From the NCBI GenBank assembly GCA_005791535.1, contig SXWH01000071.1, positions 1-44,613 of the forward strand: a DNA stretch of 44,613 nucleotides, given 5' to 3'. The position numbers and the translations under genes are program-made. The DNA is from Verrucomicrobiaceae bacterium (GTDB taxonomy: Bacteria; Verrucomicrobiota; Verrucomicrobiia; Chthoniobacterales; Chthoniobacteraceae). Positions 1 through 44,613 of this stretch are shown piece after piece. Each line of letters begins with the position of its first letter. The stretch's first letter is position 1. The notes beneath the pieces are model-generated. The model ran no database searches and was not told where the DNA came from. It was given only the letters and a program-made list of their open reading frames with translations.

Positions 1-3000
1 ACCGTCCCAGTATTCCCGGGTCCGGTCGCTTGAACACTCGGAAGAGCGTTCAGCGCTGTTTGGATCTCAGCGGTCGTGGCGGTGCTCGCTAGCGCCGCAG
101 TTTGATCACCGCCGTAGGTGAGAGTAAAAAAGGTTCCCGCCGGCAGTAAACGAATGTTGGTCAGATCCAATGTTTGAATCTCGCCGGTGGTCGCATTGCC
201 CGGCAGACTCTCCGTCGCGGTCAGCGAAAACCCGCCAAATCGGAAAACCTGCTCGCTGCCCGGGAGACCGGGGAGGAATGCACCGGTCGAATCCTTGAGG
301 AGATTCGATGCGTTGACGTAAATATTCTCAACCTTGCTCGCTAGCTGTGGGGTAGCTCCGCGCCCGGCAGCAATTGTCGCGATTACATCTGCGTTGATAT
401 TCGTAACGGCTCCGTTGACACCGAGCTTCGCCCCTGCGCCGCCCGCGCCTGAGAATACACCACCCATCGTCGTGAATCCGTACACTTGACCGTCGCGGAC
501 GCCAATGTCGTGCCCGAGCACGTTCACGCCGGATACACTTCCACCGGCACCTCCCTTCGAGAGCGCATCGCCGCCATTTCCAGCCGCAATATGCCGGAAA
601 ACTGCTTCTGTGGCTATGTCAACCACGTTGACTCCACTAACACTGCCGCCCTTCGAGCCAGAGACTCCTTGCGGAGCATCACCGCCGTCGCCAGCGCGAA
701 TGGTGAACTCAACACCGACAGAGCCGCCCCGTTGCAAAGCCAGACCAGTGATGGATCCGCCATTGGCCCCCTTCTTGAGAGCGCCTCCGCCGTCGCCGGC
801 ACGAACGACCGTGTCACCGTTCGTGTTGTTCACCGCTCCTCCTACATTTGTGATCGAGCCACCCCTGCCGACGTATTTACCATCCGGCGACGCCGATCCG
901 TCACCGGCCCGAACGAGAATGTCGCCATTCGGTGTGGGAACAAGAGTCGCCGATGTGCTGCCGTATCCAAGGTTGCTGATTGAACCACCAGCACCACCGG
1001 CGCTGCCGTTACCAGCGCGGATCGTTAAGGACTGCTGAGCAAACAAGCCCGCGAGTTTATCCGGGCTGCCAGCAATGCTGCCGCCAGCACCTGGACGCGA
1101 TCCAATAAGGCCGCCGTCACCGGCGATCAACTCACCCGTGCCGACTCCCGCAAAGACACCCGCATATAAAATGCTGCCACCTTTTCCCGCCGCAGCATTC
1201 ACACCCGGACCGGATCCTCCGTCGCCCGCGGCGAGAGAACCAAATCCCGGCGTATTCACACTCACGTTCTGGATAGTGCCTCCAGCGCCGCCAGAACCGC
1301 CCGTTCCAATTCCATTTCCACCGATACCAGCAACGATTCGCGTCGAAGCATTGACCGACGTCGGAACGCCACCAACAATCTTCGTAACAGCTCCATCGAT
1401 CGCAACTTCAAGATTACTGATCGCACCTCCCACTCCTCCCTTTCCTTTCACGAGAGCGGAACCGCCATCGCCAGCCAAAACCGTCGGCTCGATGTTCAGC
1501 CCGACGATGGAAAATACAGAAAGTTCACCACCGTTTCCACCGCCCTTATCGCCATCACCACCCGCTCCCGAGCGAATGTTCATAACATTCAAGCCGCCTC
1601 CGGTCGCATTGATATCAGTATCGAGGACCGTAATGCTCTTAACCGAACCGCCCGCGCCACCGCGACCATTCACGCTGTCACCGCCATTCCCTTTAATGCC
1701 ACTGTTGAACTCAAGAACGTTCACGTCACTCTTCGGGATACTAATCGAAGCGATGTTTCCACCAGCTCCGCCGTTGCCAGCATTTCCGTCGCCGCCGATT
1801 CCGGCGTTCAGGACGATTGCATCGGAAACGACGCCGTCACGACTTTCGATGGTTATCGACGCCAAGGCGCCACCTTTCCCTCCAGTCTTGCCATCGGTGC
1901 CGTCACCTGCATCGACTTGAATCTGGCGACCGAGAATCTTAACAGCCGACACCGAACCACCGATTCCTCCGACAGCATTTCCTACGGCGGAACCGCCATC
2001 ACCTGCGCGCACACCGAGGTCCGCGCCGATTGATGCCTCGACGTTCCTAAATGCTGAGTTCGCAACAGAACCACCTGCACCGGCCTTGCCGCCCGTGGGA
2101 ATAACCGCATCGCCGCCAGCACCAGCAACCGCTGAAATCTCGTCGCCACCGGCTTCCGGAACTGAAGCAAGAATGTCCAGAGCGCCGAGATTACCACCCT
2201 TTCCTCCATTCTTACCATCGCCACCCGCACCGCCGAAAATCTGAATGTCATCACGCAAGATGCCATTGCTCAGAATGCGTTTGCCATTGAAGACCGTGTA
2301 GCCGACGAAAACGTCGTTCACCGAACCACCCGCACCGCCGTTTCCAACGGTCGCAGTGCCACCCTGACCCGCGCGGAACACAACTTGATCGTTTGCAGTA
2401 AAATCATCCGCACCAGCGATCGTGATATTTGAAATACTACCGCCCTTTCCACCATTCTTCTTCAACGGGCTGGTCGTGCCACCATCACCAGCCTTCACGA
2501 GAAATCCATCGCTGTCGCCACGAACAAAAACCTTCGTGATACCACCACCCGCAGCACCTTCGCCGCCAATGCCAGCCTCAATGCGATCGGTAATGGAATC
2601 GACGATTATGTTCTGAACCGGGCTGCCAGCCTTGCCGGAACCCGGCGCAAAGTTGAAAACACCGTTCCCACCGGGAGTATCCGTCACCAACCCGCCAGCA
2701 CCGATGTAGCGCGGGAAAAAGTCGAAGGTTTCGCCATTACCCGCAGAACCTGCGAGGATTGCACCCACATCACCACTGATTACGACATTACTAATCTTAC
2801 CGCTCGCGAGGACCTTGCCTCCGACACGCTCGGGAGTTCCGGCGTTATCAATAGTCGCCCCAACCGAGCTACCAACAGTGAATCCCGGGATATTCTGACC
2901 AGCCTTCATCGCGCCACCCATGATCAGAGTGTCGTCGGCAAGGCTCGGCGTGCCTTGTTCGTCAAGATTGTACACTATATCTCCGGAGAGAGCGCCTTTC

Positions 3001-3419
3001 AGCTCAAATTTCGCGTTATTCCCCGCAGCAATTCCAACGATATCCTGCTCGTTCACTTCGTTGTTGCGGACGCCGTTCGAATCTTCCTTGTCGATGAAGA
3101 ACACGACAATATTCCCCGACTGAACCGTGATGAAGTCTTCAACGCTCGAACCCGAAGTCGTCCGGAAAAGCTGGAGACGGTCACCTGCGGAAAGGCGAAG
3201 ATAAAAAGTATCAGCAACACCAGGCAATCCACCGCCGACTGCGCCGGAAATCGGGTCCAATGGAGTGGTCTCCGTGTTAATAAACGGCGAAAGCGGGTCG
3301 GTATCCGTGAAGTCGAAGTCTGGCTGACCGAGCGAATTCGGAATACCCGCGATGATGACACGTGCAGGCGCGATTCGCGATTCGAGGGCTTCGATCAAGC
3401 GATTTGGAGAAGATTTCAT
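1..3419 (-). CDS. Giant glycine-rich repeat surface protein, N-terminal part (C-terminus outside window)
   Basis: Reading leftward, the frame stays open from the ATG at 3419 to the window edge (1139 codons plus two bases). The N-terminus carries ALESRIAPA (residues 11-19), similar to the LEPR-like signature at the start of giant exported proteins in Planctomycetes and Verrucomicrobia. Residues about 20-270 are non-repetitive. About 270-1015 consist of some 18 imperfect repeats of 35-50 residues built on AGDGG, a short variable stretch, GGKGGSI and then a hydrophobic strand (NITI, SVSGVNV and so on). After the repeats comes a stretch of the LTYGGDQTAALA...IQTALNALP type, common in such giants. 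A start nine bases further up (ATG at 3428) is equally possible; neither has a Shine-Dalgarno. No catalytic motif is visible. A role as cell-surface or matrix protein is inference. Confidence 0.8.
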   Translation of the reverse strand, partial: MKSSPNRLIEALESRIAPARVIIAGIPNSLGQPDFDFTDTDPLSPFINTETTPLDPISGAVGGGLPGVADTFYLRLSAGDRLQLFRTTSGSSVEDFITVQSGNIVVFFIDKEDSNGVRNNEVNEQDIVGIAAGNNAKFELKGALSGDIVYNLDEQGTPSLADDTLIMGGAMKAGQNIPGFTVGSSVGATIDNAGTPERVGGKVLASGKISNVVISGDVGAILAGSAGNGETFDFFPRYIGAGGLVTDTPGGNGVFNFAPGSGKAGSPVQNIIVDSITDRIEAGIGGEGAAGGGITKVFVRGDSDGFLVKAGDGGTTSPLKKNGGKGGSISNITIAGADDFTANDQVVFRAGQGGTATVGNGGAGGSVNDVFVGYTVFNGKRILSNGILRDDIQIFGGAGGDGKNGGKGGNLGALDILASVPEAGGDEISAVAGAGGDAVIPTGGKAGAGGSVANSAFRNVEASIGADLGVRAGDGGSAVGNAVGGIGGSVSAVKILGRQIQVDAGDGTDGKTGGKGGALASITIESRDGVVSDAIVLNAGIGGDGNAGNGGAGGNIASISIPKSDVNVLEFNSGIKGNGGDSVNGRGGAGGSVKSITVLDTDINATGGGLNVMNIRSGAGGDGDKGGGNGGELSVFSIVGLNIEPTVLAGDGGSALVKGKGGVGGAISNLEVAIDGAVTKIVGGVPTSVNASTRIVAGIGGNGIGTGGSGGAGGTIQNVSVNTPGFGSLAAGDGGSGPGVNAAAGKGGSILYAGVFAGVGTGELIAGDGGLIGSRPGAGGSIAGSPDKLAGLFAQQSLTIRAGNGSAGGAGGSISNLGYGSTSATLVPTPNGDILVRAGDGSASPDGKYVGRGGSITNVGGAVNNTNGDTVVRAGDGGGALKKGANGGSITGLALQRGGSVGVEFTIRAGDGGDAPQGVSGSKGGSVSGVNVVDIATEAVFRHIAAGNGGDALSKGGAGGSVSGVNVLGHDIGVRDGQVYGFTTMGGVFSGAGGAGAKLGVNGAVTNINADVIATIAAGRGATPQLASKVENIYVNASNLLKDSTGAFLPGLPGSEQVFRFGGFSLTATESLPGNATTGEIQTLDLTNIRLLPAGTFFTLTYGGDQTAALASTATTAEIQTALNALPSVQATGPGNTGT

Positions 3420-3595
3420 GGTGGGCATTGGCTAAACTGGCGGACTTATCGCCGATTTCAATCAGACCGGCAATAGATTTTTAAAGATTTTATCTAACGG
3501 GCGATTCATGATTCTGGAACCGCTGTTTTACGGGTGATAATATTTCCCGCATCGTTGTCCAATTGTGCTCCGGAAGTGAACTTCACAGCAACAGA

Positions 3596-3629
3596 CGTGG
3601 CCGCCCGAATTTCTACCCGGGCGGCCACG
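3596..3629 (-). terminator. Probable terminator hairpin downstream of the DUF3467 gene
   Basis: A perfect 12-bp inverted repeat, CGTGGCCGCCCG (3596-3607) and CGGGCGGCCACG (3618-3629), with a 10-nt loop. On the minus strand it is followed by TCTGTTGCTGT, which is only moderately T-rich. It lies 90 bp after the stop of the minus-strand DUF3467 gene and before the start of the glycine-rich protein, so it could separate the two transcripts. A different role, such as protein binding or RNA processing, cannot be excluded. Confidence 0.5.
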
Positions 3630-3678
3630 CCGTAAACTGCTATTTGAGAACAACGATGGTGTTCAACTTCCGTTTGAG

Positions 3679-3704
3679 TGCCGGTTGGACAAGCCAAACC
3701 GGCA
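3679..3704 (-). other. Inverted repeat just after the DUF3467 stop codon
   Basis: TGCCGGTT (3679-3686) and AACCGGCA (3697-3704) form a perfect 8-bp stem, which GG/CC can extend past one bulged base. It starts 15 bp after the DUF3467 stop on the minus strand. No T-tract follows, so by itself it is a poor intrinsic terminator. It may stabilise the mRNA 3' end or work with the stronger hairpin further on. Confidence 0.35.
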
Positions 3705-3718
3705 GTCTAGGGGAGAAA

Positions 3719-4024
3719 TTAACCGCGAATGCGCTTCTGGAGGTCGAGTTCAATCACGCCGAAACGCTGCTCATAAGCCGCGAGGGTCGCATTGAGATTC
3801 AGGCAGAGACGCTTTGCTGCGTCGGGCGTCATGATCACACGGTTGTCGAGCTTCACTGCCTCGGTCGGAGCCGGGTTGTAAGGATCGGTGTTCACGCCGA
3901 AAGTGAGGTAGACTTCGTTGATGTTCGCGGCGATGCCGACGACGTTTGCGTAGCTGGTTTTCAGACCGGTCGTATCAACTTGGATCTGGGGTTGTGCCGC
4001 TGGGGCTTGTGTTTCTTCGCTCAT
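3719..4024 (-). CDS. DUF3467 family protein
   Basis: A 101-residue protein. After a short Gln/Pro/Ala-rich N-terminus (residues 1-20), the body has the DUF3467 pattern: a strand beginning YANVV (26-30), a strand EVYLTFGV (38-45), then VIMTPDAAKRLCLNL and an amphipathic helix ending YEQRFGVIEL. The usual family length is about 90-110 residues, so this looks complete. The function of the family is not established. No signal peptide or membrane segment is seen, so it is probably cytoplasmic. It is transcribed away from ruvB. The leader before the ATG is A-rich and has no Shine-Dalgarno sequence. Confidence 0.8.
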   Translation of the reverse strand: MSEETQAPAAQPQIQVDTTGLKTSYANVVGIAANINEVYLTFGVNTDPYNPAPTEAVKLDNRVIMTPDAAKRLCLNLNATLAAYEQRFGVIELDLQKRIRG

Positions 4025-4084
4025 GTTGTGTGTTTTTGTATGTTTTTACGGGTTGAGGGCGGGTTCGATAACTGACGGAACTTT

Positions 4085-4119
4085 TCCGCGCAATGGGTTT
4101 TTCACGCAATTTGCGCGGA
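4085..4119. promoter_or_regulatory. Inverted repeat in the DUF3467-ruvB divergent region
   Basis: TCCGCGCAA (4085-4093) and TTGCGCGGA (4111-4119) are perfect 9-bp inverted arms separated by 17 nt. They lie between the divergent starts of the DUF3467 gene and ruvB, a position where a shared operator could sit. Centre-to-centre spacing of the arms is 26 bp, about two and a half helical turns. No known operator consensus is recognised. Confidence 0.3.
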
Positions 4120-4183
4120 TTTGACTGTTTTCATGTTTCTGCTCGCCCGCGCGCCTGTTTTTCCGCAATCCACTGGAAGCTCA

Positions 4184-5206
4184 ATGTCAGACAATTTTGC
4201 AAAGACCATTACGGAAGCGCCGGACACGCCGTTCGACATCTCGCTGCGACCACCGGCGTTCACCGAGTTTGCCGGTCAGGAGAAAGTCCGTGATCAGTTG
4301 ATGGTAATGGTGGACGCTGCAAAACAGCGCGGCGATGTGCTCGAACATGTGCTTCTTTCCGGACCGCCCGGGCTCGGCAAGACGACGCTCGCGCACATTC
4401 TCGCACAGGCCCTTGGAGTCGGGATTCGCTGCACCTCGGGCCCGACCATCGAGAAAGCCGGCGACCTTGCGGGACTACTGACAACTCTGGAACGGGGCGA
4501 CCTGCTTTTCATCGACGAAATCCACGCACTTTCGCGGGTAATCGAAGAGTATCTCTATCCCGCGATGGAGGACTATAAACTCGACATCATCATCGATCAG
4601 GGCCCAAACGCACGCTCCGTGCGGCTGAATCTTCCAAAGTTCACGCTCGTGGCCGCCACCACCCGGTCCGGCATGATCACGGCGCCCTTGCGCTCGCGTT
4701 TCGGGATGACATGCCGCCTCGATTACTACACCGCGGAGGAACTTCAGCAGATCGTAATCCGCAGCGCCGGGCTGCTGAATATTCCCATCGACGAAAAAGG
4801 CGCGCTGGAGGTTGCCGCCCGCTCACGTGGAACGCCGCGTGTGGCGAACAACCTCCTGCGCTGGGTGCGTGATTTCGCGCAGGTGCGCGCAGACGGAAAA
4901 ATCAACCGCGACGTTGCCGATGCCGCCCTGACGATGCGGGATATCGACCGCGACGGACTCGATGAAATGGACAAGCGCCTGCTCGAGGCCCTTGTGCAGA
5001 AATTCGACGGCGGGCCTGTGGGAATCAGCTCGCTCGCGGTAGCCGTGGGCGAGGACGACGGAACGCTTGAGGACGTTCACGAGCCCTATTTGATCATGCA
5101 GGGATACGTCAAACGCACGCCGCAGGGCCGTGTTGCCACGCCGCGCGCATACGAAAAACTCGGGCTCACCGGCATCAAGCGCACGGGCGATCTTTTCGCC
5201 CAATGA
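4184..5206 (+). CDS. ruvB: Holliday junction branch migration helicase RuvB
   Basis: RuvB is the hexameric AAA+ motor that drives branch migration at Holliday junctions together with RuvA, before RuvC cleavage. The 340-residue product is the normal length. It shows Walker [10 protein letters not shown] (about 60-68), Walker [11 protein letters not shown] (about 107-116), sensor I AATTRSG, the arginine finger region PLRSRFG, and the C-terminal winged-helix domain ending in YEKLGL. I chose the ATG at 4184 because it gives the family N-terminus and has GGAAG 5-6 nt upstream, one of the few Shine-Dalgarno-like sites in the window; upstream in-frame ATG codons would add a hydrophobic extension untypical of RuvB. 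ruvA and ruvC are not adjacent. The gene overlaps the following permease by ATGA. Confidence 0.97.
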
Positions 5207-6090
5207 TTCCCGCACTTCTCACCACACTGCTGTGGAGTTGCTCCTCCGTCTGCGCGGCGCGCTCGGCGAAACTCGTCGGCGGCAGCACCGCGAATCTCCT
5301 GCGGATGCTAATCGCGGCAATCCTGCTCGGAATCTGGGCGCACACATTCGGCCACGGCCTCGGCGGGCCCGCGCTGCCTTGGTTTATCGCCAGCGGAATT
5401 GTGGGATTCGGGCTCGGCGACGTAGCGATGTTCGCAGCGCTGCAGCGCATCGGACCGCGGCTGACGATGCTGCTCACGCACTGCATCGCCGCACCTCTCG
5501 CCGCGATCACCGAATGGTTCTGGCTCGATTCAAAATTGGGCATCGCGCAGATCGGATGCGCGGTCATCATTCTGATTGGCGTCGCTCTCGCGCTGGCTCC
5601 GGATCGCGGCATGAAAATCCCGCGGCCGGTCTTTTGGAGCGGCGTCGTGTTCGGGCTTTTCTCAGCGGCAGGCCAGGGCTTCGGCTCCGTACTGAGCAGA
5701 AAGGCGAACCACGTCGCCGCACTCGCCGGCCATACGGTGGACGGCGGCACCGCTGCATACCAGCGACTGCTCGCCGGGATCGTCATCGCGTTTATTTTCT
5801 TCCTGATTCTCCGCAGTCGCGACGCAAAACCCGCACCCGGAATATGGCCGAAAGCGTGGTTTTGGATTAGTGCGAATGCGCTGGCGGGCCCAAGTATCGG
5901 CGTCGCTGTCTACCAGTGGGGCGTGGCAACGACTCACACTGGAATTCTGATGCCGATCGTCGCAACGGTTCCGGTCGCCACACAGCTCCTTTTATGGTGG
6001 ATTGACGGCCAGCGCCCGACTGCGCGCACGCTTGTCGGCGGAATCATCGCCGTCGCCGGCGTAATCGCACTTGGCACGGTGGGGCGGTAA
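5203..6090 (+). CDS. EamA/DMT-superfamily permease
   Basis: A 295-residue integral membrane protein with about ten hydrophobic segments, arranged as two repeats of five (roughly 1-140 and 145-295), the layout of the drug/metabolite transporter (EamA) superfamily. Visible features include the N-terminal [19 protein letters not shown] and, in the second half, [19 protein letters not shown] followed by a last helix [16 protein letters not shown]. The substrate cannot be told from sequence; DMT members move amino acids, nucleotides, sugars or cations. The start codon overlaps the ruvB stop (ATGA), so translation is probably coupled, although no functional link to ruvB is evident. It converges on the YdcF-like gene, only 9 bp away. 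Confidence 0.85.
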
Positions 6091-6099
6091 AGGAAACAG

Positions 6100-6888
6100 C
6101 TACTGCGCAATCCACCCGCGCCGCCGGTACATCTGCCAGCCTACGATTTCATGCAGCCAAATCCCGGCTTTCTCGAAGCCCTGCCAGCTCGGAACGCTCA
6201 ATTGAAAAGGACTGTCGCCCGTGCTCACTGTAGTGAGGAAATTGCACGGTGCAGGGACCACTTCGACTCCCGCGCCACGGAACGTCGCCGCAGCGCGCTT
6301 CATGTGAAACGCAGAGGTCACCAGCAGCACGCGTTTCCAACCCCGCTCGCGTAAAAGCGCGGCTGTTTTCTCCGCCTCTTCACGGGTGTTGGCGGTCGTG
6401 CCAAAGCTAATGACCTCGGCATTTGCGGGCAGTTTCCACGATGCGAGCCACGCTTTCACTACGTCAGCCTCGGATACCGAAACGCCATCAAACTCCGACT
6501 TCCCGCCGCCGAGACAAAGCGCCTGCGCCCGGCCAAGTCGAATCAGCTCAATCCCCATCAGCACTCGGTCCCCAGCCTTTGTGAGATGCATGCCGGCCAT
6601 TTCGAAACGCGAAGGCTCGGTTCCCCCTCCAAGCACGACGACAGCATCGCACTGCGGCAATTCCGCGATTCTCAAACCCGCCCATGGCTTTTCCAAGCCA
6701 CGCAGCAACCAGCCGGGAAAGTCACTACTACCGAAGACGGTGATCATCACGACCATCGCACCCGTGCAACCCGCGAGACGATGCAGTTTTCGCCGCCAGA
6801 GCACGACTGCGAGAATGATCAGGCACAGCCACAAAAATCCCACCGGCTGAATGAGGAGAAGCGCCTGACGCAAAATGAAATCGACCAT
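6100..6888 (-). CDS. YdcF/ElyC-like DUF218 membrane protein
   Basis: A 262-residue protein with two N-terminal membrane helices (about 9-29 and 35-55) followed by a DUF218 domain. Domain hallmarks are AVVVLGGGTEPSR, the TTANTREEAEKTAALL helix, LLVTSAFHMKRA, and the C-terminal HEIVGWQMYRRRGWI. This architecture matches ElyC/YdcF-type proteins; ElyC is linked to cell-envelope integrity and lipid-carrier metabolism in E. coli. ATG at 6888 was taken as start; a GTG one codon upstream is possible. It is third in a minus-strand operon after mqnE and mqnA, 39 bp after mqnA. What it does for quinone metabolism, if anything, is unknown. Confidence 0.85.
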   Translation of the reverse strand: MVDFILRQALLLIQPVGFLWLCLIILAVVLWRRKLHRLAGCTGAMVVMITVFGSSDFPGWLLRGLEKPWAGLRIAELPQCDAVVVLGGGTEPSRFEMAGMHLTKAGDRVLMGIELIRLGRAQALCLGGGKSEFDGVSVSEADVVKAWLASWKLPANAEVISFGTTANTREEAEKTAALLRERGWKRVLLVTSAFHMKRAAATFRGAGVEVVPAPCNFLTTVSTGDSPFQLSVPSWQGFEKAGIWLHEIVGWQMYRRRGWIAQ

Positions 6889-6927
6889 CACCCCACGCTA
6901 GCCGCCGCGCTCGGGATTGAAAAGCCG

Positions 6928-7683
6928 CTACACGAAATCCAGCGCACCGGGCTCGGAAATCAGGCCGTGGCGGACGAGCAAATCAGCGTAGAGCCGAATC
7001 GCCTTCCGTCCGGCCTCGCCGACGTCGAAACGGATGTGTTCTGTGAGATAGCGATGCCGCACCTCGGGCGTGGAAAAATCATCCGCACCAACGATCTCCG
7101 GAATGCTACGGACGCCGCATTCTTTCAGCTCCCGCAACTCATCAACTGCCTCGCGTGGCACCTCGGGGCGCAGCGCCCACAATGCAAATACAAAAGGCAA
7201 GCCGGTGCAGCGCTTCCATTCCGCACCGAGATCGAGAATCCGCCAATCCGCGTTCTTCGGATCGAGCCGGAACTCGATCGCCTGATTGCCTATCAACAAC
7301 CGCGCGTCCCCTTCCCCGCCATATTCGGGATGCAAACCGTGGTGTTCCGCCAGCAACACGCGCAGCAAATGCGCTGAACTCAGCGAAGCAGGATCGAGCG
7401 AAACCGTCCGGACTTCGGAAAGCTCGCCACGATGTGCGAGAAAAACGCTGAACACCGCACCGTCTGATGCGATGGATGCTCCGTCCACCAAACGGTATCC
7501 CGGATGGCGCAATGCTTCAAAAACCGGCACCAGCGCTACATCGAGCGAGTTCTCATGCAGCATCCGCGCAAGCACCGAGGGATGTTCGAAAACTACCGGA
7601 CCATCGAAATCGTGGATCAACGGCACCGAGTTCAGATACTTCACGCAGCCGACCCGCAGCGTGCGAAGTCGCGGGTACTTCAT
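6928..7683 (-). CDS. mqnA: Chorismate dehydratase MqnA (futalosine pathway)
   Basis: MqnA removes water from chorismate to give 3-enolpyruvylbenzoate, the first step of the futalosine route to menaquinone. The 251-residue product begins, after a short basic stretch, with RVGCVKYLNSVPL, the hallmark of the family, followed by the periplasmic-binding-protein-like fold: LARMLHENSLDVALVPVFEA, SDGAVFSVFLAH, SLDPASLSSAHLLRVLL, LLIGNQAIEF and DLGAEWKRCTGLPFVFALWA. The ATG at 7683 overlaps the mqnE stop as ATGA, which supports it over a start ten codons upstream inside mqnE. The enzyme product is the substrate of MqnE, encoded directly upstream. mqnB, mqnC and mqnD are not in the window. Confidence 0.95.
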   Translation of the reverse strand: MKYPRLRTLRVGCVKYLNSVPLIHDFDGPVVFEHPSVLARMLHENSLDVALVPVFEALRHPGYRLVDGASIASDGAVFSVFLAHRGELSEVRTVSLDPASLSSAHLLRVLLAEHHGLHPEYGGEGDARLLIGNQAIEFRLDPKNADWRILDLGAEWKRCTGLPFVFALWALRPEVPREAVDELRELKECGVRSIPEIVGADDFSTPEVRHRYLTEHIRFDVGEAGRKAIRLYADLLVRHGLISEPGALDFV

Positions 7684-8792
7684 GCCGCGACGGGCTCCAG
7701 TTTTCGATACCACGTGTCGCGCTGAAACGGCTCGCGTCCAGCCTCGCGAATCGCCTTTCTCAGCGCAGCAACCGACTGCCCGACAGGCGTCGCGGCACCG
7801 GCCATGTGGAAGATTTTCTCCTCGAAAATCGTCCCGTGCAAATCGTCCACGCCATAATTCAGTGCGACCGACGCCATCTGCAAACCGAGACTAATCCAGT
7901 ACGCCGTGATGTGCTCGAAATTATCGAGATAGATGCGCGACACAGCGAGGTTCCGAAGCTCGTCAAATGCCGTCGCCCGCGGGATGTGGCGCAACTCCGG
8001 ACGCGCCGTTCCGCTTTCAAACGCAAACGGAATGAAACCCGTGAACCCGCCGGTCTCATCCTGCAATGCCCGCAACTGCCGCATATGATCCACACGCTGC
8101 TCGAGCGTTTCAACATGACCGAAGAGCATCGTCGCCGTGCTGCGCATCCCCATTTTGTGCCACGTGCGGTGCACATCCGCCCATTCCTCCGCCGTCTCCT
8201 TCCCGCGGCAGATTCGATCGCGCACACCGGCATCGAATATCTCCGCGCCGCCACCCGTGAGGGCCTGAAGACCCGCATCCTTGAGCTTCGCGAGCGTCTC
8301 ACCGATACTCATTTTAAACACCCGTTCGGCGAGATGGCGGATCTCAACCGCGGTGAATGCCTTGATGAAAAGCGCCGGACTCAGCGCCCGCATGCGCGTC
8401 AGCAATTCGAGATACCAGTCCGGCTTCAGCGTCGGATGAAGCCCGCCGACCATGTGAACCTCGGTGATGCCGCCATCGAGTCCGATTTGCACGCGACGCA
8501 GGATTTCATCAATCGTCAGTTCGAACGCGTGCTCCTCGTTCTTCCGCGCACCGAACGCGCAAAACTGGCAGCGCAGGATGCAATGGTTCGAGTAGTTGAT
8601 ATAAAGATTGTGGATGTAAGTTCCTGCGTTTCCGTTTTTTCGTTCCCGGACCAAGTTAGCGAGAAAACCGACCGCATTTAAATCCCGGCACCGGTAGAGC
8701 GCCATGCACTCGTCCTCGGAAATCCGGCGACCATCCATGACCGCTTGGTGGATGCTTTTAAGTTCAGCCGGAATGAGTTTTTCGACGCGCAT
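7680..8792 (-). CDS. mqnE: Aminodeoxyfutalosine synthase MqnE (radical SAM)
   Basis: MqnE is a radical S-adenosylmethionine enzyme that joins SAM and 3-enolpyruvylbenzoate to form aminodeoxyfutalosine in menaquinone synthesis. The 370-residue product shows the 4Fe-4S ligands C71, C75 and C78 in HCILRCQFCAF. It also shows HMVGGLHPTL (typical of the MqnC/MqnE/CofH group), GGGAEIF, FGHVET, and FIPFAFES near the C-terminal third. Length and motif order fit MqnE rather than MqnC. It heads the operon mqnE-mqnA-ydcF-like, with an ATGA overlap to mqnA. A perfect palindrome TTGTGAAATATTTCACAA lies 10-27 bp upstream of the start codon and suggests redox control by a Rex-type repressor. No Shine-Dalgarno is visible. 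Confidence 0.95.
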   Translation of the reverse strand: MRVEKLIPAELKSIHQAVMDGRRISEDECMALYRCRDLNAVGFLANLVRERKNGNAGTYIHNLYINYSNHCILRCQFCAFGARKNEEHAFELTIDEILRRVQIGLDGGITEVHMVGGLHPTLKPDWYLELLTRMRALSPALFIKAFTAVEIRHLAERVFKMSIGETLAKLKDAGLQALTGGGAEIFDAGVRDRICRGKETAEEWADVHRTWHKMGMRSTATMLFGHVETLEQRVDHMRQLRALQDETGGFTGFIPFAFESGTARPELRHIPRATAFDELRNLAVSRIYLDNFEHITAYWISLGLQMASVALNYGVDDLHGTIFEEKIFHMAGAATPVGQSVAALRKAIREAGREPFQRDTWYRKLEPVAA

Positions 8793-8801
8793 TTTTGTGG
8801 C

Positions 8802-8819
8802 TTGTGAAATATTTCACAA
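8802..8819. promoter_or_regulatory. Rex-type operator palindrome upstream of mqnE
   Basis: TTGTGAAAT/ATTTCACAA is an 18-bp perfect palindrome between the divergent mqnE and nucleoside-transporter genes, ending 10 bp from the mqnE start and 146 bp from the transporter start. It matches the Rex consensus (TTGTGAA-N4-TTCACAA) at every fixed position. Rex senses the NADH/NAD+ ratio and represses respiratory and fermentative genes when NAD+ is high. The core TGTGA-N6-TCACA also fits CRP/FNR-family sites, so the regulator is not certain. The position so close to the start fits repression of mqnE. Confidence 0.7.
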
Positions 8820-8964
8820 ACTTTACGTGCCGTCCACGGCATTCGGCTGCGGGCAAATTCCCGCGCAGATTTCTTCCATGATATTGGAACGCGCTCTTGC
8901 CACACAGCGGCGCAGTCGCCTACATCCCCGCGTCACTTCGACTCCGATCAACAACACCTGCCTT

Positions 8965-10362
8965 ATGAACTCTGGAATCCGCCGCAAACTTTTCATCATG
9001 ATGGTCCTTGAAATCGCCATTTGGGGTGCCTGGCTACCATTGATTTTCGGGTATCTGCCCAGTCTCGGGTTTTCGCCGAGCGCGCCGCCAGCGGCATTGA
9101 AAGGGATCGTCGAATCGCTGCCGAAATTCATGCATGTGCTCTTTTCGGAACAGGGATTGATTTTGAACGCGTTCCCCGTAGCGGCAATTGTCGGCATGTT
9201 CTTCAGCAACCAGTTTGCCGATCGGAACTTCGCAGCAGAGAAGTTTCTCGCATTCAGCCATCTCATCGGAGGCGCGGCGATTCTAGGTTGCGGCTTCACA
9301 AAGGATTTCTGGCCCTTCTTCCTGCTGATGCTCGTTCACTGCCTCCTTTACGTGCCTACGCTTTCCATCACGAACTCAATCGCCTTTGCGAATATGAAGG
9401 ACGCCCAAAAAGAGTTCGGCGTCATCCGCATGGGCGGCACGTTTGGGTGGATTCTTGTCGCGTGGCCGTTCACTTTCATCCTCGTCGATTGGGCCAAAGT
9501 GAGCGCGCTCAATCCGCAGGGAATCGTCAAGTGGTTCGACGCGGTATTCGCCTCGGGACTGACGGGCGACGCGCTTAAATCAGCGACGAAATGGACTTTC
9601 GTCGTATCTGGAATCATCTCACTCACACTTGCGGCGTTCAGCCTTACCCTGCCCCACACACCACCGAAGAAAAAAGAGGAAGGTGCCGCGGAGAAGCTTG
9701 CATGGCTGGAAGCGTTGAAGCTGCTGAAGCACCCGTTCGTCCTAGTTTTGTTTCTCGTCACGTTCGTGGATTCTTTCGTCCACAACTGCTACTTCAACTG
9801 GACGGGCGGCTTCCTCGGTGCCTCGCGCGAAGCAGGCGGAGTGGGCATCGCAGGCAACTGGATCATGCCCGTAATGACGATCGGCCAGGTCGCGGAACTC
9901 GGCACGATGCTGGTGCTCGGCGCGACCCTGAAGCGCTTCGGATGGAAAATGACGATGATCGTGGGCGTGCTCGGTCATGCAGTCCGATTCGCGGTTTACG
10001 CGTTCTTCCCGGAATCGCAGACCATCATCATTGTAGTGCAGATTCTCCACGGCATCTGCTATGCGTTCTTCTTCGCAACGGTGTATATTTTCGTCGATGA
10101 ATTCTTCCCGAAAGACGTGCGTGCCAGCGCACAGGGATTGTTTAACGTGATGATCCTCGGCGTCGGCGCGCTTGTGGCAAATTCGATTTGTCCGATGCTC
10201 ATGCAGGAGGTGTTCACAAAAGACGGCATCACGGATTTCAAGGGCCTTTTCCTCGTGCCGTGCTACGCCGCACTCGCAGGCGCTGCCGCACTCCTCCTAT
10301 TTTTCAACCCGCCAAAATCCGCAACCCCGTCCGGCGGCGGGACAGGCTCTGCGCCGCATTAG
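8965..10362 (+). CDS. NupG-like nucleoside:H+ symporter (MFS)
   Basis: A 465-residue membrane protein with about twelve hydrophobic helices. The first helix is preceded by MNSGIRRKLFIMMVLEIAIWGAW, and the loop GVIRMGGTFGWILVAW resembles the conserved R-x-x-G-T-x-G-W segment of the nucleoside:proton symporter family related to E. coli NupG. A soluble loop with PPKKKEEGAAEKLAWLEALK (about residues 230-250) separates the two six-helix halves. Import of nucleosides is the family role; specificity cannot be told. The start at 8965 places the first helix near the N-terminus; upstream in-frame codons would add an unrelated 87-residue extension that crosses the mqnE start region. The gene ends at a hairpin with a T run. 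Confidence 0.85.
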   Translation: MNSGIRRKLFIMMVLEIAIWGAWLPLIFGYLPSLGFSPSAPPAALKGIVESLPKFMHVLFSEQGLILNAFPVAAIVGMFFSNQFADRNFAAEKFLAFSHLIGGAAILGCGFTKDFWPFFLLMLVHCLLYVPTLSITNSIAFANMKDAQKEFGVIRMGGTFGWILVAWPFTFILVDWAKVSALNPQGIVKWFDAVFASGLTGDALKSATKWTFVVSGIISLTLAAFSLTLPHTPPKKKEEGAAEKLAWLEALKLLKHPFVLVLFLVTFVDSFVHNCYFNWTGGFLGASREAGGVGIAGNWIMPVMTIGQVAELGTMLVLGATLKRFGWKMTMIVGVLGHAVRFAVYAFFPESQTIIIVVQILHGICYAFFFATVYIFVDEFFPKDVRASAQGLFNVMILGVGALVANSICPMLMQEVFTKDGITDFKGLFLVPCYAALAGAAALLLFFNPPKSATPSGGGTGSAPH

Positions 10363-10370
10363 CGGGACGT

Positions 10371-10404
10371 TCCCGCCAGAGACGGGATGAGCGGGCGGGA
10401 TTTT
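10371..10404 (+). terminator. Intrinsic terminator after the nucleoside transporter gene
   Basis: TCCCGCC (10371-10377) pairs with GGCGGGA (10394-10400), and four T follow directly (10401-10404). It lies 9 bp after the transporter stop and 14 bp before the DUF1016 start. An alternative short hairpin, GCGGGA-CGT-TCCCGC (10362-10376), begins at the stop codon and would compete with it. The stem is only 7 bp with a 16-nt loop, so strength is uncertain. Confidence 0.5.
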
Positions 10405-10417
10405 CAACTGCGCAACC

Positions 10418-11671
10418 ATGCCGCGAAAACCTGCAAAACGATCGCCTCAAACACGCGTCGCGGCGAAGTCCGTAAAGCCGACTTTTGCCGTCCTCGTTGA
10501 ATCGATTCAGCGGGTTCACGACCACTGCTCTGCGGACGTAAACCGCGTCGTCAACGTAAGCCTCACGCTGCGAAACTGGGTAATCGGAGCCTACATCGCG
10601 GAATACGAAATCAACGGAGCAGACCGCGCCAAATACGGCGAAGGCTTGCTCGACGCACTCGCTGCGAAGCTTGTGCGCAAAGGCGTAACGACGACCGGGC
10701 GCAGACAATTGTATCAATACCTGACATTTTACCGGACGTATCCGCAAATTGTGCGGACAGTGTCCGCACAATCTTCGGAGACGCTCCCGAAGGCACTTCG
10801 CGACCGTCCGGAAAACATTGTGCGGACAGTGTCCGCACAATTCGCCATCGCCTCGGAAGGCAAGGTTTCAAGCGCTTCCCCGACCAGTGCAAAAAGTTTG
10901 CAGAAGCATTCCAAATACGAAGATGAAAAGCCCCTCGGTGTTCCCGTGGACAGGCTGATCCAGGGGCTTTCCTACAGTCATATCGAACTCCTCATCGCCA
11001 TCGATGCTCCGCTCAAACGTGCATTTTACGAGATTGAGTGCCTTCGCGGAAACTGGTCGGTCCGCGCGCTCAAACGGCAGATCGCCACGCTCTACTTCGA
11101 ACGCTCCGGCCTCTCCAAAAACAAAGAGAAGCTCGCATCCATGGTGAAATCCGGCGTGGAAGTCGCGGAACCGAAACTGACGATTCGCGATCCGTATATA
11201 TTTGAGTTTCTCGGCTTGCGGGCGGGAGACGCAATGGATGAATCTGAGTTGGAGTCCGCGCTCCTCGACCACTTGCAAAGTTTCCTTTTGGAGCTCGGTC
11301 ACGGGTTCTGTCTCGAAGCCCGGCAGAAGAGTATTCTGATTGGTCGGACGCGGGGGTTTGTGGATCTCGTTTTTTATCATCGACTGCTGAAATGCCACGT
11401 TCTCGTGGAACTCAAAGTCGATGAATTCAGCCACGAGCATCTCGGGCAATTGAACACCTACGTAACGTGGTATCGGAAGCATATGATGGCGAAAGGCGAC
11501 AACCCGCCAGTCGGGCTGTTACTTTGCACCGACAAGGACCATGCACTGGTGGAATACGCGATGGCAGGAATGGACAGTGCGCTGTTTGTTTCCAAATACG
11601 AACTTGGCCTTCCGAAACGCGATGCGCTGCGCCGCTTTCTGGAGGCAAAACTACAGGAACTCGGAGAATGA
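10418..11671 (+). CDS. DUF1016 (YhcG-type) PDDEXK nuclease
   Basis: A 417-residue member of the DUF1016/YhcG family of predicted PD-(D/E)XK nucleases. The N-terminal domain contains LRNWVIGAYIAEYEINGADRA and GRRQLYQYLTFYRTYP. The C-terminal nuclease domain has LLELGHGFCLEARQKSILIG, then VDLVFYHR and HVLVELKVDEFSHEHLGQL, giving the D...ELK catalytic pattern. Between the domains, residues about 110-170 are low-complexity and carry IVRTVSAQ twice, 23 residues apart. Each copy is encoded by the same 25-bp DNA palindrome. DUF1016 proteins often accompany mobile or defence loci, but no restriction or transposase gene is adjacent here. The stop overlaps the next gene by ATGA. No Shine-Dalgarno precedes the ATG. 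The biological substrate is unknown. Confidence 0.88.
   Translation: MPRKPAKRSPQTRVAAKSVKPTFAVLVESIQRVHDHCSADVNRVVNVSLTLRNWVIGAYIAEYEINGADRAKYGEGLLDALAAKLVRKGVTTTGRRQLYQYLTFYRTYPQIVRTVSAQSSETLPKALRDRPENIVRTVSAQFAIASEGKVSSASPTSAKSLQKHSKYEDEKPLGVPVDRLIQGLSYSHIELLIAIDAPLKRAFYEIECLRGNWSVRALKRQIATLYFERSGLSKNKEKLASMVKSGVEVAEPKLTIRDPYIFEFLGLRAGDAMDESELESALLDHLQSFLLELGHGFCLEARQKSILIGRTRGFVDLVFYHRLLKCHVLVELKVDEFSHEHLGQLNTYVTWYRKHMMAKGDNPPVGLLLCTDKDHALVEYAMAGMDSALFVSKYELGLPKRDALRRFLEAKLQELGE
10748..10772. repeat. Intragenic 25-bp palindrome, copy 1
   Basis: ATTGTGCGGACA and TGTCCGCACAAT flank a single G, so the 25 bp are a perfect odd palindrome inside the DUF1016 gene. It encodes most of IVRTVSAQ. 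An identical copy begins 69 bp downstream (23 codons), in the same frame. In mRNA each copy could fold into a strong hairpin, and the two copies could also pair with each other. Confidence 0.9.
10817..10841. repeat. Intragenic 25-bp palindrome, copy 2
   Basis: This is base-for-base the same palindrome as at 10748-10772 (12-bp arms, central G). It again encodes IVRTVSAQ in the linker of the DUF1016 protein. The flanking sequences of the two copies differ, so only the palindrome itself, not a longer unit, is conserved. Confidence 0.9.
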
Positions 11672-14600
11672 TCATGCACCACGCTCGCATCCCCTTTGTC
11701 GTCCTCACGATCTCCTCCACAGCGCTTGCGGCGACGCATCAGGAATTGATCACCGCGGACAAGCCGGTCGCATACTGGCGGTTCGATGATGCGCTGGATT
11801 GCTGCGCTCAGGAGGCTGCATTCCGGCAGGAACTGAAGGCGGAGAAGACGGATGTTGTGTCGTTCGTCGAGCCCGGGCCGCGGTCGCCAAAGTTTCCGGG
11901 ATTCGATGCGTACAATCTGGCGGCGGATTTCACCGGCGCCGGTGGGCCTGCGTTTCTGAGAGTCAAGGATTCGGGTGCGGGCAGCATTTTTGACTTCGCA
12001 AAGGGCGATACCTTTTTCGCCGAGGCGTGGGTGCAATGCGACGGACTCGGCGACGGGCAGAATGTGTACATCGCCGGGAAAGGGCGCACGGCAAACGGTT
12101 CGGCGACGAATCAAAACTGGGCTTTCCGCCTCACTGGAGCGCGCAGCGGCGGGAAACCGGTTGCGTGCGTTTCATTCCTGTTTCGGGATGAGAAAAACGC
12201 CGGTGAAGCGTCATGGCATCGATGGATTTCGGCCAAAGGTTTCGCGCCGGGACCCGGTTGGTACCATGTCGCGGTAGCCTACAAATTTGGTGAGCCTGAC
12301 AGCGCAAAAGCATGGATCAACGGTGCCGAAATTTCCGGAAAATGGGACATGGGCGGCCCGACCGAACTCGGCCCGATTCAGGATGATGACGACGTTTGGA
12401 TTGGCGGCAGCATGGGCGGCGCGTCGGGGGTGCAGTTTCCCGGCCGAATCGACGAACTCGCGATTTACCGGACGGCTCTGACGGCGCAGCAAATCAAAGC
12501 CCGCGCCGCACGCACCGACGCAGCACCCGAGTTGCTCACGACCGGCACCGCAGCCTCGAAGAAAGCCGACATGCCGGTCATTGTGGCAGACTCCGGGACG
12601 CTGCCCTCAAAAGCGGTGCGGGTGGAAATCATGGAATTTCCCACGAAGCCCGGAGCGGATTCGGCGGAGATTTTCGGCGACGACAAAAAGAAGGCCGACG
12701 ACGGCGCGCGCGATCCTTCCTGGAGTGAGTTCCCGCCGCTGAAGACTACGGAGTTCACCGAGCAAGCCTTTGCGCTTGCTTCACTGCCGGCAAAATATTC
12801 CGCAACCGGCGTGAAGACGGATCGTTCGCGTCCGTTCCTCGTGCGGGCGGCCGGTGTCATCGACCTTCCGGCGGGCGAGAAAAAGTTTCTGCTTCGCGCA
12901 AACGCCGGCGCACGCCTCGCGCTTGGACGAGATGTCATCGCACAGACGTCCGTGGCGAAACGAAAAGGCGGCGACCTTGATCCCGTTCCGGACCTCGCAG
13001 CGCTCCAGCGCGTAAAGGAGCTTCCGCTGCTCCCGCCCGGGCACAGCGAGGCTCTGGAAACCGTGAACACCCCGGGCGGACCGACGGTGATCACCGTCGA
13101 AGCGTGGTTCGGCGGAAAGGGCATCCGCCCCGAGACCGGACAGCTCGCGGTATGGATGAAAAGCGCGGATGGCTGGAAATTGCTGGCTCCGGAACCGGCG
13201 GGCGATTTCCCCCAATACGTCGCGGCACAGCGTGGACGCATAGCCGCGATCGACCGCGCAAGCCGGCGCGTGCCTGCGGAAGATGCGTATTGGAAATTGC
13301 GGCACGACCTTGCACGCGAGCACGCCAAGCCGGCGCAGGGCGAATCCGTGGACGCTTTCATCGCCGCAAAACTCGGCGACGCGAAGCCGGCACCGATTGT
13401 GAGCGATGCGGCCTTTCTGCGGCGCGTGACACTCGACACCATCGGGCGCATCCCGACTTCCGAGGAAGCGTCTGCATTTCTCGCAGATAAATCGGCGGAC
13501 AAGCGGGCGAAGGCGATCGACCGCCTGCTCGCGGACCCGCGATGGGCGGATCATTGGACGGCCTACTGGCAGGATGTGCTCGCGGAAAATCCAAACATGC
13601 TCAAAGGCACGCTGAACAACACCGGCCCGTTCCGGTGGTGGATTCATGAGTCGTTGCTGGACAACAAACCGATGGACCGATTCGTCACCGAACTCATCAT
13701 GATGGAAGGCAGCGCGAACTATGGGGGACCCGCAGGATTCGGCATCGCCACGCAAAATGATCTACCGACCGCGGCCAAGGCGCAGGTGCTCGCCGGCGCG
13801 TTCCTTGCGAGCGAAATGAAATGTGCGCGCTGCCACGACGCAGTGCATCATTCGTTCGAGCAGAGGGAACTTTTTCAAATCGCCGCGATGCTCGGCAGGG
13901 CGCCGATGAAGGTTCCCGAGACTTCGCTGACGAAAGGTCTGTCGAAAAACAGTCATGTCACCGTGACACTGAAAGCCGGTGAAATCATCGAGCCGCACTT
14001 CCCGTTCTCCGGCGGAAAGGAACCGCTGCCCGGCGTGTTGCGGCGCAGCGGAGATTCGCGCGAACTGCTCGCAGCGATTATCACCGACCCGCGCAACGAT
14101 CGCTTTGCCCAAGTCGTGGCAAACCGCATGTGGCGGCAGTTCATGGGCGTGGGAATTATCGATCCGGTCGATGACTGGGAAACGGCACAGCCTTCGCACA
14201 AGGAGCTTCTCCAGTGGCTCGCGCGGGAACTGGCCACGCACAACTTCGACGCGAAACACATCGCCCGCCTCATTTTAAACAGCGCCGCTTACCAGCGAGA
14301 ACTTATCGAGAGCGCCGCACGGACTGGCGACGAGCGGACGTTTGCCGGTCAAACCCGCCGAAGGCTCACCGCAGAACAATTGCTCGATTCACTGCTTCTC
14401 GCGGCAGGGCTGGATTACGACAGCGAGCCGCTTACTTTCGACCCCGAGGGCAGGCAGGACGCCTCCGCGCACAACAACCTCGGGACGCCCCGCAGCGCGT
14501 GGGAATTTGCAAGCCTCTCCAATGAGCGCGACCGCCCTGCGCTCGCGAAACCGCGCGCGCAGATTTATGCGGATGTGCTCACCGCATTCGGCTGGCGTGA

Positions 14601-15075
14601 AAGCCGACCCGACCCGCGCAGCACTCGCGATCACGATGCGAACGTGGCGCAGCCCGCGCTTCTCGCAAACGGAACGCTCGCCAAGTATCTCACCACGGCC
14701 CACGACAGCAGCGCGTTCACGGCGCTCGCACTCAAGCAGCAGCCCGTGGAAGAGCTCGTTCGTTCGCTGTTTATGCGCATCGCCGGACGCCTGCCGTCAG
14801 CCGCCGAGCTGCAAACCACGTCGGAAGCGCTCAACCCGGGATACGACTCCCGCCTCACCGGCGCGGAGCCGGCACCGCCGCGCCCGCGCTCGACGAAATC
14901 CGTTTCATGGGCGAGCCACCTGAATCCCGAAGCAACGAATGTCGTGCTGGAAATCGAGCGGGATGTGAAAGCCGGACCAACGCCCTCGCCAAGGCTGACC
15001 AGCGACTGGCGCGACCGATTCGAGGACACGCTGTGGGCATTGCTCGTGCAGCCCGAGTTCGCGTTCGTGCCTTAA
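11668..15075 (+). CDS. Secreted LamG-DUF1549-DUF1553 protein
   Basis: A 1135-residue exported protein. It starts with a signal peptide (about 1-22, ending TALAA), then a LamG/concanavalin-like domain (about 25-230; VAYWRFDDA, FFAEAWVQCDG, WYHVAVAYKFG, RIDELAIYRTAL). A linker follows, then DUF1549 from about 556 (VDAFIAAKLGD; FLRRVTLDTIGRIPTSEE; heme-like CARCH near 718) and DUF1553 from about 810 (VVANRMWRQFMGVGIIDPVDDW; LILNSAAYQRE). Such proteins are abundant in Planctomycetes and Verrucomicrobia; their biochemical role is not known. Here LamG replaces the usual N-terminal cytochrome-like domain, and no DUF1501 partner follows. The start ATG overlaps the DUF1016 stop (ATGA); a second ATG two codons on (11674) is an alternative with GGAG at suitable distance. 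Confidence 0.88.
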   Translation: MIMHHARIPFVVLTISSTALAATHQELITADKPVAYWRFDDALDCCAQEAAFRQELKAEKTDVVSFVEPGPRSPKFPGFDAYNLAADFTGAGGPAFLRVKDSGAGSIFDFAKGDTFFAEAWVQCDGLGDGQNVYIAGKGRTANGSATNQNWAFRLTGARSGGKPVACVSFLFRDEKNAGEASWHRWISAKGFAPGPGWYHVAVAYKFGEPDSAKAWINGAEISGKWDMGGPTELGPIQDDDDVWIGGSMGGASGVQFPGRIDELAIYRTALTAQQIKARAARTDAAPELLTTGTAASKKADMPVIVADSGTLPSKAVRVEIMEFPTKPGADSAEIFGDDKKKADDGARDPSWSEFPPLKTTEFTEQAFALASLPAKYSATGVKTDRSRPFLVRAAGVIDLPAGEKKFLLRANAGARLALGRDVIAQTSVAKRKGGDLDPVPDLAALQRVKELPLLPPGHSEALETVNTPGGPTVITVEAWFGGKGIRPETGQLAVWMKSADGWKLLAPEPAGDFPQYVAAQRGRIAAIDRASRRVPAEDAYWKLRHDLAREHAKPAQGESVDAFIAAKLGDAKPAPIVSDAAFLRRVTLDTIGRIPTSEEASAFLADKSADKRAKAIDRLLADPRWADHWTAYWQDVLAENPNMLKGTLNNTGPFRWWIHESLLDNKPMDRFVTELIMMEGSANYGGPAGFGIATQNDLPTAAKAQVLAGAFLASEMKCARCHDAVHHSFEQRELFQIAAMLGRAPMKVPETSLTKGLSKNSHVTVTLKAGEIIEPHFPFSGGKEPLPGVLRRSGDSRELLAAIITDPRNDRFAQVVANRMWRQFMGVGIIDPVDDWETAQPSHKELLQWLARELATHNFDAKHIARLILNSAAYQRELIESAARTGDERTFAGQTRRRLTAEQLLDSLLLAAGLDYDSEPLTFDPEGRQDASAHNNLGTPRSAWEFASLSNERDRPALAKPRAQIYADVLTAFGWRESRPDPRSTRDHDANVAQPALLANGTLAKYLTTAHDSSAFTALALKQQPVEELVRSLFMRIAGRLPSAAELQTTSEALNPGYDSRLTGAEPAPPRPRSTKSVSWASHLNPEATNVVLEIERDVKAGPTPSPRLTSDWRDRFEDTLWALLVQPEFAFVP

Positions 15076-15103
15076 AAAAGAGCGTCCCTTTCAAAAGGGC
15101 AGC

Positions 15104-15132
15104 TTGACGGAGGACAGTCAAATCAGGCTAAT
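15104..15132 (+). promoter_or_regulatory. Candidate sigma70 promoter of bamA-skp-lpxD
   Basis: TTGACG (15104-15109) and GCTAAT (15127-15132) with a 17-bp spacer resemble a sigma70 promoter (five and four of six consensus bases). TAATAC at 15129 is an alternative -10 with a 19-bp spacer. It sits about 50 bp before the bamA start in the gap after the LamG-DUF1549 gene. Confidence 0.5.
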
Positions 15133-15184
15133 ACGGCGCTTTCGGCACCAACCTCGCGTTTTCACCGGAAAGCCAACCCAACCA

Positions 15185-17530
15185 ATGAAGCTCCGTATCT
15201 TCGTAATGGCCCTTTGGGGCCTCACCACTCTCGTCGCAACCGCGCCCAGCGCACAGGCCCAATCGGCGATGCCGGTGGTCAAGTCGATCGACATTCAGTT
15301 TGTCGGCCCGTCGACCGTCTCCCGCGACAAAATCCTCGCCAACATGCGGACCCGCGTGGGCAAATCCTATTCGCCAGCGACGACCGAGGAGGATATTCGG
15401 AATCTCTATTCGACAGGCAACGTCTCGAACGTGCGCATCTTCGGCGAACCTTCCGAGGATGGAGTGAAGGTCATCGTCGTCGTAGCAACCAAGAGTACGG
15501 TTTCCGAAGTAGGCATCCGCGGGAATCTCAAATTCGGAGAATCGAAACTGCGCGACCAGATTTCCACAAAACCCGGCGACGCGCTCAGCGAGGCCGCGCT
15601 CGAAGCCGACCGCCAGAAGATTCTCGAATACTACCGCGGCAAAGGATTCGGCGACGTCGATGTCCGTTATCGCACCGAAGGAAATGAGCGCCAGGGTACA
15701 ACGCGCGTGTTTTTCGACGTGCAGGAAGGCGCCAAAACGAAGATCGACCGCGTTCTCTTTGAAGGAAACACCAATATCTCCAAACGCGAACTCGCGAAGG
15801 TGGTGAAGTCGAAACCGAAGGGCTTCCTGAATCTTCTTTCCTCGACCGCCGGCAAACTGAACGAAGACCAACTCGAGGACGACGCGCGTGCGATTCGCGA
15901 GCTCTACCAATCCAAAGGCTACGCTGATGTTGATGTTCGCCGCCCCAGCATCTCGCGGCGCGGTGAGAAGGTGGATATCACCTTCCAGATCGTCGAGGGT
16001 CGCCAATACAAAGTAGGCAAGGTCACCTACTCCGGCGCAAATGCAATTCCGCTCTCGGACATCGTGAAAAGCCTCAAGGTTAAGACCGACTCCGTGTATT
16101 CACCACAGGCCATCCGCGGCGACATTAAGGCAATTCAAGACCTCTACGGCTCGAAGGGCTATGTTGACCTTCAGATCGCGGCCAGTCCGGCACCGGCTGG
16201 CGCGGGCGTAGTGGATCTCAATTTCCGCTTTGACGAAGGCCTTCAAAGCACCGTCAACCGCGTGAATATTTCGGGCAACGACAAGACGCGCCCAAACGTG
16301 GTTCGTCGCGAACTGGCCGTCGTTCCCGGCGATATCTTCGATACCGTCCGCGTAGACCGTAGCCGGCAGCGTCTGATGAACACCCAGTTCTTCTCGAAGG
16401 TCGACATGTATCCGACTGATACCGTCGTTCCCGGCCAGAAGGACCTGAACGTTATCGTCGAAGAAAAGCGCACCGGCAATTTCAGCTTCGGCGCAGGCTT
16501 CAGCTCGATCGACAACCTGCTCGGCTACGTCGAAATGACACAGGGCAATTTCGACCTCTTCAGCTGGCGCAAAGGCTACGGCCCGTCTGGCGGCGGTCAG
16601 AAATTCCGCGTCCGCGCCCAGTACGGAACGCGCCGTAAAGACTTCGTGCTCGCGCTCACCGAGCCGTATTTCATGGATAAGCGGCTCTCTGTAGGCGGCG
16701 AATTGTTCTATCGTGATGCGAGCTTCACCAGCAGCGTTTACGATGAGCAGCGGATGGGCTTCGCGCTGAATGTCCGCAAGCCAATCAACGATTTCACCTC
16801 GATGCGATTCGAATACCGTATCGAAGATACCAAGCTCGATGTAAGCGAGGACGAGGACGACATTTCGACCGAACTCCGCGACCTGATCGGGAAGGCCGAC
16901 GGCCTTAAGAGCCAGCTTTCGTTGGGAATCACGCACGACACCCGCGACCGCGTCTATCTTCCGACAAAAGGCCACAAGATTGACGCTCAGGCATTCATCG
17001 CAGGCGGCTTCCTCGGCGGCGACGTGAACACTTACGGAATCACGCTCGAAGCATCGCAATATTTCCACCTGCCGTGGGATATGATTCTCAGCTTCGAAGG
17101 CGAAATCGGAAGCGTGACTGAATGGAGCGGTTCGGACGACGTTCCGATTTACGACCGCCTCTACCTCGGCGGACCCAACAGTCTGCGCGGTTTCCGCTTC
17201 CGCGACGTCGGACCGAAGGACATCGAAGGTGAGCCAATCGGCGGTAAGACGCTGGTCCGCTTTACCACCGAACTCACATTCCCAATCGTGGAAAGCGTGC
17301 GTGGCGCAGTGTTTTACGACATGGGTTACGTAAACGAGGACTCCTGGCAATTCGGCCCGAAGGATGCCCGTTTCGGCTCGGGCGGTATGAACTCAAACGT
17401 CGGTATCGGTCTGCTTGTCGAGCTCCCGGCCATCGGCCCGGTCCGTATCGACTACGGCATTCCGATTCAAGCCGACGAAGACAACGATTCGAGCGGCAAA
17501 GTGCAGTTCAACGTCGGCTACAAATTTTGA
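15185..17530 (+). CDS. bamA: Outer membrane protein assembly factor BamA
   Basis: BamA is the Omp85-family core of the machine that folds beta-barrel proteins into the outer membrane. The 781-residue product has a signal peptide (about 1-25, ending AQAQS). Five POTRA domains follow (about 30-105, 106-185, 186-275, 276-350, 351-430; each ends in a strand pair and has a YxxKGY/F-type helix such as YYRGKGFGDVDV), then a 16-strand barrel. The conserved loop-6 motif appears as LGGPNSLRGFRFRDVGP, and the protein ends in aromatic FNVGYKF, the barrel-assembly signal. ATG at 15185 is preferred because it places the signal peptide at the terminus; no Shine-Dalgarno precedes it. It is followed by skp and lpxD, the same order as in proteobacteria. 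Confidence 0.96.
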   Translation: MKLRIFVMALWGLTTLVATAPSAQAQSAMPVVKSIDIQFVGPSTVSRDKILANMRTRVGKSYSPATTEEDIRNLYSTGNVSNVRIFGEPSEDGVKVIVVVATKSTVSEVGIRGNLKFGESKLRDQISTKPGDALSEAALEADRQKILEYYRGKGFGDVDVRYRTEGNERQGTTRVFFDVQEGAKTKIDRVLFEGNTNISKRELAKVVKSKPKGFLNLLSSTAGKLNEDQLEDDARAIRELYQSKGYADVDVRRPSISRRGEKVDITFQIVEGRQYKVGKVTYSGANAIPLSDIVKSLKVKTDSVYSPQAIRGDIKAIQDLYGSKGYVDLQIAASPAPAGAGVVDLNFRFDEGLQSTVNRVNISGNDKTRPNVVRRELAVVPGDIFDTVRVDRSRQRLMNTQFFSKVDMYPTDTVVPGQKDLNVIVEEKRTGNFSFGAGFSSIDNLLGYVEMTQGNFDLFSWRKGYGPSGGGQKFRVRAQYGTRRKDFVLALTEPYFMDKRLSVGGELFYRDASFTSSVYDEQRMGFALNVRKPINDFTSMRFEYRIEDTKLDVSEDEDDISTELRDLIGKADGLKSQLSLGITHDTRDRVYLPTKGHKIDAQAFIAGGFLGGDVNTYGITLEASQYFHLPWDMILSFEGEIGSVTEWSGSDDVPIYDRLYLGGPNSLRGFRFRDVGPKDIEGEPIGGKTLVRFTTELTFPIVESVRGAVFYDMGYVNEDSWQFGPKDARFGSGGMNSNVGIGLLVELPAIGPVRIDYGIPIQADEDNDSSGKVQFNVGYKF

Positions 17531-17574
17531 ACCGGCTATTTGCCCAACGGTCTAAACCCAATTTTATCACTCAC

Positions 17575-18240
17575 ATGAAGAAAACACTCATTCTGTCGCT
17601 CTTCGCAGCGTCAATCGCACTCACCAATCAGGCTTCGGCTGAACTCAACATCGGCACCGTGGACATGAAGAAGGTCTTCGAGAACTACAAGAAGACCAAG
17701 GACGCCGAGCAGCGCATCAGCGAAATGCGCAACAAATATAAGAAGGAGCTCGACGAGCGCATGGAGAAGCTCAAGGGCATGAAGGAGGAGATCGACAAAC
17801 TCACCGAGGAAACGAAGAAAGCCGAGCTCAGCGTCGAGAAGCGTCAGGAGAAGGCCAAGAAGCGCGATGAAATCGCCGGTGAAGCGAACACGCTCTTCCG
17901 CGACGTTCAGCAGAGCCAGCAGGACAAGGAAAAGCAACTCGCCGATCACTCCGTCCGCATGCGCAATGGCATTGTCGAGGAAATCAAGAAAGTCATCGAC
18001 AAAGCTGTCGCAACGAAGGGCTACGACCTCGTCTTTGACAAATCGGGCCCCAGCCTCAACGGCGTGAACATCGTGCTCCACTCCAAGGAATCGTGGGACT
18101 TCACGAAGGAAGTGATCGACGAGTTGAACAAGGCTCCGAATGCCGGCAGCGCTGCCGACCTTGATGTCGCACCAGCCGCGCCGGCTGCGCCGGCTCCGGC
18201 ATCCGCGACGCCCGCGAAGGCGGCCGAAAAGAAGAAGTAA
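17575..18240 (+). CDS. skp: Periplasmic chaperone Skp/OmpH
   Basis: A 221-residue periplasmic protein of the OmpH/Skp family, which holds unfolded outer-membrane proteins on their way to BamA. It has a signal peptide (about 1-23; MKKTLILSLFAASIALT, ending ASAE). Next comes the family start strand IGTVDMKKVFENYKKT and a long Lys/Glu-rich coiled coil (about 40-125), the tentacles of the jellyfish-shaped trimer. Then come the closing strands KGYDLVFDKSG and VNIVLHS. A C-terminal Ala/Pro tail (about 190-221) is longer than in E. coli Skp and looks disordered. It lies 44 bp after bamA and 15-21 bp before lpxD, so the three genes are probably one transcript. Confidence 0.93.
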   Translation: MKKTLILSLFAASIALTNQASAELNIGTVDMKKVFENYKKTKDAEQRISEMRNKYKKELDERMEKLKGMKEEIDKLTEETKKAELSVEKRQEKAKKRDEIAGEANTLFRDVQQSQQDKEKQLADHSVRMRNGIVEEIKKVIDKAVATKGYDLVFDKSGPSLNGVNIVLHSKESWDFTKEVIDELNKAPNAGSAADLDVAPAAPAAPAPASATPAKAAEKKK

Positions 18241-18261
18241 CCTTCCTCTCTCGCCGTGGAG

Positions 18262-19305
18262 ATGACCCTTTCAGAGCTGGCCGCCCTAACCGGCGGCCGG
18301 CTTGCTTCCGGTGTAGACGGTTCGACGGTCGTGCGCGGAGTCGCGTCGCTTGCCGAGGCTGCCGAAGGCGACATCACGTTTCTCGGCAGTCCCCAATACC
18401 GTGCATTGCTCACCACCTGCAACGCCACCGTCGCTCTCGTGCCGGCGGATTTTGCGCACGTCGTCCCGCCTTTTCTGATTCGCTGCGACAACCCTGCCAA
18501 AGCATTCGCAAAGGTCCTTGAAGCATTCGCGCCCGCGCCCGTTGAGCTTCCACGCGGCATTCATCCGACCGCCATCATTGGCCGTGATGTGACGCTCGGC
18601 TCCAACGTCAACATTCAAGCCTACGCCGTCATCGAAGACCGCGCCGTAATCGGCAACGGAACCACGATCGGTGCGCATGCGTACATCGGTCAGGACGTTC
18701 AGATTGGCGACGACTGTCTTTTTCATCCGCGCGTTACCATTATGCACCGCTGTACGGTGGGGCATCGCGCCATTTTTCACAGTGGAGTCGTCATCGGCAC
18801 CGACGGGTTTGGGTTCGAATTTCAAGGCGGCCGCCATGTGAAAGTCCCCCAAAACGGCATCGTCGTCATAGGAAACGATGTCGAAATCGGCGCGAACACC
18901 TGTGTGGACCGCGCCCGGTTCGGCCGAACCACCATCGGGGATGGATCGAAACTCGATAACATGGTGCAAATCGGTCACAATGTGAGACTTGGGAATCATA
19001 ATATTCTCTGCGCGCAGGTCGGAATCGCTGGAAGCGTCCGCCTCGGCTCCTATGTTACGATTGCCGGACAAGTCGGGATAAACGGCCATATCACCATCGG
19101 AGACAAGAGCATGATTGGGGGATGCAGCGGGGTCGTTAAGTCCGTGCCTCCCAACGCGATATATGTTGGGTTTCCTGCGGTTCCTGCGCAGGAATGGAAA
19201 GAGCAGGTCGTTTATATGCGCCAAATTGGCCCAATTAAGAAACGACTGGATATTGTCGAGCAGCTTTTGCGGGATTCCGGGAAAAATCCACCTTCCCAAA
19301 CGTAA
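18262..19305 (+). CDS. lpxD: UDP-3-O-acylglucosamine N-acyltransferase LpxD
   Basis: LpxD adds the second hydroxyacyl chain to UDP-3-O-acylglucosamine in lipid A synthesis, so the cell makes LPS. From the ATG the product is 347 residues. It has the uridine-binding N-terminal domain (TLSELAALTGGRL; GDITFLGSPQY), the left-handed parallel beta-helix of hexapeptide repeats (about 105-290), GTDGFGFEFQGG, and the catalytic-histidine region NMVQIGHNVRLG. A C-terminal helix (VYMRQIGPIKKRLDIVEQLL) closes the trimer. GTG at 18256, two codons upstream, is an alternative start. In proteobacteria fabZ and lpxA normally follow; here an SprT-like gene follows instead. Confidence 0.95.
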   Translation: MTLSELAALTGGRLASGVDGSTVVRGVASLAEAAEGDITFLGSPQYRALLTTCNATVALVPADFAHVVPPFLIRCDNPAKAFAKVLEAFAPAPVELPRGIHPTAIIGRDVTLGSNVNIQAYAVIEDRAVIGNGTTIGAHAYIGQDVQIGDDCLFHPRVTIMHRCTVGHRAIFHSGVVIGTDGFGFEFQGGRHVKVPQNGIVVIGNDVEIGANTCVDRARFGRTTIGDGSKLDNMVQIGHNVRLGNHNILCAQVGIAGSVRLGSYVTIAGQVGINGHITIGDKSMIGGCSGVVKSVPPNAIYVGFPAVPAQEWKEQVVYMRQIGPIKKRLDIVEQLLRDSGKNPPSQT

Positions 19306-19351
19306 CGCTTGCCCACCCGCCCGCGGCACATACGCTTTCGCGGAGTCACGG

Positions 19352-19843
19352 ATGAAGAGCAAACGTAAACCAACGAAAAAGCAGGCTGCGACCCGCAAGC
19401 CATCGAAGCGATACGTCGCGTTTCCCCGCACGAACATCCAGCGTCAGTTCGAATTCAACACCGAAGGACGCTATTTCGAACTGCGCAGCATCTTCGACAA
19501 GATCAACGCGCAGTATTTCGGCAACCGCCTTCGCAATTACACGATCACGTGGGGACGCAAACGGAAGCGCAAACCGGAGAGCATGATCGTTTTCGGAAGC
19601 ATCCAGGAGGAGGATCGAATCATCCGCATCCACCCATTGCTGGACCGCGAATTCGTGCCGCGCTGGTATGTGGAGTATGTCGTCTTTCACGAAATGCTAC
19701 ACGCCTTCGTGCCGGATCGTTACGATTCCTCGGGGCGGCGCATCGTCCACCACGACGGGTTCCTTAAACGCGAACGCGAGTTTCGCTTCTACCGCCGCGC
19801 GCTGGAGTGGGAACGCGAGAACCTAGGACGCTTCCTCCGCTAG
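19352..19843 (+). CDS. SprT-like zinc metalloprotein
   Basis: A 163-residue basic protein with an SprT-like domain. After a Lys/Arg-rich N-terminus (1-30) come a helix (YFELRSIFDKINAQYF), NYTITWGRK, the strand MIVFGSIQEEDRIIRIHP, and the zinc site HEMLHAF (HExxH, about 113-117). HHDGFLKREREF supplies the third histidine ligand. SprT/Spartan domains cut proteins crosslinked to DNA in eukaryotes; the bacterial role is poorly known. The positive N-terminus could bind nucleic acid (inference). It starts 46 bp after lpxD and its stop codon overlaps that of the convergent permease gene (CTAG). Confidence 0.8.
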   Translation: MKSKRKPTKKQAATRKPSKRYVAFPRTNIQRQFEFNTEGRYFELRSIFDKINAQYFGNRLRNYTITWGRKRKRKPESMIVFGSIQEEDRIIRIHPLLDREFVPRWYVEYVVFHEMLHAFVPDRYDSSGRRIVHHDGFLKREREFRFYRRALEWERENLGRFLR

Positions 19844-20766
19844 GAACGGCGGCGGTTTCGCAGGCCCTCGGCGACGACGGCGAGCAGGACCACGAGGCCC
19901 TGAATCGCCTTTTCCCAATACGCCTGCACATGGAAGTGTGTGAGCGCGGGATTCACATTGGCGAGAAGCAACAACCCGGGAAAAACACCCCACAATCGTC
20001 CGCGACCTCCGCTCACTGCGACGCCGCCGACCACACACGCCGCGATGACCTTCATTTCCATGCCGTCGCCGCACGTGGGCTGCACTTGAGGTGATTGGAC
20101 CACGTTCATGACCGCCGCCAATCCGGTGAGCGCACCCATTAGAGTAAAAACACCAAACGTCACACGCTTGGGCTCGATTCCCGCGAGGCGCGCGGCCTCG
20201 GTATCAGTCCCCACCGCATACACGCGACGTCCCGCTGCGATATTCCGCATCATCCAGGCAGCGAGCGCCAATAGAGTTGTTGAAAAAACGATGAGTGAAA
20301 TCTGCCCCGCCACCTGACTCATTCCAAACCATTGGACCCCTGCCGGAAGGTTCAGAAGCCTCCCCTGCTGCCAAAGCCGCAGCGCCTCCTGCCACGTCAC
20401 CATCGTCGCGAGTGTCACCACGATACTCGGCAATCCGAGCCACGCGACGAGCGCACCGTTGATCATACCCATTGCGAGCCCGGCACCGAGTGCTCCGAGC
20501 GCGGCGACAAAAAGCGGCGCACCCTTCGCTGCGAGGAGCCCCGCCACCACCGCGCACATTCCGAATTGCGCACCCACGGATATGTCGATTTGCCGCGAGA
20601 TCATCACGAGCGTCATCCCGATTGCGATCACCAGCGCCGGCGTCTGCGAAGTCAGCCGTGAAAGTAGCGGCTGTGTCGCGAAAAAATGCGGCGCAAAAAT
20701 CGCCAGCGCGAGAAGCAAAAGCCCAAGCGCCGCGGCCACCGAAAGTTCGCGGAAATAACGATTCAT
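19840..20766 (-). CDS. Sugar-type ABC transporter permease (RbsC-like), orphan
   Basis: A 308-residue membrane protein of the BPD_transp_2 family, like the ribose permease RbsC. Features are eight to ten hydrophobic segments, the hallmark VMISRQIDISVGAQFGMCAV, the segment GLPSIVVTLATMVTWQEAL, the EAA-like cytoplasmic loop AVGTDTEAARLAGIEPKRV, and GMEMKVIAACVVGGVAVSGGRG. The start at 20766 puts a short cytoplasmic end before helix 1. No ATPase or periplasmic binding protein gene is adjacent: upstream on this strand lies a 500-bp gap and then a gene of opposite orientation. Either its partners are encoded elsewhere or the operon was broken. Substrate unknown; related systems carry ribose, xylose, autoinducer-2 and similar. 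Confidence 0.85.
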   Translation of the reverse strand: MNRYFRELSVAAALGLLLLALAIFAPHFFATQPLLSRLTSQTPALVIAIGMTLVMISRQIDISVGAQFGMCAVVAGLLAAKGAPLFVAALGALGAGLAMGMINGALVAWLGLPSIVVTLATMVTWQEALRLWQQGRLLNLPAGVQWFGMSQVAGQISLIVFSTTLLALAAWMMRNIAAGRRVYAVGTDTEAARLAGIEPKRVTFGVFTLMGALTGLAAVMNVVQSPQVQPTCGDGMEMKVIAACVVGGVAVSGGRGRLWGVFPGLLLLANVNPALTHFHVQAYWEKAIQGLVVLLAVVAEGLRNRRRS

Positions 20767-21272
20767 ATCGCGCCGCAGTGGTTCGCACGCACAAGCGACC
20801 CGCGGCAAGCGATAAAAGAGCGGAGCCGCACAGCACAAAGCGGCGGTTCTGTAGATCCGCGAATCAATCAACTATCATCCCTCCCTCAAAGATGGTTGAG
20901 AAACTTGCTCGGTCGGAAGCATTCCGCCCAACCGGCTCAAGCCCGCGGTGGATTTGCTGTGGGCAACCGAATAACGCCGGATTGCCATTGCGGTAGCGAA
21001 AAACCTCCTAGGGCTCGAAGCAAAGCCAGCCATAACTTTTGCCAAAAAAGCTGCCACCAAGGCTACCGAGCAGTCCACGCCGGAGTTACTAGAGGGATAG
21101 GAAGGAACCGTTGCGAAAGGCCTTGCGAAATTAGACGGAATTGCAGTGAACAATGGTCCGTGAACGAAGGCTGAGAACTGGGACATTCGAAGCGTGTCGA
21201 TCGCAGCGGAGCCGCAACGCGGATAACTTTCCGGATGCACGGCTGAAACACTTCGCATAAGAATCCACCCGA
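20767..21272. other. Long gap without a supported gene, possibly degenerate coding DNA
   Basis: About 500 bp lies between the divergent permease and lyase genes. I see no tRNA, terminator or clear promoter. On the plus strand around 20975-21100 a short frame reads as a plausible helix (IAVAKNLLGLEAKPAITFAKK), ends at a stop, and resumes coding-like sequence (EGTVAKGLAKLDGIAVNNG) shortly after, which could be the decayed remains of a gene. A 127-codon frame on the minus strand (20875-21258) has no recognisable family. Confidence 0.3.
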
Positions 21273-24050
21273 ATGCCTCAATGTTTGCTCCACAGATTTA
21301 CCAAGCCCTCAACCCGCAGTCTCGTGTTGATCGTCTTGTTTTCCGCGATGCAGCTTTTTGCGGGACTTACGGGGCAATATTATGACACAGCGACGTTCGC
21401 GACGCTGAAGACTACGCGGACGGATGCGGTGGTTGATTTCAACTGGGGCACGGCGATCCCAAGCGGGACGGCGATCACGAATGCGGACACGTTTTCCGTG
21501 GCGTGGAGCGGGCAGTTGGAGCCGGAGTTCTCCGAGAATTACACGTTTTACGTCACGGCGGATGACGGCGCGCAGCTCTGGGTGGATGACAAGCTGGTGG
21601 CGGCGCGGTCATTCTTCCAAAGCAGCGAGATGCGCGCGCAGGTACGGCTCTCGGCGGGGCAGCGGGTGAATGTGCGGCTGGAGTACGTGGAGCAGACGGG
21701 CAATGCCTCAGTGCGGCTGGAGTGGTCGTGCGCATCGCGGGCGCGGGAGGTGATCCCGTCGGCGCGGCTTTTCCCCGCGCGGGTGGACAAGGCGGGCGGA
21801 TCGCTTTTGAAAGAGCATTGGAGCGGGCTGGCGGGCACGAGCATCGCGACGCTCACGGGCAGCGCGAACTTTCCCAGCAAGCCCGGCGGGCGCGAGATGG
21901 TGACGAGCTTTGAGTGTCTGGCGCAGGATTGGGCGGACAACTACGGGACGCGCGTGACGGGGTTCATCGTGCCGCCGGTGTCGGGGAATTTCACGTTCGC
22001 GGTGAGCGGGGATGACACGGTGCAGCTTTTCCTGAGCACGGATTCGAAGTCGGCGAACAAGGCCCTGCTCGCATCGGTGACGAGCGCGACGGGCTTCCGG
22101 CAGTGGACGGCGCAGCCTTCGCAGCAATCCGCGCCGGTGGCGCTGGTGCAGGGGCAGCGCTACTACGTGGAGCTGCTGCACAAGGAGGGCACGGGCACGG
22201 ACCACTGGAGCGTGGGCTGGCAGAAGCCGGGCGATGCGGCTTTCTCCGTGGTGCCCGCGAGCGCGCTGGTGCAGGCGGGGCTGGACCGCGCGCAGCCGGC
22301 GCAGGCGGCGCTGCTCAACACGATGGCGCAGGAGCACCCGAGGATTTTTGCGACGGCGGAGCGGTTCGCGGCGCTGAGGGCAAAGTATCTCAGCGCGACG
22401 GCATCCACCGCGAAGACGTGGGCGACGAACGCGGTGACGCAGGCGAACAGCATCCTCACGCAGCCGGTGAATGTGTACACGCCGGATAATCGCGGGACGA
22501 TTCTCGGCATCTCGAACTCGGTGGAGAGCCGGATGTATTACCTCGGCCTCGCGTGGTGGCTGACGAATGACGCGCAATACGCCGAGCGCGCGTGGAGCGA
22601 GCTGGAGGCGGCGGCGGCGTTCCCGGACTGGCACCCGGCGCATTACCTCGACACGGCGGAAATGACTCACGCCTTCGCCATCGGCTACGACTGGTTTTAC
22701 AACTACTGGACGCCCTCGCGGCGCGACACGATCCGCAACGCGATCATCACAAAAGGGCTCAATGTCGGCCTCGGCCAATACACGTCGAACGCGTGGTGGA
22801 CGCAGAGCACAGCGAACAACTGGAACGTCGTTTGCAACGGCGGCATGACGCTCGGCGCGCTCGCCGTCGGCACGGAAAGCGAATCGCTCGTGGAGGACAT
22901 CCTCAACCGCGCGCTGAATTCCGTGCGCGCGGTGCTCGTGCATTTCACCACGGACGCGGGGAACTGGTACGAAGGCCCCGGCTATTGGGGCTACACGAAC
23001 GAATACGGCACGCGGATGTGCGCCGGGCTGGAGTGGGTGCTCGGGAGCGATTTTGCGGTGAGCAATACGCGCAACTACGGCGAGGCGCCGCTGTCGCCGA
23101 TTTTTGCGAACGGATCGTCGAACATCATCTTCAATTACTCCGACGCAGGCGCAGGCGGCCCGGCGCGCGGGGCAGAGTTCGCGTGGTTCGCGCGGCGCTT
23201 CGGGCAGCCGCTCTATAACTGGTGGCATAATCAAAGCGGCAGCGGCGGCGGCGCACTAGGCGCGCTGTGGCAGGTGGATAGCGCGGCATCGCTGGTCGCA
23301 TCGGGCACGGTGCCCGACTTCGCGTTTCACGGCGAAAGCGGGACGGGCTTCAACCCGCAGGAAATGGTGACGCTTCGCGGGACATGGAGCGATTCGCGCG
23401 CGACCTGGGTGGGCGTGAAAGCGGGCGAGGCAGGCGCTTCGCACGGCAATCTTGATGCGGGGACATTCGTGGTGGATGCTCTGGGGAAGCGTTGGTTTCA
23501 CGACCTCGGCGGCGATGACTACGCGCTGCCGGGCTATTTTTCCGACACGCCAAATGCAACCAGCACGGACCGCTGGGACTACTACAGAATGCGCGGCGAG
23601 GGTCAGAACACGCTCATCCTCGACCCCGGCGCCGGCGTGGATCAGGTACTGCACAGCATCTCGCCGCTCATCGCGTATCAAAGCGAGCCGACCGGGCTGT
23701 CGTCATTTTCCATCCACGACCTCACTCCCGCGCACACCGGCGCGACGCGCGTGTGGCGCGGCGTGAGGCTTCTCGGCGCGCGAGACGAGGTGCTCGTGCA
23801 GGATGAAATCGTATCCGCGACGGGCCGGAATTTGTGGTGGTTCGCGCACTTCACCTCGCCCACGACGACCGTGACCATCGAACCCGGCGGCACGAGCGCG
23901 ATGATGCAGCAGGGCGTCGAGCGGCTGTGGGTGAAAATTGTCAGCGGATCGGGACTTTTCAAATCAAGGACGCAGTACCGCTGCCGACTTCCCCAAATCC
24001 GGCGGGGCAAAATGCGAACACCGGGCACAAGAAGCTCGCCATCAATCTGA
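21273..24050 (+). pseudogene. PA14-heparinase II/III family polysaccharide lyase, 5' part of a frameshifted gene
   Basis: This frame has a signal peptide (about 1-30; [16 protein letters not shown]). Two PA14-like carbohydrate-binding domains follow (about 31-165 with [15 protein letters not shown], and about 175-335 with [16 protein letters not shown]). The heparinase II/III catalytic part follows: an alpha toroid (about 345-600; [46 protein letters not shown]) and a beta-sandwich with [16 protein letters not shown] (about 720). Such enzymes eliminate uronic-acid glycosidic bonds in heparin-, alginate- or chondroitin-like polymers. From about 23952 the frame turns to basic nonsense and stops at 24050. 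Sensible protein continues in the frame one base back, so a single base seems lost in the GGG run at 23951-23953. It may be a true mutation or an assembly error. Confidence 0.85.
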
Positions 24051-27000
24051 CCGGGGTGACGAATGCCACGCTCGCAGTGTGGATGGTGCCGCTCTCGTCC
24101 GGCGAGGCGGCGCCAACGACGCTGCCGGTCATCACGGCGCTGAATACCTGGAACATCGCCGAGGCCAGCGACCCTCCAGCTGCGGCCAATGGCAATGGCA
24201 CGCTGAATGGCGACAACGCCGTGGACATTGATTTGCGCAGCTACGTGATGGACGACGCGACGACGCCGGAGCAGATGCGGTTCGCCGTGAGCGACGCGGT
24301 AAACGGAACGGTGACGCTGCTCGCCGATGGCCGCACCGCACGCTTCACGCCGACGCCGGGCTTTACCGGATTGCCGCAATTCTCCTTTACCGTCACGGAC
24401 ACCACGCCGGACGCGCGTGTGGTGCTCGCATATGATTTCGACCTGCCGGATTCCTCAACTGCGAACACCGCCCCGGATGTCTCCGGGAACGCGCGTGACG
24501 GGACAGTGGACTTCGCTGGCAACGGCACGTTCTCGCTCGTCACGGACAAACCCGCGGCGCTCGGCGGACAAGGCGGGCGCTCGATGGACGCGTTGGAAAA
24601 CGGCACGACTGGGACGCGTGTGCAGCGCCCGCTCAGTGCCAGCGAGCTCAATTGGAACACGGCAAACTGGTCGGTGAGCGGATGGTTCAAGCGGCGCGAC
24701 ACAACGAACGACGACATCATCTGGCACATCAGCGACGGCGACGGCTTCGGCTCAAACGATGAGTTGTATCTCAACTGCCCCGCGGGCCAGACGACGGTGC
24801 GCCTCCAGCACTACAGCGCTGGTGGTGCTGCCTTTGATGTTGATATCGCGCAGACAGGAATCGCGGCTGGCGTGTGGCATCATTTCGCCGTGGTGCGCAG
24901 CGGAACCTCGCTCGCGCTCTACGTAAATGGGGCGCTCGCGGGCACAGACACGGCATTCACGCTCTCGCTGAATCAGTCGTTCCCCGTGACCTTCGGTGGA
25001 CACGCGAGCACGACCGTCCAGCCGGGCCGGTGGTTCGACGGACAGCTCGACGAGTTTGCAGTCTTCGGCGCCGCCCTCGCTCCGGCGGAAATCAGCACAC
25101 TCGCAGGCGGAATGACCGTGCGGCACTTCGGCGGCCTCAGTGCGACGGGCACCATTACGCTCACCGCGACGCCTGTGACTTATAATTGGACCGCGACCAC
25201 GAGCGGCCAATGGAGCCTCGGCACGAACTGGCAATCCGGCACCGCACCGGCAAGCAGCCGGGGGGCGACGGTGCAGTTTTTCAACGGCTCGACACTCGCC
25301 GGCGGAAGCGTGGCGGTGGATGAAAATCTCGGCGCGAATTTTCAACTCAACGTCCTCACACTTGCCGGCACCGCATCCGCCGCGAGCACGGTGAGCATCA
25401 ACAACGGCAGCCTGTGGCTGCTGCCCAACGGCGCGGTAAATCCCGTGGTGAATCTCAACGCGACGAACGGCAGCGGCATGACCTACGACGTGAACACGCC
25501 GCTCACGCTCGGCGCGATGACGACCTTCGCGGGCAGCGGCGGCGCGGTGTTCCGGTTCAACGGCAACATCGACGGCAGCGGCGGCATTTCCAAAACGGGA
25601 AGCAGTACGCTGATTCTCACCGGCAGCAACGGCTTCGCGGGCGACCTCAGCATCGCCAGCGGCGGCACGGTGCAACTCGGCAACGACGGCGCGACCGGCG
25701 ACCTCGGCTCCGGCGCAATCGTGAACAACGGCACGCTGCGTTTCGACCGCACCGGCACGCTCGCCGTGCCGAACACGATCAGCGGCACCGGGCAGGTGCG
25801 CGTGGATTGTCCCATCAGCACTGGAACCGTGGAACTCACCGCCGCGAACGATTTCACAGGCGCGGTGAACATCAACAGCGGGGCGCTGCGCATCACGAAC
25901 AGCGCGGCGCTCGGCGAGGGCAGCAAGACTATCACCATCTCAAACGGCTCGGCAGGAAATCCGCAACTCCGCCTCGACGGCAGCAGCGCCGCCATCGAGC
26001 TGCCGTCTGATTTCACCTATATCACGAGCAACGACAACACCGGCGCAATCATCAACGAGGCCGGCGACAATCTTATTGGCGGCACCATCACGCTCACCAG
26101 TGGTGGCGGCTCCACGCGAATCGTCGCGCAGGGCGGCAGGCTGACGATTGACGCGAATATCGCGCCCAACACGACGGGCCGGTTCTTGAAACTCAAAGGC
26201 GCGGCGACGGGCGTCATCAACGGCACCATCGCCGATGGCAGCGCGACAAACGTTCTCAGCGGCGTGGAGAAATCCGACGCGGGAACGTGGACGCTCAACG
26301 GCGCGCTCACGCACACGGGCAACATCACCTGCATCGCAGGCACGCTCTTTCTCAACGGCGCAGTCACCACCGCGAGCAGCGTCAGCGCATCGAGCGGTAC
26401 GACCTTCGGCGGCGGCGGCAGCGTGAACGCGGCGACGACGATTTCCGGCAATCACGAGCCCGGCCCCGCGGGCCCCGGCACGCAGACGTTCGCGAGCAGC
26501 GTGAGCTACGGCAACGCGAGCCGCGTGCAGTGGGAACCGGCGGGCAACACGACGGCGGGCGGCGATTTCATCAGCGCCGGAACGGTGAGCATCACGAGCG
26601 GCGCAGCCATCAACGTGCAGCTCGCCCGCGCGGGCAGCACCGTGGATTTCGCCGACCCATTTTGGGCAACTGCACGCACGTTCGCCGTGCTCACCTTCAC
26701 CAGCCGCACCGGCACCTTCGCGCTCGGCACCGTTAGCGCCGATTCACTTGCGCGACCCGCCAGTGCTTACGGCAGCTTCGCGCTGCAACACACAGCGACC
26801 GCCGTGAACCTCACGTGGACTCCGCGTCCATGCATCGAGCAATGGCGCTACACCTGGTTCGGCGTAAACAACAGCATCGGCAACGCCGCCGACCTCGCCG
26901 ACCCGAACGGCGACGGCGAATCAAACCTCCTCGAGTTTGCCACTGCCCAGAGCCCGCTCGCCGCGACGCGCGCCACACCCACACTGATGAAAAGCGGTGC

Positions 27001-27217
27001 ATCCCTCGAGTTCACCTACATGCGGTCGGTTGCAGCGCTGACCGACGGGGCGGCTTTCACAGTCGAATGGCGAGACTCTCTCTCCACAGGTGCCTGGAGC
27101 AGCGCCGGGGTGACCGAGCAAACTCTCAGCAACGACGGCACCATACAGACGGTCCGCGCAACTCTGGCGGCAGGCCCAGGCTTAACGCGTTTCGTACGAC
27201 TGCGTGTGACAAAATAG
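23951..27217 (+). pseudogene. 3' part of the frameshifted lyase gene: Ig-like, LamG, strand-repeat and C-terminal module
   Basis: Reading continues from [10 protein letters not shown] without a start codon of its own, so this is the other half of the gene at 21273. It completes the lyase beta-sandwich (about 23951-24130). Next come a cadherin/Ig-like stretch (RFAVSDAVNGTVTLLADG; FSFTVTDTTPDARV), a LamG domain (about 24420-25120; WSVSGWFKRRDT, GVWHHFAVVRSGTSLALYV), and autotransporter-associated strand repeats (about 25190-26450; GISKTGSSTLILTGSNGF). The C-terminal module has DPNGDGESNLLEFA and ends in FVRLRVTK. No outer-membrane barrel is present, so the autotransporter name refers only to the repeats. 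With the frameshift repaired the protein would be about 1980 residues. It has the same kind of C-terminus as the gene at 35886-40583. Confidence 0.8.
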
Positions 27218-27268
27218 CCTCGCCTCAAAGCGTCGGTCATCAACACTGCCGTCGACCTTTTCTCGCCG

Positions 27269-30200
27269 ATGAAACCATCACTCTTCGCACTCTTCACTTC
27301 CGTCCTAATCGCATCCGCCGCGCCACCGGCTTTTCAGCCGCGGCCGTGGTTCTTGGAAGACGGCCGTGATATCGAGGGAACGCTTATTACGGCAGCCCCG
27401 GCGAAGGATAACGGAGTGCTCGTTTCCGTGAAAACTGCGGATGGAAAGCAGTTGGATGGCAAACTCAGCGCACGCGACGGGCATTCCCTGCGGTATGTGA
27501 CCAACGCGCGAACGGCGGAGGAACTCGAGTTTCGCGAGTGGCATTTCGACAAATTGCCGAAGGAACTCGCGGATTTCCCGCCGGCGGTGCGCGGTGCGTT
27601 CTTGCGCGTGGTGTGTGAGGACCATCAGTTCGCGACGGCGTGCGTGGAGCTGATGCGCGAGGATTATTCGCGACGGTATTATCCTCTCAAGGCGCTGCGC
27701 GACGACGACCGCGCGGCGGCGGAGAAAATGCAGGCGGCCCTTGATGCGAAGTCGCCAGCGAAAGACGTGACTGTGTATCCGGTGAATTACGAAAGCTACA
27801 CGCCGGAGCGCGATTCGGCCGTGTGCAATTTCCACGAGACGGAGCATTTTCTTTTTCACTGGGGCAATGACCGCGAGGCGAGCGGCAAGGATTGGTGGAA
27901 GGACGGCAGGCAGGAGCTGACCTTTGCGTGGTTCGAGCGCGTGTGGCGGCATTTCGCCGCGGCAGGCGCGCCGATGCCGATGGCCGCGGGCACGCCGAAC
28001 GAAGCTAAGCGTGCGAAGATTCCCGTGTACATCACTGGCACGGGGCTGCCGAAGCACAAGGAGGGCTTCGCATTTGGCGGCCACAGCATTGTGATGCACC
28101 CCGGCGCACTCGGGCCGGGCAGCAGCGTCGTCGGGCACGAATTCACCCACACGATGCAGCTTCACATGGGCGGCTTTCGTAATTCGCCGCTCGTCGGCTG
28201 GTTTTGGGAATGCCACGCGAACTGGTCGTCGCACCAATTCATGCCGGACTACCCCGGCGCGTTCGAAGTCTGGCTCGCGCGGGCGCACTACGAGTTGAAT
28301 TCATCGCGCCACAACTACGGCTCGTGGCTTTTTCTCCAGCAACTCGCGGAGGACCCGCGCTTCGGCCAGGGATTTTGTTACGAGGTATGGCTGAAGAATC
28401 GCCGCGACGAAAAGGACGCATCCGTCGAGGATCCGCTCCAGACCATCATGCGCCTCGGCGTCGAGCGCGGCGTTTGGAAAGGCGACGGCTGCGCGGGCTT
28501 TGGTGATATTGTCGGCGAGATGGCGGCAAGGCGCGCGACGATGGATTTCTCGCCGCACTGGGCCTACACGCGTTCGCTGCGGCTCATGGAGAAAAGCGAC
28601 GAAGCGGCGCGGCTGCGGACGACGCTGGAGAAAGTGCCCGACCGCGCGGGCTGGTGGCGTCCGCTGTGGTCGGCGGCTCCGCGGCAGTTTGGAATCAACC
28701 TCGTGGAGCTGGTGCCCGACGGGAAGAGCGCGGGAGTGGAGGTAGAGTTTGCGGGAGTGAAAAGCGAACACGCCGCGTGGCGCACGACGCTCGTCGCCGT
28801 GGATGAAAAAGGCTCAGCGCGCTACTCGCGCATGACCGACGGCGGCAAACTCTCGCTCGCGCTGCGTGGCGAAAAACGCGTGGTGCTCGCCATTGCCGCC
28901 GCGCCATCGCGCTACGTGCCGGATGAATTCCGCCCCGGCTACGGCAAAAAGCCGCGCCTCCCCTATGAGCTGTCCGTGCGCGGCGCGATGCCCGCGACCG
29001 ACACGGGACGGCGCGATTTTGTAAAAGGAGACGGCGCTCCGCATGCAAACGGCGGCGGCTGGGTGGGCAAAGGCGCGAAGGTCGCACCGACGGCATTCGT
29101 CGGCCCCGACGCCATGGTGCTCGATGGCGCGAAAGTGAATGACACCGCGCGCATCGAAGGCCGCGCGGTCATTCGCAACGGCGCGCAAGTCGGCGGCAAC
29201 GCCATCGTCGGCGATTGGGCCGTTGTCGGCGACACCGCGCAAGTCAGCGGTGACGCGCGCATTCGCGGCAACGTGAAGCTCGGCGGCAGCGTGGATTTTT
29301 CCGGACGCGCACGAGCGATTGATTTCGTTCACGTGGACGGCAAAGGCCGCATCGGCGACGACGCCCTGATTCGCGGCTGGGGCGAAATTCACACCGACCC
29401 GGAAGCCCCGCTCGGCGGCGGCGTCATCGCGGGCGAAGACCTCGAGTGCCACCTCAAAGGCCGCGTAGAGCCAATCACCGGTGGAATGCTCTACGGCTAC
29501 CTCAACTCGGAAATCTTCGCGAAAGAACTGGAGGACAACCGCGGCCTCTACGCGCGCTGGAGTTTCGACAAGGCGAATGGCGACCTGCTCTCCGACGTAA
29601 ACGCAGACTGCACCGGCACGCTGCGCGGTGCGCCCGCGTTTGGAAAAGACGGCGACCGCCGCATCCTCACGCTCAATGGCCGCGATCAATACGCACTCAT
29701 CGAACCACACGCCGCCGATAGCGCCGCGCTCACATTCGACTTCATCGTGCGCCCCGCCGCCGCGACGGCGAATCAGGTCTTGTTCGACTTCGCCGGGCCG
29801 GACGCTTCGCTGCTCTTCACACCGCGAGACACGAAAGGCCGCGCCGTTTTCCTCATCCGCAAAGGCGCAACCGCGCAGAGCGTCGCCGCGCCCGCGCTCG
29901 CACCGGGCCGCTGGACCCGCGTGACGCTCTCCCTCGGCGGCGGTACGGGCCGCATTTTCCTCGACGGAAAACCCGCCGCCACCGCGCCGATGACACTCAT
30001 TCCTGGCGACCTCGGCTTCACCGCCGGCTGGCTCGGACGCGCCGGAGCGGGTGGCGGATTTTTTGCCGGAGCGCTCGACGAGTTCTCTATCTACCGCCGC
30101 GCAGTCACCGCGACGAACGAACTTCCCGAGCCGTGGAAGTCGCCTGCCGACTGGCAAATTAAAGGCGGTTCGTGGACGCTCGAAGCGGGCGTCTTCCGGC

Positions 30201-30661
30201 AGTCCGACCCGACCGCAAAGCAAACCGTGCTCTTTCTGCCCGCGAGCGCCGCGTGGACGGACTACACAATCACGCTGCAGGCGCGCCGCCTCGCCGGCCC
30301 AAACGCATTCCGCATCCACTTCCGCTCGCCGAATGCCGAGAAGGGCTGGGTCGTCGACTTTGGGCAGGACGGAAAAGGAACCGCAGTAAAAGAAAATGGT
30401 ATCACCTTCGGCGGGCCGAATACCTTCATGGTTCCGAAGTGGGACGAGTGGCAGGACGTGAAAATCACCGTCCGGGGCGGCGAACTGACCGCCGAACTTG
30501 CGGGAAAGAAGGTCACCGAAGTGACAAAACCAATCGCGCCGGCGAAAGGCGGATTCGCCCTCGGCACGCGTGAAAGCAGTGCCGAGTTTCGCGGCATTAA
30601 AGTCACAGCCCCGGATGGGACGCTGCTGTTCCAAAGCAACGAAGCCCGAAGCGGTAATTGA
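27269..30661 (+). CDS. Secreted DUF6055-type metalloprotease with hexapeptide-helix and LamG domains
   Basis: A 1130-residue exported protein. A signal peptide (about 1-18) precedes a domain of about 160 residues resembling cell-surface linkers. Then comes the DUF6055-type metallopeptidase-like domain (about 185-430) with HETEHFLFHWGND, the putative zinc motif GHEFTHTMQLHMGG (HExxH near 290), and GWFWECHANWSSHQF. Next are a left-handed hexapeptide helix (about 600-680; repeats such as AKVNDTARIEGRAVIRNG), a LamG domain (about 765-945), and a DUF1080/3-keto-disaccharide-hydrolase-like beta-sandwich (about 960-1125). Proteolytic activity is inferred from HExxH only. The combination of a protease with two lectin-like modules fits a glycoprotein-directed enzyme. 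The following DUF1501 gene starts 15 bp after the stop. Confidence 0.8.
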   Translation: MKPSLFALFTSVLIASAAPPAFQPRPWFLEDGRDIEGTLITAAPAKDNGVLVSVKTADGKQLDGKLSARDGHSLRYVTNARTAEELEFREWHFDKLPKELADFPPAVRGAFLRVVCEDHQFATACVELMREDYSRRYYPLKALRDDDRAAAEKMQAALDAKSPAKDVTVYPVNYESYTPERDSAVCNFHETEHFLFHWGNDREASGKDWWKDGRQELTFAWFERVWRHFAAAGAPMPMAAGTPNEAKRAKIPVYITGTGLPKHKEGFAFGGHSIVMHPGALGPGSSVVGHEFTHTMQLHMGGFRNSPLVGWFWECHANWSSHQFMPDYPGAFEVWLARAHYELNSSRHNYGSWLFLQQLAEDPRFGQGFCYEVWLKNRRDEKDASVEDPLQTIMRLGVERGVWKGDGCAGFGDIVGEMAARRATMDFSPHWAYTRSLRLMEKSDEAARLRTTLEKVPDRAGWWRPLWSAAPRQFGINLVELVPDGKSAGVEVEFAGVKSEHAAWRTTLVAVDEKGSARYSRMTDGGKLSLALRGEKRVVLAIAAAPSRYVPDEFRPGYGKKPRLPYELSVRGAMPATDTGRRDFVKGDGAPHANGGGWVGKGAKVAPTAFVGPDAMVLDGAKVNDTARIEGRAVIRNGAQVGGNAIVGDWAVVGDTAQVSGDARIRGNVKLGGSVDFSGRARAIDFVHVDGKGRIGDDALIRGWGEIHTDPEAPLGGGVIAGEDLECHLKGRVEPITGGMLYGYLNSEIFAKELEDNRGLYARWSFDKANGDLLSDVNADCTGTLRGAPAFGKDGDRRILTLNGRDQYALIEPHAADSAALTFDFIVRPAAATANQVLFDFAGPDASLLFTPRDTKGRAVFLIRKGATAQSVAAPALAPGRWTRVTLSLGGGTGRIFLDGKPAATAPMTLIPGDLGFTAGWLGRAGAGGGFFAGALDEFSIYRRAVTATNELPEPWKSPADWQIKGGSWTLEAGVFRQSDPTAKQTVLFLPASAAWTDYTITLQARRLAGPNAFRIHFRSPNAEKGWVVDFGQDGKGTAVKENGITFGGPNTFMVPKWDEWQDVKITVRGGELTAELAGKKVTEVTKPIAPAKGGFALGTRESSAEFRGIKVTAPDGTLLFQSNEARSGN

Positions 30662-30675
30662 ATAGTCAACAGACC

Positions 30676-31962
30676 ATGAAAGACCCGCTCATCCGCGCCG
30701 ACGAACTCACCCGACGCCGCTTCATTGCACGCACCGCAAGCTCGCTTCTGGGTGTGGGGCTGATGCCGAATTTTCTCTCCCGCGAAGCACTCGCGGCGGA
30801 TGCGGCACAGGGCGGCACGGCGAAGAATGTCATCTATCTCTACATGGATGGCGGGATGAGCCATGTGGACACGTGGGACCCGAAAACCGGCGACGTGATG
30901 GGGCCGACAAAGGTCATCAAAACGAGCGCCGATGGCATCCAGCTTGGCGAATATCTCCCGCGCACTGCGAAACACATGCACCTCGGCACCGTTGTGCGAT
31001 CGATTACATCAACGCAGGGCGCACACGAGCAAGGCAACTACTACATGCACACCAGCTACGAGCTGCGCGGGACGATTGCGCATCCCGGAATGGGCGCGTG
31101 GCTGTCGCATTTTCGCGGGCCCGGAAATCCGTCGCTTCCGTCTTACGTCTACGTTGGAAACGCAAGCCGACATCCGGGCGCGGGATTTTTTCCGCCGCAT
31201 CACGCGCCGCTTTTCGTCAATAATCCGGCGAACGGACTGCGAGACATCGAGCGGCACAAAGGGCTTTCGGAAACGGAGCATCGCACGCGCATGGATCTCG
31301 CGACGACACTGGACGCGGACTTTGTAAAGACGTTCGGAAAACAACGGAACGTCAGCGCACACTCCGGCGCTTACGACGGCGCATACCGGATGATGGCGAG
31401 CGCGGACATCGCAGCATTCGACCTGACTCAGGAAAAGCAGGACTTGCGCGACTCATATGGAAGCGATGCGTTCGGTCAGGGCTGCCTGCTCGCCCGCCGG
31501 CTTGTGGAGCACGGAGTGCGATTTGTGGAGGTGAGCCTGCACGGCTGGGACACACACGCGAACAACTTCACGACGACGCCCGATTTGTGCGCAAAACTCG
31601 ACGCGGGGCTCGCGGCGCTGCTCGGCGACTTGGATTCGCGCGGCATGCTGAAGGATACACTCGTGGTCGTCGCGACGGAGTTTGGACGCACGCCCATTAT
31701 CAACGGTTCGCTCGGGCGCGACCATTATCCAAAAGCGTTTTCCGCCGCGCTGTTCGGCGGAGGCGTCCGCGGCGGACACGTCCTCGGCTCCACCGACAAG
31801 ACCGGCGGAGAGGTCGTGGAGGGCGAAATCAAGATTCCCGACTTCAACGCGACCATCGCCCACGCGCTCGGTCTTCCCATCGAGCAAATCGTGATGTCAC
31901 CGAACCTCCGGCCCTTCCGTGTAGCGGACAAAGGAAAGCCGGTCACCAGCATCTTCGCGTAA
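30676..31962 (+). CDS. Tat-exported DUF1501 protein
   Basis: A 428-residue DUF1501 protein. A twin-arginine signal is plain (TRRRFIARTASSLLGVGL). The mature part has the alkaline-phosphatase-like features of the family: VIYLYMDGGMSHVDTWDPK, THANN within LHGWDTHANN, and VVATEFGRTPIINGSLGRDHYP with the metal-ligand-like histidine. DUF1501 proteins are nearly always encoded beside DUF1549/DUF1553 proteins in Planctomycetes and Verrucomicrobia, as here. Their substrate is unknown, but the fold suggests a sulfatase- or phosphatase-like hydrolase. The ATG at 30676 was chosen because it leads straight into the Tat signal; a TTG at 30658 overlapping the upstream stop is less likely. The gap to the next gene is 7 bp. 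Confidence 0.9.
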   Translation: MKDPLIRADELTRRRFIARTASSLLGVGLMPNFLSREALAADAAQGGTAKNVIYLYMDGGMSHVDTWDPKTGDVMGPTKVIKTSADGIQLGEYLPRTAKHMHLGTVVRSITSTQGAHEQGNYYMHTSYELRGTIAHPGMGAWLSHFRGPGNPSLPSYVYVGNASRHPGAGFFPPHHAPLFVNNPANGLRDIERHKGLSETEHRTRMDLATTLDADFVKTFGKQRNVSAHSGAYDGAYRMMASADIAAFDLTQEKQDLRDSYGSDAFGQGCLLARRLVEHGVRFVEVSLHGWDTHANNFTTTPDLCAKLDAGLAALLGDLDSRGMLKDTLVVVATEFGRTPIINGSLGRDHYPKAFSAALFGGGVRGGHVLGSTDKTGGEVVEGEIKIPDFNATIAHALGLPIEQIVMSPNLRPFRVADKGKPVTSIFA

Positions 31963-31969
31963 GCCGGCC

Positions 31970-34222
31970 ATGCGATTTTTCTTCGTTCTCGCAATCTTCG
32001 TCACTGCTCACCTCCATGCAGACGTTTCCATCACGAAAGCTGCCGCGGAGATCGACGCCATCCTCGCGAAGCACTGGAAGGCGCAGGGCGTCGCGCCAAA
32101 TGCTGCTGCGAGCGATGAGGTCTTTGTGCGGCGCGTGTATCTCGACCTTGCAGGCCGGATTCCAACGACACAGGAAGCACGCGCATTTCTCGAATCGAAC
32201 GCAAAGGACAAACGGGCGTCTCTCATCACGGAGCTTCTGGGGCGGGAGAGCTACGTCTCGCACTTCTACAACTTCTGGGCTGATGTCCTGCGGTTCAAAT
32301 CGAACTTCATCAACACAGCAAATGTCGTCCCGGCGGCTTACGCCAAATGGATCAAGGAAAGTCTCCGTGCGAACAAACCCTACGATCAGTTCACGCGCGA
32401 GTTGCTCTCGGCGAAAGGACTCGCGTGGGAGAACGGTGCCATTGGCTACTACCACCGCGATCCGGAGATGCCGCTCGACAATATGGCGCTCACGTCCCGC
32501 GTGTTCCTCGGCACACGGATTGAGTGCGCCCAGTGTCACGACCATCCGTTCGACAAGTGGAAGCAAACGGAGTTTTACCACCTCGCCGCATACACGTTTG
32601 GCAACAAGTCCGTGAATGAATCACCGTCCGGAATCCGGGAAGCTTTCAAACGACGCGAAGACGAAGTGCGCGAGCTGTTCCTGCAGGAAAAGAAGGCCAC
32701 CACGGACGGCGGCAAAGATGCCGAGAAGCGCCGCGATGAGCGGATGGCGGCCATCGAGTTTCGTCCAACGCTCAACATCATTCGCCAGGGTGTCGGCCAG
32801 CTCTTCAGCCCCATCGGGCTCACGCGCGATTCAAACGCAAAGCTGAAGTTGCCGCATGATTTCGAAGAATCGGACGGCAAGCCGGGCGACGTGATAAAAC
32901 CCGCAACGCTCTTCGGCCCCTCGGCGGAAGTTGAGCCCGGCGGTGATTCGGCCGAGGCATTCGCCAGGTGGGTTGCGTCACCTGAGAATCCGCGCTTCAC
33001 GCGTGTCATCGTGAACCGGCTCTGGAAGAAAATGTTCGGTGCGCCGCTGACGGAGTTTTACGACGATCTCAAAGACGGCATGACGCCGATGGTGCCCGAA
33101 CTGGAGCCTCATCTCGAGAACCTGATGGTCGCACTGCGCTACGACATGCGGGCGTTCCTCGACGTGTTGGCGAACACGCGGTCCTATCAATCCGTCGTCT
33201 CGCCGGAGGAGATCGAACCCGGAAAGCTGTATCATTTCACCGGTCCGCTGCTCCGTCGGATGACCGCCGAGCAGGCGTGGGATTCGCTTGTCGCGCTCGC
33301 GAGCCACGAGCCCGATGCACGGGATATGGCCCGCGAGGCGCGCGAACAGCGACGCATCGATGTCTCCCGGATGGTTTACGATGCCTATGCGAACTTTGGC
33401 GGCGAGAAACTCGTTTCGCTCGGTTACGCCCGGCTGCAAGCCGAGAAAGAACTGCAAAAGCGCGAAACCGTTGTGCGGGAGCAGGCGATCGCCGCCAAGC
33501 GTGCTGGCGAAAAGGAAAAGGAAACCGCTCTCAAGCACGAGCAGGGCGTGCTGACCCGAGAACGAAACGAGGCATACGTGCGGGAGTTCCTGACGCCGCT
33601 GATGGAGAATCTCACGAAGGTGAAAGGCGGCAGGATCACGGTCGATGAGAATTACAAAATGAACACCAACCCGGCAGTGCTCGCGACCGAGACGTGGAAA
33701 CGCACCCACCTCACCGGCTACGGTCCCGAACCAAAGACCGCCGCGCAATTGAACGCGGAGGCAGCGGCGGAGAAGGCGCGCCTCACCGCGCTGGCCGCGA
33801 AGCTCGGGTTCGCGGAAAAGGACCGCGCCGCTTTTGTCGCATATTGCGAATCGGCGCGCAGCGAATGGATGAGGGCGAGCGAATTGGACAGCCCCGCACC
33901 GCGCGGTCACTTCCTGCGCACGATGGGCCAAAGCGACCGTGACTTCGTGGAGAACGCCAATCCGAACACCACAATTCCACAGGCGCTTGCGTTGATGAAT
34001 GGCGATTTCATTTCGTCAAAAGGCGTGCTCTCACCCCACTCACCCTTGATGCACTCCGTGGCTGAAGCGGCAGACAAGGTGGACGCAATTTACCTCGCAC
34101 TACTCTCGCGCAAGCCAACCGCGGAGGAGAGGGCAAAGTTGCCGACTGCAGGCGACAGCAGGACCGTCGAGTCTCTCATCTACGCGTTGCTGAACACAAA
34201 GCAGTTCATTTTTATCCAGTAA
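31970..34222 (+). CDS. Secreted DUF1549-DUF1553 protein (partner of DUF1501)
   Basis: A 750-residue exported protein with a signal peptide (about 1-17; MRFFFVLAIFVTAHLHA). DUF1549 follows (about 20-230; FVRRVYLDLAGRIPTTQEA, FYNFWADVLR, and the heme-like CAQCHDHPFDKW near 186-195), then DUF1553 (about 320-740; VIVNRLWKKMFGAPLTEFYDD, FTGPLLRRMTAEQAWDS). Within DUF1553, about 460-545, lies a long charged helix (AEKELQKRETVVREQAIAAK...), probably a coiled coil. The protein begins 7 bp after the DUF1501 stop. The pair is likely an exported two-protein unit; involvement in heterogeneous polysaccharide breakdown has been proposed for these families but not shown. A CxxCH motif hints at covalent heme. 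Confidence 0.9.
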   Translation: MRFFFVLAIFVTAHLHADVSITKAAAEIDAILAKHWKAQGVAPNAAASDEVFVRRVYLDLAGRIPTTQEARAFLESNAKDKRASLITELLGRESYVSHFYNFWADVLRFKSNFINTANVVPAAYAKWIKESLRANKPYDQFTRELLSAKGLAWENGAIGYYHRDPEMPLDNMALTSRVFLGTRIECAQCHDHPFDKWKQTEFYHLAAYTFGNKSVNESPSGIREAFKRREDEVRELFLQEKKATTDGGKDAEKRRDERMAAIEFRPTLNIIRQGVGQLFSPIGLTRDSNAKLKLPHDFEESDGKPGDVIKPATLFGPSAEVEPGGDSAEAFARWVASPENPRFTRVIVNRLWKKMFGAPLTEFYDDLKDGMTPMVPELEPHLENLMVALRYDMRAFLDVLANTRSYQSVVSPEEIEPGKLYHFTGPLLRRMTAEQAWDSLVALASHEPDARDMAREAREQRRIDVSRMVYDAYANFGGEKLVSLGYARLQAEKELQKRETVVREQAIAAKRAGEKEKETALKHEQGVLTRERNEAYVREFLTPLMENLTKVKGGRITVDENYKMNTNPAVLATETWKRTHLTGYGPEPKTAAQLNAEAAAEKARLTALAAKLGFAEKDRAAFVAYCESARSEWMRASELDSPAPRGHFLRTMGQSDRDFVENANPNTTIPQALALMNGDFISSKGVLSPHSPLMHSVAEAADKVDAIYLALLSRKPTAEERAKLPTAGDSRTVESLIYALLNTKQFIFIQ

Positions 34223-34250
34223 TCCGCTTAGCCAGGCTCTCCGGAGCGGA
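34223..34250. terminator. Weak inverted repeat between convergent genes
   Basis: TCCGCT (34223-34228) and AGCGGA (34245-34250) are inverted arms in the 29-bp gap between the DUF1549 gene (plus) and the isomerase-like gene (minus). Placement suits a bidirectional terminator, but the stem is short, the loop is 16 nt and there is no T run. Confidence 0.25.
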
Positions 34251-34251
34251 C

Positions 34252-35175
34252 TCAGGTAGCCGCGTCCTGCTCGATCAGCTTATCAATGTGCGCCCGCGAT
34301 TTCTGGAGCGCTGCCGTGATCTCCTTCGCCGTCGGCAGAATGGGCACGCCGCGCGGCGTAGGATGCATAAATATCTCCGCCCAACCGCTGAATTCCACTT
34401 CGCGCAGTGCGCGCAGGATCGGCTTGTAATCGAGAGTTCCCAAGCCGGGCAGTTGCTGGAGCTCAATTTCTTTCTCAACCTTCTTCTGGCTGCCGACACC
34501 GTGTTCTTGAAGATAGATGAACGGCAGGTTTTTCGATCCGAGGTCGCGGATCAGGCCGGGCATATCGTCAACATTTGCAGACAGATGGTGCGGCGCAAAT
34601 GCGACTCCAAGCGCGGGGTGCTTGTTGAATTCCGCCCATGCCCGAATCGAATCGGGCGAACTGAGAAGCGAGCTTGCGTGATTCTCGATTGCGAGCGTGA
34701 TCCCGTGCTCCGCGGCGGCATCGGCGTGCGGCTTCATTTTTTCGAGAAAGGCTTTGATTGCATCGCGAGCCTCGGCACCCGCGAGGTTTTTTGGACCACC
34801 AGAACCGCAGACCATCAGGCTGCCGCCGAGCTTTTTGATTACGGGAAACTCCTTTTGCAGCCCGAATGGTCCGAGCGGATACTGCGTAAAACACACCGGC
34901 TTCACCGCGTGCCTTTTCAGCAACTCCGCGAACGCTTCCAACCCCATCGCCTCGACCTGCTCGCGCTGAGTCCCGTGCGGCTTGCACCACACATCCAGAC
35001 CTGCGCAGCCCGCAGCGCTGACCTCGGGAAGAATGACGTCGAGCGTCATGTCGCCATAAAGCGCAGACGCGAGCAGGTAATTGAGTTTCAGTGGCGGCGC
35101 AGCAGCCCTTAGCGGAAGGAACCTCGCGATGGACATCGCAGTCGCAGTTTGAATGAAATGACGGCGCGTTTGCAT
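34252..35175 (-). CDS. Exported sugar phosphate isomerase/epimerase-like TIM barrel protein
   Basis: A 307-residue protein of the xylose isomerase-like TIM barrel (AP endonuclease 2) superfamily. It begins with a twin-arginine-type signal (MQTRRHFIQTATAMSIARFL), so it probably acts outside the cytoplasm. Barrel landmarks are LNYLLASALYGDMTLDVILP, AAGCAGLDVWCKPHG, AAEHGITLAIENHASSLLSSPDSI (metal-binding E and H), GVAFAPHHLSANVDD, LPFIYLQEHGVG, and EFSGWAEIFMHPTPRGVP. Exported members are common in Planctomycetes and Verrucomicrobia; the substrate is unknown and true isomerase activity is not assured. The gene lies 7 bp after the PfpI-like gene, probably the same transcript. Confidence 0.85.
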   Translation of the reverse strand: MQTRRHFIQTATAMSIARFLPLRAAAPPLKLNYLLASALYGDMTLDVILPEVSAAGCAGLDVWCKPHGTQREQVEAMGLEAFAELLKRHAVKPVCFTQYPLGPFGLQKEFPVIKKLGGSLMVCGSGGPKNLAGAEARDAIKAFLEKMKPHADAAAEHGITLAIENHASSLLSSPDSIRAWAEFNKHPALGVAFAPHHLSANVDDMPGLIRDLGSKNLPFIYLQEHGVGSQKKVEKEIELQQLPGLGTLDYKPILRALREVEFSGWAEIFMHPTPRGVPILPTAKEITAALQKSRAHIDKLIEQDAAT

Positions 35176-35182
35176 GGCCCGG

Positions 35183-35749
35183 TTACATTCCGCAAGCGGC
35201 TTCCAGCATTTTAATCCATGGACCAACGAAGTGACCGCTGTCGTGGTAGGTCCGTCCGCTGACCATGTGCCGATCGATGACGCACGGCTCGTTGACGTAA
35301 ATCCCGCCGCACACTTCCAGGTCGAACCGGCACTTTGCGACCGTGGCCATGCGCAGTCCTTTCACGATTCCTGCGCGTGCAGGAATCTCCACGCCGTGAC
35401 ACACGCTCGCCATCGGTTTTTTGTTTTCCCAGAACCACCGGGTGATGCGGAGAAGGTCCTCGTCCTCGCGGATATATTCCGGCGCGCGGCCACCGCTGAA
35501 GAAAATGCCGGCGTAGTCTTCGGGCCGGATGTCCTTGAACGCGATGTCCGCATCAATGCTGTAGCCTTCCCATTCTTTCGTGATCGTCCAGCCAGGCTTC
35601 ACCTCGTGCAGAACCATCTGGTATTTGCGCTTCTCCGGCGCAGCCACGACGGGCTGAAAACCGGCCTCAATGAGACGGTAGAAGGGATAGAGCGTGTCCA
35701 CGGTTTCCGTGGCATCTCCGACGATGACGAGGACTTTGGGTTTGTTCAT
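35183..35749 (-). CDS. DJ-1/PfpI family protein
   Basis: A 188-residue cytoplasmic protein with the DJ-1/PfpI fold: start strand KVLVIVGDATETVDTLYP, glutamate-containing loop FFSGGRAPEYIRED, and the nucleophile elbow MASVCHGVEI with the likely catalytic cysteine. It also has VCGGIYVNEPCVIDRHMVSGRTYHD near the C-terminus, a region typical of PfpI-like members. The family includes deglycase/protease-like, chaperone and isonitrile hydratase enzymes, so the exact reaction is open. The start at 35749 puts the first strand right at the N-terminus. It is divergent from the repeat protein gene and precedes the isomerase-like gene by 7 bp. Confidence 0.88.
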   Translation of the reverse strand: MNKPKVLVIVGDATETVDTLYPFYRLIEAGFQPVVAAPEKRKYQMVLHEVKPGWTITKEWEGYSIDADIAFKDIRPEDYAGIFFSGGRAPEYIREDEDLLRITRWFWENKKPMASVCHGVEIPARAGIVKGLRMATVAKCRFDLEVCGGIYVNEPCVIDRHMVSGRTYHDSGHFVGPWIKMLEAACGM

Positions 35750-35885
35750 GGATATGTGTTCTGGGAATCGCCATGAAATCAGCGGCAAACAAAGCCGCCA
35801 CGCAAGCTGCATTCCGCGCGATGAAAACACCGGACAGATTGAAGTTCGTGTGCGAATACTTCGCCCGACTCACTTTCAGCTCCGT

Positions 35886-38800
35886 ATGCAGTCACGCGCC
35901 ATGCGCCTTCACACCGACAGTTTCCGCCTCCTTGCAGCGCGATTTCTTACATACTTGAGAATCGCCATCCTCTGGCTGCCGCTTTTTTTCGCCGCGGCAT
36001 CTGCCCGCGGTGCGACAAGATACTGGGACGGCGGCAGCGCTGACATCGCGACGGACGGCGATGGGATCAGCGACGGCGGAGGCGGAACCTGGAACACCAC
36101 ACTCAAAAACTGGGATCAAGGCAGCGGTCTGCCCCACGTGGCGTGGGTGAATGGCAGCAACGTCGCCGAGATTAACGGTGGAACCCAAACGCTCACCCTC
36201 GGCACGAACATCACCCTCGGAGGAATCACTCAAAAGGCGGGCGGCAGCGTCGCCACCATCAGCGGCGGCAGCGGTCCATTTACACTCACCTTGAGCATCA
36301 CGGGCGCGAATACGTTTCTGGCTGCGGCAAATTCCACCACCGGCAGAACGTTGACCGTGAATGCGGTAATCGCCGGGGCCGCCGGAAAAAATCTCGTCCT
36401 CGCCGGGCCGGAGACTTCGGGAACCGGCACCATCAATCTCGGAGGAGCAAACACGTTCAACGGCGCCACCACATTCAGCGCCGGAGCGACGGGCGGCGCG
36501 CGTGTCTATCTCAACAATCGGCTCGCCCTCCAAAACAGCACCGTGACGCTCAGCTCCGACGCCAATCTGATCTTCGATAACAGCGTTTCCGCGAATGCGT
36601 TCACATTCGGCGGCCTCGCTGCAAGCAGCGCGGGAACCGGCTTCAATCTCCCGCTCCAGAACGACGCCGGCACCCCCATCGCATTGACCGTGGGGAGCAA
36701 CAATAGCAGCACCACTTACAAGGGCGTACTCAGCGGCGGTGGTTCGCTCATCAAGACCGGCAGTGGAACGCTGATCCTCACCGCTACGAATACATACACA
36801 GGCGGCACCACCGTGAATTCCGGCACGTTGCAAGTGGACGGAAGCACGACAAGCCCAACGACGGTGAACAGCGGCGCGACTCTCGCAGGCAGCGGAACGA
36901 TCAACGCGGGCGTCACGATCGCTGCGGGCGGCTCGCTCGCGCCGGGTTCTGGGAATCTCACCGCTTCGAGCCTCACGTTCAGCGGCACCGGCACCATCGA
37001 AGTGGCCTCCCTTTCCGACCACACAAGCGTGGCGGCAATCCAGGTAACCGGCGCATTGGCTGCGAATGGCGGCGCAGGCGCGGTGACGGTAAACCTGCCG
37101 ACTGCGCCGGGCTTCAACGGCACCTATCGTTTGATTCAATTCGGAACCGGCCCTGTAAATGCCAGCGGCTTCTCGCTCGGCACCACACCAACACTCGCGT
37201 GGAATCAGACCGGCACGTTGCAGGTGAATGGAAATTTTCTGAACTACGTGATCACCGCGGTCGGCGACACGACGCCCCCCACCCTCGCAACCACGATCCC
37301 CGCCAGCGATGCCGCGAATGCATCCGCCAGCGCCGATCTCGTCGCGACATTCAACGAGACGATCGTCGCGGGCAGCGGCAGCATTGAACTGCGCCGAAGC
37401 AGCGACGCCGCACTGGTCGAATCGTTCAATGTTGCCTCATCCACGCGGCTGACGTTCCGCGCGGCGCAATTGACGCTCAACCCCACCACCAACCTCGCTC
37501 AAAACCAGCAATACTACGTGCTCATCCCCGCGGGCGCGCTCAAGGATACCGCAGGCAACAACTACGCGGGAATCACCAGCGCAACCGGCTGGCGGTTTAC
37601 CGTGCCCGCTCCGCCGGTGCTGTTCACGGATACCGGCAGTCCATCGAATCCACTGTGGAGCGCGATTCTGCCGACCCTGAATGTGGATTCCAATGACCCC
37701 GGACCGGTTTACGGCTCAGTGATTAATGTGAACAATGCGGCCGTCGAGACAGGGCTCTACGGCAACCGCCCGATTGTAGTTCCCTCGCAGCGGATTCACG
37801 TCGCCTGCAACACATCCTCGTCGAACTTTGCGAATTTCACCCGGTGGTTTCAGACAGATGGAAACACCCACGTGCTTCGTGTGTTTGTGGACGATGAGAA
37901 TACCGCGACGCCGCGGACGGGCACTTCCTCGCACACCGAGGCCTTTATGGGCGGCGGCTGGAATTACACCGACAACATGACCTACGAATGGACCGCGCAT
38001 TACACCATCGCCCGCCTCTGGCAAGGGTATGCTTGTTTCCAACTGAAGAATACCGATAATGACTGGGCGGTCGCTCTCAACATGGGAAGCGACGGCTCGC
38101 TGACGGTGAATAATCGAACGGGCACCGACGTGGTTGTCACCAATCCGGATGGCAGCACGAAGAACTTCGATGGCCGGGGTTTCGACGTCCGGGTGCTTGA
38201 TGACGGCCTGAATTACAAACTGTGGATCGACGGCGTTTTGTACGCGTCCAGCAGCTACTCCCGCCCCACCGGAACGACAACTTTTCGCTGGGGCATGTAT
38301 TTCGGGGCGGGCAACCTCAACGCTCCCGCCGATTACAACCTCATTCTGGTCAGCGGCGCACAGATCAAGTCATGGCCGGGAGATTTGAACACCGCCACCA
38401 CCGGCGCCACAAAAGCGAACAACACCACGAATCTGGACAACACGGGAAGCTGGGTCGGCAACTCGGAGCCCGGCATCTACAAGCAAGCCGTTTGGAATTC
38501 CACGGTCACCGCTGCGAACACCGCCACACTCGCCGCCGATCAAAGTTGGGCGGGCATCAAAATTGTGAATCCCGGCGGCCTCGTGACCATCAATGGCAGC
38601 GCGACTCTGAGCCTCGACGACGCCGGTCTGGACATGACCGCCGCTACGCAAAATCTGGATGTGAACTGTCCGGTGCAACTCGCTGTTCCCGGCACCTGGA
38701 ATGTCGCGTCCGGACGCACGGCGACCTTCGACGGCGTCATCAGTGGATTTCCCGGGCTCACGCTCGGCGGTGGCGGGACCGTTCGATTAAACGCTGCGAA

Positions 38801-40583
38801 CACCTACAGCGGCGATACGACCGTCACCGCCGGGACGCTGGTGGCGAACAACGACTCGGCACTCGGCACCGGCCGACTTCTGTTAAACGGCGGCGGCCTT
38901 TCCAACACCGCGAGCTGCACGCTCGGCAACGAGGTGAACCTTGGTGCGAATGCGGCCATCAATGTCAGCGCGTCGCAAACGCTGACCTTGAGTGGCCCGG
39001 TGGACGGCACGGGCTCGCTGACCAAGACCGGCGCGGGCACGCTCACATTATCCGGCGAGAAATCCTACACCGGCGGCACTACAGTCAGCGGCGGGACCCT
39101 CGAAATCGACAACACGCTCTCCCTGCTCTCCAGCAACAGCGTGACGCTGGCCGGAGGCACTTTGCTTCAGCCAAACCGGGACGGCGTCGTCATCAGCGCG
39201 CCGATCACAGTGGGAAACAGCGGAACCACGGCCACGATCAGCGCGCCAACCAACGCTCCGGGCGCCGGAATCACTTCCACGCTCACTCTCAGAAGCGTGC
39301 TCGCCGGAGCCGGAAATGTCACCTTTTCCAGCAGCGTGGAACTCAACGCTCTGTCCACCGTCTATCTCGGCGCGCAAAACACTTACGCCGGCAGCACCTT
39401 GATAAACACAACCGCGTCCACAGATGGCACGACGACCGCCGGGGAGCAGCAGATCATTGTAAGGCTCGGCACCCACGACGCACTGCCGGTGACCACCGTG
39501 TTGACCATCGACGGCGGAAACGGCAGCGGCAGCGGACGCTTCGCGGAACTCAATCTGAATGGATTCAACCAACAGCTCGCGGGGCTGACGAACGTCGTGC
39601 GAACCGGAGCCAAAGCCGCATTGAGAATCCAACGCGTCGTCAACAGCAACGTCTCCGCACCAGCAACGCTGACGATCCACAACAGCGGAAACTTCACATT
39701 CTCTGGAGTTCTCGGAGGCGCTGCGAGTGGCTCCGTATCGGCGACTGCGATGCCGGGGTCGACGACTGGAAACAATTTCGGTCTCACCAAGAACGGCGCG
39801 GGCACCTTCACCCTCAGCGGAGCAAACACCTACTCCGGTGACACGACCATCAACGGCGGCACCCTCGCCCTCGGCGCCAGCAACGTGATCTCCAGCAACT
39901 CCGACATCATCATCGGCAACGCCACGCTCAACGCCGCGACCTTCACCGACAATCTGGGAACCCTCGACGTCGCGGGAACTGCGACAATCAACCTAGGCAC
40001 GGGCGCGGCCATCGCATTCGCGAACAGCAGCGCGATCGATTGGACGGGCGGCACGCTCAACGTCACAGGCACTTTCGTTTCCGGCACATCGCTGCGATTC
40101 GGCACCACCAGCAGCGGCCTCACACCCGCGCAACTCGCGCTCATCTCGGTGCCGGGATTCCACTCATTCGCGCTGAACACAAGCGGCTACCTTACCGCCA
40201 GCCCGGTCGTTGCTTTCTCCACCTGGGTCAACGGCACGTTCGCCGGCGGCGCCAGCATTCCCGCCGACAAACGTGGACCGAATGACGATCCCGACAACGA
40301 CGGCATCCGCAACCTCGTGGAATACGCACTCGCAGGACAGGACCCCACGCTCCCGAACGCAAATGCCGGCATCCTCTCCGGCAACACGCTTAGTTTCACA
40401 AAACGCGCCGGCACGACCGGACTCACCTACGCCATCCAGGACTCCACCGATCTCGGCGCGACCGACCCGTGGGCGGAGGTCTCCGGCGCTTCGTACGTGA
40501 ACAACGCGACCACAATCTCCTACACATTCCCCGTTGGCGCAGTGCCGCGAAATTTCCTGCGCCTCCGCGTGCAGTCGAACTGA
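35886..40583 (+). CDS. Giant strand-repeat surface protein with SbsA/Big5-like domain
   Basis: A 1565-residue exported protein. The N-terminus has a long signal sequence (FLTYLRIAILWLPLFFAAASARGA) followed by the typical ATRYWDGG...GTWNTTLKNWD start. Autotransporter-associated strand repeats occur at about 280-320 (LIKTGSGTLILTATNTYTGG), 960-1000, 1040-1080 (LTKTGAGTLTLSGEKSYTGG) and 1295-1335. Between them lie an SbsA/Big5-like Ig domain (about 458-573; TIPASDAANASASADLVATF) and a lectin-like stretch (about 580-830; VLRVFVDDE). The C-terminus has DPDNDGIRNLVEYALAGQDP and ends in NFLRLRVQSN, like the broken lyase gene. No transporter barrel is present. Start at 35901 is an alternative. A role in adhesion or polymer binding is inferred. 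Confidence 0.85.
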   Translation: MQSRAMRLHTDSFRLLAARFLTYLRIAILWLPLFFAAASARGATRYWDGGSADIATDGDGISDGGGGTWNTTLKNWDQGSGLPHVAWVNGSNVAEINGGTQTLTLGTNITLGGITQKAGGSVATISGGSGPFTLTLSITGANTFLAAANSTTGRTLTVNAVIAGAAGKNLVLAGPETSGTGTINLGGANTFNGATTFSAGATGGARVYLNNRLALQNSTVTLSSDANLIFDNSVSANAFTFGGLAASSAGTGFNLPLQNDAGTPIALTVGSNNSSTTYKGVLSGGGSLIKTGSGTLILTATNTYTGGTTVNSGTLQVDGSTTSPTTVNSGATLAGSGTINAGVTIAAGGSLAPGSGNLTASSLTFSGTGTIEVASLSDHTSVAAIQVTGALAANGGAGAVTVNLPTAPGFNGTYRLIQFGTGPVNASGFSLGTTPTLAWNQTGTLQVNGNFLNYVITAVGDTTPPTLATTIPASDAANASASADLVATFNETIVAGSGSIELRRSSDAALVESFNVASSTRLTFRAAQLTLNPTTNLAQNQQYYVLIPAGALKDTAGNNYAGITSATGWRFTVPAPPVLFTDTGSPSNPLWSAILPTLNVDSNDPGPVYGSVINVNNAAVETGLYGNRPIVVPSQRIHVACNTSSSNFANFTRWFQTDGNTHVLRVFVDDENTATPRTGTSSHTEAFMGGGWNYTDNMTYEWTAHYTIARLWQGYACFQLKNTDNDWAVALNMGSDGSLTVNNRTGTDVVVTNPDGSTKNFDGRGFDVRVLDDGLNYKLWIDGVLYASSSYSRPTGTTTFRWGMYFGAGNLNAPADYNLILVSGAQIKSWPGDLNTATTGATKANNTTNLDNTGSWVGNSEPGIYKQAVWNSTVTAANTATLAADQSWAGIKIVNPGGLVTINGSATLSLDDAGLDMTAATQNLDVNCPVQLAVPGTWNVASGRTATFDGVISGFPGLTLGGGGTVRLNAANTYSGDTTVTAGTLVANNDSALGTGRLLLNGGGLSNTASCTLGNEVNLGANAAINVSASQTLTLSGPVDGTGSLTKTGAGTLTLSGEKSYTGGTTVSGGTLEIDNTLSLLSSNSVTLAGGTLLQPNRDGVVISAPITVGNSGTTATISAPTNAPGAGITSTLTLRSVLAGAGNVTFSSSVELNALSTVYLGAQNTYAGSTLINTTASTDGTTTAGEQQIIVRLGTHDALPVTTVLTIDGGNGSGSGRFAELNLNGFNQQLAGLTNVVRTGAKAALRIQRVVNSNVSAPATLTIHNSGNFTFSGVLGGAASGSVSATAMPGSTTGNNFGLTKNGAGTFTLSGANTYSGDTTINGGTLALGASNVISSNSDIIIGNATLNAATFTDNLGTLDVAGTATINLGTGAAIAFANSSAIDWTGGTLNVTGTFVSGTSLRFGTTSSGLTPAQLALISVPGFHSFALNTSGYLTASPVVAFSTWVNGTFAGGASIPADKRGPNDDPDNDGIRNLVEYALAGQDPTLPNANAGILSGNTLSFTKRAGTTGLTYAIQDSTDLGATDPWAEVSGASYVNNATTISYTFPVGAVPRNFLRLRVQSN

Positions 40584-40648
40584 GTGCCTTGGAGCCGAAG
40601 CGAGGTTCGCTTTGTCGCATTCCATCAAAGCTGCTATTCGCATTCCCC

Positions 40649-42508
40649 ATGCGTTCACTACTTTTCCTGCTTACAGTTTTTGTTGCTGCCTGCGCGCCAT
40701 GCGCTTTCGGAGACGGACCGTCTCCATCGCGACGGGAGATGCTTGCCGGTGAACCCGCCGCCGCTGAAATCGACCGCGCCCGCGCCGCACTCGAGAGCTG
40801 GGAAAATGAAGCGCCGCAGAAAAGCAACCGCGCTCTCCGCATCTGCTATTGGACACCCGTCGATCGCGAGCCGCAGCCCGAACGCCGCGCACGGCTCACG
40901 CGGGTGATGAAGCACATTCAGGAATTCTACCGCCGCGAGCTTGCGTCGTGGGGATTTCCCGGACGCACACTCCACATCGAACTCGCCGAGGACGGGCTTC
41001 TTCGCCTGCATGACGTAAAGGGCTCGCTGAAATCCGACGAGTGCAGCGAGACCGATATGCAGGACGGCGATGCCATCCGCCGCGATTGTGCGCGCGTCCT
41101 TCGCTCTGAAGGCATCGAAGCCGAGCGCGAAACCGTCGTCATCTTCTGCAATCTCGCCGACTGGGATCCGGAGAAACGCACAATGGGCCACCACAGTCCT
41201 TATTATGCTTCGGGCGACAGCCGCCGCGGCACCGCTTGGCAGGTGGATTCGCCGCTGCTCGATTCCGCGCTGCTGGGCGTCAAGGATCAGCACATCAACG
41301 ATCGCCAGTACGGCCGCATCTCGCTCGGAAAGTACAACAGCATCTTCGTGGGCGGCGTGTGTCACGAACTCGGCCACGCGCTGGGGCTGCCCCATTGCAA
41401 GGAATCCGCGGCGGAGCGCGCCATTCGGGGCACGGCGCTGATGGGCAGCGGCAATCGCACCTACGGCGACGACCTGCGGGGCGAAGGCCGCGGCTCATTT
41501 CTCGAACTTCCCCACGCTCTGAAGCTCGCCGCGCATCCGCTCTTCTCCGGTTCGATCAAGCAGATGGGGGACAAGGCGACCGCGGAGTTTTCCGGCTGGG
41601 AACTCACGCCGGATTCCAGCGGTCTCCGCGTTCGCGGTCGCGTGAAGGCGAACCTGCCCGTCTTCGCCGTCATCGCCTACGCCGACCCCGATGGCGGCAA
41701 CGACTACGACGCCGAAAATGCCGCCGCCATTCCCGCCGACGATGGTTCGTTCACGCTGCACCTTCCGCGTCCCGAGAAACGCGACCGCTTTGCCAGCCTG
41801 CGGTTCGTCGTCGTGTGCGTCAACGGTGCGGCCACCGCCGGAAATTGGGCCGCAAACGCGCTGAGCCTGCGCTGCCGGATTGGCGCGGATTCCGCATACG
41901 ACATCGCGCCGGCGCTTGAGCGTTTGCAGTTGCGTGAAAACACCGCGGCATTCGTGCAAGGCACCCTCGCCGAGGCGCAGCTCGCCAGACTCTCGCCGCG
42001 TGTGCAGTCGGCGCTCCACCGCTTGAAAAAGCCCGACTCCGCCAACGGCAAGCCCGCCCCTTCCGAAGTCGCCGGCGATGTCGCGGAAATCGCGCTCTCC
42101 GACACCTCACCGCGCACGGCGCAGACCGGCTGGGGTGGCGTTCATTTTGATCGCAACGCCGAGGGCCAGCCGCTCGAAGGCCCAAATGGCGTGTTCACCC
42201 ACGGCCTTTACGCCCACGCCGATTCGCTCCACGAATATCAGCTCGATGGAAAGTGGGAGAAGTTCGCCGGCACCGCATGCGTCCTCGACGGCGGCAGCGG
42301 CACGGTGGACGCACTCATCGAATCCGACGGCCGCACGCTCTGGGGTCCAAAGACCATCAAGCCCGGCGAGCAGGCGGCGTTTGAAATTGAGGTCAAAGGC
42401 GCAAAGCTCCTCACGCTGAAGTTCATCGGAAAAGGCGGAAATCGCAGCGCATGGAGCGCATGGGGCGAGCCCCGTCTGATCCGCGCCAGCGGAGCGAAGA
42501 ATCCGTAA
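40649..42508 (+). CDS. Secreted metzincin-like metalloprotease with NPCBM domain
   Basis: A 619-residue exported protein. The signal peptide (about 1-22) contains FVAAC, a possible lipobox, so it may be lipid-anchored; cleavage before DGPSPS is the alternative. The catalytic domain (about 50-300) has the metzincin zinc motif CHELGHALGLPHC (HExxHxxGxxH, near 238) and a Met-turn-like ALMGSGN. A beta-sandwich region follows (about 320-420), then an NPCBM carbohydrate-binding-type domain (about 475-613; FTHGLYAHADSLHEYQLDGK, FAGTACVLDGGSGTVDALI). The pairing of a protease with NPCBM suggests glycoprotein substrates. It starts 65 bp after the repeat protein and has no Shine-Dalgarno. A stable hairpin lies 33 bp after its stop. 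Confidence 0.85.
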   Translation: MRSLLFLLTVFVAACAPCAFGDGPSPSRREMLAGEPAAAEIDRARAALESWENEAPQKSNRALRICYWTPVDREPQPERRARLTRVMKHIQEFYRRELASWGFPGRTLHIELAEDGLLRLHDVKGSLKSDECSETDMQDGDAIRRDCARVLRSEGIEAERETVVIFCNLADWDPEKRTMGHHSPYYASGDSRRGTAWQVDSPLLDSALLGVKDQHINDRQYGRISLGKYNSIFVGGVCHELGHALGLPHCKESAAERAIRGTALMGSGNRTYGDDLRGEGRGSFLELPHALKLAAHPLFSGSIKQMGDKATAEFSGWELTPDSSGLRVRGRVKANLPVFAVIAYADPDGGNDYDAENAAAIPADDGSFTLHLPRPEKRDRFASLRFVVVCVNGAATAGNWAANALSLRCRIGADSAYDIAPALERLQLRENTAAFVQGTLAEAQLARLSPRVQSALHRLKKPDSANGKPAPSEVAGDVAEIALSDTSPRTAQTGWGGVHFDRNAEGQPLEGPNGVFTHGLYAHADSLHEYQLDGKWEKFAGTACVLDGGSGTVDALIESDGRTLWGPKTIKPGEQAAFEIEVKGAKLLTLKFIGKGGNRSAWSAWGEPRLIRASGAKNP

Positions 42509-42541
42509 CGGCTTCCGCTCACTGTCTGGATCGAACGGGCC

Positions 42542-42585
42542 GGCAGTGGAACGTGCCAGCCTCGCATTTCCCACGTTCCCCTGCC
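42542..42585. other. Long hairpin between the metzincin gene and purL
   Basis: GGCAGTGGAACGTG (42542-42555) pairs with CACGTTCCCCTGCC (42572-42585), a 14-bp stem with one T-C mismatch and a 16-nt loop. It begins 33 bp after the metzincin stop. No T run follows on either strand, so it is not a classical terminator; a dispersed palindromic repeat or an mRNA-end structure is possible. Confidence 0.45.
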
Positions 42586-42679
42586 CCGCCGCAGGCGTTT
42601 GCGAACGAACATTGCGCGAAAACGGAAGTTCGCCTTGCCGAAGGGCGCGGTTTGCCAAAAGGTGCGCGCCTTTCATTTT

Positions 42680-44613
<1,934 letters not shown>

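Follow-up and report, generated by a model that had tools for sequence, protein, structure and literature searches.

A probable Rex operator in front of the futalosine-pathway genes mqnE-mqnA in a Verrucomicrobiaceae bacterium

In a Verrucomicrobiaceae bacterium, a perfect 18-bp inverted repeat, TTGTGAAATATTTCACAA, lies immediately upstream of mqnE and mqnA and is very probably an operator of the NADH-sensing repressor Rex. An earlier note on the same DNA had proposed this reading, which is now backed by the genome's own Rex protein, by the same palindrome standing before respiratory operons, and by the co-occurrence of motif and Rex across the taxonomic class. We regard it as highly likely that the palindrome is the operator of the genome's own Rex, which would repress mqnE-mqnA until NADH rises.

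The palindrome, its neighbouring genes and the Rex protein

The stretch of DNA analysed (the window, 44,613 nucleotides) is contig C30 of a 294-contig, 5.16-Mb assembly that is 86.6% complete, labelled G000 below. The features that concern us are the following:

6928..7683, minus strand: mqnA, futalosine pathway, VitK2_biosynth family (Pfam VitK2_biosynth, 3.3e-39); its ATG overlaps the mqnE stop codon (ATGA)
7680..8792, minus strand: mqnE, aminofutalosine synthase (TIGR03700, 442.1 bits for a cut-off of 434.55; Radical_SAM and CofH_C domains); start codon 9 bp from the operator
8802..8819, no strand: Rex-type operator, perfect inverted repeat TTGTGAAATATTTCACAA (pattern match, PWM score 35.1)
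8965..10362, plus strand: divergent transporter of the nucleoside H+ symporter type (Pfam Nuc_H_symport, 1.8e-118), 145 bp from the operator

The palindrome is exactly where the earlier note had placed it, and it agrees at every fixed position with TTGTGAAN4TTCACAA, including the forms TTGTGAAW4TTCACAA of Staphylococcus aureus Rex and TTGTGAANNNNTTCACAA of Streptomyces avermitilis Rex, as given in the available passages of the papers cited below. Its place upstream of the mqnE start is also right, the distance alone needing correction, from 10 bp to the nine bases (8793-8801) that separate site and start codon. In the window it is the sole match to the operator pattern at up to three mismatches, a tolerance at which dinucleotide shuffles of the window gave a mean of 0.02 matches (two of 100 shuffles had one), and its PWM score was reached by none of 20,000 background windows. 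Over the assembly as a whole, TTGTGAAANNTTTCACAA has seven exact copies, for an expectation from base composition of about 0.0002, and one copy with two mismatches; no copy with exactly one mismatch occurs anywhere in the 5.16 Mb, and the reversed control pattern has 0 copies in the same assembly. The looser pattern TTGTGN8CACAA shows no excess, with nine matches for the pattern and nine for its reversed control; seven of its nine matches have AAA..TTT as inner bases and are the exact form. The two others (on C157 and C260), both within long ORFs, were dropped from the operator count.

The operon structure described earlier holds: the first gene scores above the MqnE profile cut-off, and the overlap of the second with its stop codon makes it very likely that the two form one operon. 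The second gene belongs to the MqnA/MqnD-type family VitK2_biosynth and had no match at 0.001 among NCBIfam profiles; the name MqnA reflects this family and the position behind mqnE. Of the 48 mqnE loci searched, counting the window locus and duplicates, 45 contain an mqnA homologue. A scan of positions 8700-9050 for sigma-70-like promoters recognised nothing.

A search of the genome for rex found a single gene, on the minus strand of contig C183, encoding 206 amino acids. It is the one match to PF06971 (E-value 4.5e-17), passes several NCBIfam Rex cut-offs (245 bits for NF003993, where 217 are required), and combines the Rex winged-helix with the CoA/NAD-binding Rossmann domain. All eight PDB sequences that it matched are Rex or carry its earlier name, the best at 1.5e-40, with nearly full-length alignment. 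The part of PMC8836258 available to us lists 12 residues of Thermotoga maritima Rex as touching DNA and excepts one position from their high conservation; 11 of the 12 are identical in the C183 protein, and the twelfth, at the position that this source excepts, is changed from Ser to Thr. No operator lies within 300 bp upstream of rex in this genome (best score -0.1), giving no sign of autoregulation there.

The operator set in the genome, the family and the class

Besides the copy before mqnE-mqnA (C30, window 8802-8819), the genome has six exact copies, whose targets were assigned by position and profile searches. All six precede energy genes, of the act and atp groups, nuo in three places, and a polyprenyl synthase gene:

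C15: operator before the genes presumed to encode alternative complex III (actA), namely a c7-type cytochrome, an ActA-like protein and a MoCo/Fe-S protein
C40: operator before atpB, ATP synthase a subunit
C99: operator before nuoB
C111: operator before a small ORF followed by nuoE-nuoF
C145 (L017:5320-5337): operator before polyprenyl diphosphate synthase
C280: operator before nuoD

The assignment of the C15 genes to alternative complex III, like the names nuoC, atpE, atpF, atpH and atpA where we give them to genes of this genome, is a probable one made by reading the sequences. The expectation that the palindrome would recur before respiratory genes was thus borne out, before nuo and other respiratory operons in this genome and before NDH-2-like and cytochrome oxidase genes in relatives.

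Across the family, the exact motif is present in each of 40 genomes, and the reversed control in none of them. Rex exceeds the cut-off in 37; the remaining three (73, 84 and 88% complete) contain the motif with no Rex over the cut-off. All 115 sites of the 39 other genomes were submitted to assignment by homology to proteins of G000, with the site allowed from -700 bp to +60 bp of the start. This placed 110 of them: 32 before atpB, 27 before actA, 19 before nuoD, 14 before nuoE-nuoF, 14 before polyprenyl synthase and four before nuoB. Among the five others, two precede atpB and one NDH-2, by Pfam, and two precede a conserved non-coding element, so that energy genes stand behind 113 of the 115. 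Before the polyprenyl synthase gene, at C145 of G000 and at 14 sites of 13 further family genomes, the operator runs into the predicted GTG start, the spacing being identical at those 14; this overlap may mean that the operator is partly translated, or that the true start is downstream.

A draw of 335 genomes from the phylum comprised 119 of the same class, G000 included, and 216 others, with a Rex match defined at an E-value of 1e-30. In the class, motif and Rex occur together: 22 of 24 genomes with Rex have the motif, versus none of the 95 without Rex (Fisher's test, 5e-22, relatedness ignored). Genus g50 offers a close contrast, two of its genomes having both motif and Rex and the third neither. 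The two exceptions, G329 and G347, have a strong Rex and no exact motif, and may use a variant operator. The reversed control pattern occurred once in the 335 genomes, in G285. Outside the class, 166 of 216 genomes have a Rex match, and the motif occurs in a single genome, G201, upstream of that genome's rex (L189/L271); Rex in those genomes therefore probably reads another operator. Given the tie between motif and Rex, cultured members of the class are well suited to testing such control.

Sites outside the family were inspected in part, as 77 site rows in which some sites are counted twice and two rows come from G201. Homologues of reference genes follow in 44 rows: nuoD in 14, actA in 10, nuoB in eight, polyprenyl synthase in six, mqnE in two (one site), rex in two (one site), and nuoE-nuoF and atpB in one each. 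The other 33 rows have no homologue in the reference gene set; Pfam analysis of seven ORFs beside some of them returned NDH-2-like, NuoG, NnrS, cytochrome oxidase I, NuoF, NuoH and cytochrome c proteins, the remainder being inspected by eye. Two arrangements among these relatives deserve mention. G279 has two tandem operators 7 bp apart (L272:1723 and 1748) before actA. In G273 an NnrS-family gene is flanked by two operators (L205:1501 and 2902), the first separating it from nuoG and the second just after it, and a tie between Rex and the nitric oxide response is possible there.

The mqnE site in relatives and competing explanations

The mqnE promoters of 36 genomes were scanned: 35 from family genomes with an MqnE above 500 bits, and that of G296, a member of another family taken in because it has a site. 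The five of 40 family genomes without such an MqnE fall outside the count, and the background consisted of 20,000 windows with mqnE loci excluded. A full operator is present in three of the 36 promoters and a decayed one in two:

G000: no mismatch, 9 bp from the start
G296 (another family): no mismatch, 21 bp from the start
G023 (another genus): two mismatches, 7 bp from the start
G025: three-mismatch remnant, 10 bp from the start
G029: left half-site, equalled by 64 of 20,000 background windows

The sites of G296, G023 and G025 each outscore all 20,000 background windows, and the distance to the start codon is 7-22 bp in all five cases. In the 31 other promoters, including that of G037, nothing stood out from background; G031 and G032, whose MqnE is most similar (82%), show no mqnE site at that strength. 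A set of 16 named mqnE loci gave one decayed site, on the same DNA as G029; as seven of the 16 duplicate the DNA of family loci, the two sets are not independent. With 31 of 36 promoters lacking a site, control of mqnE would be either lineage-specific or easily lost. We read the mqnE operator as an old site repeatedly lost, repeated gain being a possible alternative.

This patchiness, with no site at mqnE in most relatives, is also what favours a chance palindrome, an extremely improbable explanation given the seven exact copies in the genome and the near-identical position of the site before mqnE in two other genera. A different regulator would be a more serious competitor. The earlier note had named the CRP/FNR type as the main rival: a member of this family would bind the palindrome through a TGTGA-N6-TCACA core and control mqnE-mqnA. 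The letters of 8802-8819 do fit that core, and the genome encodes proteins with a cNMP-binding domain (10 matches to PF00027). However, PF13545, the profile used to search this 86.6% complete assembly for a CRP-type HTH, has its sole match below the cut-off, in a GntR-type protein, and the cNMP-domain ORFs, read by eye, look as if they have either one domain or additional kinase-like, ferredoxin-like or other parts, with no CRP-type HTH. Rex binding calls for AAA..TTT as inner bases, which the CRP core does not require, and seven of nine matches keep them even when these bases are left free. With no protein at the PF13545 cut-off and a motif that follows Rex over 119 class genomes, the rival proves weak, and we consider CRP/FNR control unlikely.

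Similarly improbable is a genuine Rex operator that serves the divergent nucleoside transporter, or both genes; action on the transporter had also been envisaged in the earlier note. Site and transporter do share an intergenic region, the site being 145 bp from the transporter ATG, but among 48 mqnE loci (some of them duplicates, most reaching 1.5-3 kb from mqnE) the transporter is present at the window locus only, the sole other trace being in L024, where a weak and partial match (29%) lies some 2.7 kb from mqnE. Moreover, the site persists in G296, G023 and G025, 7-21 bp before mqnE, with the transporter absent, and the assignment of the 115 family sites placed none before this transporter. 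Action on this gene is therefore unsupported, since no other mqnE locus examined has the transporter next to mqnE, and it is probably no Rex target.

Proposed control by Rex and a candidate small RNA

The palindrome, the genome's rex, the operators shared with energy genes and the co-occurrence of motif and Rex lead us to infer binding of Rex at mqnE, repression, a response to NADH and a change in mqnE-mqnA expression. At low NADH relative to NAD+, a Rex dimer would occupy the operator beside the mqnE start and block transcription of mqnE-mqnA, whose products would act early in the futalosine route to menaquinone. A repressor bound so close to the start codon, at a distance of 9 bp, would lie over the promoter or over the first bases to be transcribed. 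Upon accumulation of NADH, Rex would bind it and leave the DNA, and its release would raise the production of menaquinone along with that of complex I, alternative complex III, ATP synthase and polyprenyl tail synthase. Because one operator is common to the head-group genes, the tail synthase and the quinone-using enzymes, more quinone would be supplied as complex I, complex III and ATP synthase increase. If this is true, the futalosine pathway makes menaquinone in direct response to the NADH/NAD+ ratio, and the role of Rex in this verrucomicrobial class lies in aerobic respiration and the supply of quinone, not in fermentation.

Relief of repression by NADH is described for Rex proteins already studied, in the parts of PMC2883068 and PMC5355995 available to us. 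The closest likeness is to the S. avermitilis regulon, in which, according to the passages of PMC5355995 consulted, the operator is TTGTGAANNNNTTCACAA, nuo, atp and ndh are among the targets together with cydA1B1CD, rex-hem, hppA and wblE, and NADH relieves repression. Unlike in S. avermitilis, futalosine genes, polyprenyl synthase and alternative complex III bear the operator here, and rex does not; the words menaquinone, futalosine and polyprenyl are absent from the text of that paper (PMC5355995). The S. aureus operator, TTGTGAAW4TTCACAA, is likewise similar, and Rex there is also a repressor whose binding NADH lowers; the targets named in the accessible portions of the sources are mainly anaerobic and fermentation genes, in contrast to the respiratory and quinone genes found here (PMC2883068, PMC8593685). 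Rex operators as a kind are known, and this target and lineage were not met in the literature searched. In the same literature, which covers subscription journals thinly, no report of a link between Rex and menaquinone or the futalosine pathway was found, including the menaquinone passages seen of PMC8593685, PMC13367045 and PMC8376106.

A broader view, for and against which we hold the balance to be about even, is that Rex in these Verrucomicrobiota coordinates the whole chain: the quinone pool, through the futalosine head-group genes and the polyprenyl tail synthase, along with complex I, alternative complex III and ATP synthase. As part of the same view, in one genus Rex would also drive a small RNA that is analogous to RoxS and of separate evolutionary origin. 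The element concerned lies 3' of the operator at three loci:

G025, L148:1459-1575: operator and element
G027, L153:1791-1906: operator and element
G000, contig C279, L019:5192-5084, minus strand: two-mismatch operator and element

This element may be a Rex-controlled small RNA. RoxS/RsaE of Bacillus subtilis is a small RNA repressed by Rex through a site at its promoter, as described in the part of PMC5419742 available, and the candidate resembles it in having a Rex site before it. Unlike RoxS/RsaE, it is without an Rfam match in the two of three copies searched: at the G025 and G027 loci, Rfam returned nothing at the element and one sub-threshold match elsewhere in L148. This difference suggests an origin separate from that of RoxS/RsaE. 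Against a small RNA, a hairpin followed by a T-run is also the look of a plain terminator, and in G000 the element is just upstream of an esterase-like ORF (read by eye), so that it could be a leader.

The element itself is 58-95 nt long and consists of a small hairpin, then a 15-pair hairpin, then the T-run. The G025 and G027 copies are 85% identical over 93 nt, and identity to the G000 copy is 74% over 58 nt (E-value 4e-4). All 15 hairpin pairs hold in the three copies, with four pairs changed on both sides, and the fold z-scores are -3.4, -3.4 and -2.9.
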